From positions 248,001-312,000 of the forward strand of contig CAJTCU010000001.1 in the NCBI GenBank assembly GCA_910574935.1: a stretch of 64,000 bases of DNA. The letters are read 5' to 3'. Positions 1 to 64,000 of this stretch are shown here, piece by piece. The DNA is from Oscillospiraceae bacterium. Lineage in GTDB: Bacteria > Bacillota > Clostridia > Oscillospirales > Acutalibacteraceae. Within the stretch, counting starts at the first letter, position 1, and each line of letters begins with the position of its first letter. The translations under genes and the position numbers were made by a program. Under the pieces are notes generated by a model. That model worked only from the letters and a program-made list of their open reading frames with translations. It made no database searches and was not told the origin of the DNA.

Positions 1-299
1 AAAAGATGTTGAACACAATGTAAACTTTGCAGCGCCCAGCGCAAGCGCTGGACCATTAGTCGCGGGGGCGTTCGCTTCGGCTCACTCGCCAGTGGTAACT
101 TTTAGCCGAGCCAGCGCGTTCTTCTGGACGCTTCCGGCGTGACCCTTCTTTATGTCTTTCTTTAGCCAATACGGGCCCCCACCCCTCGGCCCCTGTCCGC
201 GCTGGCTCGGCTAAAAAAATATACACCGGCAAGTGAGCCGGAGCGAACGCCCCCGCAACATTTGGCGCGGCGTCACGTTGCGGACGCTGGGCTGCTGTG
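1..299. repeat. R1 repeat cluster, left copy
   Basis: No gene is visible. Bases 29-137 are almost identical to 1249-1357, with about two mismatches. Bases from about 205 to 285 are an imperfect inverted copy of the same sequence, so the block could fold into a long stem. The motif CCAGCGCAAGCGCTGG is itself palindromic. The 300-1184 gene is bracketed by two copies of this element. This is seen directly; any function is unknown. Confidence 0.8.
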
Positions 300-1184
300 T
301 CAGCGGTAAAGATTCAGCCCCCCCTGCAAAACCTCTACCCTCACATCCTGCCCGCCAGAGGCATACTCTCCGTCCAGGGACCAGGGCATGGGCTCTGCGC
401 AGGTAAACGCGGCCCCCTGGGTATGCACAAAGGTAATCAGTTCCTCATCCACCTTGCCGCCCATAAGGGCCAGCAGAATGCGGTTCAGCTCATGAATATT
501 CTTGGGGGTCTTGACCAGGCTTAGTTCAAACATCCCGTCCGTGGGGTTCACCTGGGCTGGGTCCAGCTTAATCACGCCCCCTAAAGAGGTGGAGTTGCTG
601 ACCGAGCCAAACAGGTAGTTCCCCTGGTACACGCCCCCCTCGGCGGTCTCCACCCGCACCGGGTAAGACTGTAAGGCGGGCAGCTCCTTAATGCCCTCAA
701 TCACATAGGCCAAGTGCCCAAGGGAGTTCTTCAGGCTTTGGGTAGTGGTGTAAGAGGTCTGGGTAAAGGCCCCAAAGGAGGCCACATAGATAAAGTGGCG
801 GCCGCAAAACCGGCCCACGTCAATGGGGGCGGGCTCCCCCCGGGCAATAAGCTCCGCGGCCATAGGGGGCTCTTTGGGCAGGCCCAAAAAGTTGGCGAAG
901 TCGTTCGTGGTTCCAGCGGGGATATAGCCCAGGGGAATGGGGCACTGCCGGCTAAGCAGCTGGTCCGCAGCGGCGCTAAGGGTGCCGTCGCCCCCGCAGC
1001 AGACAATAGCCCCCGGGCCCTGGGCCACAGCCCGCTCCAGGGCCCGGGCGGCGTGTCCGGCGGTAAAGGTGAGTTCCACCACAGGCTGGTGGCCCGCCTG
1101 CTGAAAGGCCTGGAAGATACCCTCGGCCTCCCGCAAAACCGTCTGTTTTCCAGCGCTGGCGTTAATGAGAATGCTTACGTTCAT
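300..1184 (-). CDS. YegS/BmrU-type lipid (diacylglycerol-like) kinase
   Basis: A 294-residue protein of the diacylglycerol kinase catalytic family. It carries the nucleotide-binding GGDGT motif at residues 64-68 and the following GTTNDFA motif at 91-97, both diagnostic for the YegS/Rv2252/BmrU branch, and its length is normal for that branch. Members phosphorylate a membrane lipid such as diacylglycerol or phosphatidylglycerol at the cytoplasmic face. The start has a clear AAGGAG site and a candidate promoter upstream. It is a single-gene unit, flanked on both sides by the R1 repeat, with no functional partner beside it. The exact lipid substrate cannot be read from sequence. Confidence 0.9.
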   Translation of the reverse strand: MNVSILINASAGKQTVLREAEGIFQAFQQAGHQPVVELTFTAGHAARALERAVAQGPGAIVCCGGDGTLSAAADQLLSRQCPIPLGYIPAGTTNDFANFLGLPKEPPMAAELIARGEPAPIDVGRFCGRHFIYVASFGAFTQTSYTTTQSLKNSLGHLAYVIEGIKELPALQSYPVRVETAEGGVYQGNYLFGSVSNSTSLGGVIKLDPAQVNPTDGMFELSLVKTPKNIHELNRILLALMGGKVDEELITFVHTQGAAFTCAEPMPWSLDGEYASGGQDVRVEVLQGGLNLYR

Positions 1185-1219
1185 GGGGTTCTCCTTTTTG
1201 GCAAGTTGACAATATCTTT

Positions 1220-1248
1220 ATTATAAACCATTTCTTTCCCCTTATCAT
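1220..1248 (-). promoter_or_regulatory. Candidate sigma-A promoter for the lipid kinase
   Basis: On the minus strand, ATGATA (1248-1243) and a perfect TATAAT (1225-1220) are separated by 17 bases, about 35 bases ahead of the start codon. The -35 is weak (4 of 6), the -10 perfect. Confidence 0.5.
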
Positions 1249-2075
1249 GCAGCGCCCAGCGCAAGCGCTGGACCATTAGTCGCGGGGGCGTTCGCTTCGG
1301 CTCACTCGCCAGTGGTAACTTTTAGCCGAGCCAGCGCGTTCCTCTGGATGCTTCCGGGCAGCGCAAGCGCTGCATCCACTTCGCGGAATCGGGCAAAGCT
1401 GCGCCCTCGCCAGTGCGAACCATCAGCATAGCCAGCGCGTTCCTCTGGGCGCTTCCGGGCAGCGCAAGCGCTGCATCCACTTCGCGGAATCGGGCAAAGC
1501 TGCGCCCTCGCCAGTGCGAACCATCAGCATAGCCAGCGCGTTCCTCTGGGCGCTTCCGGCACGGCACCGTCTCTGTGTTTTTCTTTTAGCTAATACGGGC
1601 CCCACCCCTTCGGCCCCAGCCAACCCTGTCCGCGCTGGCTTAGCCAAAAGTTATCAGCGGCAAGTGAGCCCAAGCGAACGCCCCCGCGACTAACGGTCCA
1701 GCGCTTGCGCTGGTGTGTTGCGCGTTGCGGTGTGTTACGGCTTCTACCTATAGTTATAACAATATACACTTTGTACATGACTTTATAAAACACCGTAACA
1801 CAACACAACACATAACACATCAGCAGCGTGACGCTGCACCCACTTCGCGGAATCGGGCAAAGCTGCGCCCTCGCCAGTGTAAACCGCCAGCTTAGCCAAC
1901 GCGGACAGAGGCCACACACCGCCGGAAGCCCCCAGAGAAACGCGCTGGCTGGGCCAGAAGATACCACCGGCAAGTGAGCCCAAGCGAACGCCCCCGCGGC
2001 TAATGGTCCAGCGCTTGCGCTGGCGAACGCCTCCGCGACTAACGATGCAACGCTTGCGTTGCTTGCGCTGGATGC
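1249..2075. repeat. R1 repeat cluster with 101-bp tandem repeats
   Basis: The roughly 855 bases between the lipid kinase start and the HEPN-CBS stop hold no credible gene. Bases 1249-1357 repeat 29-137. A 101-base unit is tandemly repeated from 1351 and 1452 (phase marks at 1351, 1452 and 1553). Inverted versions occur near 1633-1705 and 1945-2035, and a diverged direct copy near 1830-1910. Open frames through the block come from the repeat composition. The right end runs into the 3' end of the next gene. Confidence 0.8.
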
Positions 2076-2773
2076 ATGACGTCCCAGGGGGTTAGCATCC
2101 CCAGAAGAGGCTGGTCTGTGCGGCCGTCTTGGGTGATGAAAATCACGGAGACCCGCTTGTTCCTGGCGCGCACCTGCTCGAACCGCTCCCGCACGGCAAG
2201 GTATGTGGCATTCTCTGGGACAAACTCGTAGTTCTCAATGTGCTCCTCCACCGCCAGGTAGCCCCGCATGTCCCGGATGGTGGTCTCCGGCGTCAGGCCC
2301 CGGCCCCCGTTTCGCAGCACATAGCGGAACACGGACCCCACGCTGAACACCCCGGTAAAGGTTCCGTCCCGCATAACAGGAATATGGGAGTAGCCGTTCT
2401 TCTCCATCACGTCCATCACCCGCAGCACCTTTTGCTCTGGCGTGGCCCGCATCACCCGTTCTCCCCGGGTGGCGTATTCCAGGGCCAAAGGCGGCCGCCG
2501 CACAAAATGAAGCACCTCTTCCAGGGCGTCCACCACGGGCTGAGAGGGCACCACCACCGGCTCGCCCTGCATATTGGCGCTGTGGGCCATCAGGTTTCGA
2601 ATGTGCCGGCAAATATCCAGCTTTTCACGCACCGGGGCGCTTTCGTAATCCTTGATAAACTCAAACACCGCGCTGGAATAGTGCCGCCGGGCATGGCGGT
2701 ACTTTTCCTCTAAAACATCCTCAATCTGCTTATATAGGTCTAAAAAAAGATCGGCCCGCTGGTATCCTTCCAT
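2039..2773 (-). CDS. HEPN-like plus CBS-pair domain protein
   Basis: A 244-residue protein. The start at 2773 is chosen for its AGGAG site 8 bases upstream; the frame stays open further upstream but only across rnmV. The C-terminal half (about residues 95-235) looks like a CBS pair, the kind of domain that senses adenosyl ligands; phrases such as GYSHIPVMRDG and GVFSVGSVFRY are typical. The N-terminal helical part carries RNLMAH at residues 59-64, an RX4H motif like that of HEPN ribonuclease or nucleic-acid-binding domains. It follows rnmV by 5 bases, so it is probably co-transcribed with holA-rnmV. The last ten or so residues (PAQATQALHR) are encoded by the R1 repeat. The CBS assignment is firm, HEPN is inferred, the cellular role unknown. 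Confidence 0.8.
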   Translation of the reverse strand: MEGYQRADLFLDLYKQIEDVLEEKYRHARRHYSSAVFEFIKDYESAPVREKLDICRHIRNLMAHSANMQGEPVVVPSQPVVDALEEVLHFVRRPPLALEYATRGERVMRATPEQKVLRVMDVMEKNGYSHIPVMRDGTFTGVFSVGSVFRYVLRNGGRGLTPETTIRDMRGYLAVEEHIENYEFVPENATYLAVRERFEQVRARNKRVSVIFITQDGRTDQPLLGMLTPWDVMHPAQATQALHR

Positions 2774-2778
2774 GACTC

Positions 2779-3381
2779 TCAACTCCTGTCTGTTGGTATG
2801 TGGTTTTTTAGCTGGGTCAGGGCCTCTTCCCGGTTGTACAGGGCGTTCAGTGCCTGCAAAAGCCCGTTGGCGGAAAGCCGCTCTGGCAGGCCCAGGGCCT
2901 TTTGCACCCTCTGGCGCAGGCTGGCGCTTTCCGGTCCGCCGCTTAAGCCCAGGTCCCACAGGTCCGCTTTGGTCAGGGCCGGGGCGCGGGCTTCTTGGCC
3001 CCCCTGGTCCACCGTGGCCCCGGCCCGCAGCAGGCAGTCCCTTAGCAGGGCTGGGTCCATGCCCTCCACCCCCAGCTTGCCCTCTTTCGAGGGCCGGGCT
3101 TTCCGGCGCTCCTTGCCAAAAATATCCGGAATATAGGCGTGCTTCACCTGCCCGGGGGGCAAGCACTGGCTTAGCCTGCGGCGGATGACAAAGCCCGCGC
3201 CGTCGCTGTCTGTAAAAATAATAACCCCCACCGTGGCCGCCAGACGGCGGATGAGGGCCATTTTTTCCCCATCGCGGAAAATCCCAAAGCCGCCGGTCTC
3301 CACAATGGTCCCTTCTACTAGGCCCGAAAGCTTCGCCTTGTCGCAGCGGCCCTCTACAATAATGGCCTCTTTCACCCTCAT
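2779..3381 (-). CDS. rnmV: Ribonuclease M5 (TOPRIM)
   Basis: A 200-residue TOPRIM protein of the RNase M5 type, which matures the 5S rRNA precursor in Firmicutes. The N-terminal IIVEGRCDK supplies the TOPRIM glutamate (E10), FTDSDGAG the DxD pair, and the KLGVEGM segment matches the conserved region after the TOPRIM core. The C-terminal part resembles the DUF4093 extension. The start codon overlaps the holA stop (ATGA), which implies translational coupling, and the HEPN-CBS gene follows at 5 bases. The neighbourhood with other information-processing genes fits. A general TOPRIM nuclease of the same family is the alternative. Confidence 0.85.
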   Translation of the reverse strand: MRVKEAIIVEGRCDKAKLSGLVEGTIVETGGFGIFRDGEKMALIRRLAATVGVIIFTDSDGAGFVIRRRLSQCLPPGQVKHAYIPDIFGKERRKARPSKEGKLGVEGMDPALLRDCLLRAGATVDQGGQEARAPALTKADLWDLGLSGGPESASLRQRVQKALGLPERLSANGLLQALNALYNREEALTQLKNHIPTDRS

Positions 3382-4436
3382 GTCCTCCGCCCTCCTTCCG
3401 TGACCAGCAGCAGCCGGGCCACCAGGGTTTCCAGCACCAGCCGGGGCTCCAGCCGGGAGCCCTTTAGGGCCAGGTCGGCCTCCAGCAGCAGGTCCAGGCA
3501 GCGCTTTATCTGGGCTGTGGTCATTTTCTTTGCCCAGCGCTCCCCGCTGCGCAGCCGGAACTGCCGGTTTTTATAGTCTCCATACTCCGCCGGGGCGGCG
3601 CTGGTCAGGCCGCTTTCCAGGGCGGCCCGCACCCGGTACATGTCCACATAGGTGGAGGCCATGGCCCCCAGCACGGCAATGGGGTCCTCATTCTGATAAA
3701 ACAGGGCGTTCAAAAGGCCGTAGGCCCGCTGGTACTCTCCGGCCACCAGGGCGTTCACCATAAGGAACACCGTGGTCTCAGTGCTTTTGGGGGTCAGCTC
3801 TTCCACCATCCGGGGGGTAATCTCCCCCCCGCCGCCGCCCATGGCAAAAGCGCAAAGCTTTTCCAGCTCGGAGAGCAGGACCTTTAGGTCCGGCCCCACA
3901 TACTCCAGCAGCTTTTCCGCGCTGGGCCTGGGCAGGGCGCAGCCCTGTTTTTCCGCTTCCCGGGCCAGCAGACGGCGCAGCTCGCCGGGCTCCCGGTGGG
4001 CAAAGGCCAGGGTGCACCCAGCCTGGTTGGCGGTTTGCAGCAGCTTTTTCCACCGGGCGGACTTTTTTTCGCTCCAGTCCAGGGTGGGGTACCACAGCAC
4101 CAGAGAGGTGGTCTCCGGCAGGGCCCCCAGCAGCTCGTACAGCAGGTCCAGCTGGGCCTGGGGCTTTTCGTCCAGGTTCCAGTCCGAAACGGCCACGCAC
4201 TTGCGCTCTGCCATAAAGGGCAGGGCCAGCACCGCGTCTGCAATATTTTCCATCGCTGCCTCCGCGGAAAACTCGTTGCAGTTAAACTCAGGGAAATCCT
4301 CCCCGCCCAACCGCCGCACCAGCCGCCGGGCCGTGCGGCCCAGCAGGTGCTTTTCCTCTCCCCACAAAAGGTACAGGGGGGCCGGCTGGCCGGCGGAAAA
4401 CTGCTTTTTTAGGTCTTGTTCGGTAATTTCCGGCAT
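3378..4436 (-). CDS. holA: DNA polymerase III subunit delta
   Basis: A 352-residue clamp-loader delta subunit. The start at 4436 gives the family-typical opening, in which a short helix is followed by APLYLLWGEE, equivalent to the PLYLLYGEE hallmark of HolA. A GGGGG-rich ribosome site lies just upstream. The central AAA+-like region and the C-terminal collar domain (from about residue 220, with LMVNALVAGEY and RLEPRLVLETLV) are both present, and the length is normal. It loads the sliding clamp together with the gamma/tau and delta-prime subunits, encoded elsewhere. Its stop overlaps the start of rnmV, so this is the first recognised gene of a three-gene unit. Confidence 0.92.
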   Translation of the reverse strand: MPEITEQDLKKQFSAGQPAPLYLLWGEEKHLLGRTARRLVRRLGGEDFPEFNCNEFSAEAAMENIADAVLALPFMAERKCVAVSDWNLDEKPQAQLDLLYELLGALPETTSLVLWYPTLDWSEKKSARWKKLLQTANQAGCTLAFAHREPGELRRLLAREAEKQGCALPRPSAEKLLEYVGPDLKVLLSELEKLCAFAMGGGGGEITPRMVEELTPKSTETTVFLMVNALVAGEYQRAYGLLNALFYQNEDPIAVLGAMASTYVDMYRVRAALESGLTSAAPAEYGDYKNRQFRLRSGERWAKKMTTAQIKRCLDLLLEADLALKGSRLEPRLVLETLVARLLLVTEGGRRT

Positions 4437-4614
4437 GGCGGATCCCCCTTTCTTTTTGTCATACGGAGTGGCCTTCAGGCGCAAAGGGCGGCGCCCTACG
4501 GCAAGACCTTGGGCTTCTCGCCCAAACCTCGCCAGGAGCTTCGCCCCTGGACCCCACAAGGGGGAACTATCCCCCTTGGCCCCCGTCTCACTGGCGGCCT
4601 CCTCAGCCTCTACT
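4437..4614. repeat. GC-rich hairpin repeat (R3 type)
   Basis: This spacer contains several short inverted repeats built from GGGG/CCCC blocks: GGGCGGCGCCC near 4486, GGGCTTCTCGCCC near 4511, CCAGGAGCTTCGCCCCTGG near 4532 and AAGGGGGAACTATCCCCCTT near 4559. They resemble the hairpins near 5410, 9640, 32250 and 57120. No gene is supported. Confidence 0.6.
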
Positions 4615-5223
4615 CTACGCCACGCCCCAGCTGGCCCCAAAGGACCGGCGGGACAACTGCTCCAGCACTTCCTTGATCTCCTCCGCGGCGTCCTTGTCCT
4701 CCGCGTCCTTCAGCTGCCGGTCTAAAATCTTAAACAGCTCCTCCAAACCGTCGGCCTGGACAAAGGCCCCGCTGGTGAAAAAGCTGTCCCACTGGGGCAT
4801 GTACCGGGCGGACCCCACCGGGACGGCGACCACCATCTTCTCCTTGTCCACCGTCTCCAGGGTAATGGGGCCCATAACGGCCTCCAGCATTTCCTTTTCG
4901 GTCAGAATCCCCATCTCTACCATTGTATCCAGGGCGTCTACTTTTTGGAACAGGCTGAGGCTGCCGGAAAAGTGTTCCTTCAGGTAGGCAATGTTCTCCT
5001 GGGTAGCCCCTTTGGAGCTGGGCAGCTGCCGTGGGGGCTGGGCTGCTTTCCAGTCCTTGTAGTCCCACAAAAGCTGCGCCCCCGGGCTGACACAGTGGCC
5101 GGTTTCCCCTGTAACAGACCGGACCATCTCCGCGAAAGAGGCCTCGTCCATATTCCTGCCGGGGTCTTTTTGATACGTGTTGTAAAGCGCTTCGGTAAGG
5201 TAGCTGTTTCTGGTAATTTGCAT
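4615..5223 (-). CDS. Conserved hypothetical protein
   Basis: A 202-residue soluble protein that I do not recognise. The start at 5223 is chosen because AGGAGA lies 7-8 bases upstream. It has no signal peptide or membrane segment. The C-terminus is acidic and helical, with an EELFKILDRQ/EEIKEVLEQL pattern. It lies upstream of holA on the same strand but is separated from it by an R3 repeat, so co-transcription is uncertain. Codon use matches its neighbours. Confidence 0.7.
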   Translation of the reverse strand: MQITRNSYLTEALYNTYQKDPGRNMDEASFAEMVRSVTGETGHCVSPGAQLLWDYKDWKAAQPPRQLPSSKGATQENIAYLKEHFSGSLSLFQKVDALDTMVEMGILTEKEMLEAVMGPITLETVDKEKMVVAVPVGSARYMPQWDSFFTSGAFVQADGLEELFKILDRQLKDAEDKDAAEEIKEVLEQLSRRSFGASWGVA

Positions 5224-5404
5224 AAAGATTCTCCTTTTCTCTTCTAAGGGCCTGTACCAATAGAAGTTTTCTTGAGGTGCTAAAAGATCCGGGCGCAAAT
5301 CCTATCGGTATAGGTTCTAAAATTAAAGCCAGCGGTTCCCGCCCAGCTTACGGCTTCGTGGCAGGGGCTGGCTGGTACGCCTTAACAAAATTCGGGTTAA
5401 ATGT

Positions 5405-5471
5405 TTTTGAAAGGTCCAGGAAAACTTTTTTCAAAAAATTTTCCTGGCGGGGTTCTTAGGGGCAGGGCCCC
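5405..5471. repeat. R3 hairpin downstream of rnfB
   Basis: Two nested inverted repeats, one around AGGAAAACTTTTTTC/GAAAATTTTCCT-like bases and one around CTTAGGGG and CCCCTAAG, lie directly after the rnfB stop on the transcribed strand. A near-copy of the second hairpin is at 57150-57176. It could act as a terminator for the rnf operon, although no strong T-run follows on the minus strand. Confidence 0.5.
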
Positions 5472-6260
5472 CTAAGCCTCCATATAGATGATCTTCCGGG
5501 GGCAGGCCTCGGCGCATTTGCCGCAGCCGGTGCATTTTTGGGGGTCCACGGCGGCCAGGCCGTTCTGCACCGTAATGGCCCCGAACTCACAGGTCTTTTG
5601 GCATTTCATGCAGCCAATGCAGCCCACTTTGCAGCTTTTCATCGTGTCCTTGCCCTTGTCGCAGCTGGAGCAGCGCACCACGGCCTGGGGCTTGACGGGC
5701 AGCAGCTGAATAAGCCCCTTGGGGCAGGCCTTTACGCACTGGCCGCAGGCCACGCATTTGTCCTGGTCAATGATAGCCACCCCGTTGCACACCTGAATGG
5801 CCCCGTAGCCGCACACAGCGGCGCAGTCCCCAAGACCCAGACAGCCAAACCGGCAGCTGGAGGCCCCCCCGGCCAAAAGAGCCGAGGCCGCGCAGCTTGG
5901 CAGGCCGTCATAGTCCATTTTTTCGGTGGTGTGGTCCGCGCTGCCCGCGCAGCGCACCAGGGCGGCCCTGCGCTCCATCTCCACCGCGCCGGAGCCCAAA
6001 ATCTCCCCGCACTGGGCGGCTACCGCCGCGCCCCCAGGGGAGCACAGCCCGGGCGCGGCCTCGCCTTTTGCCATAGCGGCGGCATAGCCCGAGCAGCCCG
6101 AGTAGCCGCAGGCCCCACAGTTGGCCCCAGGGAGAACGCCCTCCAGGGCCTCGGCTTTTTCGTCCTTGGGCACCGCCATCACAATGCTGGCCACAGCCAG
6201 CACCACACCGGCCAGCAGACCGATGGCGCCCACGATTGCAATGGGAATCAGTATATCCAT
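5472..6260 (-). CDS. rnfB: Rnf complex subunit B (iron-sulfur)
   Basis: A 262-residue ferredoxin-like subunit of the ion-translocating ferredoxin:NAD+ oxidoreductase. Residues 5-30 form the N-terminal membrane anchor. C48, C51, C56 and C73 give the characteristic first [4Fe-4S] site (GANCGACGYSGC). Several further Cys clusters follow, including CVACGQCVKACP and CTGCGKCAEACP. It accepts electrons from reduced ferredoxin and passes them into the complex. It is the last gene of rnfCDGEAB, 49 bases after rnfA, and has an AGGAAT ribosome site. Confidence 0.95.
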   Translation of the reverse strand: MDILIPIAIVGAIGLLAGVVLAVASIVMAVPKDEKAEALEGVLPGANCGACGYSGCSGYAAAMAKGEAAPGLCSPGGAAVAAQCGEILGSGAVEMERRAALVRCAGSADHTTEKMDYDGLPSCAASALLAGGASSCRFGCLGLGDCAAVCGYGAIQVCNGVAIIDQDKCVACGQCVKACPKGLIQLLPVKPQAVVRCSSCDKGKDTMKSCKVGCIGCMKCQKTCEFGAITVQNGLAAVDPQKCTGCGKCAEACPRKIIYMEA

Positions 6261-6309
6261 ATCATTCCTGCTTTCTTTTGTAAAAAATCTAAATGGGCGC
6301 TGCGCTGGC

Positions 6310-6930
6310 TTAGCCTGCCAGCCTGTCTACCACGCCGTTGAAGCCCAGGAAAGACACCGCCACCAGGGACGCCGCCACCAAAGTGATGGGCAGGCCCTGG
6401 AAGGTCTTGGGGATGTCGCAGTCCTCCAGGCGCTCCCGCACCCCGGCGAACAAGATCATGGCCACCAAAAAGCCCACGCCGCTGCCAAAGGCGTTTACCA
6501 GGGACTGCACATAGCCAAAGCTGGGGTCCGCCGCGCCCTTTTCCAGCACCAGCATGGTCACGCCCAGCACGGCGCAGTTGGTGGTAATCAGCGGCAGGTA
6601 GATGCCCAGGCTGCTGTACAGCGGCGGCATGTATTTGTGCAGCACGGTCTCCAGCAGCTGCACTAGGGCCGCGATGACCAGAATGAACACCAAGGTCTGC
6701 AAGTATTCCAGGCCGTTGGGGGCCAGGATGTAGCTGTAAATGGGCCAGGTCACCCCAGTGGCAATGACCATGACCACGGTAACGGCGCAGCTCATACCAA
6801 AGGCGGTGTCCAGCTTTTTGGAAACCCCCAAAAAGGGGCAGATGCCTAAAAATTTATTCAGTACGTAGTTCTCGGTCAAGATAGCGGCCAGGAAGATGGC
6901 CACCAAAGAGCGTATGGTTTGGGCGTCCAT
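6310..6930 (-). CDS. rnfA: Rnf complex subunit A (membrane)
   Basis: A 206-residue integral membrane protein with six predicted hydrophobic segments. It carries the RnfA/NqrE signatures LTENYVLNKFLGICPFLG near the N-terminus and PLITTNCAVLG in the middle, where the conserved cysteines are thought to bind an intramembrane iron-sulfur centre with RnfE. Its start overlaps the rnfE stop by one base and has an AAAGGAGG site. It forms the membrane core of the complex. Confidence 0.95.
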   Translation of the reverse strand: MDAQTIRSLVAIFLAAILTENYVLNKFLGICPFLGVSKKLDTAFGMSCAVTVVMVIATGVTWPIYSYILAPNGLEYLQTLVFILVIAALVQLLETVLHKYMPPLYSSLGIYLPLITTNCAVLGVTMLVLEKGAADPSFGYVQSLVNAFGSGVGFLVAMILFAGVRERLEDCDIPKTFQGLPITLVAASLVAVSFLGFNGVVDRLAG

Positions 6931-7640
6931 CAGTCAGCGGCCTCCTTTCCCTCACGGTTTTCTTTTTCGCCAATTTTGCTACAGCCGGCCGCAAAGGGGC
7001 AGCTGCCGCAGCCCATGCTCTGGGGGGCTTTGCCCTCTTTAGAGAGCTTCCCGGCCAGGGCGATGAGCATGCCGAACACAAAGAAGCCCCCCGGAGGCAG
7101 CAGAAAGATGATGATGGGCTCCATAAAGCCCGAAAGCACCGGCAGGCCAAACACCGTGCCGGCCCCCAGCAGCTCGCGGATGATGCCCATAGCCAGCATA
7201 GCGGCGGTAAAGCCCACCCCCATGCCCAGGCCGTCGATGACAGAGGGCAGCACCTTATTCTTGCTGGCGAACATCTCCGCCCGGCCCAGGATGATGCAGT
7301 TCACCACAATCAGGGGCAAAAACACCCCCAGGGCGGTATCCAGAGCAGGGGAGAACGCTTTGATAAACAGCTGCACAATGGTGACGAACCCGGCGATGAC
7401 GGTGATAAAGGCCGGGATGCGCACCTTATTGGGGATCACACCGCGCAAAAGGGAGATCACCGCGTTGGAGCAGACCAGCACAAAGGTGGTGGCCGCGCCC
7501 ATGCCAATGGCGTTGCTGGCCGCCGTGGTCACCGCCAAAGTGGCGCAGCAGCCCAGCATCAGCCGCAGTACGGGGTTTTCTTTAATAATGCCCTTGGTAA
7601 ATTCCTTCAATAGGCTCTTTTTCTCATCCATATCACGCAT
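6930..7640 (-). CDS. rnfE: Rnf complex subunit E (membrane)
   Basis: A 236-residue multi-spanning membrane protein, homologous to NqrD and paralogous to RnfA. ENPVLRLMLGCCATLAV and LPLIVVNCIILGR are typical. The C-terminal tail adds a Cys-containing stretch (MGCGSCPFAAGC), as seen in clostridial members. Two start codons are possible, 7640 and 7631; an AGGAAGGGG tract touches the first and sits about 11 bases from the second, so the choice is open. It overlaps the end of rnfG by up to eight bases. Confidence 0.93.
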   Translation of the reverse strand: MRDMDEKKSLLKEFTKGIIKENPVLRLMLGCCATLAVTTAASNAIGMGAATTFVLVCSNAVISLLRGVIPNKVRIPAFITVIAGFVTIVQLFIKAFSPALDTALGVFLPLIVVNCIILGRAEMFASKNKVLPSVIDGLGMGVGFTAAMLAMGIIRELLGAGTVFGLPVLSGFMEPIIIFLLPPGGFFVFGMLIALAGKLSKEGKAPQSMGCGSCPFAAGCSKIGEKENREGKEAAD

Positions 7641-8250
7641 CCCCTTCCTGACTTTTAATCACGCAGGGTTTAAAAGACAAAGCCACCTGTTTCCAATCGC
7701 CTTCCGACTGGTAGGCGTTCTGGTACTGCTCTATGGCCTGGTTCACCGCGCCCGTCACCGCCGTGCTGGTGATGGTGGCCCCGGTCATAGCTTGGATTTC
7801 GCCCTCACCCGGGGCCTGGAACTTCACCACTTGAATGCCCCCCGCCAGGTTGGCCACCGGCTGCTGGTACTGCTCCCGGAAGCTCTCCTTCTCGGCGTTG
7901 GCCCCCAGGCCCGGGGTCTCGCTGTGGCTAAGCACAATCACCCCGGTGATGTTTCCGTCCACGCCAATGCCGGTCATCACCTTTACAGTGCCGCCGTAGC
8001 CCTTGCCCTCGGTCTCGAACACATAGCCCACGGCCTCTCCGGCGCTGTCCAGGCCCGCGTAGTGGCCCTCTCTCTCTTCAAAGCTCTCGGCCCCCGGCAG
8101 TGCCACCAGGCGGCTCTCCTCGGCCTTTTTGGCGGCGGCCTGGGCAATTTTATCCTTGGTCAGCAGGTTGGTGCCCGCCAGCGCCGCCGAAACCAGCACG
8201 CAGATGGCAAAGAGGATGGCCGCGGGCTTTAGCACTTCTTTCACATTCAT
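7633..8250 (-). CDS. rnfG: Rnf complex subunit G (covalent FMN)
   Basis: A 205-residue subunit with one N-terminal membrane helix (residues about 9-28) and an extracytoplasmic FMN-binding domain. The flavinylation motif reads MTGATITSTAV, with T159 in the position that receives FMN through a phosphoester bond. It transfers electrons across the outer face of the complex. The start overlaps the rnfD stop (ATGA). The ApbE flavin transferase needed for maturation is not encoded in this window. Confidence 0.94.
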   Translation of the reverse strand: MNVKEVLKPAAILFAICVLVSAALAGTNLLTKDKIAQAAAKKAEESRLVALPGAESFEEREGHYAGLDSAGEAVGYVFETEGKGYGGTVKVMTGIGVDGNITGVIVLSHSETPGLGANAEKESFREQYQQPVANLAGGIQVVKFQAPGEGEIQAMTGATITSTAVTGAVNQAIEQYQNAYQSEGDWKQVALSFKPCVIKSQEGDA

Positions 8251-9218
8251 GCCGCTGGTTCCCCTTTCTTTTTCTTCTCCTTTTTGGGCGCGCCAAAAGC
8301 TTTGGGCTTTACATAGCGCTCAATCAGGGGTGTGATAATATTCATCAGTACAATGGAGTAGCTGACGCCCTCGGGCAGGGAGCCGAACTCCCGGATGATG
8401 ATGGTCAGAAGCCCGCAGCCGATGGCGAAGATCACCCGGGCCCAAAAGTACAGGGGGCTGGTGGTGTAGTCTGTGGCCATAAAGAAAGCCCCCAGCATCA
8501 GGCCCCCGGTCAGCAGGTCAAACAGAGGGTCCCGGCCCAAAAGCGCCGAGAACACCGCCACGGTGCAGAGATATGTAACGGGAATCACCGGGCTGATAAC
8601 ATTTTTAATGATAAGATACGCGCCGCCAATGAGGATGGCCAGGGCGCAGGTCTCGCCCAGGCAGCCTCCGTGGGTGCCCAGCAGCAGCTGGAGATAGTCC
8701 GGAGCGCTGTTGGGAGAATCCGCATACATCAGCCCGGAAAGAGGCGTGGCGGTGGTCACCGCGTCGGCGGTGGCTCCGTAGTCAAAGGCCGCCGTCCAGT
8801 GGGTCATGGGGGCGGGGAAAGAGTTCATCAGCACAATGCGGGCGGTAAGGGCCGGGTTCACGAAGTTCTGGCCAATGCCGCCGAACATCTGCTTGACCAC
8901 CACAATGGCCACCACCCCGCCAAAGGCCGCCATCAAGGGGTTAATGGTAACCGGCAGGTTTAGGGCCAGCAGCAGGCCGGTGACCAGGCACGAGAGGTCG
9001 CCCACGGTCTGGGGGCGCTTCATCACCCGGCGGCACAGGTACTCGCTAGCTAGGCACGAGGCCATGCACACGGCGATAACCAGCAGGGCCCGGGGCCCAA
9101 AGATCACCACAGAGGCAACAGCCGCCGGACACAGGGCGACAAGTACGTCCAGCATGATATTTTGGGTCGTCTTTTTCCCGTTAAAATGGGGAGAGGACGA
9201 CACGATGAGTTTTTCCAT
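8247..9218 (-). CDS. rnfD: Rnf complex subunit D (membrane, covalent FMN)
   Basis: A 323-residue membrane subunit. The start at 9218 is preferred because AAAGGA lies 8-9 bases upstream and the protein then begins MEKLIVSSSPH, as in the family; the open frame extends further up without a ribosome site. The flavinylation motif DAVTTATPLSG is present near the middle, and SYSIVLMNIITPLIERY gives the usual C-terminus. It forms part of the ion-translocating path. The gap to rnfC upstream is about 500 bases, unusually long for this operon. Confidence 0.94.
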   Translation of the reverse strand: MEKLIVSSSPHFNGKKTTQNIMLDVLVALCPAAVASVVIFGPRALLVIAVCMASCLASEYLCRRVMKRPQTVGDLSCLVTGLLLALNLPVTINPLMAAFGGVVAIVVVKQMFGGIGQNFVNPALTARIVLMNSFPAPMTHWTAAFDYGATADAVTTATPLSGLMYADSPNSAPDYLQLLLGTHGGCLGETCALAILIGGAYLIIKNVISPVIPVTYLCTVAVFSALLGRDPLFDLLTGGLMLGAFFMATDYTTSPLYFWARVIFAIGCGLLTIIIREFGSLPEGVSYSIVLMNIITPLIERYVKPKAFGAPKKEKKKKGEPAA

Positions 9219-9722
9219 AGGGGATTGTCCTTTCAAAAAAACTTGGATTGAGAGGGGGCTTCTGTATAAGCGGCGCCGCGCAAAGATTGCGCGTGGGTTG
9301 GGCAGTCCATTTTTGTTATGCAGCAAACTCTTGCGGCCGATCAGACCATTTCTGGTTAAACCTTGGATGGTCACACCTTTTTGGATGGTCAAACCTTTTA
9401 CTATGGCCACACCTTATATGGTGTTTCGATTCTGGCACGGGAACGCTGCGCGCGGCGGTACGGGCATACTTTACGCGGGGGGTGGCTTGGTGGAGCCGGG
9501 CCGCTGTTCCGGCGGCTTGCCGTCGGAAGGCGCTGCTTTGGGCGGCGCGGTTTTTGTGGGCCCGCTCTGGCGTTTGGTTAGGGGAAGGTCTGGCGCACCC
9601 TCTTTTTTCTTCGCGCCGCCTTTTTAAAGGCAAGGCCGCGGGGCTCTGCCCCGCACCCCGCCGGGGGAAATCATTTCCCCCGGGCCCCCTCTTTGCGCTT
9701 CGCGTTCTGCGTTTTGCTACCG
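9219..9722. other. Long intra-operon spacer between rnfC and rnfD
   Basis: No gene is supported. Two structures stand out. From about 9355 to 9425 there are three to four degenerate 18-base tandem units of the form ACCTTTTTGGATGGTCAA. From 9636 to 9690 there is an R3-type set of hairpins (GCGGGGCTCTGCCCCGC, then GGGGGAAATCATTTCCCCC) just after the rnfC stop on the transcribed strand. These hairpins could stabilise or partly terminate the rnfC transcript. Confidence 0.6.
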
Positions 9723-11069
9723 CTACTTCTTGGCTGTGGCGGCTTTCAGCGCCGCTTTGCCCATACGGATGCTCTGCACCAGCCTTCTTCCCGCCGGACA
9801 GGAAAAGGCGCAGCAGCCGCACTCCATGCAGGTGTTGATGTTCAGCTCCTTCATGGCCTCCAGGTCCTTTTTCTGGGCGGCGCGCTCCAGCTTGGTGGGC
9901 ATCAGATTCATGGGGCAGGCCGCCACGCACCGGCCGCAGCGGATGCAGGCCGTGGTCTCGTACAGCTTGGCCTCTTTTTCGTCAAAGGCCAAAATGGCGT
10001 TGTTCTGCTTCAAGATGGGCAGCTGGTCACTGGTCAGGGCAATGCCCATCATGGGGCCGCCCATCAGCAGTTTTTTGGGCTCCGCCTTGTACCCGCCGCA
10101 AAACTCGATGACGTCCTGAATGGCCGTGCCAATAGGCACAATCACATTCTGGGGATTTTTGATGGCGGAGCCGTCAATGGTCACCCGCTTTTTGGTCAGA
10201 GGCATACCGGTGCGCATATAGCTGGCCAAAAAGGACACGGAGCCAATGTTCATCACCAGGCAGCCCACGTCGGCCGGCAGGGCCCCGGCGGGCACCGTGC
10301 GGCCGGTGCAGGCCTGCACCAGCACCTTTTCCGCGCCCTGGGGGTAGCGGCTCTTCAGGGGCAGGACGCGCACCTCGTCGTGGGGGTCCCGGCGGGGGTC
10401 GTCGGCAATCTTCCGGAGCGTTTCTATCACGTCGGGCTTGTTGTCCTCCACAGCAACCAGCACCCGGTGCACGTCCAAAATCTCTTTCACCGCGTATATG
10501 CCTTCCAGCACATTTTTGCCATTTTCCAGGGCCTCCCGGTGGTCGCTGGTCACGTAGGGCTCGCACTCGGCCACATTGATAATCAGGGTGTCTATGTTCT
10601 TGTCCTCGGGCACGTTTAGCTTTACATGGGCGGGAAAGCCCGCGCCGCCCAGCCCCACCAGCCCGGCGGCTTTGGCAGCCCCGGCCAGGGTCTTTTTGTC
10701 GTAAATCCGCTCCGGGGGGCGGATCTCCGGGTCCGGCCCCATCAGCCCGTCTGATTCGATGACCACCGCTTCCACAGGCTGGCCGCCGGTGAGCATAATT
10801 TTCGTTACCTCCGCCACCGTACCAGAAACCGAGGCGTGCACAGGCGCGCTCACATAGGCGTCGCTTTGGCCCACCACCTGGCCCAGGTAGACATAATCGC
10901 CCTTTTTCACCACAGGCCGGCAGGGCGCGCCAATGTGCTGCTGCATAGGCAGCACCACCCGGGCGGGGGGCGGCATCTCTACCGTGGGGGTCTGCCAGGT
11001 ATTTTTGTGGTGGGGCACCGGAGCGCCGCCATGGGTCCTAAAGGGGCGCTTGGGGAAATGCTCCTGCAT
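9723..11069 (-). CDS. rnfC: Rnf complex subunit C (NADH and FMN site)
   Basis: A 448-residue peripheral subunit that binds NAD(H) and FMN and carries two C-terminal [4Fe-4S] clusters (CIRCGRCVAACP and CMECGCCAFSCP). The glycine-rich GLGGAGFPAHVK is the nucleotide/FMN-binding motif, followed by INVAECEPY. The ATG at 11069 is preferred over the in-frame GTG at 11078, which lies too close to the AAAGGA site. It is the first gene of the operon, with a promoter at 11111-11139. The order C-D-G-E-A-B is the one known from acetogenic and other clostridia. Confidence 0.95.
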   Translation of the reverse strand: MQEHFPKRPFRTHGGAPVPHHKNTWQTPTVEMPPPARVVLPMQQHIGAPCRPVVKKGDYVYLGQVVGQSDAYVSAPVHASVSGTVAEVTKIMLTGGQPVEAVVIESDGLMGPDPEIRPPERIYDKKTLAGAAKAAGLVGLGGAGFPAHVKLNVPEDKNIDTLIINVAECEPYVTSDHREALENGKNVLEGIYAVKEILDVHRVLVAVEDNKPDVIETLRKIADDPRRDPHDEVRVLPLKSRYPQGAEKVLVQACTGRTVPAGALPADVGCLVMNIGSVSFLASYMRTGMPLTKKRVTIDGSAIKNPQNVIVPIGTAIQDVIEFCGGYKAEPKKLLMGGPMMGIALTSDQLPILKQNNAILAFDEKEAKLYETTACIRCGRCVAACPMNLMPTKLERAAQKKDLEAMKELNINTCMECGCCAFSCPAGRRLVQSIRMGKAALKAATAKK

Positions 11070-11110
11070 AATAGCCACAATCCTTTCGTTCTCAAAAAAT
11101 TTACAAACTT

Positions 11111-11139
11111 ATTTTACCGCAAAACCCGAAATTGTGCAA
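11111..11139 (-). promoter_or_regulatory. Sigma-A-type promoter of the rnf operon
   Basis: On the minus strand, TTGCAC (11139-11134) and TAAAAT (11116-11111) are separated by 17 bases and lie about 40 bases before the rnfC start. Both hexamers are close to consensus. Confidence 0.7.
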
Positions 11140-11255
11140 CAGGAAAAGCAGAGAATGGCGAATTTTAACACGCCCGCTTCTCTGTCCCGGGCTGCCGCCG
11201 CGGCTTCACTCTTTCCTCTGCCTTTACATAAACTGGCGTGAAAGGAGGAATTTTT

Positions 11256-11834
11256 ATGCCCATCAGAATCTTTATCGACCAGGGCCACAACCCCCAGGGC
11301 GTTAACGCCGGGGCCGAGGGCAACGGCCTGCGGGAGCAGGACGTCACCTACAACGTGGGGGTAGACCTGGCGGGCCTTTTAAACGACGACCCCCGGTTTG
11401 AGGCCCGGCTTTCCCGCAACACGCCCACCGAGTCTTTGGGTACCAGCAACGCCTCCAGCCTACAGGCCAGGGTCAATATGGCCAACAGCTGGCCCGCCAA
11501 CTACTTTATCAGCATCCACTGCAACGCAAACAGCAACCCCGCTATAAACGGCAGCGAAGTCTACGTTTACCAAGAGGGCACCCAGGCCTATTGGCTGGCC
11601 CAGCACATCCTTAACGCGGTGGTAGAACAGGCGGGCACCCGGAATAACGGGGTGCGGCTGAACCCCTCGCTGTATGTGCTGCGAAAAACAAAAATGCCCG
11701 CCGTGCTGGTGGAGCTGGGCTACCTGACCAACCGCTCCGACGCCCAAAAGCTGCGGGACAACCAGCCGGACTTTGCCCGAGGCATTTATTACGGGCTGCT
11801 TAGCTATTTCGGTTTCTCCCCCACTAACCGGTAG
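11256..11834 (+). CDS. N-acetylmuramoyl-L-alanine amidase (Amidase_3)
   Basis: A 192-residue zinc amidase that cleaves the bond between MurNAc and L-Ala. The metal ligands are H11 (DQGHNPQG), E27 and H88 (FISIHCNAN), and E153 in LVELGYLTN is the catalytic glutamate. The start at 11256 follows AAAGGAGG by seven bases. There is no signal peptide, wall-binding domain or SPOR repeat: only the catalytic domain is present. This resembles amidases that act after cell or mother-cell lysis, or phage endolysins, rather than a secreted remodelling enzyme. It stands alone, divergent from the rnf operon, with no phage genes beside it. Confidence 0.9.
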   Translation: MPIRIFIDQGHNPQGVNAGAEGNGLREQDVTYNVGVDLAGLLNDDPRFEARLSRNTPTESLGTSNASSLQARVNMANSWPANYFISIHCNANSNPAINGSEVYVYQEGTQAYWLAQHILNAVVEQAGTRNNGVRLNPSLYVLRKTKMPAVLVELGYLTNRSDAQKLRDNQPDFARGIYYGLLSYFGFSPTNR

Positions 11835-11903
11835 CCAGAGCGCGGCGCCGGCGAACAGATGGGAAAAGTTTCGCCGTCTCGTCCGCCCCCTTCCCTCCCT
11901 GTC

Positions 11904-11932
11904 TTGATTTTTCCCTCTATCAGGAATATAAT
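11904..11932 (+). promoter_or_regulatory. Sigma-A promoter for the HAD phosphatase
   Basis: TTGATT (11904-11909) and a perfect TATAAT (11927-11932) are separated by 17 bases, 72 bases before the start codon of the next gene. Confidence 0.7.
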
Positions 11933-12004
11933 AGAGCTTGCCCGTTCCCAAGCTTTTAACAGCCCTGGACGGGCCCTATTTCCTGAATAGAAAGGACTCT
12001 GTTT

Positions 12005-12670
12005 ATGACCCCCTACCGCGCCTGTATTTTTGATTTAGACGGCACTTTGGCCGACACCCTGCACTCCATTGCCTATTTTGGCAACAGCGCCCTAAAGGCC
12101 TTTGGCTTTCCCTCCATTCCGGTGGCGGATTACCGGCTGCTGGTGGGCAACGGGGCTGATGTTTTGATGGACCGGATGCTGCGCCGGGTGGGGGCGGCCC
12201 TCTCTCCAGAAGAGCGCCGCCGCTTTCGGGCCGTGTATGACCGCCTTTACGCCGCGGACCCCCTGGCCCTGGTGGGGGCTTATCCCGGCTTGCCTGAGGT
12301 TTTGGAGCGTCAGCGCCAAAAGGGCCGAAAGCTGGCGGTTCTCTCCAACAAGCCAGACGACATGACCCAGGCCATTGCCAGAGAGCTGTATGGCGGCGTG
12401 CTCCATGCCGCCTATGGCCAGCGCCCGGAATTTCCCACCAAGCCAGACCCCGCTGCTGTGCTGGCCCTGGCAAAAGAGCTGGGGGTCCCCCCCCAGGAGA
12501 CCCTCTATATTGGCGACAGCGGCGTGGACATGGACACCGCCCGCCGCGCGGGGATGGACTCCTGCGGGGTGCTGTGGGGATTTCGGGACCGGGAAGAGCT
12601 GCTGGCCCACGGGGCCATGTATTTGGCGGGGGACCCGGCGCAGCTGGAAGGAATTATGGAAAAACAATAA
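12005..12670 (+). CDS. HAD-family phosphatase (phosphoglycolate phosphatase-like)
   Basis: A 221-residue haloacid dehalogenase hydrolase with a C1-type cap. Motif I is FDLDGTL with D10 as nucleophile and D12 as acid/base. Motif II is the Ser of VLSNK, motif III the Lys of FPTKPDPA, and motif IV is YIGDSGVDMDTA. This pattern is typical of Gph/PpaX-like enzymes that hydrolyse phosphoglycolate, pyrophosphate or small sugar phosphates. AAAGGA lies ahead of the start. It is monocistronic, so context does not narrow the substrate. Confidence 0.88.
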   Translation: MTPYRACIFDLDGTLADTLHSIAYFGNSALKAFGFPSIPVADYRLLVGNGADVLMDRMLRRVGAALSPEERRRFRAVYDRLYAADPLALVGAYPGLPEVLERQRQKGRKLAVLSNKPDDMTQAIARELYGGVLHAAYGQRPEFPTKPDPAAVLALAKELGVPPQETLYIGDSGVDMDTARRAGMDSCGVLWGFRDREELLAHGAMYLAGDPAQLEGIMEKQ

Positions 12671-12677
12671 ATTTCAG

Positions 12678-12706
12678 TAAACAAACAATATATCCCGGGC
12701 TATAAT
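12678..12706 (+). promoter_or_regulatory. Promoter of the decayed DUF2975 gene
   Basis: TAAACA (12678-12683), 17 bases, then a perfect TATAAT (12701-12706). A GGAGGAG site at 12724-12730 follows at the right distance for the ATG at 12739. The expression signals survive although the gene is broken. Confidence 0.5.
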
Positions 12707-12738
12707 GGAGACACAAACCAAGCGGAGGAGTCTTTATT

Positions 12739-13265
12739 ATGTGTCACAGCGGAATATGAGAACGGACCGGCTGACCCGCATTGTCACGCCGATTACAAAG
12801 ATTCTGGAGGTGGCCTGCCACATGGGCGCTGGATGCATGGTGGTGGGCCTGGTGCTGTTTTGGGGGGACCGGGGCTGATTCCCGGCGCTTTGGTAGCAAG
12901 CGCGCCCGCCCCAGGCGAGTCCATCCGCATGCACGGCTTTTCCATTGTATTCGGCAACCCGGACGGCTCAATTCACAACGGGGCCTGTAGAATCTTCCTG
13001 CCGGCAGGGGCCATGACCCTGGAACGGATGGCCTGGGTGTTCCGCAACGTGCACCTGGTTCTGCGCACCACCCAGGGCCAGACCAAATTCCCGGTGGGCA
13101 AGACCCCTTTCCAAACGGCTAATGTGCGCATGCTGCGCCAGGCCGGCATTTTTCTCGTGGCCATTACTAGAGGTGCAGTTTGCCTTTAGCAGTCTTGCGG
13201 TGCTGGCGCCGGGCCCGGAAATGTCCGAGACCAGCCAGGGGACATTCTTGGGTATGAGGAGGACG
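12739..13265 (+). pseudogene. Broken DUF2975-type membrane protein gene
   Basis: The pieces are spread over all three frames. The ATG at 12739 with the good ribosome site is closed after six codons. A frame from 12756 (MRTDRLTRIVTPI and a hydrophobic stretch ending at VLFWG) is cut at 12876. The reading then continues in the frame that includes FRNVHLVLRTTQGQTK, GKTPFQTANVRMLRQ and GIFLVAI, and finally shifts again for a short tail near 13170-13265. The central segment matches my memory of DUF2975 proteins, small four-helix membrane proteins usually followed by a YozG-like HTH regulator, which is absent here. At least two frameshifts are needed, so it is probably dead. Confidence 0.65.
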
Positions 13266-13559
13266 GGGAGCCCTAGGGCTTGTTTAAGGCAACCCCGCAC
13301 CATTCGCGGCTGGAGCCTTAAGCACCGTCTTGCTTGCAGATTTTCCGTGATAGCGCACAGCTTTCGCTTGTCAATGGTGAGATGGACGGCGCTCAATCTG
13401 TACCCTCTGAAGAAAAATCTGATTGCGCAATACGGTACTTAGAATTCTGCGGGATTGCCTGAAAGCAAAAAGACTCCCCTGTTTTTCCCACGGGCCGGCC
13501 GCGTTCCTCTGCCCGCAGCAAAACAGCTTTGACCCTGTTCTAACGATACATTTATGCCA
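13266..13559. other. Spacer with repeat-like sequence, no gene
   Basis: It begins with GGGCTTGTTTAAGG, similar to the R2 family terminus, but the remainder does not follow the R2 pattern. Short open frames on both strands lack ribosome sites and recognisable products. It may be a remnant of another repeat or mobile sequence. Confidence 0.35.
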
Positions 13560-13613
13560 AATATCCCGCGCGGCGCTGCTTTCTGGTATTGAAGCAGCGC
13601 CGCGCGGGATATT
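13560..13613. repeat. Perfect 22-bp inverted repeat with 10-base loop
   Basis: Left arm 13560-13581 and right arm 13592-13613 are exactly complementary and very GC-rich in the centre (CCCGCGCGGCGCTGC). No T-run of terminator quality follows on either strand. It sits 21 bases upstream of the -35 hexamer of the chemoreceptor promoter and may insulate that promoter. Confidence 0.85.
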
Positions 13614-13633
13614 ATTAGATCCTAAAATTTTTC

Positions 13634-13662
13634 TTGCGTTCTTTCCAACAAATGGATATAAT
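13634..13662 (+). promoter_or_regulatory. Candidate promoter of the chemoreceptor gene
   Basis: TTGCGT (13634-13639) and a perfect TATAAT (13657-13662) with 17-base spacing. The sequence does not look like a sigma-D flagellar promoter, which many chemoreceptor genes use. Confidence 0.5.
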
Positions 13663-13744
13663 TATAAGAGTAGAATTTTATATTCTTGACTTGGTCAAAG
13701 ATCGTTCGGATGGGGAAATTAACAGATAGGAGAGCGTTGCAATC

Positions 13745-15745
13745 ATGGAACAAACACAAACAGCCGGCAGAAGGGTCCGCAGAATTCAAGGGGTCACGGC
13801 AAAGCTGACGGCCGCCATTGTAATCTGCGTGGTCCTGGCGGTGGGGACGCTGCTGGCAGTGGTCTATGGAAAAGTTTCCGCCGCGCTTTTGGAAAAGAGC
13901 GAGAACCTTTTGCAGACAACCACAGACAAAACGCTTCAGGAAACCAGCGCCTGGATGAACAAGGTTCTAACCATGCTGGAAATGCAGCGGGACGCCATTA
14001 CGTATGAGGACATGGATCTGGAGGAAATGAAAGAATACATCCTGCACACCGTGGGCCAGAACGAGGCCTATCCCGCCGGGCTGTATGTGGCCCTAACGGA
14101 CGGTTCCCTGTACCACGCCAGCTTTGTGCCCGGGCCAGACTTTGACGCGGCCTCCAAAAGCTGGTACCAGGACGGCATTGCCTCTGAAAAATTCATTCTG
14201 GGGGACGTCTATTTTGACGAGGACAGCCGGTCTTATGTGGTGGGGGCCTCTGGCGTGCTGAAGAACGCCCAGGGAGAGGTGCGCGGCGTGGCTGCCGCTG
14301 ATGTGTACCTGGACTCCATCTCCAAAATCGTCGGCGTAATACAGCTGGAAAAAACCGGGGGCATTTTCCTGGTGGATACCCGCACCGGCACCATTATTGG
14401 CCACCGGAACCCAGAGATTGTCGGACAGAAGCTAGACCAGGTGCAGGGGAACATGTACGCCTACGCCGCCCAGCAGATCAGCACAGGCAAAACCGGTCTT
14501 TCCCTGTTTGAAAACACCTATATCCAGGTGGCCAACGTGCCGGACAGCGACTGGGCCGCCGTGGCCTATGTGTCCAGGGCCGAGGTTCTCTCAGACCTGC
14601 ACCAGCTGACCGCCATGATGGTTTCTGTGGCGCTAGCCACTGTGGCCGCCTTAATTTTGCTGGTGATCATCCTGGCCCGGCGGATTATCGGCCGGCCTGT
14701 GACAGAGCTAAGCCTGGTTGCGGCGCGCATTGCGGAAGGCGACCTGGACCAGACCATAAAATACCAGTCCGGCGACGAGCTGGGGGTGCTGGCGGAAAAC
14801 TTCAACCGCACCACCCTGCGGCTGCGGGACTATGTACAGTACATAGACGAAATTTCTCTGCGGTTAAAGGAGATTGCTGGGGGAAACCTGGACTTCACCT
14901 TGGAAAATCAATATACCGGCGAGTTCGAAAAACTGAAGGTCTCTTTAGAGGAGATCTCCAACCGGCTTAGTGACACCCTTGGCCAGCTGCGTACCGCCTC
15001 GCAAGAGGTGGCCGCGGGCGCCCAGCTGGTATCCGGCGGGGCGGTATCCCTGTCGCAGGGCTCGGCGGAGCAGGCCGGCGCAGTGATGGAGCTGGCTTCC
15101 CACATTAGCTCTATGTCCGAGAGCGTACAAGAAACCGCCGGCAGCGCCCAAGAGGCCAACCGTATCTCGGAACAGGTGAAGCAGGGCCTGCTGGAAAGCA
15201 GCGCCAAAATGGAAAACATGAACCATGTGATCCAGCGCATTAGCGACAAATCCACAGAAATTAACGGCATTGTAAAAAAGATTGACAATATCGCTTTCCA
15301 GACCAATATCCTAGCCCTAAACGCCGCTGTGGAAGCCGCCCGGGCGGGCGAGGCTGGAAAAGGCTTTGCCGTGGTGGCCGATGAAGTGCGGGCCCTGGCA
15401 GGAAAATCTTCAGCGGCAGCCCGGGAAACCACGGCTTTACTAAGCGAAACCGTAGAATCTATGGAAGAGGGCACCCAGGCCGCCCGGGAAACTTCCGACT
15501 CTATGCTGGCAGTGATGGACCAGGCGGAGCAGGTCAGCGGCCTCATCCACGATATAGCCCAAAACACCGAAAAACAGGCCGAAGACGCCGCGGAGATCTC
15601 CCATGGCATTGACCAAATCTCCCACGTGGTAGAGAGCAACGTGGACACCGCGCAAAAAAGCGCCACGGCCAGCGAAGAGCTTTCTGGGCAGGCTGAAATG
15701 CTGAAAGAGCTGGTGGCCACGTTTAAGATCAAGGGGAATAAATAG
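13745..15745 (+). CDS. Methyl-accepting chemotaxis protein (Cache type)
   Basis: A 666-residue transmembrane chemoreceptor. TM1 lies at about residues 18-40. A long extracytoplasmic region (40-290) looks like a double-Cache ligand domain, with [14 protein letters not shown] and [12 protein letters not shown] being typical. TM2 is at about 293-318, followed by HAMP (315-370). The signalling domain has its hairpin tip near residue 515 ([21 protein letters not shown]), where CheA and CheW bind. It senses a small extracellular ligand, often an amino acid or carboxylate in dCache proteins, and controls motility. It is monocistronic, followed by an R2 repeat and a terminator. No che or fla genes are nearby. 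Confidence 0.92.
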
Positions 15746-15868
15746 GCGCTGGAAATCCCCGTGGCACTGGCGCCGCAGCCCAAAAGCTAAAGCGGCGGCA
15801 TTCCGACCCCTGAATGAGCCCTTGCTATAAAAGCTTTTTTTGCCAAGAATCGGCGAGCGCTTCCCTTA

Positions 15869-16025
15869 AGGTCCTGTTTGAAATATCGAACCCGTCGTCT
15901 TTTTGCTCATAAGCGGGCCCCTTTCCGCGTCAAGACCCCTCGTAAGGAACTTGTGGTTTTTCCTTGAAATGGACCTTCTTCTGGGCAAAATCCCGTCATT
16001 TCTCCTATTTTCAAACAAGGTCTAG
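15869..16025. repeat. R2 dispersed palindromic repeat, copy A (inverted)
   Basis: Outer ends GTCCTGTTTGAAAT and TTTTCAAACAAGG are complementary. In reverse orientation it aligns along nearly its whole length with copy C at 32763-32928, sharing GAAATGACGG, TTTCAAGG(A)GAAAACC and AAAAAGACG blocks. It lies between the chemoreceptor stop and its terminator. Confidence 0.8.
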
Positions 16026-16076
16026 GCGGCTTTCTCTGGGATGTCCTTGCATGGGGCCAAAACCGTATTTTTAGTG

Positions 16077-16120
16077 GATCCTGGACAGAAATAAACCCTC
16101 TGTCCAGGATCTTCTTTTCG
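16077..16120 (+). terminator. Rho-independent terminator after the chemoreceptor
   Basis: A perfect 13-bp stem (16077-16089 with 16099-16111), a nine-base loop, and a T-rich tail TTCTTTTC. Confidence 0.75.
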
Positions 16121-16307
16121 CCAATAAAAACGAGTTTCCATCATCAAAAGGGGCTTCTCCGAAGAAGCTTCCGAATATCGTTTATACAGCTTGAAACGAT
16201 TCCTTTTTCCCTAAGACGGCAAAGCCGCTCTACCTCTTATTCATTCCGCCGCCTTAAATAAAACGGAAAATTTTATAGAATCTATAGTAAATTTCGATCT
16301 GTTTTTA

Positions 16308-16336
16308 TTGACACTTTCTTCTTTTTGCGGTATAAT
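16308..16336 (+). promoter_or_regulatory. Consensus sigma-A promoter
   Basis: TTGACA (16308-16313), exactly 17 bases, then TATAAT (16331-16336): both hexamers are perfect. It drives the 65-residue gene starting at 16433, leaving a leader of about 90 bases. Confidence 0.9.
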
Positions 16337-16432
16337 GTGCGCAGCGCATGGGCCGCTGCCCGCTGTTCATTTTGCCGGCAAGCGCCAGATAAAATTGCGC
16401 AATTTTACAAATCATTTGATGAGGTGAACGCC

Positions 16433-16630
16433 ATGGCTGCAAAAACAAGAGAAGAACGGCTGGAATTATTAGAGCAAAAAATTGAGAAAAAGAAAATGGA
16501 AATTGAGGCACTGGAGCAGCAGCGGCAAAAGCTTTTGCACCCGGTAAGTATGCGTTCTGTACTGACAAAGGCCAAAGAGGCCGGCCTTTCTCCTGAAGAA
16601 GTAGCGGAAAAGTTGGGCTTGGACGTGTAA
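16433..16630 (+). CDS. Small coiled-coil protein, unknown function
   Basis: A 65-residue protein. Residues 5-36 form a charged coiled coil rich in Glu, Lys and Gln. Residues 38-65 form a small helical tail ending AGLSPEEVAEKLGLDV, which resembles a helix-turn-helix-like or H-NS-like C-terminal element, though I cannot assign it. The start at 16433 has GAGGTG about seven bases upstream. Its own consensus promoter and a strong terminator make a compact unit that is probably well expressed. The R2 repeat copy B lies between the stop codon and the terminator. It may be a nucleoid-associated or regulatory protein, but this is only inference from size and charge. Confidence 0.75.
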   Translation: MAAKTREERLELLEQKIEKKKMEIEALEQQRQKLLHPVSMRSVLTKAKEAGLSPEEVAEKLGLDV

Positions 16631-16647
16631 AACGATTGGCAGAAATT

Positions 16648-16813
16648 AGGGCTTGTCTAAAAGTAAAGGAAATGACGGATGGTTTGATGAGAAGCGGACT
16701 GCTTCCAGGAAAAAGTCATTTTGCCAGCCTGGCGGCTTGCAAGGATCTTTGACTCGGAAGATGGCCTTTTTATGGTTCAAAACACGGTGTTTCCGATTTT
16801 TTGGCAAGCCCTA
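16648..16813. repeat. R2 dispersed palindromic repeat, copy B
   Basis: Starts AGGGCTTGTCTAAAAG and ends with the complementary TTTTTTGGCAAGCCCT. It shares GGAAATGACGGAT, the AGGA(T)CTTTGACTCGGAAGATGG-type block and GATTTTTT with copy C. It lies in the 3' untranslated region of the 65-residue gene. Confidence 0.8.
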
Positions 16814-16828
16814 AGTACATAAAAGCAG

Positions 16829-16860
16829 CCGCCCCCTTGCAAAAACGGGCGGTTTTTTTT
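16829..16860 (+). terminator. Rho-independent terminator
   Basis: CCGCCC (16829-16834) pairs with GGGCGG (16847-16852) and is followed by eight T residues. It terminates the 65-residue gene transcript after passing through R2 copy B. Confidence 0.85.
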
Positions 16861-16911
16861 ATAAAAACGGGTTTTTTAGATGGACTGTTTCAACTATAAA
16901 GGAACCCAACC

Positions 16912-17373
16912 ATGAAATTTTTTCCAAGGAAAGGCGGCCCAGGGCCGGCATGGTGGTTTTTTATGAATATTATGGTAATCGACGCCCAGGGCGGGGGCAT
17001 TGGCCGCCAGGTGGTGGCTGCCATTAAAAAAAATTTTCCAAAAGAGACGGTAACCGCGGTGGGGACCAATAGCGCCTCTACCTCCGCTATGCTAAAAGCC
17101 GGTGCCGACCAGGGCGCCACTGGAGAAAACGCGGTGGTGGTGTGCTGCCGCCAGGCAGACCTGATCATCGGCCCAGTGGGCATTGTCATTGCCGACGCCC
17201 TGCTGGGCGAGGTGACCCCCGCCATGGCCCTGGCCGTGGGCCAAAGCCGGGCCAAACGCATTCTGATTCCTGTGAACCACTGCGACAACTACATTGTGGG
17301 CGTACCAGACCTGACCATTGCCCGGCTGGTAGAAGGAGTGGTGCAAGAGGTCGGCCGAAGCCTAAAGCGCTAG
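16912..17373 (+). CDS. DUF3842 family protein
   Basis: A 153-residue protein matching my memory of the DUF3842 family, small clostridial proteins of unknown function. It has a Rossmann-like opening (MVIDAQGGGIGRQVV), AVGTNSASTSAMLKAGA in the middle and RAKRILIPVNHCDNY near the end. The core family begins at the ATG at 16963, which would give 136 residues. The start at 16912 is given because it alone has a good ribosome site (AAAGGA, eight bases). The glycine-rich opening suggests nucleotide binding. No operon partner is visible. Confidence 0.8.
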   Translation: MKFFPRKGGPGPAWWFFMNIMVIDAQGGGIGRQVVAAIKKNFPKETVTAVGTNSASTSAMLKAGADQGATGENAVVVCCRQADLIIGPVGIVIADALLGEVTPAMALAVGQSRAKRILIPVNHCDNYIVGVPDLTIARLVEGVVQEVGRSLKR

Positions 17374-17472
17374 ACGCGGACAAAACATCATATAAACGGG
17401 ACTTTCCATCATTGAAAAAAAGCCGGCGGCGGGTTAGAATAAGCCCATAAAACCCAAAGGAGCCTGATCCAT

Positions 17473-19170
17473 ATGTATAGAGCGGAACATCCAAACCCCC
17501 AGTTTTTTCGGGAACAATGGGAAAACCTGAACGGCCAGTGGGAATTCGACTTTGACTTTGGCATGACCGGCAAAGAGCGCGGACTTTTTGACGGCCGCCC
17601 CCTGGACAAGACCATCCAGGTGCCTTTCTGTCCTGAGAGCAGACTCTCAGGCATTGGCCACACGGACTTTATGAACTGCGTCTGGTACCGCCGGAGCTTT
17701 ACCGTGCCCGCCGGGTGGCAAGACAACGGCCGGGTCCTGCTGCACTTTGGCGCGGTGGACTACGAGGCCACTGTGTACATCAACGGCAAAGAGGCGGGCA
17801 GCCACACCGGCGGCTATACCTCTTTCCAGCTGGACGTTACATCTTACTTGAACGATGGGGAGAACGTTCTCACCCTCTGCGCTCTGGACGACAGCCGGAA
17901 AACCTGCCAGCCCAGCGGCAAGCAGTCCCACAGCTTTGCCTCCCAGGGATGCTTCTACACCCGCACCACGGGCATTTGGCAAACCGTGTGGCTGGAGCAT
18001 GTGCCGGAAAGCCATATCAAAACCTTCCGGTTTTACCCAGATGTGAAAAACGGCCGGATGCTCTTCGAGGTTTACACCACTGGCGGAGGCCAGCTGGATG
18101 TAGCGGTTAGCTACCAGGGCAAGCCCATGGGCGGCGCGGCCCTTTCGGTGGAGGGCGACGTGGTGCGGGGCGAAGTGGTCCTGGCGGAAAAGCACTTGTG
18201 GGAACTGGGCCAGGGCCGGCTTTATGACGTGGCGCTCACCTTTGGAGAGGACCGGGTGCAGAGCTACTTCGGCCTGCGGGAGGTAAAGCTGGATGGCTTC
18301 CAGTTCCTGCTCAACGGCCGGTCCGTATTCCAGCGCATGGTGCTGGACCAGGGCTTCTACCCCGACGGCATTTATACCGCCCCCCGCGAGGAGGACCTGG
18401 TCCAGGACATCCGGCTCTCTATGGAGGCGGGCTTTAACGGCGCGCGGCTCCACGAGCGGGTGTTCGAGCCCCGGTTCCTGTACCACTGTGACAAGATGGG
18501 ATATATGGTGTGGGGTGAATATGCCAACTGGGGCCTGGACCACTCCCTGCCCGAAAACCTGGCCGCCTATATCAGCCAGTGGAAAGAGGCCATGGAGCGG
18601 GACTTCAACCACCCCGCTATCATCGGCTGGTGTCCCTTTAACGAGACCTGGGATGGCTTTGGCCGCCAGCAGTGGAACCCCCTGCTGGCCACTGTGTACC
18701 ACATAACCAAGGCCCTGGACCCCACCCGCCCCTGCATTGACACCAGTGGAAACTACCACGTAGTGACCGATATTTTCGACGTCCACGACTACGACCAGAA
18801 CCCCGAGACCTTTGCCCCGCGCTTTGCCCGTATCCGTGAAGGGATTTTGGAAAACCACTGCAACAACCGCCAGACCTACCGGGGCGAGCCGGTGTTTGTC
18901 AGCGAATACGGCGGCATCAGCCGGGCCTCGGACAAAGACAAAGGCTGGGGCTACGGCGACTCGCCGGAGGACGACGCGGCCTTTATCCAACGCTATACCC
19001 AGCTGACAGAGGCCCTGCTGGACAATCCGTACATTATGGGTTTTTGCTATACCCAGCTGTATGATGTGGAGCAGGAGGTAAACGGCCTGTATACCTATGG
19101 CCGGGAGCCAAAGTTTGATATGGAGGTCATTCGGAAGGTGAACCAGAAGAAAGCGGCCATAGAAAAATAA
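17473..19170 (+). CDS. Glycoside hydrolase family 2 (beta-galactosidase/glucuronidase-like)
   Basis: A 565-residue retaining glycosidase with the GH2 order: jelly-roll sugar-binding domain (about 1-170), immunoglobulin-like domain (175-270) and TIM barrel (275-565). The acid/base is E391 in WCPFNET, and the nucleophile is E478 in VFVSEYGGIS. It lacks the C-terminal domains of long LacZ enzymes and any signal peptide, so it probably acts in the cytoplasm on imported beta-linked oligosaccharides. AGGAG precedes the start and a terminator follows the stop. Substrate specificity (galactoside, glucuronide, mannoside) cannot be fixed from sequence alone. Confidence 0.92.
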   Translation: MYRAEHPNPQFFREQWENLNGQWEFDFDFGMTGKERGLFDGRPLDKTIQVPFCPESRLSGIGHTDFMNCVWYRRSFTVPAGWQDNGRVLLHFGAVDYEATVYINGKEAGSHTGGYTSFQLDVTSYLNDGENVLTLCALDDSRKTCQPSGKQSHSFASQGCFYTRTTGIWQTVWLEHVPESHIKTFRFYPDVKNGRMLFEVYTTGGGQLDVAVSYQGKPMGGAALSVEGDVVRGEVVLAEKHLWELGQGRLYDVALTFGEDRVQSYFGLREVKLDGFQFLLNGRSVFQRMVLDQGFYPDGIYTAPREEDLVQDIRLSMEAGFNGARLHERVFEPRFLYHCDKMGYMVWGEYANWGLDHSLPENLAAYISQWKEAMERDFNHPAIIGWCPFNETWDGFGRQQWNPLLATVYHITKALDPTRPCIDTSGNYHVVTDIFDVHDYDQNPETFAPRFARIREGILENHCNNRQTYRGEPVFVSEYGGISRASDKDKGWGYGDSPEDDAAFIQRYTQLTEALLDNPYIMGFCYTQLYDVEQEVNGLYTYGREPKFDMEVIRKVNQKKAAIEK

Positions 19171-19191
19171 GAACCCACGCAATAACATGAA

Positions 19192-19223
19192 GGGACCGGA
19201 GGCTTCTGCCCCCGGTCCCTTTT
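19192..19223 (+). terminator. Rho-independent terminator after the GH2 gene
   Basis: GGGACCGG (19192-19199) pairs with CCGGTCCC (19212-19219), followed by TTTTG. It sits between the converging GH2 and TPM genes. Confidence 0.8.
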
Positions 19224-19238
19224 GTCTATCAATATTAC

Positions 19239-20228
19239 CTACCGCCGGCCCGCGCCGCCGCCGTGGGTTCCGCCTCCCCGGTGGAAACCTCCCCCAGAGT
19301 GACCGCCAAAGCCGCCGCGCCCAGCGCCGCCCCCACGGGAGCCGCCGCCGCTATGGAAGCCGCCTCCAAAACCGCCGGGCCGGGGCCCGCCAAAGCCACC
19401 CGGACGGGTTCCGCCAAAGGGCCCTGGCGGAGGCGGGGGCGGGGGCGGACCCCACCGGGGACGCCGGCGGTTCATCATGCTGCCCAGCATCATGCCCTGC
19501 CAAAAGCCGCTGCCCCCGCCTCCTCGATAGCCACCGCCGCCTCCACCCCGGCTGGCCCGGATAATGGCCGCGATAATGGAGATTGCCACCACAGCGCCTA
19601 TAATACGGATGATAAGCCCCACAATAAAGCGAAACGCGCCGCTTCCGTTGCCCAGGAAGCCCCGGTCCTCCTCATACTCATAGTACTCCTCGCCTTGGGG
19701 CGGGTTCAGCTGGCCCCCGCCGCCGTAGTAGCTCTCCAGCTCGTCCCGCACCGCCTCAAAAAAGGCCAGGGCCCCCTGGTCGTAGTCTCCTGCGGCGAAA
19801 TCATCCTCTAGGTAGTCGTCCAGCAGGCCTTGCAGTCTGGCGCCGTCAAAATAGTCCTCAATACCGTAGCCCGCCTGGGCAAAATAGTCCTCCTCGCCAA
19901 TGGCCATGACCAGCAGAATGCCGTTGTTGTTCTCCCGGGAGCCCACGCCCCAGGTTTCGAACAGCACCGTGGTATAGTCCCGAATGTCCCGGCCCCCCAG
20001 AAAGTCCACAGCCACAATGACCACTTCGGCCCCATACTTGCTAAAAAGCTGGTCGTTGCCTTTTATAATGGCCCGCTCCGTCTCCGGGGTGATCACCCTG
20101 GCCTCATCCAGCACATACTGGTTCTCCGGCCGCTCCGGCACAGCAGCCAGGGCCGAAAGCGGCAGCCCCGCTGCCAGCAGAAACACCAGAAGCACGGCCA
20201 GCGCCCGGGCAAACAGGTTTTTTTTCAT
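19239..20228 (-). CDS. TPM-domain (YgcG-like) exported protein with glycine-rich tail
   Basis: A 329-residue protein. It has a signal peptide (about 1-28), a TPM domain (38-165; YVLDEARVITPE and NNNGILLVMAIGEEDY are typical), one membrane helix near 205-230, then a glycine/proline-rich tail dominated by FGG and GGG repeats. TPM proteins are thought to act in envelope maintenance or photosystem-like assembly and are often encoded with LemA, as here (lemA-like gene immediately upstream). It is the last gene of the minus-strand cluster. The tail composition is low-complexity, so its role cannot be inferred. Confidence 0.88.
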   Translation of the reverse strand: MKKNLFARALAVLLVFLLAAGLPLSALAAVPERPENQYVLDEARVITPETERAIIKGNDQLFSKYGAEVVIVAVDFLGGRDIRDYTTVLFETWGVGSRENNNGILLVMAIGEEDYFAQAGYGIEDYFDGARLQGLLDDYLEDDFAAGDYDQGALAFFEAVRDELESYYGGGGQLNPPQGEEYYEYEEDRGFLGNGSGAFRFIVGLIIRIIGAVVAISIIAAIIRASRGGGGGGYRGGGGSGFWQGMMLGSMMNRRRPRWGPPPPPPPPGPFGGTRPGGFGGPRPGGFGGGFHSGGGSRGGGAGRGGFGGHSGGGFHRGGGTHGGGAGRR

Positions 20229-20303
20229 AACAAGGCCTCCTTTGGCTTATGTTTTCCCTAGGGGAAAGAAGCCCGAATTTTTCCCAGCGGCGGCGCCGCA
20301 CGG

Positions 20304-21077
20304 TCAGCTAAAGACTCTATCCAGGATGTCCTTTACCAGGTCCTCTGTGCCCTCCGCAACGCCATTGGCAAACGCGTCGGCCCCGCTGGCCACGTTGTCT
20401 GCCCATTCCTCCGCCCGGCTAGCCAGACGGTCCGCTGCCTGCTCCGCGCTCTCCGGTCCAGACGTCTCTGGGGATTCCTCCACTTTCTCTGCCTCCCTGC
20501 GCTCCTGGGCGCTGGTAACCGTGCGCTCCAGGGGCTCAAAAACCGCCATAGGCTTCTGAAAGGCCAGGGGCTTCAGGCCCTCCAGCTTCTCGTTATAGGC
20601 CCGGGCCTCGTCGTTATAGCTGCTGCGCTGAATTTTATCCTGTTCCGACTCCATCTGGGCCAGCAGCTGCCGGGGATATTTCTTATCCTTTTCAGCCAAA
20701 TTTACCTTTTCCAGGGCCTCGGCCAAAAGACGGGCGGGTTCATCCAGGGCCCTGTTGGCACTTTCCTCTGTGGTAAAGGTCTGGTCTTCGTCAAAAGTCC
20801 GTTCACTGGCCTCAATCTGATAGCCCAAGGTCTCCATGGGGCCGGCCAGTTCCGGGTTGGCCTCCACGTAGCGTTCCGCCAGGGTGACCAGGCTGTTGGC
20901 GGCGTCCCGGCGCTTTTCGATGCCCTGGAAGATGGCGTAGCCGCCCTGGTCATAGTAATAAGAGCCGGCGGCGTCCTCCCGCAGCTTTGCCAGAGAACGG
21001 TTGATGCCCAGGGGGATGGCCACCGCAATGGCGAGAGCCATAAAGAGGGCTCCGCAAGCTTTTGCGCTTTTGCTCAT
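20304..21077 (-). CDS. LemA-like membrane protein
   Basis: A 257-residue protein with an N-terminal membrane anchor (residues 8-26) and a helical extracytoplasmic domain. The order of motifs is that of the LemA family: EKRRDAANSLVTLAERY corresponds to the usual R..L...VK.YA segment, and YNDEARAYNEKL followed by the F..P element corresponds to the YN..V..FN segment. The last 60 residues form an acidic, Ala/Glu-rich helical extension. It sits between the TPM gene and telA on the same strand. The LemA plus TPM pairing supports the assignment although similarity is moderate. Confidence 0.75.
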   Translation of the reverse strand: MSKSAKACGALFMALAIAVAIPLGINRSLAKLREDAAGSYYYDQGGYAIFQGIEKRRDAANSLVTLAERYVEANPELAGPMETLGYQIEASERTFDEDQTFTTEESANRALDEPARLLAEALEKVNLAEKDKKYPRQLLAQMESEQDKIQRSSYNDEARAYNEKLEGLKPLAFQKPMAVFEPLERTVTSAQERREAEKVEESPETSGPESAEQAADRLASRAEEWADNVASGADAFANGVAEGTEDLVKDILDRVFS

Positions 21078-21125
21078 AACAGTATCCTTTCTACTAATAA
21101 AAAAGAGAGTAAATGATGGTTTTGC

Positions 21126-22286
21126 TTAGGTGTGAATATCCAGCAGCTTCTGCTTCAGCTCGCCCTCCAGTCGGCCAATCTCCGCCTCGGCGGCCCTTCT
21201 CTTGGCCCGCCCTTCGTCTTGAATCCGCACCACCTCGTCCAGGGTCTGGATCAGTGACTGGTTGGTGATGCGCAGGGTCTCCATATCCACCACGCCCCGT
21301 TCGCTCTCCCGGGCGGTCTCGATGGTGCTCATCTTCAGCTTCTCCGCGTTTTTGCGCAGCAGCTCGTTGGTCATGTCGCTGACCTCTCGCTGGGCCCGCA
21401 CCGCCTGCTCGCTGTGGGCCAGGCCCAGGGCCAGCACCATCTGGCTCTTCCACAGGGGAATGGTGTTTACCAGCGTGGACTGAATTTTATCGCACATCAG
21501 CTTGTCGTTGTTCTGCACCAGCCGGATCTGGGGGGACATCTGCACGCTGACCATGCGGGTCAGTTCCAGGTCGTGAAGCTTTTTCTCAAAGCTGTCGCAC
21601 TGCTGGGCAAAGTCGTTGGCTGCCTGGGCATCCTCGGCCAGCCCCGTCTGCCGGGCCTTTGCTTTCAGCTGCTCTAACGTGGTGGCCCGCTCCTGCTGAA
21701 GCTTCTTTTTCCCCGCGATAATGTACATGGAGAGTTCCTTGTGGTAGTTCAGGTTCATGTCGTAGAGCTTATCCAGCATCACCACGTCTTTCATCAGCTG
21801 GACCTGGTGGCCCTCCAGGGCGGCGGCAATCTTGTTTACGTTCACCTCCGCGCTGTCGTACCGGGCCTTCATGGCCACAATTTTGTTGCCGGTATTTTTA
21901 AAGCGGCCAAAAAAGCCCCTTTTCTCCTCCTCATCAATATCAAAGCCCTTCAGCTCCACCACCAGGTGAGAGATCTGGTCCCCCACCTCCCCCAGGTCCT
22001 TGGTTCGCACGTTGTTTAGGGCCGTGTCCGAGAAGGACGCGATCTTCTTCTGGGCGGCGGAACCGTACTGCATCACCATGGTGCTGTTTTGCAGGTCGAT
22101 TTTCTGAGAGAAGTCATCCACCACCTTGCGCTCTTCGGGGGTAAGCACGCTCTCGTCCAGGGTGGTCACCTGCACTTCTTCCTGGGCGGGGGCCTGGGGT
22201 TCGGGTTCGGCCTCGGGCTCCAGGGTCAGGGTAGGCATCGCGGGCGCGGGCTGCTCAAGAGATAATTTGATTTCGTTGTCCATCAT
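21126..22286 (-). CDS. telA: TelA/KlaA-family toxic anion resistance protein
   Basis: A 386-residue helical cytoplasmic protein. The N-terminal 45 residues are proline- and glutamate-rich, after which the TelA domain covers about 50-380. Recognisable family segments are GFFGRFKNTGNKI, IPLWKSQMVLALGL and LIQTLDEVVRIQDEG. Relatives occur in tellurite and envelope-stress clusters. In Bacillus the orthologue (yaaN) sits beside xpaC; here xpaC lies upstream on the same strand, but separated by two lower-GC genes. The molecular activity of TelA remains unproven. Confidence 0.92.
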   Translation of the reverse strand: MMDNEIKLSLEQPAPAMPTLTLEPEAEPEPQAPAQEEVQVTTLDESVLTPEERKVVDDFSQKIDLQNSTMVMQYGSAAQKKIASFSDTALNNVRTKDLGEVGDQISHLVVELKGFDIDEEEKRGFFGRFKNTGNKIVAMKARYDSAEVNVNKIAAALEGHQVQLMKDVVMLDKLYDMNLNYHKELSMYIIAGKKKLQQERATTLEQLKAKARQTGLAEDAQAANDFAQQCDSFEKKLHDLELTRMVSVQMSPQIRLVQNNDKLMCDKIQSTLVNTIPLWKSQMVLALGLAHSEQAVRAQREVSDMTNELLRKNAEKLKMSTIETARESERGVVDMETLRITNQSLIQTLDEVVRIQDEGRAKRRAAEAEIGRLEGELKQKLLDIHT

Positions 22287-22385
22287 CTTACACTCCTTTT
22301 TCTATAGTTTATTTTGCACCGAAAATTTTTACGGTTTTTCATCCGGTTACTTAATTTTTCCCTTAATCCAGGTAAAAGTATGGCA

Positions 22386-23018
22386 TCACTTAACACCAAC
22401 GCCATACTTCCCCCTCTCTATCTTTACGTCTGGGAATTTGTTCGAAACCTCCGCTACAATCGCGTTCAACGTAGGGCCCCGCTGAAATCCACAGAAGGTA
22501 AATAGCTTTCCCTCGTAATGAAATGTTATATCCGAACCATTGAAATGGTATTCGTCCGGGTCAATAAAGACGTAATGGAGATCATCGCTGCCAAAATAGT
22601 ATTTTATCCTATTCTCAAGTTGGTTTGTAGCCGTCCGGTATGCCTCATATGATTTTTTGAGTTCACATAAAGCTCGATCCCGTTCTAGCAGAACATATGA
22701 AAAGCAGTCCCCGGCATTTTCACCATCAATTGAAAATATAATGCAGTCTCCTTCCACTTTGCATCCGGTATCATCACTCTCTCCAATTTTGATGTAAGCA
22801 TGACCCATAACACTGCGTTTTTTACACAGCGACAAGTAACTGCCTAGAAATTGAACCGCCTCATGAACACAGTTCGTATCTATTTTTGAATCCGAATCTT
22901 CATCGTCCAAATCATCTAGATCCTTCGACACTGCGTGGTAGAAAAAAATCGCGCCAATCACCACTACAATTACAACCAGAATCCAAGGCGACTCTATTAT
23001 CATTGCAATTGCCCACAA
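22386..23018 (-). CDS. Unknown membrane-anchored protein in a lower-GC island
   Basis: A 210-residue protein with one N-terminal hydrophobic helix (about 9-28), then an acidic linker (DDLDDEDSDS) and a soluble domain of about 160 residues. I recognise no family. Its base composition and codon use (AT-rich third positions) differ clearly from the GC-rich neighbours. With the repeat protein at 23155 it forms an insert between xpaC and telA. The ribosome site ahead of the proposed start is weak, so an internal Met (residue 6) is possible. Horizontal acquisition is inferred from composition. Confidence 0.65.
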   Translation of the reverse strand: MWAIAMIIESPWILVVIVVVIGAIFFYHAVSKDLDDLDDEDSDSKIDTNCVHEAVQFLGSYLSLCKKRSVMGHAYIKIGESDDTGCKVEGDCIIFSIDGENAGDCFSYVLLERDRALCELKKSYEAYRTATNQLENRIKYYFGSDDLHYVFIDPDEYHFNGSDITFHYEGKLFTFCGFQRGPTLNAIVAEVSNKFPDVKIERGKYGVGVK

Positions 23019-23154
23019 TATGACAAAGAATCAGACATAGCCCATAAGGTCACTTCCCCAAATTTTACGTGCAATTGTTGTTATAGAAAAGCTCTGCAAA
23101 ACAGCTGGGAGAAGTTATTTTCTATATTCTTTGACTTCCGCTCTACCGTTTATC

Positions 23155-23439
23155 CTAATCAATGGTGTAGACGACATCGCCGTAACTGTGGTCACCCTCA
23201 CGAATTTTGTTTCCATCAATGGTATAGACTACGGTGCCCCACGAGGAGTCTCCCTGCCTAATTTTATTTCCATCTATGGTACAAGCAACCGTTCCGTACC
23301 TACGGTCTCCTTCACGAATTCGGTTGCCATCAATGGTGTAAACAACAGTTCCCCACGAGGAATCTCCTTGCCGTATTTTGTCTCCATCCACTGTAAAGAC
23401 AACTGTACCCCAAGAACTGCTTCCCTCTCGAATTCTCAT
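23155..23439 (-). CDS. Tandem 19-residue repeat protein
   Basis: A 94-residue protein consisting almost entirely of five 19-residue repeats with consensus IRxGDSSWGTVVYTIDGNK. The pattern (charged turn, small-Gly turn, beta strand, DGN turn) suggests a repetitive beta structure. GGAGG lies 11 bases before the ATG at 23439; a longer version from 23457 has no ribosome site. There is no signal peptide or membrane segment. Related short repeat proteins occur in other bacteria, but I know of no function. It lies in the lower-GC island together with the 22386 gene. Confidence 0.75.
   Translation of the reverse strand: MRIREGSSSWGTVVFTVDGDKIRQGDSSWGTVVYTIDGNRIREGDRRYGTVACTIDGNKIRQGDSSWGTVVYTIDGNKIREGDHSYGDVVYTID
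23160..23437. repeat. 57-bp tandem repeats inside the repeat protein gene
   Basis: Five units of 57 bases, in frame, encode the five protein repeats. The units differ at many synonymous positions, so the array is old or under selection at protein level rather than a fresh duplication. Confidence 0.85.
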
Positions 23440-23497
23440 TGCGAACCGTTCCTCCATTCATTTTTCCACAGTTATTAAGCAGAGCATTTTTTAACCC

Positions 23498-24685
23498 TTA
23501 TATGCCGTTTTTCTTTTCCTCCACAAACCCCTCCTGCTTCAGCATGGTCTCGAACACGGTGATGTCTGCGGAAATGTCCATGGCCTCGTCAGTAAACAGG
23601 GAGTCCAGCTGCTTTTCAAAAGCGTCCGCCACGGTGTGCATCATCCCCGCGATATTGAACATGGTAGAGGTGATGTTCTCCCCCTTCACCGACTGCTTTG
23701 ACAGCCTCTCATAGCTATTCAGCAGTTTTAGGGTGGTGGGCAGGTAGTAATTCATGAATTTTCGAATCTGCTGGGCTTTCTCCGGGTGGCTGGCAATATA
23801 GTTGAAAATGTCCGCCGAGGCCCGCTCCATCCGGTCGATGTCGGCAGAAAGGGCCTCGTCCGGTATGGCGTCGTTGGCTGCCCGCAGCTTTTTGATCATA
23901 TTGTGCCCTTCGTCGATAATCTTGTCCACCTCCGGGTCGCCGGTGGCGGACTTCTTCTCCGGCTCGGGCTCCTTTTTTTCCTCCGGCTGGGGCTTTGGCT
24001 GGGGCTTTTCGGGGGCCACGGGCACCAGCTCCTTTTTGCCCTTGAAGATCCCCCCCGAGATGAGAAAAATCAGCATCATCACCGCGGCGAAAGCCACCCA
24101 CTGGGGCACGCTCATCATCTGGATGTTCATGGCGTACAGAAGGGCCGCCACCCCGGTGATATAGTACTTGGCGGCGCTGCCCCTGCGCACCACCTTCATG
24201 GGCGGCATCTGGGGCGGCGGCGCGGGGGTGACCCCTTCTGGCGGGCGGGTCTGGGCGGCGGGGCGGTGGGCTGTATACTGCGGCGCCACAGGGCCCGGTC
24301 CGCCCGGGCGGCCAGGCTGGGGCGGCTGTACCCTTTGAGGAGGCGGCTGCACAGTTTGGCCCGTGGGACGCACCGGGGGCGGCTGTACAGTGGGCTGGCC
24401 CGGGCGATAGCGGTAGGTGCCCCCTGCCGGAGCAGGGCCCCTTCCCGTATTATACGGCCCAGGCCCTCCCACCGGCCTTTGGGGGGGCGGCTGGCCCTGG
24501 GGGGCGCTTTTAGCCGCCTCATAGCCCTGGGCGGCGGCCTGGATGGCCGCGTCAATGCCGGCTGCGGCCCTGCCCAGCCCCTGGGCAATCTTTTCCGCCG
24601 TGGGGTTTCCAGTGCCTGTTAGGGTTTTATACACTTGCGAGGTCCGATATTCCTGTTCTATCGGTTTATTGCCGTTATGATTCAT
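23498..24685 (-). CDS. xpaC: XpaC-like protein (halogen hydrolase family) with proline-rich linker
   Basis: A 395-residue protein. Residues 1-60 are a helical head, 60-165 a Pro/Gly/Gln-rich linker, and two membrane helices lie near 175-190 and 195-215. A charged PEKPQPKPQPEEKK linker leads to the C-terminal XpaC domain (about 245-385). This family was named from 5-bromo-4-chloroindolyl phosphate hydrolysis in Bacillus; its real role is unclear. In Bacillus xpaC neighbours the telA homologue yaaN, and the same pair is present here, separated by the lower-GC insert. It is the first gene of the minus-strand cluster. Confidence 0.85.
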   Translation of the reverse strand: MNHNGNKPIEQEYRTSQVYKTLTGTGNPTAEKIAQGLGRAAAGIDAAIQAAAQGYEAAKSAPQGQPPPQRPVGGPGPYNTGRGPAPAGGTYRYRPGQPTVQPPPVRPTGQTVQPPPQRVQPPQPGRPGGPGPVAPQYTAHRPAAQTRPPEGVTPAPPPQMPPMKVVRRGSAAKYYITGVAALLYAMNIQMMSVPQWVAFAAVMMLIFLISGGIFKGKKELVPVAPEKPQPKPQPEEKKEPEPEKKSATGDPEVDKIIDEGHNMIKKLRAANDAIPDEALSADIDRMERASADIFNYIASHPEKAQQIRKFMNYYLPTTLKLLNSYERLSKQSVKGENITSTMFNIAGMMHTVADAFEKQLDSLFTDEAMDISADITVFETMLKQEGFVEEKKNGI

Positions 24686-24811
24686 GGCGACGATTCCTTC
24701 CAGAGGAAATTCTTTGTACAGAACGTTTCAAAATTCCGGATGTTACTCCATTATCATTTTACGTTTTATTCAATCCCATGTCAACTGGAATTTCAGCTGT
24801 TTGCAAAAGCT

Positions 24812-25741
24812 TTACATTTTATCCAGAAAGGGGCCGGGGGCCCTTTCCATCAGCGCCCGCACCTCTTCCCCTGTGGCAATTCCCTGGCGGAAAGCCGTGG
24901 CCGCGCCTGCCGCCATGCCCCAGGCCAGGGCCCCGGCGGCCCCCTCTTGCCGCAAAAGCCCGTATAGAAACCCAGCCACCATGCTGTCTCCAGCCCCCAC
25001 GGCAGAGACCTCCCGGCCTGGCAGCGCTGGGCGGCGCAGCAGGGCTTTATCCTCGGTCAGCAGCAGGGCTCCCTGGCCCCCCATGGATACCAGTACGTTG
25101 GCCGCGCCCATGTCTTGCAGCTTTTTGGCATAGCCAGGGGCCTGGTCCTCCGCCACCCGCTCCACACCAAAAAGCTCCGCCAGCTCCTCCAGGTTGGGTT
25201 TTACCAAGAAGGGCCTCGCCCCCATGGCGGCACGCAGGGCAGGCCCGGTGGCGTCCACCACCACCCGCACCCCCGCCGGGGTCTGCTCCATCAGCCAGGC
25301 GTACACGCCGCTGGGTACAGACTGCGGCACACTGCCTGCCAGCACCAGAAAATCTCCCTCTTTTAAAAGGGAAAGCTTTTCCCCCAGGTGCTCTAGGTCC
25401 TCCTGGGCAACAGCGGGCCCGCCGCCGTTCAGGGCAGTCTCTTTCTGGTCCGGGGGCGTAATTTTCACGTTCACCCGGGTAAGCCCCTGGGACAAAAAGC
25501 AAAAGTCCGTCCGGCACCGGCGCCGCTCCAGCATATCTGCCAGCGCCCGGCCTGTGAACCCTGCCGCCAGCCCCAGGGCGGTGGTCTCCACCCCCAAAGA
25601 GCCCAGCAGCAGCGAAACATTAATTCCCTTGCCACCAGGCAGAAAGACCCCCTCTTGATAACGCTGATCCCTGCCAGGGGCAAAGCTTTGGGGAGAGAGG
25701 AACAGATCCAGCGCTGGATTTAATGTGACTGTATATACCAT
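24812..25741 (-). CDS. PfkB-family 1-phosphofructokinase / tagatose-6-phosphate kinase
   Basis: A 309-residue ribokinase-fold kinase of the FruK/LacC branch. MVYTVTLNPALD at the N-terminus and GGKGINVSLLLGSLG form the sugar-phosphate site. VGAGDSMVAGFLYG contains the catalytic Asp and the anion hole. The start at 25741 is set by the family-typical opening; the ribosome site is weak (AGGGCGGG). Such enzymes phosphorylate fructose 1-phosphate or tagatose 6-phosphate to the bisphosphate. No fructose PTS gene or DeoR regulator is adjacent, so the physiological sugar is uncertain. Confidence 0.88.
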   Translation of the reverse strand: MVYTVTLNPALDLFLSPQSFAPGRDQRYQEGVFLPGGKGINVSLLLGSLGVETTALGLAAGFTGRALADMLERRRCRTDFCFLSQGLTRVNVKITPPDQKETALNGGGPAVAQEDLEHLGEKLSLLKEGDFLVLAGSVPQSVPSGVYAWLMEQTPAGVRVVVDATGPALRAAMGARPFLVKPNLEELAELFGVERVAEDQAPGYAKKLQDMGAANVLVSMGGQGALLLTEDKALLRRPALPGREVSAVGAGDSMVAGFLYGLLRQEGAAGALAWGMAAGAATAFRQGIATGEEVRALMERAPGPFLDKM

Positions 25742-25844
25742 ATTATAACGACCCGCCCTTACAAGTTTCTTAAAGTATTCTATCATTTTGAGAAAATTTT
25801 TGCAACCGTCCCAGGCGGAATCACTCTTCTCCCGCACGTTGCCC

Positions 25845-25873
25845 TTGACATAATCTGAAGTAAACGTTAGAAT
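25845..25873 (+). promoter_or_regulatory. Sigma-A promoter ahead of the TPM/MBOAT operon
   Basis: A perfect TTGACA (25845-25850), 17 bases, then TAGAAT (25868-25873), 43 bases before the TTG start at 25917. The next large gap downstream on the plus strand is at 28306, so it may drive at least the TPM and MBOAT genes. Confidence 0.8.
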
Positions 25874-25916
25874 AGAATAATATCGTGGGGTCGCCCAGGG
25901 AGAGGTAGATGCAGTT

Positions 25917-26816
25917 TTGACCGGCCTACATAAAAGTAAAATATTCGCCAGCCTATTCGCGTCCTTATTTACCCTTTGGGTATTCTTGATATTAGGGGTC
26001 GCGCCCCTGGCACTGGCAGACCAGGGCGGCGCTTTCGCCAAGGACGCGCTGCCCCAGCCCAGTGAGGAATTTTATGTAAACGACCAGGCCTCTCTGCTCA
26101 CCGAGGCCACCAAGACCGAAATTTTGAATAAAAACGCTTCCTTAAACCAGAGCTACGGGGTGCAGCTGGTGGTCTATACGGTCCAAACGCTGCCGGGCTC
26201 GGACTTTGCTGGCCGGGTGGAATATTTGCATTCGTTAATAAGCGCTTGGCAGGTGGGCGGCGCGGGGGGCCGGGGGCTGCTGGTGGCCCTGTCCGTCTCA
26301 GACGGCGACTACCTGGCCGTGGCTGGGGATGGGCTGAAAGCCCTGTTTACCACCGAGACCTTAAAGGGGCTTTTGCAAAATCATTTAGAAGCGGATTTTA
26401 GCACCCAAGCCTATGACGCCGGCGTGCTGAAGTTTTTTAACGCAGCCGCGGCCCAGGCAGAGTCATACTGCGCCGCCCACCCAGAGCTTTTTGCCCAGCA
26501 AAGCCCCTCCTCCCAGGTCCAGCGTCCGGCCTCTTCCAAGAAGAGCCCGGGCAGCCCGGCGCTGCTGTGGGTGGGCATAGCCGCCGGGGTGGTGGCGGTG
26601 GCCAGTATTGCCGTGTTCATTTTCAGCGGACACATCGGTTCCCGGCGGCGTGGCCGGGCTGTGCACAGGCACCGGCCGCTGATCACCCCCGCCCGCACCA
26701 ATGTGCTGCGCCACGAAACCCGCCCCATGGTGCAAATTAAGTCCTACCGCCAGTCCACAGGCGTGTACCGCAACCAAAAGCCGAGCCGTACCAGCCGTAA
26801 CGACCGCCGGCAGTAG
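25917..26816 (+). CDS. TPM-domain exported protein
   Basis: A 299-residue protein. A TTG start is required: the nearby ATG at 25909 runs into a stop, and GGGAGAGG lies about ten bases before the TTG. A signal peptide covers about residues 8-35. The TPM domain follows (50-180; YVNDQASLLTEATK and GGRGLLVALSVSDGDY). One membrane helix lies near 215-240, and the tail is Arg-rich and cytoplasmic. It shares architecture with the TPM protein at 19239 but has a basic rather than Gly-rich tail. It is first in the run TPM-MBOAT-DHHW-FkbH-ACP, 67 bases ahead of the acyltransferase, which suggests a role in the same envelope process. Confidence 0.82.
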   Translation: MTGLHKSKIFASLFASLFTLWVFLILGVAPLALADQGGAFAKDALPQPSEEFYVNDQASLLTEATKTEILNKNASLNQSYGVQLVVYTVQTLPGSDFAGRVEYLHSLISAWQVGGAGGRGLLVALSVSDGDYLAVAGDGLKALFTTETLKGLLQNHLEADFSTQAYDAGVLKFFNAAAAQAESYCAAHPELFAQQSPSSQVQRPASSKKSPGSPALLWVGIAAGVVAVASIAVFIFSGHIGSRRRGRAVHRHRPLITPARTNVLRHETRPMVQIKSYRQSTGVYRNQKPSRTSRNDRRQ

Positions 26817-26883
26817 GGAGCCGCAAAGAAAAACCTGCGGCCCCCTATTTTAAAGAATCGTTAAAAATGAGGAAGTGCCTGTC

Positions 26884-28305
26884 ATGGTTTTTGCCGATCT
26901 GTTTTTTATATACTGTTTTCTGCCCCTGATTCTGGTCTGCTACCTACTGGCCAGAAGCATTCCCGCCAAAAACGTTGTGCTCATTATCTTTTCCCTAATC
27001 TTCTACGCCTGGGGCGAGCCCTTGTGGGTTCTTCTGCTTCTATTCAGCTCTCTTTTTAATTGGGGCGTGGGCATGGTCATTGAGCGCACCCGGGACTCGG
27101 GGGGCGCAAAGGCTGCGGTGGCGGCGGGCATTGTGATAGACCTGGCCCTGCTGGTGGTGTTCAAATACAGCGGCTTTATTGTAGAAAATATTAACGGCCT
27201 CACGGGCCTTGGGCTGCCTGTGCCAAATATTCGCATGCCCATTGGCATCAGCTTTTTCACCTTTCAGGCCATCTCCTATATTTTGGACTGTTACTGGGAG
27301 TCCGTAAAGGTCCAGCGGCGCTACCACCGGTTTTTGCTGTATCTCTCCCTGTTCCCCCAGCTCATTGCCGGGCCTATTGTGCGCTACAGCGTGGTGGAGG
27401 AAGAGATTGAAAACCGCAGCGCCAGTCTGACAGACCTGTGCGAAGGAGCCCTGCGGGTGATGGTGGGGCTGGGGAAAAAGGTCATTTTAGCCAACAACCT
27501 GTGGGCCATTGTGGATACTTTCTTCGGCAAAGACGTCACGGGCCTTTCGGTGCTGGGCACCTGGTACACAGTCATCGTCTACTCCCTGTACGTCTATTTC
27601 GACTTTAGCGGCTACTCGGACATTGCCATTGGCCTGGGGCGCATGTTTGGCTTCCATTTTGACGAAAACTTTCGCCACCCCTTTGCCTGCAAGACCATTG
27701 CCGAGTTCTGGCAGCGCTGGCACATCTCCCTGGGTTCCTTTTTTCGGGATTATCTGCTGTATGTGCCCGTCTTTGGCAAAAACCGCAAGTACGTCAGTCT
27801 GTTTTTGGTATGGTTCTGCACCGGCGTATGGCACGGCGCTGCCTGGAACTACATTCTTTGGGGCCTATATTTTGGCTTCTTTATTTTCTTCGAGCAGAAG
27901 CTGGGCAAAAAACGCATGAAAAAATGGCCCCTTTGGTGGAAGCATATCTACAGCAAGATTGTGATCATCATTGGCTTTGGAATCTTCTATTTCGAGGACC
28001 TGGGCCAGCTGGGGCAGTTTTTCCTGAACATTTCTGGGGTGGCCATGCTGACCAGCGGAGCTCCCCTGTACGACCCCATAACCTGGGCTTCCTTGCTGGA
28101 CAATCTGTTCCTGGTGCTGGGATCAGCGGCTTTCAGCCTGCCCTTGCTGCCAAAAGTGAAGCGGTTCTTTTTGGAGAGCAAAAGCGACGGCCTGTACCTG
28201 GCCGGCCGGGTGGGGTCGGCAGTGGTTTGCTTAGGGATACTGACGGTAGTCAGTATCCTATTGGTGGACTCCACCAATAACGTGTTCCTGTACTGGAACT
28301 TTTAA
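26884..28305 (+). CDS. MBOAT-family O-acyltransferase (AlgI/DltB-like)
   Basis: A 473-residue polytopic membrane protein with about ten hydrophobic segments. Family signatures include YFDFSGYSDIAIGLGRMFG, the FW.RWHISLG segment (FWQRWHISLGSFFRDYLL), and GVWHGAAWNYILWG, whose His is the catalytic residue of MBOAT enzymes. The start at 26884 follows GAGGAA by about nine bases; an in-frame GTG at 26875 is less likely. AlgI and DltB move acyl groups through the membrane to polymers outside. Here the following DHHW, FkbH-like and carrier-protein genes supply candidate partners. Confidence 0.92.
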   Translation: MVFADLFFIYCFLPLILVCYLLARSIPAKNVVLIIFSLIFYAWGEPLWVLLLLFSSLFNWGVGMVIERTRDSGGAKAAVAAGIVIDLALLVVFKYSGFIVENINGLTGLGLPVPNIRMPIGISFFTFQAISYILDCYWESVKVQRRYHRFLLYLSLFPQLIAGPIVRYSVVEEEIENRSASLTDLCEGALRVMVGLGKKVILANNLWAIVDTFFGKDVTGLSVLGTWYTVIVYSLYVYFDFSGYSDIAIGLGRMFGFHFDENFRHPFACKTIAEFWQRWHISLGSFFRDYLLYVPVFGKNRKYVSLFLVWFCTGVWHGAAWNYILWGLYFGFFIFFEQKLGKKRMKKWPLWWKHIYSKIVIIIGFGIFYFEDLGQLGQFFLNISGVAMLTSGAPLYDPITWASLLDNLFLVLGSAAFSLPLLPKVKRFFLESKSDGLYLAGRVGSAVVCLGILTVVSILLVDSTNNVFLYWNF

Positions 28306-28463
28306 AAAAGCGCCCCACGCTCTTTTTAGCGCCTGTTTCGTATCTGGACGTATGCGGGTTCCAGCCGCGGACTTTTCGTTAGAGGAACACAAGAGTTGGC
28401 ATCGCTGACTCTACTTGCGCACAGCCCAACAAAACTTTTAAACACTCACAAGGAGGCGCGGTA

Positions 28464-30374
28464 ATGGACCGTGACAACCATATTAATGATCCCCGGCGGC
28501 CGGCGGCCCTTCAAAGAGACGCCGCAGCCTCCCCGCCTCGGCGGCTGAACCTGAACGTACCCGAGCGCTTTGGCGGCGTTTATTCGCCGAAAACCACAGA
28601 GCGCTCTTTTAACCGCTACCGGCAGGCGGATTTTACGACTGCTGGTTTCATCCCCCAGGAGGAAGCCCCTTCGTCCCCTGCTGAGCCGTACTTTTATCCA
28701 GAGCAGCAGGTTCTGAACCCGCAAGTTCTATACCAAGAGGGCCTAGAACCTGCCCAAGAGGCTACCGGCTTATACCAGCCGGCGGAAAACCCGCCCGAGG
28801 ACTATGAGAGCTTTTATCCCCAGGACGATTTTAGCGGGGTCCTGTCCCCCCAACAGGACCTGAAGCAGCCGCCCCGGTCCCGGAAAAAAAAGTTTGACCG
28901 CCGGGCCCTGCTGGAACGCCGGGCCTCGGTGGTGGTCATAGCTTTATTGATCTTATGCTTTTCCGGTATGGCCGCGGCCATGTGGCTGCTGCCCAGATCC
29001 ACGGAGTCAATGATTGAAAAGCGCGAGCTGGACAAGCTGCCGGAATTTTCTTTTGAAACCTACTTTTCCGGAGATTTCACTGCGGGAGTGGCCCACTACT
29101 ATACTGACACCGTGCCCATGCGGGATGACCTGAAACGAATCGGCAGCCAGATCAAAAGCGTGTTCGGCCTGCCAAAAAGCGAGGGCGGCGTTAAGTTTGT
29201 GGGCAATGTAAATAAGCTGGACCAGAATAAGCCGGCCCCAAGCCCCTCCTCCGGCCAGCCTAGCGCCCAGCCCCCTGAAAGCGGCACTACCCCATCCAGC
29301 GGGGAGCAGCCCCCTGTTACACCCGTGGGCAATAATGGGAACGCGGGCCTGGAGGGCGCCGCCGGCCGGCACATGGACGGCGCCACCCCTGCCCCAGCGG
29401 ACAACCCCTTTACCAACCAGGACGCCGAGTACAGCGAAAAGAACGGTATTATCATTGTAAAGCAGGACGGCCACTACCGGGGCCTAGAGCTGTTCGGGGG
29501 CGGCAGCGGGGAAAGCTATGCCCAAAACCTGAATACCCTGCACAGCACCCTGGGAGACGGCGTGTCTATTTGGTCCATGCCCGCGCCCCTGGCCTGTGAA
29601 TTCTATACGCCCAAAAATTATGAGAACTACACCGCCAACCATTCCGACTGTTTTGACGCCATAGCCGCCAAGCTGAATCCCGGCATCCATTCTATCAACG
29701 TGTGCCCTGTGCTTTCCCAGCATGTGGAAGAGCCCATCTACTGCCGCACGGACCACCACTGGCAGCCTTTGGGGGCCTACTACGCGGCCCAAGCCTTTGC
29801 CCAGGCGGCGGGGGTATCCTTTGACGACATCAGTACCTATAAAAAGATGACCCGGGAGGGCTTTGTGGGCAGCCTGTACTCCTTTGCGGGGGACGCGGCG
29901 GAGCTTCTCAACGACCCAGAGGAATTTGTCTATTACATGCCTGGTAAAGACTACCAGACCGTGTACTATGATACCAGCTTCAACTACCTGTGGGATGAGG
30001 ACGACTTCTTCCAGGAAGGGGCCGAGGGATCGGATTCCTATATGATCTACCTGGGCGGCGACCAGTATATTGTTAAGGCCGACACCCCCACCAAGAACGG
30101 TCGAAAGCTGCTGGTGGTAAAGGACAGCTATGGCAACACCATTCCGCCGTTTTTGGTGGGCTCCTTTGAACAGATTTATGTGGCGGACATGCGCTATATG
30201 GAGCGAAACCTCGTTAGCTTTATCAAAGATATGGGCATTACGGACGTGCTCTTTACCATGTCCTCCTATTCGCTGGTAGGGGACGCGGCCAACAACCTGG
30301 AAACCCTGATGAGCCAGAACGTGGGCGAGACCGTGACGGACGACTATACGCCGGGAGGCGGCGGGGAGGAGTAA
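28464..30374 (+). CDS. DHHW-family extracytoplasmic protein (AlgJ/AlgX/DltD-like partner)
   Basis: A 636-residue protein. The first 150 residues are polar, proline-rich and probably cytoplasmic. One membrane helix lies at about 155-177. A Pro/Ser-rich spacer (250-320) leads to an extracytoplasmic SGNH-like domain with TDHHW at 429-433 and KDSYGN at 553-558, both hallmarks of the DHHW family that accompanies MBOAT acyltransferases. By analogy with AlgJ/AlgX or DltD it should complete acyl transfer to a surface polymer. AAGGAGG precedes the start. It follows the MBOAT gene by 158 bases. The long N-terminal cytoplasmic part is unusual. Confidence 0.85.
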   Translation: MDRDNHINDPRRPAALQRDAAASPPRRLNLNVPERFGGVYSPKTTERSFNRYRQADFTTAGFIPQEEAPSSPAEPYFYPEQQVLNPQVLYQEGLEPAQEATGLYQPAENPPEDYESFYPQDDFSGVLSPQQDLKQPPRSRKKKFDRRALLERRASVVVIALLILCFSGMAAAMWLLPRSTESMIEKRELDKLPEFSFETYFSGDFTAGVAHYYTDTVPMRDDLKRIGSQIKSVFGLPKSEGGVKFVGNVNKLDQNKPAPSPSSGQPSAQPPESGTTPSSGEQPPVTPVGNNGNAGLEGAAGRHMDGATPAPADNPFTNQDAEYSEKNGIIIVKQDGHYRGLELFGGGSGESYAQNLNTLHSTLGDGVSIWSMPAPLACEFYTPKNYENYTANHSDCFDAIAAKLNPGIHSINVCPVLSQHVEEPIYCRTDHHWQPLGAYYAAQAFAQAAGVSFDDISTYKKMTREGFVGSLYSFAGDAAELLNDPEEFVYYMPGKDYQTVYYDTSFNYLWDEDDFFQEGAEGSDSYMIYLGGDQYIVKADTPTKNGRKLLVVKDSYGNTIPPFLVGSFEQIYVADMRYMERNLVSFIKDMGITDVLFTMSSYSLVGDAANNLETLMSQNVGETVTDDYTPGGGGEE

Positions 30375-30439
30375 TCGGACGCCTACTCCCCCCAACGCTT
30401 CCCCCCTTGCTCTATGAATCTCCTTTAGGACGTGATATC

Positions 30440-32224
30440 ATGATGGAACTGCAATACCCCTTTGACCCTGCCCAGATCATTCGCCGCCGCAAAGCCCTGC
30501 GAAAGGAACTGCTGGCCCTGGACGAGCCCCGCCTGACCAAAAAAATCGCGGTTTTGGGCGGCTCCACCACCAGCGACATTGTAAAAACTCTAGAGCTTTT
30601 CCTCCTAGACGCGGGCATTCAGCCAGAGTTCTATGAGTCGGAGTACGCCCAGTATTTTCAGGACGCCATGTTTCCGCCTCAAGAGCTGCTGGATTTTGCC
30701 CCAGACCTGATCTTTGTGCACACCACCAGCCGAAACATTACCCACTGGCCCCAGATTACCGACAGCCCAGAGGACGCGGACCGCTGTTTGGAAGAAGAGC
30801 TGGAAAAGTTTCGGGCCGTGTGGAAAAGCCTGGAAGAGCGCTTTCACTGCCCTGTTATCCAAAACAATTTTGAAAAGCCCTTTTACCGCCTGCTGGGCAA
30901 CCGGGATGCCTGGGACCACCGGGGCCGGGTCCACTTTACCGCCCGGCTGAACCAGGCCTTTGCCGCCTGGGCAGAAACGCACCAGGGGTTTTACCTAAAC
31001 GACATTGACTATCTCTCCGCGGACTTTGGCCTGCGCCGCTGGGCGGACCCGGCTTTTTGGAACCTGTATAAGTACGCCCTTTGTTTTGAGGCCATTCCCG
31101 CCTTTGCCTTTAACCTGGCGAACATCGTGAAGTCTCTATTTGGCAAAAACAAAAAGGCCCTGGCCCTGGACCTGGACAACACCCTATGGGGCGGCGTGGT
31201 GGGCGACGACGGGGTGGACGGCATTGACATTGGCCAGGAAAACGGCGTAGCCCAGTCTTACTATGAGTTCCAGGGCTACCTGAAGCAGCTGCAAAGCACC
31301 GGCGTACTGCTGACGGTCTGTTCCAAAAACGACCTGGAAAACGCCATTGCCGGCCTGGAACACCCCGAAGGGCTGCTGCGCCCTGGGGACTTTATTGTCA
31401 TCAAGGCCAACTGGGAAAATAAAGACCGGAACATGCTAGAGATTGCCCAGGAGCTGAACATTTTACCAGACGCCATTGTCTTTGCGGACGACAACCCCGC
31501 CGAGCGGGAGATCGTGCGGGCCCAGGTAAAGGGTGCGGCCGTGCCGGAGATGGAAGGGGTAGAGAACTACATTGCCGCCATTGACCGGGGCGGGTACTTT
31601 GAGGCCACTACATTTAGCGAGGACGACTTGAAGCGCAACGATATGTATAAGGCTAATGTTCAGCGGGCCGCCCAGCAGGCCAGCTTTGGCGACTACCAGG
31701 AATACCTGAAAAGCCTGGATATGCGGGCGGTCATCGACGATTTTCTGCCCGTGTACCTGGGGCGTATCACCCAGCTAAGCAACAAGAGCAACCAGTTCAA
31801 CCTGACCACCCGGCGCTACACGGTGGAGGAAATGGAGCAGGTGTTCGCCGACCCGGGGTACATCCGGCTATACGGCAAGCTGGTGGACAAGTTTGGGGAC
31901 AACGGGGTGGTCTCGGTGGTCATTGGCAAAAAGAGCGGCTCTGTGCTGGATGTAGAGTTGTGGCTGATGAGCTGCCGGGTGCTGAAGCGGGATATGGAGC
32001 TGGCCATGCTGGACCGGCTGGTACAGCGCTGCGGAGAGCAGGATATAGAGACCATCCGGGGGCACTATTACCCCACGGCAAAAAACAACATGGTGCGAGA
32101 GCTGTACGCTGGTTTTGGCTTTGAGAAAACCGCGGAGGACCAGGCGGGCAACACTACCTGGGAGCTAAAGGTGGCCGGGTACCAGCCCAAATGCAAAGTA
32201 ATCGAGGTAAGCGGCAATCCCTAA
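30440..32224 (+). CDS. FkbH-like protein (HAD-IIIC phosphatase/acyltransferase fusion)
   Basis: A 594-residue three-part protein. The N-terminal domain (about 30-230) is SGNH-like (VLGGSTTSDI). The HAD-IIIC core (about 235-390) has the nucleophile motif LDLDNTLWGG with D244 and D246, the CSKND element and FADDNPAERE. The C-terminal domain (about 430-585) is GNAT-like (NKSNQFNLTTRRYT, ending in a YPTAKNNMVRELYAGFGF segment). FkbH relatives dephosphorylate 1,3-bisphosphoglycerate and load the glyceryl unit onto a carrier protein; a carrier gene follows directly. The start at 30440 has AGGA ten bases upstream. Specificity for glycerate is inferred from family, not seen. Confidence 0.88.
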   Translation: MMELQYPFDPAQIIRRRKALRKELLALDEPRLTKKIAVLGGSTTSDIVKTLELFLLDAGIQPEFYESEYAQYFQDAMFPPQELLDFAPDLIFVHTTSRNITHWPQITDSPEDADRCLEEELEKFRAVWKSLEERFHCPVIQNNFEKPFYRLLGNRDAWDHRGRVHFTARLNQAFAAWAETHQGFYLNDIDYLSADFGLRRWADPAFWNLYKYALCFEAIPAFAFNLANIVKSLFGKNKKALALDLDNTLWGGVVGDDGVDGIDIGQENGVAQSYYEFQGYLKQLQSTGVLLTVCSKNDLENAIAGLEHPEGLLRPGDFIVIKANWENKDRNMLEIAQELNILPDAIVFADDNPAEREIVRAQVKGAAVPEMEGVENYIAAIDRGGYFEATTFSEDDLKRNDMYKANVQRAAQQASFGDYQEYLKSLDMRAVIDDFLPVYLGRITQLSNKSNQFNLTTRRYTVEEMEQVFADPGYIRLYGKLVDKFGDNGVVSVVIGKKSGSVLDVELWLMSCRVLKRDMELAMLDRLVQRCGEQDIETIRGHYYPTAKNNMVRELYAGFGFEKTAEDQAGNTTWELKVAGYQPKCKVIEVSGNP

Positions 32225-32473
32225 AAGCGGACATACGCGAAGGGAGAAAGGGTCCAGGGAACTGGTTCCCTAGCAGGGGTCAAGGGGGCAGCGCCCCTTG
32301 CCGCCGGAGGCGACCTTAATCCCTTAAAAAGCGGCGCGCAAAAAGCCAAGTGCTTTCACCACCCCACCCCAGTCCGCGCTCAGGGCTTGCGCCCCGAGAC
32401 CCCACGGCGCAAAGCGCCTATTTTCCATTTTCCCAGCTGTTGAAAATTACTACACAGAAAGGACGAGATCACT
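32225..32473. repeat. R3-type hairpins between the FkbH and carrier genes
   Basis: Contains AGGGAACTGGTTCCCT, CAAGGGGGCAGCGCCCCTTG and a CCGCCGGAGG tail, the same style as at 57117-57182. They may act as an attenuator that lets the carrier protein be made at a different level from the enzymes upstream. Confidence 0.55.
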
Positions 32474-32719
32474 ATGGACATCAGAGAAGTTTTTACCCGC
32501 CTAAACCGCGTCTTTCAGGAGGTCTTTGACGACCGCACCATTCGAGTGAACCCCCAGACCACGGCGGACGACATTGAGGACTGGGACAGCCTGGAGCACA
32601 TCACCCTTATTTCCGCTGTGGAGCGGGAGTTCCGCATGAAGTTCAAGATGGGGGAGATTTCCTCCATGAAGAATGTGGGCGAGATGGCGGCCATCATTCA
32701 AGAGCGGGCCAAGGGTTAA
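32474..32719 (+). CDS. Acyl carrier protein
   Basis: An 81-residue carrier protein with the phosphopantetheine attachment site DWDSLEHI, Ser39. The acidic helix II typical of carrier proteins follows (ISAVEREFRMKFKMGEI). GAAAGGA lies before the start. It is a stand-alone carrier outside any fatty-acid operon and follows the FkbH-like gene, so it is probably the carrier that receives the unit loaded by that enzyme and presents it to the MBOAT acyltransferase, as DltC does in the dlt system. This partnership is inferred from gene order. Confidence 0.88.
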   Translation: MDIREVFTRLNRVFQEVFDDRTIRVNPQTTADDIEDWDSLEHITLISAVEREFRMKFKMGEISSMKNVGEMAAIIQERAKG

Positions 32720-32762
32720 TAGTTAACACAGTTCAAAAGAGGTATTCAAGCTCTTTTGAACT

Positions 32763-32928
32763 AGGGCTTGTTTGAAAATAGAGGAAATGACGGATTTTTG
32801 ACCAGAAACGGTCAGTTTCAAGGAGAAAACCGCAAGTAATACTTGCGTATTACGAGGATTATCGACGCAGAAGATGGTTGCTTCTGGGTAAAAAGACGGC
32901 GTTTTCGATTTTTTAAACAAGCCCTAGG
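32763..32928. repeat. R2 dispersed palindromic repeat, copy C (best example)
   Basis: Ends AGGGCTTGTTTGAAAA and TTTTTTAAACAAGCCCT are complementary. Internal blocks are GAGGAAATGACGGATTTT, TTTCAAGGAGAAAACCGC, ACGAGGATT and GGGTAAAAAGACGG. It is located between the carrier-protein stop and the 33021 terminator. Confidence 0.85.
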
Positions 32929-33020
32929 CGAGGTAGTCGCCCAGCTTAAAATCGGTATGTACCGATTTTTAAGTGTGTTTACTATAACAGCCCAAGGACT
33001 GCATGTCCTGAAAATAATAC

Positions 33021-33057
33021 AAAAAAGGTTACGCCGAGGTTTGGCGTAACCTTTTTT
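33021..33057. terminator. Bidirectional rho-independent terminator
   Basis: Left arm 33021-33035 (A6 then GGTTACGCC) pairs perfectly with 33043-33057 (GGCGTAACC then T6), with a seven-base loop. It serves both the carrier-protein operon (plus) and the 33076 gene (minus). Confidence 0.92.
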
Positions 33058-33075
33058 GTTTTCTCCCAGCTCTTC

Positions 33076-33342
33076 TTATTCGTCGTCCCCCGCGCCCTTT
33101 TTGTACAGGTTAAAACGGAAGAGCTTGTTTTCATCCGCCTGCTTTTCGCACATAACGAACGCCTCGGCAATTTTTCCGCCCTCAATCAGGGCGGTCAGCC
33201 CCACCAGCTGGCACAGCTTGCTCTTCAGGTTCAGCCGGTCGCCGTCCCGGGTCATCAGGTAAACCTCGCCCTCGCAGTTATCCAGCACCTGCAAAAAGGC
33301 CGGTACGTCTATGTCGTGTAGTTCTACCATACGTGGTGGCAT
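33076..33342 (-). CDS. Small conserved hypothetical protein
   Basis: An 88-residue soluble protein with an alternating strand-helix pattern (CEGEVYLMTRDGDRLNLKS, then LCQLVGLTALIEGG). I recall similar short proteins in other Clostridia but no function for them. The start has AGGAGG eight to nine bases upstream, so expression is likely. A bidirectional terminator follows. It lies downstream of citrate synthase on the same strand, about 240 bases away, and may be a separate unit. Confidence 0.75.
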   Translation of the reverse strand: MPPRMVELHDIDVPAFLQVLDNCEGEVYLMTRDGDRLNLKSKLCQLVGLTALIEGGKIAEAFVMCEKQADENKLFRFNLYKKGAGDDE

Positions 33343-33581
33343 AAAGGGTGCCTCCTTTCAAGATGTGTGGCTCCAAACTTCGGGTGGGAAGTTATGTTTT
33401 CTATTGATCATACTATAGCACAAATCTTCTAAAAAGGCAAGAGGGTGGTTTTTGGGGGAGTGTCCAAAAGAAGAGTTTATGACGAAGGAATGGAGCCTCG
33501 CCTTTTAACGCTTCCTTCTGGACATGCCCAGAGCCAGGGAATTTTTAACGCCGAAGGCTCCTCTCTGGTGAAAACAAACGT

Positions 33582-34931
33582 CTAGCTTTGGGGAAAGTCC
33601 CTATGGGCCTGCACGCTCTTATAGGAGGGCCGGATGATCTTTCCGCCGCCCACCAGCTCCTCAATGCGGTGGGCGCTCCAGCCCGCAATGCGGGAGATGG
33701 CAAAAATGGGCGTGTACAGCTCCATGGGCAGGTCCAGCATACTGTAAATGAACCCGCTGTAAAAGTCCACGTTGGCAGAAACGCCCTTATAAATCTTTCG
33801 CTCTTTGGCAATCAGCTCCACCGCCAGCCGCTCTACGTTGGCATATAGCTGGTATTCCGCCATACGGCCCTTTTCCTGGGAGAGTCCGGCCACAAAAGAA
33901 GCCATGGTCTTGGCACGGGGGTCCGAGATGGAGTACACCGCGTGCCCCATGCCGTAAATGAGCCCGGAGCGGTCAAATGCCTCCTTGTGCAAAAGCTTTT
34001 TCAGGTAAGCGGTAATCTCCTGGTCATCGTTCCAGTCCTTGATGTTCGCCTTGATGTCCTCAAACATCTGCACCACCTTGATATTGGCCCCGCCGTGCTT
34101 TGGCCCCTTTAAAGAGCCCAGGGCCGCCGCCATGGCCGAATAGGTGTCCGTTCCGCTGGAGGTAACCAAGTGGGTGGTAAAGGTGGAGTTGTTTCCGCCT
34201 CCGTGGTCCGCGTGGAGGATCAGGGCGATATCCAGCACCCGGGCCTCCAGCTGGGTATACTGGCAGTCTGGCCGCAGGATGCGTAAAATATTCTCCGCTG
34301 TGGAAAGGGCTGGGTCCGGCTGGTGGATAAACAGACTTTGCCCGTCGTGATAATGGCGGTAGGCCTGGTAGCCATACACAGAGAGCAGGGGAAACAGGGC
34401 AATCAGCTGCAAACACTGACGCAAAACATTGGGCACAGAAATATCTTCGGCTTCCTCATCATATGAATAAAGAGTAAGCACGCTGCGCGCCAGGGTGTTC
34501 ATCATATTGTCGCTGGGGGCTTTCATAATAATATCCCGGACAAAGCTGGTGGGCAGGGTGCGGTAGAACGAGAGCAGCTGGCAAAAATCCTTTAGCTGCC
34601 CCTCCTCTGGCAGGTCGCCAAAAAGCAGCAAAAACGCGGTACGCTCGAAACCGAAGTTATCCATCCCGGCCTGGCGGCGCACCAGCTCTTCCACATCATA
34701 GCCCCGGTAATAGAGCTTGCCCTCGCAGGGCACGCTTTTCCCGTCCACGGTCTGGGTGGAAACAATCTCCGAAATGTTGGTCAGGCCGGTGAGCACGCCC
34801 TTGCCGTTCAGGTCCCGCAGGCCGCGTTTCACGTCAAATTTGGTATAGAGTTCCGGGTCAATACGGCTGTTGTCCACACATTTTTGCGCCAAGCCCAGAA
34901 TCTCTGGTTTTATCTCCGAGTAGATAGACAT
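33582..34931 (-). CDS. gltA: Citrate synthase
   Basis: A 449-residue enzyme condensing oxaloacetate with acetyl-CoA. The catalytic triad is H279 (GPKHGGAN), H330 (GMGHAVYS) and D389 (NVDFYSG). An N-terminal extension of about 60 residues precedes the core, as in clostridial long citrate synthases. AGGAGG lies 11 bases before the start and a promoter is present upstream. It is a single-gene unit with no aconitase or isocitrate dehydrogenase nearby; in such anaerobes the enzyme usually feeds glutamate synthesis. 2-methylcitrate synthase activity is an alternative that sequence cannot exclude. Confidence 0.93.
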   Translation of the reverse strand: MSIYSEIKPEILGLAQKCVDNSRIDPELYTKFDVKRGLRDLNGKGVLTGLTNISEIVSTQTVDGKSVPCEGKLYYRGYDVEELVRRQAGMDNFGFERTAFLLLFGDLPEEGQLKDFCQLLSFYRTLPTSFVRDIIMKAPSDNMMNTLARSVLTLYSYDEEAEDISVPNVLRQCLQLIALFPLLSVYGYQAYRHYHDGQSLFIHQPDPALSTAENILRILRPDCQYTQLEARVLDIALILHADHGGGNNSTFTTHLVTSSGTDTYSAMAAALGSLKGPKHGGANIKVVQMFEDIKANIKDWNDDQEITAYLKKLLHKEAFDRSGLIYGMGHAVYSISDPRAKTMASFVAGLSQEKGRMAEYQLYANVERLAVELIAKERKIYKGVSANVDFYSGFIYSMLDLPMELYTPIFAISRIAGWSAHRIEELVGGGKIIRPSYKSVQAHRDFPQS

Positions 34932-34965
34932 AAATGTAAGTTCCTCCTTTTTCCTATGTTACATG

Positions 34966-34995
34966 CTTATAGCCAAACCATTTCAAAAGTATCAA
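34966..34995 (-). promoter_or_regulatory. Candidate promoter of citrate synthase
   Basis: On the minus strand TTGATA (34995-34990), 18 bases, TATAAG (34971-34966), 35 bases before the start codon. The rest of 34932-35348 shows no gene. Confidence 0.55.
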
Positions 34996-35348
34996 ATTCA
35001 CAAATTGTTCGATGGAGATATGGTATGCTGGCCCGCCCAAAGCAGCTCTTGCCCCCCAGAGCGACCCTATAACCTGGAAAATGATGTTTTTCAAGTTAAA
35101 TGACTATAAAAATAAATTTAGCTTTTATTATACTAAAAAGACAGCGCGGATGCAAGAGATATTTTGTGAATCCGCTAAATGCCTGTACGGGTTCTGGCAG
35201 CGCCCGCTCTTTCTCCAGGGGACCACGGGCCATACGCCGCTCTTCCCTGCCGGCGTCCCGCGTTCCCCAGAGCTTTTGCGCTTTTTTTCTTTGTTTTGCT
35301 CCCCTATGTTGGGGCGTTTCTTTATCTTCTATGAAAGAGGTACTGTCT

Positions 35349-36422
35349 ATGAACAAATTCCGGAATCTTCTGAAAAATCTCGTCATTCTGGCCTGCTCCG
35401 CTGTCTGCGTCTGGTGTGCTGCCGAAAACCTCCAGCGCTGGGCCCAGGAACAGGCCCTGCTCTTCTCCGACCATTCATCCTCCAGTACCTCTCCCAGCAC
35501 AGCGCCGGACCCCCCCGCCCCCTCGGCCGCCCCGGACTCCGCCGCCCTCTCTCAAGATGGCTTTCTCCCAGACGACGGCATTGTTCCCTTTCACAGCGAC
35601 CTGCTCCCCGGCCTCTCTGCCACTCCGGACCCAAACCGCGCCACTGGCCCTGTGGAGGAGATCCAGATTGACGGAGGGGCCCAGGTGGACAATTTCTTTG
35701 TCCGAGACTCTACGGAGTCCGGCACCGACCTGGCCGCCCAACTGCTGGAGGAGCCTGACGTACACATTAAGGCCGACGGCAGCGTGGAGGTGCTGATCTA
35801 CCACACGCATACCTCCGAATCCTACTCGAAAGACGCCCCGGGCTTCTACTATACCGACATGGATACCCGCACCCAAAACCAAGAGATGAGCGTGGTGGCC
35901 GCGGGCGAGGCCCTGGCACAGTCTCTGGAGGCAAAGGGGATTGGTGTAGTCCACGACAAGACGGTAAACGACCTGGCCTTTAATGGCTCTTACGCCCGCT
36001 CGTGGGAGGTGATTCAGGCCAACCTAAGCCAGTACCCAGGCATTCAGGTGACCATTGACGTGCATAGAGACTCCATGACCACAGACGAAGGCCTGAAATA
36101 TAAGCCCACGGTGCAGGTGGGCGGGCGCAAAGCGGCCCAGGCCATGCTGCTGGCCGGGTGCGACGCGGACGGCAGCTGGGGGGATTTCCCTGATTGGCTG
36201 ATGAATTTACGGATGATTCTGCGGGTGCAGCAAAAGGCCCAGGAACTGTACCCAGGCCTGATGCGGCCTTTGAACTTTTCCAACAGTAAATATAACATGA
36301 ATGCCACCACAGGCTCTATGCTCATTGAAGTGGGCACCGAGGTAAACACCGCCGCAGAGGCCAAGTATACAGGCACCCTTTTGGGCGAAATCATCGGCGA
36401 AGCGCTGCTAGACTGCGCATAA
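35349..36422 (+). CDS. spoIIP: Stage II sporulation protein P
   Basis: A 357-residue membrane-anchored peptidoglycan hydrolase of the engulfment machinery, where it works with SpoIID and SpoIIM to drive the mother-cell membrane around the forespore. A hydrophobic anchor covers about residues 7-26, then a Ser/Pro/Ala-rich linker (40-100). The hydrolase domain follows with LIYHTHTSESY (H152, H154, E157), TIDVHRD (H239) and MLIEVGTEVNT near the end, as in the family. The start at 35349 has AGAGG nine bases upstream; the frame is open further 5' without a ribosome site. This is strong evidence for a spore former. Confidence 0.93.
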   Translation: MNKFRNLLKNLVILACSAVCVWCAAENLQRWAQEQALLFSDHSSSSTSPSTAPDPPAPSAAPDSAALSQDGFLPDDGIVPFHSDLLPGLSATPDPNRATGPVEEIQIDGGAQVDNFFVRDSTESGTDLAAQLLEEPDVHIKADGSVEVLIYHTHTSESYSKDAPGFYYTDMDTRTQNQEMSVVAAGEALAQSLEAKGIGVVHDKTVNDLAFNGSYARSWEVIQANLSQYPGIQVTIDVHRDSMTTDEGLKYKPTVQVGGRKAAQAMLLAGCDADGSWGDFPDWLMNLRMILRVQQKAQELYPGLMRPLNFSNSKYNMNATTGSMLIEVGTEVNTAAEAKYTGTLLGEIIGEALLDCA

Positions 36423-36595
36423 AGTAAGAAAAGCGGCGAATAATGAAAGAAGAAATAGCAGGAAAAACAGAATACCAAAAACCACGGCTGCGCTAAACCG
36501 CTTCCCCGGCAAAGTTTTTTAGACGCGAGGAGCATTCCAAAGGCCTTTCGCGCATACCCCCTCTGTCTACATATTACCTCTAGGAGGAAACTACC

Positions 36596-36886
36596 ATGAA
36601 AAGAAATTGGCGGGCCTTTGGGCTGGGCCTGGGGCTGGGGCTGTTCGTATTCATCCTTGCGGGGGGCCTGCTCACTGTGGACTATCAGGGGCGGAAAATG
36701 AGCTTTGGCGACAGTACCCCTCTGGCCCGGGTAGAGCGCCAGGAGGGGCGGTCCCAGCTGACTGTAAAAGCCTTTGGCACAGAGCGCAGCTGGGACGTGA
36801 CCGGCCTGGACGAAGCCTGGGACTTCTTTTGCGACTTTAACTGCATCCCCCGTCAGCCCTTTCCCCAGCAGGGAGGTGGCGCATGA
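36596..36886 (+). CDS. Small single-pass membrane protein, unknown
   Basis: A 96-residue protein with one hydrophobic segment (about 8-29) followed by a polar extracytoplasmic domain of about 65 residues. AGGAGG lies seven to eight bases ahead of the start. Its stop overlaps the start of the next gene (ATGA), so the two are coupled. I recognise no family. Position after spoIIP could suggest a sporulation link, but the 173-base gap makes this weak. Confidence 0.65.
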   Translation: MKRNWRAFGLGLGLGLFVFILAGGLLTVDYQGRKMSFGDSTPLARVERQEGRSQLTVKAFGTERSWDVTGLDEAWDFFCDFNCIPRQPFPQQGGGA

Positions 36887-37188
36887 CCCGCTGTTCTAAA
36901 TGGCCGGCCGCGCTTTTTGCCGGAGCTTTTTTCCTGCTTGTCCTTATTGGCATGAAAACTGCCCACACCTCTATCTGGCGGCTAACCGGCATTATCGGGT
37001 GGGTTCTGGTAGCCGCTGGGCTCTTCAGCGTGGCGGTTACGATGTGGTGGAGCGCCCGCCCCCGCAGGCAGCGGATACTTGTGCGGGCTCAGGTGGCGGG
37101 CCAGGCCCCGGAAAAAATCGAGCATTCCGCCCAGTATATTCCCCCACCCCACCGCCGGCAGTACACCTCGGTTCAGCGCAGAAGATAG
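36883..37188 (+). CDS. Small two-helix membrane protein, unknown
   Basis: A 101-residue protein with two hydrophobic helices (about 10-24 and 32-54) and a basic C-terminal tail rich in Arg, Gln and Pro. It starts within the stop codon of the upstream gene. No family is recognised. It is probably a partner of that gene, given the overlap. Confidence 0.6.
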   Translation: MTRCSKWPAALFAGAFFLLVLIGMKTAHTSIWRLTGIIGWVLVAAGLFSVAVTMWWSARPRRQRILVRAQVAGQAPEKIEHSAQYIPPPHRRQYTSVQRRR

Positions 37189-37893
37189 CCATTCAATCAA
37201 AGGTCCAGTGGCCTGTCCCAGGCCGCGGGCCTTTTTGTGCGCCCTTCTGCTACCGCAAGGGAGGGGCGCTATACTTTTGGCCACCCCAAGGGGTTGGCTT
37301 CATACTATTTTTACATTTATTTTTCCTTTTCAGAAAAAAGAGTTCGGGTGGTTGCGGTATAATATTTATGATATATAGGAGCTTTTTGCCCTTGTTTTCC
37401 GGCCTTTTCCACTAATTGGAAGGGTCCGGAGCTTCTTTCGTGTTCGTTGATGCAGGCCCCTTCTGGGTGCCTGGCTGTCCGCTGGTTTAGCTTGCTTTGC
37501 CATAGCGCTTTGGGGCTATCAGGGTCCGCTCTTATTGGGCTTGCTGCTCTCTTTGGGGGGCTTTTGTCGGTCCGCTGGTTCGGCATTGCTGCGCAATGGC
37601 GAAAGGCGCTGGTTGGTTGGGCGGTGCAGGGATGATCAACCGCTTGCGGGCTTTACTTAGATTTCTTATATCTAGCGCTTTCTTTTTCGTCTCTGCTCTG
37701 CTTTGTAAAGGACAAGACCCTTGGGGCTCTGTTTCACGGCTGCCGCTTCGGTCGGTCCGCACATAAGGGCCACTGGCGCTCGCTCCCCCCCCGCCCAAAC
37801 CCCGCGTACGCTGGACCGCGCACTGTGTCCCTCCTTGAAACCTACATCTGTTCTCTTTTTCTATCCTCTCTACAGAAAGGACGCTGAAATTCT
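37189..37893. other. 705-base gap without a recognised gene
   Basis: Short open frames (for example 37447-37635) lack ribosome sites and family resemblance. A T-rich stretch near 37230 after GGCCTGTCCCAGGCC could be a terminator of the preceding pair. TATAAT occurs at 37359-37364 but without a clear -35. Blocks of alternating GCTGGTT and TTGGGG resemble the style of the 9219-9722 spacer. Nothing else is supported. Confidence 0.5.
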
Positions 37894-39144
37894 ATGAAGT
37901 TGCAATACCACCCTTCCTTTGCTAAACGTCTGCTCTCCTTCCTAATGGCCCTTTGCCTTCTCCATCTGGCCCCGGTCTCTGTTCTGGCCCGCACCACCGA
38001 AGAGGTGGAGGCCGAACAGCGGGAGCTGGAGCAGGAACGCGATCAGCTGGAGGCAAAACTGGAGGAGCTTCGCCAGGACGAGGCCCAAAAGCAGGAATAC
38101 CAGGAAACCCTTCAGCAGCAGATCAACGTGGTACAGGAACAGATTACCAATGCCCGCCGGGACATTGATGAGCTGAATGCCAACATTACTCTGCTCAATG
38201 AGAAGCTGAAAAAGGCGGAGGAGGAGTCCGCGGACACCTTGAACCAGTTTAAGAAGCGCGTTTCCGCCATCTATCAGGCGGGGTCTGTCAGTACTCTGGA
38301 GATCCTGCTGAATTCCAGCAGCTTCAGCGATTTTTCCATGCGGTCCGAGATGCTTAGTAACATGAGCCGCCACGATCAGGAACTAATGGACAAAATTGAC
38401 GCTTACATGAAAGCCACAGAGGCCGACCGCACAGAGCGGGAAAAACAAAAGGCCCTAGTGGCGGAGCAGAAAAAGAACCTGGAGCAGAACCAAAAGGAAC
38501 TGGACGCCCTTTACGCGGAAAACGCGGAGGCCATCGCCGCCTTGCAGGGGGCCCAAAGCGCCACCAGCGAGGCCCTGCAAACCACCCAGGCGGAGATAGA
38601 GGCCCGGGACCAGGAAATTAAGGAGATCATTGAAGAGCAGAAGCGCCGGGAAGAGGAAGAGCGCAAGCGCCAGGAAGAGGCTGCGGCCAATAACGGGGCC
38701 TCTTCCAACCCAACCAGCCCGGGCGGGCAGGGAGACGTGATCTTTAACGGCGGCGGTTCCGACGGCTTCCGGCCCTGCTGGCCCATGCCGGGGGTTACCT
38801 ATATCTCGGACGAGTACGGCGGATACCGGGGACACCAGGGCATGGACATTGCCGGGGATTTCGGCACGGCCATTGTGGCGGCAGAGTCCGGCAGGGTAGA
38901 ACGGGCCTGGACCGCAGACACCTGGGGCATGGGCTGGGGTTATCATGTATTTATTTACCACAACGGTACCTACAGCACGCTGTATGCCCATATGAGCTCC
39001 GTGGCGGTGTCTCAAGGCCAGTATGTAGAGCAGGGAACAATTATCGGCTATGAGGGCAGTACAGGGGACAGCACAGGCCCCCACCTGCATTTTGAGGTAT
39101 GGCAGAACGGCTCTCGGGTAAACCCCAGGAACTTCCTGTTCTAA
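37894..39144 (+). CDS. M23 (LytM) peptidase with coiled coil, EnvC-like
   Basis: A 416-residue exported protein. A signal peptide covers about 1-32. A long coiled coil (33-265; repeated EELRQDE/QKEYQETLQQQ-type heptads) is followed by a Ser/Gly-rich linker and a LytM zinc endopeptidase domain (300-416). The metal site is intact: H314 and D318 in HQGMDIA and the HLH pair H397/H399. This matches murein hydrolases and activators of the EnvC/PcsB type, which work at the septum, often regulated by FtsEX; those genes are not adjacent. Intact zinc ligands suggest an active hydrolase. Confidence 0.9.
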   Translation: MKLQYHPSFAKRLLSFLMALCLLHLAPVSVLARTTEEVEAEQRELEQERDQLEAKLEELRQDEAQKQEYQETLQQQINVVQEQITNARRDIDELNANITLLNEKLKKAEEESADTLNQFKKRVSAIYQAGSVSTLEILLNSSSFSDFSMRSEMLSNMSRHDQELMDKIDAYMKATEADRTEREKQKALVAEQKKNLEQNQKELDALYAENAEAIAALQGAQSATSEALQTTQAEIEARDQEIKEIIEEQKRREEEERKRQEEAAANNGASSNPTSPGGQGDVIFNGGGSDGFRPCWPMPGVTYISDEYGGYRGHQGMDIAGDFGTAIVAAESGRVERAWTADTWGMGWGYHVFIYHNGTYSTLYAHMSSVAVSQGQYVEQGTIIGYEGSTGDSTGPHLHFEVWQNGSRVNPRNFLF

Positions 39145-39322
39145 GGGGTAAAACTTCACTCGGCTGTCCAGTGTCGAAAACCTTGTTGGAACTGTATCCT
39201 CCAAAGTCCTATGATGCTCCCTTGCCAAAAACGATTGCGCGGCCATATCCAGGCCATCGGCAGGTCCTGCCAGGCTCTGCGGGGCCGGCGGACATCCTTT
39301 CCTATTATCAAATTAGGTAGAC

Positions 39323-39500
39323 TTGAGCCAAACGAAAGACTATCTGAAAGCCGGAGAAACGCTGGATTTTTGACCAGAAACCAGGGGGCCAAGGCAAAAA
39401 CCGCAAGAAAAGCTTTTTGCCCGCCTTTTGAGGATTTGGGACCCGAAACCACCGCTTCTGGTCCAAACAGACTATCATTTCAGAGTTTTAAACTAGATGC
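39323..39500. repeat. R2 dispersed repeat, copy D (diverged)
   Basis: Retains GAGAAACGCTGGATTTTTGACC, AAAACCGCAAG and the closing block, but the ends are less conserved than in copies A-C. It lies between the M23 peptidase and the 39513 terminator. Confidence 0.6.
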
Positions 39501-39512
39501 TAGACAAAGAGG

Positions 39513-39553
39513 AAAGCCGGGCGTTTGCTATGAACAAACGTCCGGCTTTTTTT
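39513..39553 (+). terminator. Rho-independent terminator
   Basis: AAAGCCGGGCGTTTG (39513-39527) pairs with CAAACGTCCGGCTTT (39535-39549) with one mismatch, followed by further T residues. It closes the M23 unit and may also serve the converging chemoreceptor gene. Confidence 0.85.
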
Positions 39554-39565
39554 ATAAACCCAAAC

Positions 39566-41151
39566 CTATAAGTTGGCAAACACGTCCATCTGCCGCTTCA
39601 GCTCCCCAACAATCTCTTGGTTTGCGTTCATGCGGTCTGTGATGCCCGCCATATCCTCCACCAGGCCCCGGGTGCTGCCCGCCGCGCCGTTTACCCCGGA
39701 AACCGCGCTGTCAATGGCTCCGGAAATCTCCGAAATGGAGCTGGCAATCTCGTCCATGGCTGTCCGCAGCCGTACCGTGCGCTGGTTAAAAGCCTCCATA
39801 GCCTCTTGAATATAGTCCGAGTCCACCCGGTACTGCTGCCCCGCATGGACAGACAGCTCCAGCTGAGCCAGAAGCGTCTTACCTAAGTAACCGGCCAGCT
39901 CCTGGGCACTGCTGGAAAGATAGTTCACAGCCCCGGTTACCACCATGCTGACCTCTTGAATATGGTTTGCGGTTTCCGCACAAGCGTCCGCCAACTGCCG
40001 GATTTCTCGGGCCACAATAGCAAACCCCTTGCCCGCCTCCCCGGCCCGGGAGGCCTCGATCGACGCGTTAACAGCGATCAAGTCTGTGGATGTAGAGATG
40101 GAGAGAATGTCTTTTGTCAGCGTGCTAATCTCCCCCACGCTCCTGCTCTTCTCAATGGCTTGGTCCAGGGTGGACATAATTTCCTCTGTTTTGGCCCGAA
40201 CAACCTCCATCTCATCCCGGGCAGACCGCTCCATCTCCTCGGCCCGGCCCCGCATTTCTGCCGAGTAGGCGGTAATTGCGCACATTCCTCCGCCATGCTT
40301 TTGGCGTCGCCGCGCATCTCGGAAGCGCTGACACTAATGGCCGCCGAGCTGCCCGCCGTTCCCTCCAGCGCGGCGGAAAGACGGTCTGTTAGGGTGGAAA
40401 GGCTGCGGACATTACCGCTGGAGGTACCCACCCGGCGGCGGACCTCTTCCACCACCCCGGTGATACGCTCCGAGCTGTCCTGAAGCATCCCCATAGCGCC
40501 CCGAATGGGGGCCATTACATATCGCCGGACAATGCGAAACGCGGCGGCTACCAATAATATGCCAATCACCAGGGTAGCACAGCTGCCCACCAGAGAAACC
40601 ACATAGACCAAAAGCAGGCGGCCCTTCGCTTCATCTGCCAGGGTGCCGATAGACGCGGAAAGGCTGTCCATATCTGTCTCCGCCGCCTGGCTCCAATGAG
40701 CCACATCCCCGTTAGCCATTGCATAGGCTTCTTGGGTTTTACTGTCCGCGCTGGCACAGACCAAACGCACCAGGGCATGCTTAAAGGCCTCGTAATCGCT
40801 TAGTAAAGAACGGTAAGACTCTTGATCCTCAAGGGGAATCATCTCTTCATAAAGCCTCAGCTTTTCGTCCAGGGCGGCCTCCTCTTCCTTAATCTCCTGG
40901 ACCAGGCGAATCATGGTGACGTGGTCCGCTGCCACAATATGGGACAAAGCCAAACGATGAATGTCCATCATCGAGCGCCGGATTCCCTCCAGCTGCCCCT
41001 CGCAAACCATATATTTATCCACAATAGTTCCCGCGTTGCTATGGACATTGTTTACACTGAAAACCGCCAGAATATTGGAGAGCAGCGTTACCAGCCCCAG
41101 CAAGACAATAGGCATAATTAAACGTTGCTGTAATTTCAGATTGCCTTTCAT
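39566..41151 (-). pseudogene. Chemotaxis receptor gene with a frameshift
   Basis: Two overlapping frames together give one receptor of about 528 residues. The upstream part (41151 to about 40285) encodes TM1 (12-32), a four-helix-bundle-like extracytoplasmic domain, TM2 (about 200-222) and the beginning of the signalling helix. The downstream part (about 40285-39566) encodes the signalling tip ([17 protein letters not shown]) and the remainder. The frames join near 40280-40300, where one base is missing (or two inserted) after SMAEE. The region has no homopolymer that would suggest a slippage site. The gene follows the binding-protein gene at 31 bases. Unless the sequence is wrong, the receptor is inactive. 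Confidence 0.8.
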
Positions 41152-41182
41152 AAATGCTTTCCTCCTGATGGTATTCTTCCGC

Positions 41183-42415
41183 CTATCGCGCGGTTACGCC
41201 TTCTACCAGCCGGTCCAGCTGGGCCTGAAGAGCGGCTCCGGAAGGATTTCCCTCCGCCATGCTGCCCGCAAACTCGGCCACAGGGTCCCAGAACTTCCCC
41301 CCCACCCGCTGGAGCTGGGAATAATTTGACTGGGCCAGCAGGGCCGCAATGGCTGGCGATGCCTGAACCTCGGAAGAATTGGCCGCAATGGCATTGGCGG
41401 GTCCCTGTCCTCTTAGCTGAAAACGCAGCCGCTGGTTGGACTCATTGGTGATCCACTCTGCCAGGCGCGCGGCCCATTCCGGGTGCTGGGAGTAGGCGTT
41501 TACCCCAATCAGCTTGCAGCCGGAGAAAGAGGCCATTTGCACCTGCTGTCCCCCACAAGTATAGGTAGGCAGCTTGGCAGCCCCCACATTCTCTTTTCCC
41601 CACGCCTCTTCCACGGCCACGGCATTCCACACGCCGCTGACCCCGGCGATTACAGAGCCATCCTGAACCCCCTGGAGAAATTCCTCGTCCGTGTGGCTGG
41701 CAAAGCCCGGACTGGCCGCGATATCCAGCATGGCCTGGGCCACATCCACGCCCTGTATATCCCCTTCGGTACTGTTCCAGGTGCAGAAATTGGTAAGGCC
41801 GTCCTCGTTTAGCCCCACCTCCATACCGGTGTTTCCAAAGAACGCGTAAACATACCAGGCGGAAGACCAGTCCATGACCATCTGCTTGCCCGCCTCAGCC
41901 GCAACTTCCAGAATGCGGTCTAAGCTTTCAACGTCCGCTTCTGAAAAATAAGCCTTATTATAATAAAGAAAATATCCGTTGTCCGCAGTCAATGGGTACG
42001 CGTAGAGCGTGCCCCCCACGCTGGCCGCATCCAGAGCCGCCGGAAGCGAGGCGCCCCGGACCGCGCTCTCGTCCGCAATGGGGTCCAGGGCCCCGGCGGC
42101 AGCCAGCGCCGCCACCTGGTCGTCCGCAAAGGCAAACACATCCGCGCCCTTTTCCAAATCTCCCAGCAGCGCGTCTTTACAGTGGGACTCGCTTTGGGGC
42201 TGATAAGTAATCTGAAAGTCTGCCTGGCCGGCATACTGGGTTTGAAAGGAGTCAATCATCTCCCGCAGCAGCGCCTCATCCTCTTCCGCACCCCATACAG
42301 TCAGCGCCACAGTCTCGTCCACCGGCTGGCTGCTTGGAGATTGCTGGCTGCTACAGGCAGCCAACAGGGCCAGAACCCCGGCCAGCAGTATGATCGGAAT
42401 TCGTCTCTTTTTCAT
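41183..42415 (-). CDS. Solute-binding lipoprotein (family 1, sugar type)
   Basis: A 410-residue lipoprotein with signal sequence and lipobox LLAAC (Cys21), then a binding-protein fold of the sugar family 1 type (VALTVWGAEEDEALLREM, YYNKAYFSEAD). The start at 42415 fits the mRNA: the promoter -10 lies only 41 bases upstream, which argues against the upstream in-frame ATG. No permease gene follows; instead a chemoreceptor gene comes 31 bases later in the same transcript. It may present a sugar to that receptor rather than, or in addition to, a transporter. Confidence 0.88.
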   Translation of the reverse strand: MKKRRIPIILLAGVLALLAACSSQQSPSSQPVDETVALTVWGAEEDEALLREMIDSFQTQYAGQADFQITYQPQSESHCKDALLGDLEKGADVFAFADDQVAALAAAGALDPIADESAVRGASLPAALDAASVGGTLYAYPLTADNGYFLYYNKAYFSEADVESLDRILEVAAEAGKQMVMDWSSAWYVYAFFGNTGMEVGLNEDGLTNFCTWNSTEGDIQGVDVAQAMLDIAASPGFASHTDEEFLQGVQDGSVIAGVSGVWNAVAVEEAWGKENVGAAKLPTYTCGGQQVQMASFSGCKLIGVNAYSQHPEWAARLAEWITNESNQRLRFQLRGQGPANAIAANSSEVQASPAIAALLAQSNYSQLQRVGGKFWDPVAEFAGSMAEGNPSGAALQAQLDRLVEGVTAR

Positions 42416-42455
42416 ATTAGGATCAGTCCTCCAATTTACCTTGTTTTCCAGTTTC

Positions 42456-42484
42456 ATTATAGCACTTTTTAAGATAGCTTTCAA
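42456..42484 (-). promoter_or_regulatory. Sigma-A promoter of the binding-protein/chemoreceptor unit
   Basis: On the minus strand TTGAAA (42484-42479), 17 bases, and a perfect TATAAT (42461-42456). Confidence 0.8.
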
Positions 42485-42669
42485 GGGGCCAGGCCCCGGC
42501 AAGCATCGGACCGCCACAAAAGGCCGGACGGTCTCCGGGTATCTTCCACCCTTGGGCGCGTCTGTTTTGTACGTATCAAAATCCCTTGGGCTCTCCATTT
42601 GCGCTAGGCCCTGTACCTCCTTTCAGAAAGTCCCCCCAGCCTGTTTGGGGTCAGAAGTCTGGAAGTATT

Positions 42670-42710
42670 AAAAGCGGGGGCCTCCCCTGTGCAGGGAAGC
42701 CCTCGCTTTT
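42670..42710 (-). terminator. Terminator of the sugar ABC operon
   Basis: A long stem: AAAAGCG(A)GGGCTTCCCTG on the minus strand pairs with CAGGGGAGGCCCCCGCTTTT, with few mismatches and flanking A and T runs. It follows the 42740 permease stop. Confidence 0.85.
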
Positions 42711-42739
42711 CTGGATCTGTATGTATGACGAGCTGATCG

Positions 42740-43630
42740 TTAGCCCTTTACCGCGCCAATGGTGATTCCCTTTACAAAATACTTCTGGAAGAAAGGGTAC
42801 ACCACCAAAATAGGCAGTACGCCCACCACCGCGATAGCCATCTTAATGCCAATGCTGGGCATGGTGGCGGAAATTTCCGCCGCGGAAGCAGCGTCCATGC
42901 CGCTTTTCAGCGCCTGTACGTCCCGGAGCATGTCGTTTAACAGCACCTGGATGCTGTACAGGCTCTTACTCTGCTGCAAATAATACAGGCCGTTTTTCCA
43001 GTCGTTCCAATAGGCCAGACCAATCAGCAGGGTCATGGTGGCGATCATGGGTACGCTCATGGGCAGCACAATGGTGAGAAGCACCCGAAACTCTCCCGCA
43101 CCGTCAATGCGCGCGGCTTCAATGACCGCGTCGGGAATGTTTGTGCTGAAATAGGTCCGCATCATAATAACATAAAACGCGTTCACCAGCAGAGAGGGGA
43201 TAATCAGCGCCCAGGGGGTGTTGCTCACCGGGATATACCGGGTGTACATAATGTAAGTGGGCACCAGGCCTCCGTTAAAAAGCATGGTGAAGAACACGTA
43301 GAAAGCCATGGCATTGCGTCCAGGCAGGTCCCGGCGGGACAAAGCATAGGCCATGAGGACCGTCATGGAAAGGCCCAGGCTGGTTCCCACTGCGGTGGAG
43401 AAAATGGTCATTAAATAGGCCTTGGCAATCTTGGTTCCGCTTTTGAACATATACAGATAAGCGTCCATACTGAGCTTAGAGGGGAACAGCGTATAGCCGT
43501 TGCGAATCAGCTCGTTTTCCTCTGTGATAGAGGACATGATCAGCAGCGCGAAGGGAAAGATGCAGCACAGCACCAGAATGATCATCACCGCGTGGGCCAC
43601 AACCTGAAAGTTTTTATTTTTTTCTACCAT
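42740..43630 (-). CDS. Sugar ABC transporter permease (YtcP/LplC type)
   Basis: A 296-residue inner-membrane permease with six helices. The EAA-type loop that contacts the ATPase is EAARIDGAGEFRVLLTIVLPMS. The C-terminus KYFVKGITIGAVKG is typical of the YtcP/LplC branch. It pairs with the permease upstream (14 bases away) and the binding protein at 44768. No ATPase gene is present; this branch normally shares an MsmK-like ATPase encoded elsewhere. Last gene of the operon, followed by a terminator. Confidence 0.93.
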   Translation of the reverse strand: MVEKNKNFQVVAHAVMIILVLCCIFPFALLIMSSITEENELIRNGYTLFPSKLSMDAYLYMFKSGTKIAKAYLMTIFSTAVGTSLGLSMTVLMAYALSRRDLPGRNAMAFYVFFTMLFNGGLVPTYIMYTRYIPVSNTPWALIIPSLLVNAFYVIMMRTYFSTNIPDAVIEAARIDGAGEFRVLLTIVLPMSVPMIATMTLLIGLAYWNDWKNGLYYLQQSKSLYSIQVLLNDMLRDVQALKSGMDAASAAEISATMPSIGIKMAIAVVGVLPILVVYPFFQKYFVKGITIGAVKG

Positions 43631-43643
43631 TGTGCTACCTCCC

Positions 43644-44612
43644 TTAGAACAACGCGTTTTCTTCGCCGCCGACCTTCTTCACCGCCCAGTTGGCCAGCAG
43701 TACCAGTATAAAGCCCACCACGCTCTGGTAAAAGCCTGCGGCGGAGGACATTCCAATGTCGTTCAGACGAATCAGCCCCCGGTACACATAGGTATCAATG
43801 GTGCTGGTCACATCCAGCAGGGGGCCCGAGTCCATGGGCACCTGGTAGAACAGGCCGAAGTCTGAATAGAAAATTTTGCCAATAGCCATAAGGGTCAGGG
43901 TGATAATGGTGGGCAGCAGGCTGGGCAGGGTCACATGGAGGATCTGGTTCCAGCGGTTGGCCCCGTCAATCACCGCCGCCTCATAATAGCTGTGGTCAAT
44001 GCCCACCAGGGTGGCATAGTAGAGGATGCAGTCATACCCAAAGGTTTTCCAGACGTGGACAATTACCAGTATGTAGGGCCAGTATTTGGGCTCTGTGTAC
44101 CAAGAGATAGGCTCTTTGCCCAGGGCCTTTAGAATGGTGTTGTTCACAAACCCTGTCTCGGAACTGAGCAGGGCAAACACCAGGTAGCTGACCACCACAA
44201 TGGAGATCAGATAGGGCAAAAGGATGATGGTCTGGTACACCTGCTTCATCAGCTTATGCCGGATCTCGTTGAGTAAAATGGCAATGGTAATGGCGATTAT
44301 GGTGCCCAAAATAATAAAGGTGATATTATACAGCAAGGTATTGCGGGTAATATTAAAGGCGTCCTTGGTTTTGAACAGGTAGGTAAAGTTGTTCAGGCCC
44401 ACCCAGTCGCTTCCTAAAATACCCTTGCGCCAGTTTACCCGCTTAAAAGCAATGATCAGGCCGGACATGGGCACATAATTGTTCATAAACAAATAGAGGG
44501 CCCCCGGCAGGAACATGATGTACAGCGGCAGATAGCGCAAAAAGCGGTTGGCCTTTTGGGGCGAGGAACGCCGTTTGGCTTCTTGTTCCAGCGCCATGGA
44601 CTTGCTAGACAT
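43644..44612 (-). CDS. Sugar ABC transporter permease (LplB type)
   Basis: A 322-residue permease with six helices and a cytoplasmic N-terminal extension. LYLFMNNYVPMSGLIIAFK near the N-terminus and EAAVIDGANRWNQILHVTLPS (the EAA loop) are typical of LplB-like proteins that import oligosaccharides or modified sugars. AGGAGC lies nine bases before the start. It is separated from the binding-protein gene by stem-loops that may lower its expression relative to that gene. Confidence 0.93.
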   Translation of the reverse strand: MSSKSMALEQEAKRRSSPQKANRFLRYLPLYIMFLPGALYLFMNNYVPMSGLIIAFKRVNWRKGILGSDWVGLNNFTYLFKTKDAFNITRNTLLYNITFIILGTIIAITIAILLNEIRHKLMKQVYQTIILLPYLISIVVVSYLVFALLSSETGFVNNTILKALGKEPISWYTEPKYWPYILVIVHVWKTFGYDCILYYATLVGIDHSYYEAAVIDGANRWNQILHVTLPSLLPTIITLTLMAIGKIFYSDFGLFYQVPMDSGPLLDVTSTIDTYVYRGLIRLNDIGMSSAAGFYQSVVGFILVLLANWAVKKVGGEENALF

Positions 44613-44675
44613 AGCGGTCAGCTCCTTTTCCAGTGTTCATACTCTAACCCCGGCAGACGGGCCCAAGGCAGAAGA

Positions 44676-44734
44676 GCGTGGGAATAGACGGCGGTTCTGC
44701 CGCCCATTCCCACGCCCTCCCTTTTAGGGAGGGC
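44676..44734 (-). promoter_or_regulatory. Two stem-loops between binding-protein and permease genes
   Basis: GCGTGGGAAT (44676-44685) pairs with ATTCCCACGC (44706-44715), enclosing a further GGCGG/CCGCC pair. A second hairpin pairs GCCCTCCC (44714-44721) with GGGAGGGC (44727-44734); the two share bases 44714-44715. No T-run follows on the minus strand, so mRNA stabilisation or partial attenuation after the binding-protein gene is more likely than full termination. Confidence 0.7.
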
Positions 44735-44767
44735 ACGGTTATATCACGAATCCTTTACCTTACAAAA

Positions 44768-46387
44768 TCACTTGCTCTGCTCAGCCAGCCAAGCGTCCAG
44801 CTGGCTCTGCTTTTCAGCGATAATCGCGTCAATGCCCGCGTCTTTCAGTTCCTGGTTGAACTTGGGCAGGGTCTCCTCAGGGTTCAGCGCACCGCAGACC
44901 AGGGCCTTGTGGTACTTATTCACCACATTGGTGCAGGCCGCAATCTCGTTGGGGGTCTTGGTAGCGTCAAAGGAGAAGCCAAAGGCAGCGGACTTTGCGG
45001 CAGTCTGGTTGAACTCTTTGGTGGCGTCCCAGTAATCCACCGGCAGGTCCGGGCCCCAGATGGCGCCAATGAACTGGTTGGGCAGCATCCACGCGCCGCT
45101 CTTCCGGTAGGTTGTACTGTTGGCGTCCAGGCCCTCTACATAGTCAATGCGGTCCTGGCCGTTGGTAACCACGCCCTCTCCAATAACCTGGTAGTGCTCG
45201 CCCTCAATACCATACATATACAGGTTATTCAGCTCGGGATTGACATACAGCTCGTTAAGCACCTTCATGGCAGCCTCGGGGTGCTCACAGGAGCCGGCAA
45301 TGGACCACAGCGCCATGGTGGCAAAGCCCGTGGTGGACAGAGCGGGGATAATCTCTACTGTGCCAATCTTGTTAACCCGATTGGGGTTGTTCTCCTCCGC
45401 GTAATAGGGCTTCAGGTTGGAGAAGGTGCCAAAGGCAGTGCCAGCGTCCATCAGGGTGGCGCCGGTCTCTGTGGTGTTTACAGCGTCGGTCTGAATCAGG
45501 CCTTCCTGCATCCAGTTGTACATGGTGGTAACCAGGTCCTTGTACTGGTCGGTCTCATACAGGTTGGTCACTTTGGTATCCGCGGCCATGTTCGGCAGCA
45601 CGCCCAGGTTCACCATTTCGTCGCCCAAAGCGTCCCAGCCCCAGTTACGGATGTTCTCACCAGCGGAGACCACCACGGGCCACACATTGGGCTCTTTCTC
45701 CTTAATGACCTTCAGCTGCTCATACAGGGCCTCCAGGGTGGTGGCGTTTTCCATATCCAGCTCATACTTCTCGACCAGGTCCAGCCGGTACTCAAAGCCC
45801 TGGGCCTGGGCCATATCCCGGCCTTGGGTCAGGCCGAACAGCTCGCCGTCTACCCGGCCGCAGTTGATCAGGTCCCAGCCCAGCTGCTCAATGATGCCCT
45901 GGCCATATTTTTCAATCAGGTCGTCCATGGGCATAATCTGGCCGCTGGTAGCACAGGAAGCGTAGGGGATCATGTACACCGCGATCAGGTCCACGTCCAC
46001 GCCGGCGGAAAGGGCCAGGGTGGTCTGCTCCGCATAGCTGCCAAAGGGATAGAAGGTCAGCTTCACGTTTACGTTGAACTTGTCCTCCAAAAGCTGGTTC
46101 ATAGCCTCTTCCACATGGGCTACGCCGGTCTCCTCTTTGCCGGAAGCCATGGTGATCAGGTTCAGGGTAACCAGCTCGGGCTCTTTCAGGTCTTCGCCCG
46201 CCGTCTGGCTTACTTCGCTGGAGCTCTCGCTGCTTTCGCCGCCCTGGCTGCTTTGGCTGCTCTGGCTGCTCTGGCTTTCTGTTGTGCCGCTCTGCTGAGA
46301 GCTGCCGCCGCTTTCGCCGCCGCACGCCGCCAGGCTAAGCACCATGCACAGCGCCAAAAGAGCCGCCAGGATTCTTTTTCCTGTCAT
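44768..46387 (-). CDS. Sugar-binding lipoprotein of the ABC transporter (LplA type)
   Basis: A 539-residue lipoprotein. The signal ends in the lipobox SLAAC (Cys21), followed by a Ser/Gln/Glu-rich linker and a large binding domain. Its length and the long C-terminal half (segments such as VNKIGTVEIIPAL and VLNELYVNPELNNLYMYG) are typical of LplA/YtcQ proteins with a DUF3502-like region. AGGATGG precedes the start at 46387. It captures the substrate outside the cell for the two permeases downstream. The sugar is unknown; relatives often take plant or host glycans. Confidence 0.92.
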   Translation of the reverse strand: MTGKRILAALLALCMVLSLAACGGESGGSSQQSGTTESQSSQSSQSSQGGESSESSSEVSQTAGEDLKEPELVTLNLITMASGKEETGVAHVEEAMNQLLEDKFNVNVKLTFYPFGSYAEQTTLALSAGVDVDLIAVYMIPYASCATSGQIMPMDDLIEKYGQGIIEQLGWDLINCGRVDGELFGLTQGRDMAQAQGFEYRLDLVEKYELDMENATTLEALYEQLKVIKEKEPNVWPVVVSAGENIRNWGWDALGDEMVNLGVLPNMAADTKVTNLYETDQYKDLVTTMYNWMQEGLIQTDAVNTTETGATLMDAGTAFGTFSNLKPYYAEENNPNRVNKIGTVEIIPALSTTGFATMALWSIAGSCEHPEAAMKVLNELYVNPELNNLYMYGIEGEHYQVIGEGVVTNGQDRIDYVEGLDANSTTYRKSGAWMLPNQFIGAIWGPDLPVDYWDATKEFNQTAAKSAAFGFSFDATKTPNEIAACTNVVNKYHKALVCGALNPEETLPKFNQELKDAGIDAIIAEKQSQLDAWLAEQSK

Positions 46388-46858
46388 AAGTAAAACCATC
46401 CTTTCTGAATTTACCAATTTTTAGTGAGTGCGGGGCCGCTCTGTTTTTACCCGTTTGCCCCTATTTCACTAATAAATAAAGTATAACCCATTTGCCAGGG
46501 TTTTTCTGCAAAAATTGTGATTTCCAATGTCAAATTTGTGACCAATTTATGTCCAAGTTGCAATTCTCTCTCTTAGATATTGCATAAAGAGGCCTTTAAG
46601 GCCGATGCATAGACATAAAAAAAGTTGCCATTCCATACATTGCTGAAAAGAATGACAACCAACGCGTCTGCAACTCTATACCACACCCACAAAGTCCCTT
46701 TGAATTCCTTGTGGATTTCAAAGCGCCGCCACCCTTTCCATGGGGAGGCCAGCCCAAATCCATAAATATCATTCCATGAAATAATATTCAATACCATGAG
46801 AAAATTTGCTCCGCCTGGTGCCTGGAACAGCGGGTGCTTTGCAAGAACGCCTGTCTGG
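46388..46858. other. Control region ahead of the sugar ABC operon
   Basis: 471 bases, lower in GC than the genes. On the minus strand TATACT (46485-46480) is a plausible -10, without a good -35. That fits a promoter activated by the AraC-type response regulator encoded just upstream. No gene is supported here; a 74-codon frame at 46573-46797 lacks a ribosome site. Confidence 0.5.
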
Positions 46859-47659
46859 TTATTCAGATTCTTCCATATCCTCTTGGGGCTTATGGCGCCG
46901 GGCGCGGTATTCCACCGGCGAGCAGCCGCAGAATTTTTTGAACACCTGAGAAAAATAAGAAAAATTGCAGTACCCCACCCGGGATGCCACCAGGCTGACC
47001 GGCACGTCCGTATCCGCCAGCAAAGACTGGGCCACCCGCATTTTTTCGGTCAGTATATACTCGCTTAAAGAGCCGCCGGTCTCCCGCTTAAAAAGCCGGG
47101 AGAGATGCTCTGGGCTTAGATACACCATCTCGGCAATTTGGGTCCGGTTCAGCTCCTTGTCCAGGTTCCGGCGGATGTACTCCATCGCCTTGCGCACAGG
47201 CCCCAGGCTCTCTTCCGGCGGCTGGCTGGCCGCGGCCTGGCTGCTGCGGTACTCCTCATAGGCGTAGTAGCGGCGCAGCTTGGCGCTTTCTTGCAGCTTG
47301 CCCGCCGCACGGATTAGGGCTTCTTCGATCTCCTCATAAGGCGCGGGCTGCAAGATATAGTCGAAAGATCCCAGCTTTACGGCCTCTTGGGCATAGCCAA
47401 ACTCCGCGTGGGCTGTAAGAAAAATGCAGCCCACCTCCGGTTTGCGCTGGCGCGCCCAGCGCAGCAGCTCAAAGCCGTTATGGGGCGGCAGCTCAACGTC
47501 GCACAGCAGCATGTCCACCCGCTCTTGCAAAAAGACGTTTTGCGCTTCTTTTAGGCTGTAGGCGGGAAAGGCCTTTTCCACCCAGGCGCGCTGCCAGTTT
47601 ACGCCGCTTAACAGGCCCCGCACCACCTCTGGCTGGTCGTCAATCACTAGGACATTCAT
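46859..47659 (-). CDS. AraC-type response regulator (YesN-like)
   Basis: A 266-residue regulator. The receiver domain (1-120) has the acidic pair D7/D8 and phospho-acceptor D54 (LLCDVELPP). The AraC/XylS double helix-turn-helix is C-terminal (about 165-262; VASRVGYCNFSYFSQVFKKFCG). Its start overlaps the end of the kinase gene by 20 bases, so the two are translationally coupled. It most likely activates the ABC transporter operon that follows on the same strand. Confidence 0.94.
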   Translation of the reverse strand: MNVLVIDDQPEVVRGLLSGVNWQRAWVEKAFPAYSLKEAQNVFLQERVDMLLCDVELPPHNGFELLRWARQRKPEVGCIFLTAHAEFGYAQEAVKLGSFDYILQPAPYEEIEEALIRAAGKLQESAKLRRYYAYEEYRSSQAAASQPPEESLGPVRKAMEYIRRNLDKELNRTQIAEMVYLSPEHLSRLFKRETGGSLSEYILTEKMRVAQSLLADTDVPVSLVASRVGYCNFSYFSQVFKKFCGCSPVEYRARRHKPQEDMEESE

Positions 47660-49388
47660 TGCTTTCCCCCTCTTTCAGCTGGTTTTGTATGGGAATCATA
47701 ATCTCGGCCACGCAGCCGGGATTGGTGTTATAAAAAGCGTACACCACCTGGCTGCCGTACGCCAGCTCTATGCGCTTTTTGATGTTGTTCAGCCCCACAT
47801 GGTGCTGGGTGTACTCGCCCTGAAAGGGCGCGTTAATCTCTCGCAGCACATCGTCTGAAAAGCCGGGGCCGTTGTCGCTGACAGACAAGTCAATGTAGGT
47901 CTCCCCTCCGCTTTTCAGCACAAAGGCTTTTACGTCAATTTCCAGCGGCTGGTCCGTGTCCGCCCGGTGCTTCACAGAGTTTTCCACCAGGGTCTGCAAA
48001 GAGAGGGGCGGCAGGGAAAACCCCAGCAGCCGGGGCTCCGCGCTGATGCGGCAGATGGGGGTGCTGGTAGAGCTGAGGGCCTGAAGCTCGATATAGGTTT
48101 TAATATGCTCCAGCTCCTTCTCCAAGGGCACAAAATCCATGCTGTCCTGAAACATGGCGCGGATATGCCTGGAAAAAGCCAGAATCATCCGCTGGATCTT
48201 CTCGCAGTCCTGCTGCTGGGCCAGGGCATATAGATTTTTAAGTCCATTTAAAAAGAAATGGGGCCGAATTTGCAACTGTAAATATTGCAGCTGGGCTTTT
48301 TGGCACTGGATCTCTGTTTCATAGGAGGTAATTTTCAGTTCCTTGATCTGTTGGATCATGGTATTAAACGTTTCAGACATCTGTTGAAACTCTAAAACCT
48401 GGTCCCCGGTATCCGCTTGTGCCTCCAGGTTTCCCTCCCGAATGCGGATCATGGTCTGTTTCAGCTTTTCCACCGGGGTGACAATCTCCCGGTTAAGCCC
48501 TACCAGAAGCACGGGCACGCAGAGCACCGTGAGCAGAGAAAGCCCCAAAAGAATCATCTGTACAGGGTCCAAAACTTCCAGGTATCCTGCCCCGCTTACC
48601 AAAAACACCAGATTACAGTTGGTGCCTGTTAGCTGCCGGCCAATGATCATGTACCGCCGGGGAAAGCCAGAGAGAAAATAGCCCTGGTAGTCATAGTCTT
48701 TGGGCAGGCGGATGTTCTGTTCCTCTAAAAAGGCCTGCTGGGTCAGGGGCTGGTTTTCCATGGTGGTAAAGGAGACCACGGCCTCCCGCTCCTGCTCCCA
48801 CTCTGTAATGCCCACCAGCTGGTCCAGGGGGGCCAGAGCCACCAAATAGGTTCCATTGCTCCCATAAAACCGCAGCAAATACACCTCGTCCTCAATTTTT
48901 ACCCAGTTCCATCCCATTCCCATGGCATACTGGTCCCGTGCCACGGCCTCCCGAACAAAGCCGCGAATCTGCCGCTTGTGCTGGTATGTGAAGTCCTCGG
49001 TAAAAATATCCCGCTCGGCGCCGCTGGTGTGGCTGTAAATAAAAAACGCCCTTGCTACTGTATAAGAGGCCGCCAGAGGCTTGAGCTGCTGGTAAAGAGC
49101 ATAAGACGCCAGGTGGGCCTGTAGCTGGGAGGCGCCCCCGGAGAGGGTGCGAAAGTCCAAGTTACTGGCTACAATGGCGATGAGGGCGTCGTCAATGGCC
49201 GCCAGCTGGTCCTCAATCTGCCAGACACAGGCGTCCACTGTGCGCTGGTTCGACTCGGCCAGCCGGTGGTTAAACGCCTGGATAGAATAAAGGGAATTGA
49301 CAATAAGAAGCACGGCCAAAGGCAGCACCATACAGAGTACCGTGGTGCGCAGCATGCTTCCAAAGGACCTGCTTCGTGCCGGACCCAT
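47640..49388 (-). CDS. Sensor histidine kinase (YesM-like)
   Basis: A 582-residue membrane kinase. TM1 is at about 13-33, followed by a Cache-like extracellular domain (35-290). TM2 is at about 297-318, then HAMP (320-370). The phospho-acceptor His377 lies in QIRPHFFLNGL, the HisKA_7TM/His_kinase form used by YesM proteins, and the ATPase domain has DNGPGF and GLNNIKKRI. GGGAGG precedes the start. It senses extracytoplasmic sugar directly or via the binding protein and phosphorylates the coupled regulator. Confidence 0.94.
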   Translation of the reverse strand: MGPARSRSFGSMLRTTVLCMVLPLAVLLIVNSLYSIQAFNHRLAESNQRTVDACVWQIEDQLAAIDDALIAIVASNLDFRTLSGGASQLQAHLASYALYQQLKPLAASYTVARAFFIYSHTSGAERDIFTEDFTYQHKRQIRGFVREAVARDQYAMGMGWNWVKIEDEVYLLRFYGSNGTYLVALAPLDQLVGITEWEQEREAVVSFTTMENQPLTQQAFLEEQNIRLPKDYDYQGYFLSGFPRRYMIIGRQLTGTNCNLVFLVSGAGYLEVLDPVQMILLGLSLLTVLCVPVLLVGLNREIVTPVEKLKQTMIRIREGNLEAQADTGDQVLEFQQMSETFNTMIQQIKELKITSYETEIQCQKAQLQYLQLQIRPHFFLNGLKNLYALAQQQDCEKIQRMILAFSRHIRAMFQDSMDFVPLEKELEHIKTYIELQALSSTSTPICRISAEPRLLGFSLPPLSLQTLVENSVKHRADTDQPLEIDVKAFVLKSGGETYIDLSVSDNGPGFSDDVLREINAPFQGEYTQHHVGLNNIKKRIELAYGSQVVYAFYNTNPGCVAEIMIPIQNQLKEGESNECPSD

Positions 49389-49410
49389 GGCAATCCTCCC
49401 CCTTCTCCAT

Positions 49411-49848
49411 TTACGCGGTAATATCCACGCCCTGCCGGTAGTCCTCTAAAATACTGGTATCAAAAGGCGCGCCCCAGTCCCAGCCTGGATTGTGCTGGCG
49501 GACAAATCCCGCCAGCCGGGTGGCCTCGGTGTGGAACATCTCATTCAGTGTCCAAGACGCGCTTAGCCGCTCTTCTGGGGCCAGGGACAGGACATAGCCC
49601 TGAATAAGGCCGCTGATGTCCTCTCCGTTGCTAACCCCATAGCCATTTTTCATGTGGTCAAAGGCAATCCGCTTCACCTGCCGCGCCACCGTTTTGTCCA
49701 CTGGCACTATTTTCCGATAATTGCCCGCCTGGTTTAAGCTCATGCCCGGCGTGCCATAGGGGTTGACATGGGGTTTGCCCTGCCCGCCCTGGGCAAGCTG
49801 TCCGGCACGCTCCTGCTGCCGGCTTCGCGCCAATTGTCTGATCGTCAT
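49411..49848 (-). CDS. Hypothetical protein ahead of the two-component genes
   Basis: A 145-residue soluble protein that I do not recognise. It has a basic, Gln/Gly-rich N-terminus (about 1-40), then a compact helical domain (VARQVKRIAFDHMKNGYG, RLSASWTLNEMFHTEATRLA) and a C-terminus ending DYRQGVDITA. There is no signal peptide or membrane segment. A good AGGAGG site precedes the start. It lies 22 bases before the kinase gene, so it is probably co-transcribed with it. Confidence 0.7.
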   Translation of the reverse strand: MTIRQLARSRQQERAGQLAQGGQGKPHVNPYGTPGMSLNQAGNYRKIVPVDKTVARQVKRIAFDHMKNGYGVSNGEDISGLIQGYVLSLAPEERLSASWTLNEMFHTEATRLAGFVRQHNPGWDWGAPFDTSILEDYRQGVDITA

Positions 49849-50760
49849 AGAACGACCTCCTTTTTCTTAAAGTTTCTATATTTAGACCTCTTGTGAAAAC
49901 AATTTTTGAGTCATAGAAAGCCTCCGGGAGCAAAGAAACAGTCGCCGTCCGTTGACCGCGCCATATTTCTTGACAGATTCTATTTCCCAAGAAGTCTATT
50001 CACCCAAGGCTTGTTTGAAAACATTAGGAGAAAACCATAAGCTGTACCGCCGCACAGCGAGGATTTTCGGCGCTGGAAGGGACCGCTAATGACGGCGCTT
50101 GCGATTTTTCAAACGGGTCCGAGATTTCCTGCCGGAAAGCAGAAAAGCCAACAGGTATATCCCCTTAAAACAGTGCACTACATTTTATTATTAAAATCGG
50201 CATTTTATGGCAGAACTTAAGGGGCTGGCATAGGGATCTCTCTATAAAACCGCATAAAATTCACCCGGTTTTCCCAAGTGAATTTGTCATATTCTTCAAA
50301 TTCGCCTTTTGCTCGCACACACTCCATCAAATACACAAAGAATAATATCTATTTATATAGAAAAAATGACGAATTTGGAGACAGACTCCGGCTCTGCCAT
50401 TTTCTGTGGTTAACAAGGATTTTTTATGGGGAAAACAGCCTCTTATGGGCAAAAGACGGCCTTCCGGATTTTTCCAGCAAGCCCTGACTCCGTAACCATA
50501 TATAATAGGAGTTTGCCCCACTAAAATCATTTTTAACATTGACGCTAGAGCCTGTTTAAAAACCAGAGAAACGCAGGATTTTTGACGCCGAAAGCACCGT
50601 TTCTGGTCAGAGCATACTGTATCTCGGCGTTTTTAAACAGGGTCGAGGAAAAAACCATGACAAGCTTCCACACCGCGCACAACTTTTACCATGTAACACA
50701 TCCATAGGAATTTGTGCAGGAGGCATAGAGAACGGGAGAAAGATTTATGGTTTTTATGTA
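49849..50760. repeat. Gap holding three R2-type repeats (copies E, F, G)
   Basis: No gene is supported in this region of about 900 bases. Copy E (about 50008-50123) starts GGCTTGTTTGAAAAC and ends GATTTTTCAAAC but lacks part of the middle. Copy F (about 50365-50487) keeps AAAAAATGACGAATTT, AACAAGGATTTT, GCAAAAGACGG and CAGCAAGCCCT. Copy G (about 50550-50648) is a short form with AGCCTGTTTAAAAAC and GTTTTTAAACAGG ends. Three copies in 650 bases is the densest clustering in the window. Confidence 0.65.
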
Positions 50761-50789
50761 TTGCATTTCCAGGGAAAAAGATATATAAT
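50761..50789 (+). promoter_or_regulatory. Sigma-A promoter of the aldolase/PFK/TPI operon
   Basis: TTGCAT (50761-50766), 17 bases, perfect TATAAT (50784-50789), 75 bases before the aldolase start. Confidence 0.85.
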
Positions 50790-50803
50790 TAAATTTATTA
50801 ATT
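50787..50803. promoter_or_regulatory. Candidate operator (AT-rich inverted repeat)
   Basis: AATTAA ATTTA TTAATT: two perfect six-base arms overlapping the -10 end and the expected transcription start. AT-rich inverted repeats of this sort are usual targets of ROK (NagC/XylR) repressors, and one is encoded by the last gene of this arm. Binding is inferred. Confidence 0.45.
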
Positions 50804-50863
50804 AATGTGATTCTGGGAAGCCATCCCTTGCGCGCTTCCACAAACGGAAAGGACGGATAAACC

Positions 50864-52018
50864 ATGTTATTGCCACTTCGGCCCATATTGGAGGCCACCC
50901 AACGGTATGGCTATGCCCAGGGCGCCTTTAACGTGAACGCCGTAGCCCAGGCCCAGGCTGTGATCCAGGTACACGAGATGTTCCGCAGCCCGGCCATTCT
51001 TCAGGGCGCGGACTTGGCCAACGCCTTTATGGGCGGCAGGACGGACTTCCAAAACGGCACAGTGGAAGACAAAATCGCGGGGGCTAAAAACATCGGCCGG
51101 GCGGTACAGGCATATGGGGCGCCTTCCCCAGTGCCCGTTGTGCTTCACCTGGACCACGGCCGGGACCTGGAAAGCGTAAAGGCGGCCATTGCCGGGGGCT
51201 ACACTTCCGTGATGATCGACGGCTCCTCTCTACCCTTTGACCAAAACGTAGAGCTTACCCGGGAGGTAGTTAAGTACGCCCACCAGCGGGGCGTTACTGT
51301 GGAAGGAGAGCTGGGGGTGCTGGCCGGGGTGGAAGACCATGTGTTCAGCGCGGCTTCTACCTACACTAATCCCCTGGACGCAGTGGAATTTTTTTAAAAA
51401 ACCCGGGTAGACTGCCTGGCCATCAGCTACGGCACCAAGCACGGCGCGGCCAAGGGCAAGGACGTAAAGCTGCGCCGGGAGATTCCCACCGCCATTCGGG
51501 AGTGCCTGATGCACGAGGGCATTTTCGGTGTGCTGGTAAGCCACGGCTCCTCCACAGTTCCCAGGTACATCGTGGAGGAGATCAACCGTTTAGGCGGCAG
51601 GCTGGAAGAGACCGGGGGCATTGCTTTAGAGGAGCTGAAAACCGCCATCCCCTGCGGAATTGGCAAAATCAATGTGGATACAGATATCCGGCTGGCAGTG
51701 ACCAGAAATTTGCGGGAGCTCTTTGTCCAGCGCCCCCAGCTGCGGGACAGTGCCCGTATCGGTGAAATTTACCGTCTGCTGGAGCAGAAGCCGGAACAGT
51801 TTGACCCCCGGGCCTTTTTGACCCCGATTATGGATACAGTGATGTACGGGAATGTGCCGGACCAGGAGGTGGCCGCTGTCTGCCGCTGCGTGGCGCAGGG
51901 CGTTCAAGAGGCGGTGGGCACCTTGATTGTGGAGTTCGGCAGTGTGGGCCGGGCCCCGCTAGTGGAGCAGGTTTCTCTGGACCAGATGGCGGAGCGCTAC
52001 CGAAAAGAAGGCATCTAA
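50864..52018 (+). pseudogene. fba: Class II fructose-bisphosphate aldolase with in-frame TAA
   Basis: Family segments run through the whole length in one frame: QGAFNVNAV-like start (GYAQGAFNVNA), the zinc/substrate segment VLHLDHGRD, VEGELGVLAGVEDH, then AISYGTKHGAAKG and LVSHGSSTVP, and a long C-terminal half. At codon 178 (51395-51397) a TAA interrupts the frame inside a T7-A6 run; the sequence reads ...DAVEFF, stop, KTRVDCLAIS... The frame is identical on both sides, so this is a nonsense codon, not a frameshift. It would truncate the enzyme before half of its active site. The full length would be 384 residues. Either the gene is dead, the stop is read through, or the base call is wrong. 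Confidence 0.85.
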
Positions 52019-52034
52019 TGAGAGGATGAAGAAC

Positions 52035-53216
52035 ATGCGGGGAAATAATTTGCTGATTATTCACGGCGGCGCGCCTACAGCGGTGATGAACGCTTCGCTG
52101 TATGGGGCTGTGACCGAGGCCAAAACCCACCGGGAGATTGGCCGCATCTATGGCGCCCGGGGGGGCAGCCTGGCGGCGGCCCGGGGGAATTATATCGATC
52201 TGGGCGCGGTGGAGGCAGGGCGGCTGGAAGCCCTGCCCCGCAGCCCGTCCTCTGCCATTGGCACCAGCCGGGACCATTTGGCGCCAGAGGACTACCGGTC
52301 CCTGGCAAAAAGCCTGGCGGAGCACCAAATTGGCATGGTATGCTTTAACGGGGGCAACGGCAGTATGGACGCCTGCGGCAAGCTATACGCCGCCTGCCAG
52401 GAGCTGGGGACAGAGGTACGGGTGGTGGGCATTCCCAAAACCATGGACAATGACCTGGCTGTTACGGACCACGCCCCCGGCTACGCCAGCGCGGCCCGGT
52501 ATATGGCGGCCAGCGTGGCGGAGGTCTGCTGCGACGTACAGGGACTGCCCATCCACGTGGTGGTGGTGGAGTCCATGGGCCGCGGCGCGGGCTGGCTGGC
52601 TGCGGCCAGCGCCCTGGCGGAAGAGAGCGGCCTGGGCGGGCCGGACCTCATCTATATGCCAGAGAGGCCTTTTGACGGGGGGCGCTTTTTAAAAGATGTG
52701 GGCAGGCTCATTGCCCAAAAGGGCAGCGGCGTGGTGGTGGCCAGCGAGGGCCTGCTAGGCCTGGACGGCCAGCCTGTGGTGAAGCCGGTGATGACTGTGG
52801 GCCGGGCCACTTACTTTGGGGATGTCAGCGCCCACCTGGCCAACCTGATCATCAAAAATCTGGGGTATAAGGCCCGCTCGGAAAAACCCGGCCTGCTTAG
52901 CCGGGCCTCAATGGCTTGGCAGAGTGATATAGACCGGGAGGAAGCGGTTCTGGTCGGACGGGAGGCGGTAAAGGCGGCGGTGGCTGGAAAAACCGGGGTG
53001 ATGCTGGGGCTGGAGCGGCTTTCAGGCCCAGAATACGGGGTACGGACTGTGCTAATTCCCCTGGAACAGGTAATGCTTACCGAGCGGACCCTGCCGGAGG
53101 AATTCATTAATGCAGCGGGCAACGGGGTCACCCAGGCCTTTAAGGACTGGGCCCGGCCCCTGGTGGGCCCACTGCCCCGGTTTGTCAGTTTTCGATCAGA
53201 AGGAGGCAGAATATGA
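52035..53216 (+). CDS. 6-phosphofructokinase (PFK family, long clade)
   Basis: A 393-residue phosphofructokinase. The phosphoryl-donor loop reads NGGNGSMD (residues 105-112) instead of GGDGS (ATP enzymes) or GGDDS (pyrophosphate enzymes). The fructose 6-phosphate and catalytic segment is PKTMDND, the form usual in the pyrophosphate-type and long clades; ESMGRGAGWLA follows. The small Gly at the second variable position argues for ATP use. The start at 52035 is chosen since AGAGG lies nine bases upstream; 52026 is too close to it. It follows the aldolase by 16 bases and overlaps the TPI start. Confidence 0.88.
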   Translation: MRGNNLLIIHGGAPTAVMNASLYGAVTEAKTHREIGRIYGARGGSLAAARGNYIDLGAVEAGRLEALPRSPSSAIGTSRDHLAPEDYRSLAKSLAEHQIGMVCFNGGNGSMDACGKLYAACQELGTEVRVVGIPKTMDNDLAVTDHAPGYASAARYMAASVAEVCCDVQGLPIHVVVVESMGRGAGWLAAASALAEESGLGGPDLIYMPERPFDGGRFLKDVGRLIAQKGSGVVVASEGLLGLDGQPVVKPVMTVGRATYFGDVSAHLANLIIKNLGYKARSEKPGLLSRASMAWQSDIDREEAVLVGREAVKAAVAGKTGVMLGLERLSGPEYGVRTVLIPLEQVMLTERTLPEEFINAAGNGVTQAFKDWARPLVGPLPRFVSFRSEGGRI

Positions 53217-54073
53217 AACATATTTATCTCAATTTAAAACGATTTGACATTCGTCCTGCCCATGGCGGGGTCAACCGGCTGGCGCCTATGGAGGAATGGG
53301 GCGGGACTATTGTGGCCCGAACCCAGGAGGCGCTGCGGGCCTATTCCCCGAAGCAAGCCGAATTTGTGATGTACCTTCCTGAGGCCCATCTACTGGGGGC
53401 GGCCAAAGCCCGGGCGGATGACAGCCCCATTCGCCTGGGGTGCCAGGGCGTGCACTGGGCGGACACCCAGCCGGGTGGGAACTTTGGGGCCTTTACCACC
53501 TTCCGCACTGCCCACGCCGCCCTGGAGCTGGGGTGTGAGAGCGTACTCATCGGCCACTGCGAAGAGCGCGGCGGCAAGGCGGAGATCTTGGCCGAAGCAG
53601 GGGTCGCGGGGCCCCAGGCGAGCCGGGCGGTGTGCGGGCTGCTGAACCGGGAGATCCGGGCGGCCCAAAGGGCTGGGCTCTCGGTGCTGTACTGCATTGG
53701 CGAGAAGAGCGAAGAGCAGGGCCACTGGCAGGAAACCCTGGCCGCCCAGCTGGACCTGGGCCTGGACGGGGTGGACAAAAGCCGGGTGGTAGTCGCCTAT
53801 GAGCCGGTGTGGAGCATTGGCCCAGGGAAAAAACCCGCGGACCGGGACTATATCCAAAAAATCGCCCGGTTTGTCAAGTCCCACGCCCCTGGCCTGGAGC
53901 TGGTTTACGGCGGCGGACTGAAAGCCGAAAACGCCGCCATGCTGGCCTCTATCCCAGAGGTGGACGGAGGGCTGATTGCCTTGACCCGGTTTTCTGGAGA
54001 AATCGGGTTTTATCCAGAGGAATACTTAGAAATCATCCGCCTGTATCTGGGCGGGGAAGGAGAAAAAGCATGA
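53213..54073 (+). CDS. tpiA: Triosephosphate isomerase, divergent
   Basis: A 286-residue TPI-like TIM barrel, about 35 residues longer than usual. Catalytic residues can be placed: N7 and K9 (YLNLKRFD), H115 (LIGHCEERG in place of IGHSERR), and E197 (VVAYEPVWSIG), with the flexible loop SIGPGKKP and the phosphate segment YGGGLKAENA. The substitutions and extra length suggest a specialised isoform next to a housekeeping copy elsewhere. It overlaps pfk by ATGA and the LarA-like gene by ATGA. It interconverts dihydroxyacetone phosphate and glyceraldehyde 3-phosphate, or a close analogue. Confidence 0.85.
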   Translation: MKHIYLNLKRFDIRPAHGGVNRLAPMEEWGGTIVARTQEALRAYSPKQAEFVMYLPEAHLLGAAKARADDSPIRLGCQGVHWADTQPGGNFGAFTTFRTAHAALELGCESVLIGHCEERGGKAEILAEAGVAGPQASRAVCGLLNREIRAAQRAGLSVLYCIGEKSEEQGHWQETLAAQLDLGLDGVDKSRVVVAYEPVWSIGPGKKPADRDYIQKIARFVKSHAPGLELVYGGGLKAENAAMLASIPEVDGGLIALTRFSGEIGFYPEEYLEIIRLYLGGEGEKA

Positions 54074-55566
54074 AGCTGCCATTTGAATACGGCCACGGAT
54101 TTTTGGAGGCGGAGCTGCCGGACTACACCGATGTTTTCATTCCCGGCGAGACCGTGCCGGACCCGCCCTGCCTGCCCCAGGACTTTGACAGCCTGTACGC
54201 CGCCACCCTGGAGAGCCTGCGGCACCCCATTGGCATGGAGACTCTGGACCGGCTGGCCCACAAGGGCAGCCGGGTGGTGTTCGTCATTCCGGACATTGTC
54301 AAGGGCGGCTGCCAGCCCACCAGCCACCGGAAGGTGGCTATTCGGGCCTGCTTGGATGAGCTGTACCAGGCGGGCGTGGAGAAAAAGGACGTGCTCCTGC
54401 TGTTCTCCAACGGCCTGCACCCCAGGGCCACGGTGCAGGAGATGCAGGCCATCCTGGGGGAAGAACTCTTTGGAGAGTTTTACGGCAGCGGGCAGATCAC
54501 CAGCCACGACAGCGAGGACTACGACCACTTGGTGGACCTGGGCTTTACGCCCCAAGGGGACCACGTGATTCTCAACAAATATGTGTATGACGCCGATGTG
54601 GCCATTCTCATCGGCCACACCCAGGGCAACCCATACGGCGGGTATTCCGGGGGATACAAGCACTGCGCCACGGGCATTACCCACTGGCAAAGCATCTCCG
54701 CACACCACGTGCCCCAGGTGATGCACCAGCCGGACTTTGTGCCCGTATCCACCGCCAGCGAGATGCGCCGGAAGTTTGACCAGCAGGGCCTGTGGATGGA
54801 GGAGAAGATGGGGAAAAAATTCTTCTGCTGCGACGCGGTGCTGGACACCAAAAGCCGGCAGATTGAGATTCACTCCGGCTGGGCGAAAGAGATGCAGCCC
54901 GTCAGCTGGAAGATGGCGGACCGGCGCACCTATGTCCACTGGGCGGAGAAAAAGTATGACGTGGTGGTATTCGGGATGCCCACCAACTTCCACTATGGAG
55001 ACGGCATGGGCACCAACCCCATCCAGATGATGCAGGCCCTCAGCGCCCAGGTCATCCGCCACAAACGGGTACTGGCGGACCGCTGCGTGTTTATTGTGTC
55101 CAGCATCTGCGACGGCTGGTTCCACGAGGAGCGCTGGCCCTATTTGCGGGAGCTGTACAAGATGTTCCAGCACGACTCCATGAACATTCTGCCAGATATG
55201 AACCGCTATGGGGAGTATTTTGCCACCAACCAGGAGTATATCCGCAAATACCGCTTTGCCAACGCCTTCCACCCCTTCCACGGCTTTTCCATGATGAGCT
55301 GCGGGCACTTGGCCGAAGAGCACACCAGCGCCATCTATATTGTGGGAGCCAGAGAGCCCGGCATTGCCCGGGGCATGGGTCTAAAGACCCGGGCCACCTT
55401 TGAGGAGGCCCTCTCAGACGCCATGAAAAAGTACGTGGGGCCCAGCCCTAACATTCTGGCCCTGCCTAAAACCTTCACCACAGCGGCAGTGCACCTGTGC
55501 ATGAAGGACCCAACCCAGAACAGCCACAGCCGGGACGCCGCGCCGGTCTTCCCCTGCGGGGGCTAA
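54070..55566 (+). CDS. LarA-like nickel-pincer racemase/epimerase family protein
   Basis: A 498-residue protein with the DUF2088/LarA fold. PDIVKGGCQP lies in the N-terminal domain, and NPYGGYSGGYKHCATG contains K197, equivalent to the lysine that anchors the nickel-pincer nucleotide. The C-terminal half carries AREPGIARGMGLKTRATFEEAL, close to the family C-terminal segment. LarA relatives racemise or epimerise 2-hydroxy acids. The position equivalent to one LarA histidine is not clear from sequence, and cofactor genes larB, larC and larE are not in the window. It overlaps tpiA, so it belongs to the sugar operon; a hydroxy acid such as an aldonate is a plausible substrate. Confidence 0.82.
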   Translation: MKLPFEYGHGFLEAELPDYTDVFIPGETVPDPPCLPQDFDSLYAATLESLRHPIGMETLDRLAHKGSRVVFVIPDIVKGGCQPTSHRKVAIRACLDELYQAGVEKKDVLLLFSNGLHPRATVQEMQAILGEELFGEFYGSGQITSHDSEDYDHLVDLGFTPQGDHVILNKYVYDADVAILIGHTQGNPYGGYSGGYKHCATGITHWQSISAHHVPQVMHQPDFVPVSTASEMRRKFDQQGLWMEEKMGKKFFCCDAVLDTKSRQIEIHSGWAKEMQPVSWKMADRRTYVHWAEKKYDVVVFGMPTNFHYGDGMGTNPIQMMQALSAQVIRHKRVLADRCVFIVSSICDGWFHEERWPYLRELYKMFQHDSMNILPDMNRYGEYFATNQEYIRKYRFANAFHPFHGFSMMSCGHLAEEHTSAIYIVGAREPGIARGMGLKTRATFEEALSDAMKKYVGPSPNILALPKTFTTAAVHLCMKDPTQNSHSRDAAPVFPCGG

Positions 55567-55571
55567 GAGGA

Positions 55572-55609
55572 AAAATTTGATTGCATAACCCCCAAATTTT
55601 GTGTACAAT
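55572..55609 (+). promoter_or_regulatory. Promoter and candidate operator of the ROK regulator gene
   Basis: TTGCAT (55581-55586), 17 bases, TACAAT (55604-55609). An exact inverted repeat AAAATTTG (55572-55579) / CAAATTTT (55593-55600) straddles the -35, which suggests autoregulation. The leader to the start at 55826 is more than 200 bases and shows no gene. Confidence 0.55.
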
Positions 55610-55825
55610 GAAAGAGATAGGCTGATTCAAACAGCCATAGGCAGTGTCTACACGGGGGTTCGCAGGGGATTTTTTCTCCTTTTTTCCCTGTCAAAAAACC
55701 TTGGAGTATAAAAAGCGCGCCCGCAATGTTTCTAACAGCTCCAAAAAATCTCCATACTCAAACGCGTGTAGACGCCGCCTTGCCTCTGGGCAAAGAAAAA
55801 TTGCTGCAAAATTGGAGAGATCAAC

Positions 55826-57058
55826 ATGGCGTACGCAGGGAACAATCTGGAACAGCTGAAGCTGCGAAACACAGAGTCCATTAAAGAGGCGATCTATAAG
55901 TACGGCCCCATCAGCCGGGCGGAGATCGCGGAGATGCTGCAGCTGACCCCGCCCACTATTTCCACCAATGTGGCCAGCCTGCTTCAGCAGGGCCTGGTGC
56001 GGGAGTGCCGGGCCGGTTCGGTAAAAGAGGAGCGGCCTTCTAAGCATACTCTGGGCCGAAAGCGGGTACTGGTGGACTTTATTCCAGACGCCCGCTACGC
56101 AGTAGGGGTAGAGCGGGGGTACTTTGGCACCCAGCTGTGTTTAACGGATCTTCGGGGACAGGTGGTGCACGCGGAGCAGTATCGGGACGAGATAGAGGAC
56201 TACGGACAAGCCATGGACGCGGTGTCCCAGTACGTAGAGGATCTGCTGGACAAAACCCAAACCCCAAAAGAAAAAATCGCGGGCCTGGGCATTGGCCTGC
56301 CGGGCTTTGTGGATGGACACCATGGGGTTTTGCGGTATGGAGCCATTCATAAATGGGCGGACAAAACCGTTGCAAAGGACCTGAACGCCCGAACCGGCCT
56401 GCCCTGCCGGGTGGAAAACAACGCCCGCTGCTGCGCCCTGGGCGAAGAGCTGTTCAGCGGCAAGCTGCGGCCCGAGACCTTTGCCTATTTTCTCGTCTCC
56501 CGGGGCGTGGCCTGCCCTCTGGTCATCAGGAACCGGCTGTATTCCGGGGAAATGGCCGGCGCCGGCGAGGTGGGCCACATAGTGGTGGACCGCTTTGGGT
56601 TCACCTGCCCCACCTGCGGAAACCGGGGGTGCCTGGAGGGGGTCTCCAGCGAGCTGGCCATTCGAAACCGGTGCATCCAGACCATTCAAGCGGACATTCC
56701 CACCCTGCTGCGCACTGTGTGCAAAGATCCCTTAAACCCCAGTATGGAAGAAATTTTGCAGGTACAGCAAAGCCGGGACCGGGTGGTGTGCTCGATTATG
56801 GAGGACGCGGTTACCTACCTGGGCATTACGCTGGCCAATGTGATTAACCTTATCAACCCGCCCCTGGTGATTGTGGACGGGCGCATTATGCAGAGCCAGG
56901 AAAACCGGCAGATGCTTATAGACGTGACCAGGAAAAACCTGTTCTCGTTAAACGAGGAGGAAGTGGACATTGAATTTGTCCCCTTCGATAAGTTCCGCGC
57001 GGCCAAGGGCGCGGCGGCCCTGGCCATTCAAAAATTTGTATTGCAAGAAGGCAGGTAG
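55826..57058 (+). CDS. ROK-family transcriptional regulator (NagC/XylR-like)
   Basis: A 410-residue repressor-type protein. The N-terminal winged helix-turn-helix (about 15-75; ISRAEIAEMLQLTPPTISTNV) is followed by the ROK sugar-kinase-like domain (90-405). The zinc motif is CPTCGNRGCLEG, and the ATP/sugar-site segments GIGLPGFVDG and AGEVGHIVVDRFG are present. Such proteins bind a sugar or sugar phosphate and release operators. GGAGA precedes the start. It is last in the plus arm of the sugar locus and is the natural regulator of both arms. Confidence 0.92.
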   Translation: MAYAGNNLEQLKLRNTESIKEAIYKYGPISRAEIAEMLQLTPPTISTNVASLLQQGLVRECRAGSVKEERPSKHTLGRKRVLVDFIPDARYAVGVERGYFGTQLCLTDLRGQVVHAEQYRDEIEDYGQAMDAVSQYVEDLLDKTQTPKEKIAGLGIGLPGFVDGHHGVLRYGAIHKWADKTVAKDLNARTGLPCRVENNARCCALGEELFSGKLRPETFAYFLVSRGVACPLVIRNRLYSGEMAGAGEVGHIVVDRFGFTCPTCGNRGCLEGVSSELAIRNRCIQTIQADIPTLLRTVCKDPLNPSMEEILQVQQSRDRVVCSIMEDAVTYLGITLANVINLINPPLVIVDGRIMQSQENRQMLIDVTRKNLFSLNEEEVDIEFVPFDKFRAAKGAAALAIQKFVLQEGR

Positions 57059-57116
57059 AAGGGGAGTGTCCAAACGCGCTGTTATACGCACGATGTTCTG
57101 GCAGCGGACACAATAA

Positions 57117-57182
57117 AAGTTTTGTCCACTTTTTCAAAAGTGGTAGGGTTCTTAGGGGCAAAGCCCCTAAGCCGCCGGAGGC
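57117..57182. repeat. R3 hairpin repeat
   Basis: CCACTTTTTCAAAAGTGG followed by CTTAGGGGCAAAGCCCCTAAG and GCCGGAGG. It nearly repeats the hairpin at 5440-5476 and parts of 32252-32310. Confidence 0.65.
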
Positions 57183-57236
57183 CAAAATATCGTCATAAAA
57201 TACTTGTTGTGGACCCTCCCGGTAGAAGCAGCATAA

Positions 57237-57280
57237 GGTCCCCGCATACCAGGTACTCTCGCAGGTATGCGGGGGCCTTT
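57237..57280. terminator. Terminator between the converging arms
   Basis: GGTCCCCGCATACC (57237-57250) pairs with GGTATGCGGGGGCC (57264-57277) with one wobble, followed by TTT. The flanking AAGG/CCTT symmetry makes it usable in both directions. Confidence 0.75.
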
Positions 57281-57430
57281 GCTGCCACAACGCCCTTGTC
57301 GAGCAAAGGAAGAGAGCGGAACGCCCCCGCGCCACGCGGCTTGGCCGCCCAGCTTAAAAACCGGTAAATACTAATATTTAAGTAGGTTTACTACAAATGC
57401 CGCGCCCTGGAGGTTCTTTCACCAATCGGT

Positions 57431-59098
57431 TTAGGAGTTTGCCCAGCGCTCATAGGCAGCCTGCTGAATCTGGACGTATTCTTCCAGACCCATGTTCTCA
57501 ATGTTCTTCACATAGCTGTCCCACTGGTCAAAGCTCTGCTTGCCGGTGATGAACTGCACCTTTGTCTCGTCCACATAGGTAACAATGTCGGCGCTCAGGG
57601 CGTTCAGCCGGTCCTGCTCTTCCGTGGTGTAAGAGAAACTGGCCAAGCCCTCTACCTGATAATAGGGCATAACCGTGTCCCAAGCCTCGAAGCAGGCGTC
57701 TGTCAGGCGGGCCCGCTCAAAAGCCTCGGTGGTGAACACCGGGCAGCCGCCGCCGGCAAACCCAATGGCGTACTGGCCAATGGCCTGGGGACGGTTCAGG
57801 CCGTCCGGGTTGTTGGTCACGTACTCGGTCATGGCATAGGTTCCGTCGCCGTTGTCAATATAGGTAACGCCTTCCTCTCCCAGCCACAGCAGCTTAGCGC
57901 CCTCTTCGCCGTAGTAGTAGTCAATCCACCGCATACTCTCCTTGGGGTAGAGGTTGGTGCTGGAGATGGCGAAAGCGCCTGAGCCAAAGGTGGTGCCCAA
58001 ATTATTAAACACCCGGGCGCCATCTTCATTGGCCAGGGGTGGGGCTGCCTTGAACTCGTCCATGTGCTGGGCGCCAATGATCTCGGGGTTATTGTTGTGG
58101 AACACAGCGCCAATCAAGTCCTGTTCGCCCTTTGATGTAAAGGTAGGAATATCCTGGGTGAACATCTCGGGGTCTATAAGGCCCTTGCTGTACAGGCCGT
58201 TCACCCACTGAAGCTGGGCCTTGAAATTGTCGGAAACAGCAAACATCCGGATCTTCCCGGACTCGTCCAGATCCAGGTAAGAGCTAAGCACGTTCCGGCC
58301 CAAGCTGCCAATGCCAAAGGAGCCGTTGGTAGAGTGGAGAATGCTGTTTCCGCTGGCCCGGTCAGAGTAAGGAATCTCATCATTGGGGTCGCCGTTCCCG
58401 TTGGCGTCCTGCTCTTTAAAGGCCACCAGCACGGCCTCCAGCTCTGCCAAAGTGGTGGGCATTTCCATGTTCACATTTTCCAGCCAGCGGGTGTTGATCC
58501 AGTTGTACTCTCCGGTACCCTCTTCGCAAAGAGAACGAGAGGGCAGGGTGTAGATATTCCCGTCCGGCATGGTAACGCACTTCTTCATGTCCGGCACCTC
58601 TTCAAAACGGGCGGTCAGGTTGGGGGCGTACTGGTCGATCAAGTCGTTCATGGGCACCAGCAGGCCTTTGGAGCCATAGTTCACCTGGTCGCCCACAGAA
58701 AGGCCCGCCCGGTAGAAAATGTCCGGGTATTCGCCGCCAGCCAGCAGCACGTTTTTCTTTTCGGCATAGCCCTGGTTGGGGGCGGTTGTCCACTCAATGT
58801 GGATGTTGGAGAGCTCTTCATACTTGGTAAAGCAATATACGTCCTGCCAATCTTTGTGGGTGACGTTCTGGTTGCCAAAACCGGTAATGGTGATTTTCTC
58901 ATTGACAATGGGGTAGCCCGTCTCGTTAAAATTGCTATCCTCCGCCTGGGCCTATGAGCTTACCGCCGAGCTTTTGGCGCCGCTGCTCTCTGTGGAGGAA
59001 TTGGTGGAAGCGGAAGAGGAGCCCGAGTTTGTGGAAGTACAGGCGCTCAATGTCAAGAGAGCGGCAAGCAGAGCTGCCAGAACTTTTACTTTTTTCAT
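57431..59098 (-). pseudogene. Sugar-binding lipoprotein gene with in-frame TAG
   Basis: The frame starts at 59098 (AAAGGA ten bases upstream) with a signal peptide and lipobox TLSAC (Cys20) and a Ser/Thr-rich linker. Codon 49 (58954-58952) is TAG. The same frame then continues for 506 codons of LplA-type binding protein (NEKITITGFGNQNV, YRAGLSVGDQVNYG, ending IQQAAYERWANS). A CAG-to-TAG change would explain it. The stop lies in the linker, so the cell would secrete only a 48-residue stub unless it is read through. It would pair with the two permeases upstream. Full length would be 555 residues. Confidence 0.85.
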
Positions 59099-59208
59099 AA
59101 TGACAATTCCTTTCAAAAATGTGATGGGATTCACAGGTTTTCCCGTGCCCAAAGAGATGGGCACCGCTTTGGTTTTCGTCCAAAAGCCTTTCTTGTTTTT
59201 ATCCCTCC

Positions 59209-60096
59209 TTAACCTTTGATTGCGCCCAACATAACGCCTTTGACAAAATGCTTTTGTATAAATGGATATACCATCAGAACCGGGACGCTGGCCACAATAA
59301 TGAGGGAGTACTTAATTCCCTCGCCCTGCATCACCTGTTCTGTGAATCCCTGGGTGTCCACCAGGTCCTGCACCTGAGAGAGCAGGAGAATTTCCCGAAG
59401 GAATATCTGAAGCGGAAACTTTTCCCGGGTGGATAGATATAGCAGCGCCTGAAAATACTGGTTCCAGTGGGCCACCCCATAAAACAGGCAGATCACCGCG
59501 ATAATGGATTTGGACAGGGGCAGCACCACCCGAAACATAATCTGCCAGTTGCTGGCCCCGTCTATTTCCTCTGCCTCAATGAGGGACTCGGGGATACTGT
59601 TTTGGAAAAAGGTGCGCATAACCACCAGGTTGTACATGGAGATGGCCCCGGGGATGATCATGGCCCACACAGTGTCCAGCAGGCCGCAGCTTTTTACCAC
59701 CAGATACCGGGGGATCATGCCGCCGTTAAAGAACATGGTGAACGCGAAAAACATGGTAATGGCCGTGCGCCCGTACAGGTCCTTTTTGGATAGGGTATAT
59801 GCCCCGAAAAATGTGAGGATAAAGTTGATTCCCGTGCCCAGCACCACCAGAATGATGGAATTTTAATACCCAATCAGAATGTCCTGGTGCTCCAGTATTT
59901 TGGCGTAGGAATTCAGGGTGAACCCCACAGGGATCAGCTTCATCTGCCCCTGTAAAACCGCGAAGGGATCTGAGAACGAAGCGCTGACCACGTAGATGAG
60001 CGGGTATGCCACCAGCACAAAAAGGATGGAGCAGAGCACCAGATTCACTGTGTCAAACACCCGGTCGCCGCCGGTCTTTTTGATCTTATTCATCAT
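59209..60096 (-). pseudogene. Sugar ABC permease (YtcP/LplC type) with in-frame TAA
   Basis: A 295-residue permease in one frame from 60096 to 59209, interrupted at codon 78 (59865-59863) by TAA: the reading is HQDILIGY, stop, NSIILVVLGTGINF. EAEEIDGASNWQIMFRVVLPLS is the EAA loop and KHFVKGVMLGAIKG the usual C-terminus. At the stop the family commonly has a polar residue; CAA-to-TAA or AAA-to-TAA would explain it. GGGGGAG lies six bases before the start. It is immediately downstream of the other permease. Confidence 0.85.
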
Positions 60097-60114
60097 GTTG
60101 TCTCCCCCTTTTCC

Positions 60115-61049
60115 TTAGAATAGGCTGGTTTCGCTTGCCTTTTTGGAGATCGTGTTCACAATCACCAGAAGCACGCAGTTGATGACGGAATTGAACAGGT
60201 CAATGGCCGCCGCAAAGGAGAACTGGGCGTCTACCAGGCCGGCCTCGTACACATAGGTAGAGATAATTTGAGAGGTAGATAGGTTCATGTCATTCTGCAT
60301 CAGGTACACCTTTTCAAAGCCAATGCTCATAATGCTGCCGCACTGCATAATCAGCAGAATAATGGCTGTGGGCAGCAGCCCCGGCAGGGTGATGTGCCAT
60401 ATCCGCTTCAGCCGGGAGGCCCCGTCCACAATGGCCGCCTCATATAGGCTGGCATCAATGCCCGCAATAGCCGCTATGTAGATGATAGAGCTCCACCCCG
60501 TGCTCTGCCACACCCCGGACCACACGTACAGGTGCCGGAACCACCCGGGCTCGGACATAAAGAAGATGGGCTCTACCCCCAGGGAACTAAGCATATGGTT
60601 TACAATGCCTGTGCGGGGCGAGAGCATGTTGGTCATCATGCCCACTACGACTACAACGGAAAGGAAGTGGGGCGCATAGGTCACCTTTTGCATGGTTTTT
60701 CGAAATTTGCTGGAATTCAGCTCGTTGAGCATAATTGCCAAAAGAATTGGCATGGGAAAGGATACCACCAGCTGGTACAGGCTAAGCACCAGGGTGTTTA
60801 CCAGCAGCCGCTGGAAATAATAGGAATTGAAAAACGCTGGAAATGCTTAAGCCCCACCCAGTTACTTCCCGTCACGCCATCCAGGGGGTTAAAGTCCCGA
60901 AAGGCGATCTATACGCCATACATGGGCAGATAGTGGAACACAATGAAATATGCCAGCACTGGCAGCAGGCACAGATACAGCTGCCAATACTTCCGGCCAG
61001 AACGCCTCATCAGCCGGATATTGTTTTGGATGATTCCCGTCTTAGCCAT
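60115..61049 (-). pseudogene. Sugar ABC permease (LplB type) with TAG and a frameshift
   Basis: Start at 61049 with GAGAGG eight bases upstream. The N-terminal part reads MAKTGIIQNNIRLMRR and then HYLPMYGV before a TAG (60911-60909), followed by IAFRDFNPLDGVTGSNW: LplB proteins usually continue YGV-Q-IAF or similar at this point, so CAG-to-TAG is likely. A second lesion lies at 60830-60834, where a run of five rather than six T (minus strand) shifts the frame at FQRFF. From about 60790 the remaining 225 residues are intact (EAAIVDGASRLKRIWHITLPG). Two separate lesions make this the most clearly dead gene of the locus. Confidence 0.85.
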
Positions 61050-61082
61050 CAGAATGCCTCTCGTTTGATAGTTCCCGCACCC

Positions 61083-61934
61083 TTACATAAAGAATTGAGA
61101 CACATGGTCTCGGGTCTTTAGGATGCCCCGCTTCACCTTGTCCTCGGTGCCGCTCCACACCGGGTCCTCATGCTCAATACAGATGGAGCCCAGGTAGCCG
61201 GTTTGGTACAGGCTGTCCACAATACGGTTCCAGTCCAGGTCTCCCAGGCCCGGCAGCCGGTGCATCCACCACTTGCTGTTTTGCAGGGCGCCCCGGGTCC
61301 GCAGCTGGTTCCAATCCACATGGGTGTCCTTGGCGTGGAAGTGGAAAATCTTGTCTTTAAACTTAAAGATATTTTCATAGGGGTCGATCATCTGCCACAC
61401 CAGGTGGGAGGGGTCGTAGCACAGGCCGATGTGGTCGCTATTCAGCCGGTCAAAGAGCATTTCCCACAGGTCGGGGCTGGTGGCGATATTGCCCATCATG
61501 GGGCAGTTTTCCCAGCAGAGACGGACATTGTGCTTTTCCGCCTCCTCTAAAAATTCTTTGGCCAGCTCCACACAGGCATCCACGCTGTTCTCCGGCCGAA
61601 AGCCCATGCCCACAAAGGCGGCTTTGGTCACGCCCGTGGAACAGACGATCTTCTCAATGCCCAGGGCCCCGGCAAAGCGAATGCGCTCCTTTAGGGCGTC
61701 CTGGTGCAGCTTTGCCTCCTCTTCGTTTTCACTAAGGAAGTTCCGGCAGTAGATCATGGTGTGGATCTCCACCTTGCCCTGGCCCAAAACCTTCTCAAAC
61801 ACAGCCTGGTCCATGGGAATGGCGGGGCCCACGTCCAGCTCGCGGATGCTGTTTTCCGCCGCCCAGTCCGCAATGACCTCTAACTGCTTTACCCCAACAT
61901 CGGTTAGACTGTTGGTCAATAGACTCATTTTCAT
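61083..61934 (-). CDS. Sugar phosphate isomerase/epimerase (xylose isomerase-like TIM barrel)
   Basis: A 283-residue AP_endonuc_2-type TIM barrel. Likely metal ligands are the Glu of LCWENCPM, the Asp and His of LCYDPSHLVW, the His of FHFHAKDTH and the Glu of ICIEHEDP. AGGAGG lies eight bases before the start. It is intact and lies 33 bases ahead of the broken permeases and after the dehydrogenase gene. Pairing with a Gfo/Idh/MocA oxidoreductase is typical of pathways that oxidise, isomerise or cleave sugars, including 3-keto-glycoside routes. Confidence 0.88.
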   Translation of the reverse strand: MKMSLLTNSLTDVGVKQLEVIADWAAENSIRELDVGPAIPMDQAVFEKVLGQGKVEIHTMIYCRNFLSENEEEAKLHQDALKERIRFAGALGIEKIVCSTGVTKAAFVGMGFRPENSVDACVELAKEFLEEAEKHNVRLCWENCPMMGNIATSPDLWEMLFDRLNSDHIGLCYDPSHLVWQMIDPYENIFKFKDKIFHFHAKDTHVDWNQLRTRGALQNSKWWMHRLPGLGDLDWNRIVDSLYQTGYLGSICIEHEDPVWSGTEDKVKRGILKTRDHVSQFFM

Positions 61935-61979
61935 CGTATAATCCTCCTATTTATAGGGTGGTGATTCAGTGTTTGATTT

Positions 61980-62025
61980 GAGAAGCAGGGGAACCTGCTT
62001 CTCAAAAAGTACGCGCGTACTTTTT
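61980..62025. promoter_or_regulatory. Hairpin and perfect palindrome between two minus-strand genes
   Basis: GAGAAGCAGG (61980-61989) pairs with CCTGCTTCTC (61994-62003) around a four-base loop. Next to it, 62004-62025 is a perfect 22-base palindrome centred on GCGC with A5/T5 ends. Either could work as a terminator with T-run on both strands, or the palindrome could be a protein-binding site. The position is between the dehydrogenase stop and the epimerase ribosome site. Confidence 0.7.
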
Positions 62026-62058
62026 GCCTCAATTGCCTCGGAACCCCCCGGAAAAGAA

Positions 62059-63129
62059 TTACAGTTCCACCGTGCGGCCCGTTTCGCTGGCCTCCAGAAT
62101 TTTGTCCAGAATCTCTTGGATATACAGCGCCCGTTCAAAGTTGCGGTCCGGCTGGCGGCCGGTTTTCACGCACTCTATAAATTCCTTAATCTCGGCGTTA
62201 AACCAGGGCTTCGTCACCAGCTCTTCTGGCACCGGCACGGTCTCTGTACCCCCTGCGTAGCCGCCCTCCTGGTCTTTAAACCACACCTCTACCTGGCTGG
62301 GCTGGTCGTCCCGGAACAGCATCATGCCGCCCTCTCCGTACACCTCGATGGTGTGCCTGCATACCCCTAAGCGGCTGGCCACAAAGGACGCTAAGGCGCC
62401 GCTTTCAAACCGCAGGTTAAAGGCCGCGCTGTCGTCGTTGGTCACCGGACCCATGCCCGCTCCGAAAATTTGCTCCCGCTGGGGGATGGTACAGCTGAGA
62501 AAGCCCTGCACTGCCCGCACCTTTCCGCTGGCTCCGCCCAGGACCCAGTCGCACAGGTCAATCATGTGGCAGCCAAAGTCCGCCAGGGCCCCTGTGCCAG
62601 AAAGGTCCTTCTGCATCCGCCACTCCAGCTTCACCGCGGGGTTGGCTATGCGGCAGCCCCCCAGGGTCTCCCGCCAGGTGTGGATCTTTCCCAGCCGGCC
62701 CGCGTCAATCTGCTCCTTCATCCAGCGTACTGCCGGAATGCCCCGGTAGCTAAAGCCAATCATCTTCACCCGGTCTGTGCATTTACCATAGCGCACCGCC
62801 TGGGCGCAGGTCCCGGCGTCGGTACTAAGGGGCTTCTCGCACAAAACGTGCTTGCCCTTTTCCAGCGCCCGAACCACCAGGGGCACGTGGGCATAGTTGG
62901 GCACACAGATGCTCACTGCGTCCACCTGGTCCAAAAGCTCGTCAAAGGTGCCGCAGATCGTCACGTCCAGGTCCCTCTCCTTTGCCCACTGATCCGCCCG
63001 GCCGGGGACGATGTCGTACAGTGCCACCAGCTGGCAGTCCTCCCCGCAGGCGCGGTAGCCGTTGACATGGCTATTGGCAATTCCCACCGTGTAGCCGGTA
63101 CCGGCAATTCCAACCTTGATCTTCTCCAT
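62059..63129 (-). CDS. Gfo/Idh/MocA-family oxidoreductase
   Basis: A 356-residue NAD(P)-dependent dehydrogenase. The N-terminal Rossmann domain (1-120) has VGIAGTGYTVGIANS and the CEKPLSTDAG motif, with the family Lys that contacts substrate and cofactor. The C-terminal alpha/beta domain (125-345) has DFGCHMIDLCDWVLGG, with the family's catalytic-site histidine. GGAGGG precedes the start. It lies between pgi and the epimerase gene and probably oxidises the imported sugar or sugar alcohol, with exact substrate unknown. Confidence 0.92.
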   Translation of the reverse strand: MEKIKVGIAGTGYTVGIANSHVNGYRACGEDCQLVALYDIVPGRADQWAKERDLDVTICGTFDELLDQVDAVSICVPNYAHVPLVVRALEKGKHVLCEKPLSTDAGTCAQAVRYGKCTDRVKMIGFSYRGIPAVRWMKEQIDAGRLGKIHTWRETLGGCRIANPAVKLEWRMQKDLSGTGALADFGCHMIDLCDWVLGGASGKVRAVQGFLSCTIPQREQIFGAGMGPVTNDDSAAFNLRFESGALASFVASRLGVCRHTIEVYGEGGMMLFRDDQPSQVEVWFKDQEGGYAGGTETVPVPEELVTKPWFNAEIKEFIECVKTGRQPDRNFERALYIQEILDKILEASETGRTVEL

Positions 63130-63163
63130 GATTTACCCTCCATCGGTCTTTATTTAAAAATTT

Positions 63164-64000
63164 TTATTTTATCAGCACAGGCTGTGTATTCCCTAAAAGC
63201 CGATGCATCTCTGTCTTATAGTTCTCCACCCCCGGCTGGTCAAAAGGGTCTACCCCCAGAATCACCGAGGAATAATAACAGGCCAGCAGGAAAAAGTACA
63301 GCAGCTCTCCCAGGTGGAAAGCGTCCAGCCTTTCTACTTCCAGCACCATGCAGGGCACCCCGCCCTGGCTGTGGGCCTTCAGCGTGGCCTGGTAGGCGCA
63401 CTCGTTGATCTCATGAAACGTCTTTCCGTCTAAGTAATCAAAGCCGTCCCAGAGCTCAGGCTCTCTGTCCACCTCCCGGTCCGCCGGCGGGTTTTTTATG
63501 TGGAGAAAGGTCTCCAGCATCTGCCGCCGGCCCTGCTGTAAATATTGTCCTACAGAATGCAGGTCCTCTGTAAAAGAGCATACTGCTGGAAAAAGCCCTG
63601 TGCCCTTTTTTCCCTCGCTTTCGGCAAAAAGCTGTCTCCACCACCTGCCCAAGGCCTCCAGCTGGGGCTCGAAGAAGGAGAGCACCTCAATGCCCAGGCC
63701 CTTTTCCATCAGTGCGTTCCGGGCCAAAGCATAGCGCTTGGCGTCCTCCCTCAAAGGCCCGCCGGAAAGATAATCCCGCTGGGCTTGGGCCGCTCCCTCA
63801 ACGAGCTGGTCCACGTCAATTCCCGCCACTGCCGCAGGCAGCAGCCCCACTGGGGTAAATACCGAGTACCGCCCCCCCACATCCTGGGGAAAAGGCAGAA
63901 ACCGGTATCCCTTCTCTTGACTAAGCCGGTGCAGCTCGCCGTCCTCCACGGTGGGGGTGGTGATAATCCGCCGGGCCGCCTCCTCTGGCGAATACCTGCT
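63164..64000 (-). CDS. pgi: Glucose-6-phosphate isomerase, 5' end outside the window
   Basis: The C-terminal 278 residues of a PGI run to the window edge; the frame stays open there (YSPEEAARRIITT). Family segments are QDVGGRYSVFTPVGLLPAAVAG, the FFEPQLEALGRWWRQLFAESEGK segment, and FHEINECAYQATLKAHSQGG. The C-terminus ends with the expected helical tail and a Lys. It lies 34 bases ahead of the dehydrogenase gene on the same strand, so the minus arm of the sugar locus begins at or beyond the window edge. It interconverts glucose 6-phosphate and fructose 6-phosphate, feeding the PFK of the other arm. Confidence 0.93.
   Translation of the reverse strand, partial: SRYSPEEAARRIITTPTVEDGELHRLSQEKGYRFLPFPQDVGGRYSVFTPVGLLPAAVAGIDVDQLVEGAAQAQRDYLSGGPLREDAKRYALARNALMEKGLGIEVLSFFEPQLEALGRWWRQLFAESEGKKGTGLFPAVCSFTEDLHSVGQYLQQGRRQMLETFLHIKNPPADREVDREPELWDGFDYLDGKTFHEINECAYQATLKAHSQGGVPCMVLEVERLDAFHLGELLYFFLLACYYSSVILGVDPFDQPGVENYKTEMHRLLGNTQPVLIK

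Follow-up and report, generated by a model that had tools for sequence, protein, structure and literature searches.

In the Dlt system of teichoic acid D-alanylation (DltA, DltB, DltC, DltD, and DltX), a dedicated carrier feeds an MBOAT protein of the DltB fold, which works together with an SGNH partner outside the membrane. In PatA1/PatB1, which O-acetylate secondary wall polymers, as well as in PatA/PatB and CcsH/CcsI (PMC7710045), an MBOAT with a C-terminal FXYXXF sequence (shown for PatA), defined as an acyl-shuttle motif (PMC12148441), is paired with a DHHW or other SGNH protein. Such carrier-less pairs have been described as O-acetylating (PMC9487903, PMC12148441), and, Dlt excepted, MBOAT-SGNH pathways are said to have no carrier and to draw on acyl-CoA (PMC12148441). 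An FkbH-like enzyme and a discrete carrier are known from polyketide synthesis (methoxymalonyl-ACP, tetronates), where glyceryl-ACP proceeds via dehydrogenases or FabH-like enzymes to the polyketide (PMC7489565, PMC4979870).

The window, that is, the whole stretch of 64,000 nucleotides that was analysed, contains a cluster with the following features:

25845..25873, + strand: predicted sigma-70-like promoter, TTGACA-17-TAGAAT (11/12 in a consensus scan), upstream of the first gene
25917..26816, + strand: TPM-domain protein with a TTG start (PF04536, 74 bits, 1.4e-20)
26884..28305, + strand: MBOAT acyltransferase, 473 aa (PF03062, 84.5 bits)
28464..30374, + strand: DHHW (SGNH superfamily) acyltransferase (PF14286, 141.3 bits)
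30440..32224, + strand: FkbH-like candidate carrier loader, 594 aa (TIGR01686, 260.4 bits; cut-off 146.65)
32474..32719, + strand: dedicated acyl carrier protein, 81 aa (NCBIfam ACP matches below cut-off, serine alignment)
33016..33062, no strand assigned: probable terminator closing the operon, an inverted repeat flanked by T-rich tails (reported by the terminator scan for the - strand only)

The five genes are all present and open on the + strand between 25917 and 32719, in the order that the original prediction had given, and the catalytic residues of the cluster proteins are preserved, as judged by sequence inspection and alignments. For the FkbH-like protein and the MBOAT, translation was taken from the ATG codons at 30440 and 26884 and not from the longer ORF starts. 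The TPM protein, which has a hydrophobic N-terminal segment (by eye), is an accessory to the cluster. Its gene lies upstream of the cluster in relatives from the same genus (neighbour comparison); among 80 named FkbH loci, a TPM match was found in two, adjoining the cluster in L097 (Neglectibacter) and away from it in L100. It was therefore dropped as a core part and assigned to the genus-level version of the system. For the remaining four genes, we consider carrier-dependent MBOAT-SGNH surface acylation with an FkbH-type loader the probable function, and the group carried is likely to be glyceryl drawn from 1,3-bisphosphoglycerate; both cargo and acceptor are what we infer from the families involved. 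Gene presence, conserved residues, fold similarity, and co-inheritance all point to this reading.

The candidate loader belongs to the TIGR01686 family by score and by its HAD aspartates. Its original description as an HAD/GNAT fusion was correct for the HAD-IIIC and the GNAT-like parts and incomplete in that an FkbH_N domain (PF21211) precedes them at the N-terminus. The HAD residues D244 (at 31169), D246, D350, and D351 are conserved in 94 of 95 aligned rows, the remaining one having a gap, and Cys512 (31973-31975, within SCR) is invariant over all 95. Cys294 in the CSKN stretch, which had been considered as a general acyl-carrying residue, is a cysteine in just 34/95 rows and was rejected. 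The structure model matches 3slr and GNAT folds, and the nearest solved relative by sequence is likewise 3slr, BF1531 of Bacteroides fragilis (1e-47). The HAD aspartates and Cys512 are shared with the protein of locus L035, which, from its neighbour genes, looks methoxymalonyl-type (by eye).

The carrier has a phosphopantetheine-type serine, Ser39 (32588-32590), within WDSLEH, the feature expected of a dedicated Dlt-like carrier; the serine is aligned in 87/87 ACP rows, which had been selected as ACP-profile matches. A domain search of the protein gave no Pfam match, and its NCBIfam ACP matches all remained below cut-off (best, 2.3e-7). The nearest solved relative by sequence is 2lml (1.3e-16), which we take to be GmACP3 of Geobacter metallireducens, presumably linked to lipopolysaccharide genes. 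Of the database entries for 2lml and 3slr, one names a putative and the other an uncharacterised protein. The carrier could also be loaded by an unlinked ligase, or receive acyl chains from fatty-acid synthesis, with the FkbH-like enzyme acting otherwise. The genome does encode two ligase-like proteins matching TIGR01734, yet at 72.3 bits both are far under the cut-off of 559.85. The cluster itself contains no DltA; the FkbH-like protein stands, as predicted, as its sole candidate loader. An acyl-ACP from fatty-acid synthesis is an unlikely donor because the sole other ACP match in the source genome is just 23% identical to the dedicated carrier. As carrier and FkbH moreover occur in the same genomes even where they are unlinked (see below), we regard loading by either of these routes as highly improbable.

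The MBOAT carries a catalytic-type His317 (codon 27832-27834) and ends in FLYWNF (28285-28302), an FXYXXF motif that includes Tyr470. H317, F468, Y470, and F473 are invariant in 24/24 MBOAT rows, which were, however, picked by hand after the motif count and exclude all six motif-less ORFs; the fairer figure is 74 of 80 complete MBOAT ORFs with the motif pattern, carrier-free ones counted, the pattern being absent from the other six. The closest PDB fold to the structure model is DltB (best, 6bug and 8jem; TM 0.57-0.69), whereas the score against the DltB equivalog TIGR04091 (155 bits) is below the cut-off of 375. The DHHW protein has one hydrophobic anchor at its N-terminus (by eye), the DHHW motif at 29751-29762, Ser555 at 30126-30128, and DMRY as block II. 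The DHHW motif, Ser555, Asp575, and Arg577 are found in 47-48 of 49 aligned rows, and Tyr578 in 40 of 49. Its Pfam matches are DHHW and ALGX, not DltD, and 4nzk and PatB1 (5v8d) are its relatives by sequence.

From the families of these proteins, a three-step path can be proposed. By analogy with other FkbH proteins, the FkbH-like enzyme would bind the glycolytic acyl phosphate 1,3-bisphosphoglycerate and form an acyl-enzyme, perhaps on Cys512; its HAD domain would strip the 3-phosphate, and the glyceryl group would pass to the phosphopantetheine arm of the carrier. As in DltB and PatA, the MBOAT would then, on the cytoplasmic side, accept the carrier-bound group and, aided by His317, move it to Tyr470 of FLYWNF at the outer face. 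Finally, as in PatB1, Ser555 of the DHHW protein would accept the group and esterify a polymer of the cell envelope.

Conserved co-occurrence, which had been set as a check on the prediction, was found in two samples. Among 60 genomes, the source genome included, 15 encode a long FkbH; the dedicated carrier (E <= 1e-12) is present in 14 of these 15 and in none of the 45 others, and 14/60, all of them among the 15, have an MBOAT with an identity of 53% or more (Fisher p ~9e-13 for FkbH with carrier and for FkbH with MBOAT each, uncorrected for shared descent). The exceptions are G014, a genome 63% complete, for the carrier and G004 for the MBOAT orthologue. FkbH is unlinked to the cluster in five of the 15 genomes, and in four of these five its lineage differs from that of the other cluster genes: in G009, G017, G018, and G022, TPM, MBOAT, DHHW, and ACP remain together, and FkbH is encoded beside pheST-like genes and groups with a type-B lineage (branch support 100; this and all other trees are quick trees).

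In the second sample, 80 FkbH loci from named genomes, a carrier gene follows FkbH in the same orientation within 3 kb in 72/80, or in 70/75 of those with at least 500 bp of downstream sequence. Three of the eight loci without a detected carrier run into a contig end (L098, L108, and L133); the others (L156, L118, L130, L136, and L146) have 1.6 to 8 kb downstream. Where both flanks extend at least 4 kb, a same-strand MBOAT lies no more than 5 kb away in 34/49 loci and not in the other 15, ten of which have no MBOAT anywhere in the available flanks. The gene order recurs, with 22/80 loci combining MBOAT, DHHW, FkbH, and ACP. Four loci (L131, L140, L163, and L164) have two DHHW genes, FkbH, and ACP, and no MBOAT within the available flank. 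As regards the acceptor polymer, a neighbour family resembling GT2/CDP-glycerol glycerophosphotransferase was seen in four of the 80 (L101, L104, L106, and L111; one member scanned). Given both samples, carrier, loader, MBOAT, and DHHW protein are, by their distribution in sequenced genomes, inherited as one unit, beyond chance.

These distributions also bear on whether MBOAT and DHHW form an ordinary acetyl-CoA-dependent O-acetyltransferase, with FkbH-ACP an unrelated neighbour making glyceryl for other use. Such a function is that described for the carrier-less pairs, and the source genome encodes two more MBOATs, ending in FIYFRF and FLYFRF, without FkbH or a dedicated ACP nearby. In the quick tree, however, the window-type MBOATs form a single group (34 rows, SH-aLRT 100) tied to FkbH-ACP; co-inheritance persists without linkage, four genomes without the linked FkbH have one of a different lineage, and FkbH with its carrier is found alongside MBOATs of more than one lineage and SGNH proteins of several kinds. 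We thus consider an unrelated neighbour quite improbable. That all FkbH-linked MBOATs form one clade was rejected (p-AU 1.5e-43) in a test from which 30 of 93 rows had been left out beforehand, namely 11 "far" rows, seven named rows (L052_par, L064_par, L156_7008, and identical or nearly identical copies), and, for thinning, 12 rows of the window type. L052_par and L064_par sit on very long branches and probably represent wrong ORFs, and the MBOAT quick tree omits seven carrier-free paralogue loci (L048-L051 and L053-L055). "Carrier-free" means here that the dedicated carrier of that genome sits elsewhere or is absent, because the flanks are only 1.5 kb for most.

FkbH-ACP pairs also occur in clusters without MBOAT, for pseudaminic acid and flagellin, and are therefore by themselves no proof of surface O-acylation. 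A related pair lies within a pseudaminic acid operon in L177, and Tannerella forsythia is known to contain N-glyceroyl pseudaminic acid (PMC9912281).

The same machine might carry another cargo, if enzymes from other loci epimerised the carrier-bound glyceryl, or turned it into another C3 acid (e.g., lactyl), ahead of transfer. The loading module of bryostatin, for instance, contains FkbH, a dehydratase, and a ketoreductase. Near FkbH-ACP in the 80 loci, genes for a MaoC-like dehydratase (12), an SDR (8), and a methylmalonyl-CoA-epimerase-like VOC protein (12) were found, and D-lactate-ACP is listed as an FkbH loading product in a table of PMC7901079. Against this, none of the MaoC-like, SDR, or VOC loci listed is a DHHW locus, and inspection of the ORFs revealed no glyceryl-modifying gene in the window cluster. 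We consider conversion before transfer unlikely here. In type-B clusters, the MaoC and SDR genes suggest that the group finally transferred may in some cases differ from glyceryl.

Unmodified glyceryl is thus the preferred cargo for the window cluster, and a gene set of gut Clostridia appears, from its sequence, to load a three-carbon unit of sugar breakdown on a carrier, pass it through the membrane, and attach it to a polymer of the cell surface. More broadly, we lean towards a widespread FkbH-ACP-MBOAT-SGNH envelope acylation in Clostridia that would turn 1,3-bisphosphoglycerate into glyceryl (or derived, e.g., lactyl) surface esters without an ATP-using ligase. If so, FkbH-ACP would be a modular donor cassette that has joined several MBOAT-SGNH pairs as well as the acylation of sugars in the cytoplasm, and surface chemistry would be coupled to glycolytic flux, the acyl phosphate being drawn directly from glycolysis. 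As the carrier and the glycolysis-linked loader are conserved in many Clostridia, a surface modification is predicted that acetyl-focused analyses could miss; with a defined gene set and glyceric acid, freed from wall polymers by mild base, as the predicted product, it is readily testable. Among the matches listed in a full-text literature search, with subscription papers mostly outside it, no description of an FkbH with an MBOAT-SGNH surface system was found; by title and the start of the abstract, publications containing both terms concern aeruginosin-type cyanobacterial peptides.

Compared with the known systems, the cluster is dlt-like, as originally proposed, in its logic and not in its membership. 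It shares with Dlt the dedicated carrier, the DltB-fold MBOAT, and the outside SGNH partner; it differs in that the loader is FkbH-like, the SGNH partner is of the DHHW type, and the MBOAT has its own shuttle motif, which in Dlt belongs to a separate microprotein, DltX. A Dlt system elsewhere in the genome was rejected, as neither a DltA above cut-off nor a match to PF04914 (DltD) or PF12459 (DltX) was found there, the controls for the latter two being detected in B. subtilis and L. lactis. With polyketide FkbH-ACP modules, the cluster has the FkbH-like enzyme and the discrete carrier in common, but instead of dehydrogenase or FabH-like genes it contains an MBOAT-DHHW pair. By its motifs, this pair is nearer the PatA1/PatB1 type than Dlt: the MBOAT has the catalytic His and the C-terminal FXYXXF, and the partner has Ser, DHHW, and DXR(Y). 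In contrast to that type, carrier and loader are conserved with the pair, which is at odds with the published view (PMC12148441) that Dlt alone among MBOAT-SGNH pathways has a carrier.

Five genes, all open, follow one another on a single strand of the window (bases 248001-312000 of contig 1; genome 4.17 Mb), and the cluster is confirmed as the original prediction had described it.

Features of the cluster and its flanks
5′ of the first gene; promoter-like site (sequence scan)
25917-32719; +; TPM protein, MBOAT, DHHW protein, FkbH-like protein and acyl carrier protein (ACP), in this order
33016-33062; 3′ of the last gene; inverted repeat with T-rich tails (repeat scan)

A 167-bp MITE-like element with 18-nt terminal inverted repeats (32763-32929) separates the carrier gene from the likely terminator. 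The genome contains at least 39 full or near-full copies, including that of the window (51 match rows; a lower bound, with 40 of 162 candidates scored). The gap between the FkbH and carrier genes (32225-32473; 249 bp) holds short GC-rich palindromes and possibly represents an inserted repeat; it spans 252 bp in G001 (locus L026) versus 32-53 bp in loci L024, L025 and L027. Elsewhere in the window, a second TPM-domain protein (329 aa; 19239-20228, minus strand) is encoded next to two genes which we take to be TelA-like and XpaC-like, the latter with a match to PF10112. The cluster of a genus mate (G010) encodes MBOAT and FkbH proteins identical to the Neglectibacter sp. X58 ones (L097); from this we infer that Neglectibacter (family Oscillospiraceae) is a near relative of the host.

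Of 60 genomes, the own one among them, 16 had FkbH matches, 15 of these in the long form. The sixteenth (G044) has a short form, the neighbours of which are, by eye, 3-hydroxyacyl-CoA dehydrogenase-like, acyl-CoA dehydrogenase-like and ACP-like, and which looks like part of a methoxymalonyl cassette. The dedicated carrier, that is, the ACP of the cluster (E ≤ 1e-12), was present in 14 of the 60 genomes, all inside the 15 with long FkbH; the one lacking it (G014) is 63% complete. MBOAT matches at E ≤ 1e-50 occurred in 51 of the 60 genomes. Those with at least 53% identity, a limit chosen after the gap to the next best matches (≤45%) was visible, were again confined to 14 of the 15 long-FkbH genomes, the missing one being G004. 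Fisher tests yielded p about 9e-13 for each pair (60 genomes; shared descent ignored). The conserved co-occurrence that the original prediction had proposed as a check was thus borne out: the 15 genomes with long FkbH contain every dedicated carrier detected in the 60, and 22 of 80 named loci hold the full set (see below). These genomic patterns support well the view that the cluster is a functional unit.

The named loci stem from a scan of named genomes with the FkbH alignment, which returned at least 594 relatives; the best 80 were kept (L097 among them repeats G010). They are mostly from Bacillota, many titled Oscillospiraceae, Ruminococcus or Lachnospiraceae. Among these best 80 of at least 594, a carrier follows on the same strand at 72 loci, at most 3 kb downstream; among the 75 loci that have 500 bp or more of downstream sequence, the count is 70. 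At 34 of the 49 loci whose flanks both reach at least 4 kb, an MBOAT is encoded on the same strand no more than 5 kb away; 39 of the 49 have one somewhere in the retrieved stretch.

Gene content of the best 80 of at least 594 FkbH loci
ACP + FkbH + MBOAT: 37/80
ACP + FkbH + MBOAT + DHHW: 22/80, two with TPM
ACP + FkbH: 9/80
ACP + DHHW + FkbH: 4/80
FkbH alone: 4/80
FkbH + MBOAT: 2/80
DHHW + FkbH: 1/80
DHHW + FkbH + MBOAT: 1/80

Two designs were discerned. Type A has the order of the window cluster, MBOAT-DHHW-FkbH-ACP; in type B, FkbH-ACP is combined with another MBOAT and with partners of other kinds. Within the same 80 loci, these partners belong to a GDSL family (8 loci), to a family in which SGNH-like motifs were recognised by eye (11 loci; one member scanned, no Pfam match), or match DUF1574 below threshold. 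As the set is made of nearest relatives, it is biased. In a set of 148 genomes drawn independently from the class, the own genome among them, 20 gave a total of 24 FkbH-family matches. Judged from gene neighbourhoods, carrier and MBOAT are both close by in 9 of the 24, the window among them. At three others, a carrier-like ORF was seen but no MBOAT: L177 and L180 belong to sugar or flagellin clusters, and L196 is a weak case. The remaining 12 have polyketide-like, contig-end cut or unclear neighbourhoods. One of these 12, L192:2606-8407, has a short FkbH (350 aa) with an MBOAT and an ORF of 615 aa nearby; no carrier was detected there, and a contig end is close by.

The 34 rows of window-type MBOATs form one side of a branch (SH-aLRT 100). 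A single clade of all FkbH-linked MBOATs was rejected (p-AU 1.5e-43; test on 63 of the 93 rows); therefore, FkbH-ACP has joined or left MBOAT-SGNH pairs on more than one occasion. Four genomes (G009, G017, G018 and G022) have the cluster TPM-MBOAT-DHHW-ACP without FkbH, and their FkbH adjoins pheS-like and pheT-like genes (by eye). Their MBOATs fall in the window-type group; their FkbHs form one group in a lineage otherwise composed of type-B and unassigned rows, apart from the window type (support 100, quick tree). On the simplest reading, the cluster lost its own FkbH and a foreign one came to act as loader; possibly, the unlinked gene is an old second copy that remained when the linked one was lost. 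Whether replacement, the simpler reading, or retention applies, the four genomes reflect a single event. An unlinked FkbH of this lineage is also present in G004, which has a type-B MBOAT and, elsewhere, a carrier. Comparing the five genomes with unlinked FkbH with 16 genus mates without FkbH gave 5e-5 (Fisher; shared descent ignored).

The MBOAT (473 aa) has His317 within GVWHGAAWN, and its C-terminal FLYWNF fits the FXYXXF acyl-shuttle motif, which an extract of PMC12148441 describes for PatA and DltX. A pattern count over 80 complete MBOAT ORFs, some of them carrier-free, gave the motif in 74 and its absence in 6; a further 6 ORFs, cut by contig ends, are outside this count. H317, F468, Y470 and F473 are invariant in 24 of 24 FkbH-linked MBOATs (rows chosen by hand). 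Nearest to the AlphaFold2 model (pLDDT 85.9) are structures of DltB (6bug and 8jem; TM 0.57-0.69). Two further MBOATs of the own genome, ending in FIYFRF and FLYFRF, have neither dedicated carrier nor FkbH in their vicinity and serve as internal controls for a putative acetyl-CoA type. Relatives of the DHHW protein are 4nzk and Bacillus cereus PatB1; the DHHW motif, Ser555, Asp575 and Arg577 are conserved in 47-48 of 49 rows (one a fragment) and Tyr578 in 40. The FkbH-like protein consists of FkbH_N, HAD and GNAT-like parts, and its model (pLDDT 87.5) matches 3slr and many GNAT enzymes. The HAD aspartates are present in 94 of 95 rows, the other row having a gap there, and all 95 have Cys512 (SCR motif); the FkbH of L035, a locus that by its neighbours looks to be of methoxymalonyl type, has them too. 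Scanning the carrier gave no Pfam match and sub-threshold NCBIfam matches only; its putative assignment rests on the serine motif (Ser39 in 87 of 87 aligned rows) and its relatives. The sole other match to it in the own genome is 23% identical.

It is likely that FkbH loads this carrier and that the MBOAT uses it. Glyceryl, the cargo originally predicted, is probably the group transferred; none of the genes seen in the window cluster would oxidise, reduce or methylate it. Some type-B relatives also encode MaoC and SDR proteins, or a VOC protein similar to methylmalonyl-CoA epimerase; these additions suggest that the glyceryl group is modified there, perhaps into lactyl. All of these loci lack a DHHW gene. 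At L178, L189, L124 and L162, FkbH-ACP occurs with MaoC-like, SDR-like and MBOAT genes (L178 and L189 named by eye), and conversion of glyceryl to lactyl ahead of surface transfer is possible. At L177:4700-11993, an operon with PseC, PseG, PseH and PseI, all four above NCBIfam cut-offs, also contains FkbH, a carrier and a VOC gene of epimerase-like type. N-glyceroyl pseudaminic acid is known in Tannerella forsythia (extract of PMC9912281). The operon suggests that carrier-borne glyceryl may be the acyl donor for a nonulosonic acid, and a role of FkbH-ACP as general glyceryl donor would fit.

A literature search for the FkbH-carrier-MBOAT-SGNH combination found no description among the matches listed. 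The cluster resembles Dlt in that a carrier feeds an MBOAT and SGNH pair, but the window MBOAT stays below the DltB equivalog cut-off; in the own genome, no DltA over cut-off, no DltD and no DltX were found. The MBOAT and DHHW proteins resemble the PatA1/PatB1 type. However, whereas this and other MBOAT-SGNH pathways outside Dlt are said to be carrier-free (extract of PMC12148441), the window cluster includes a carrier.
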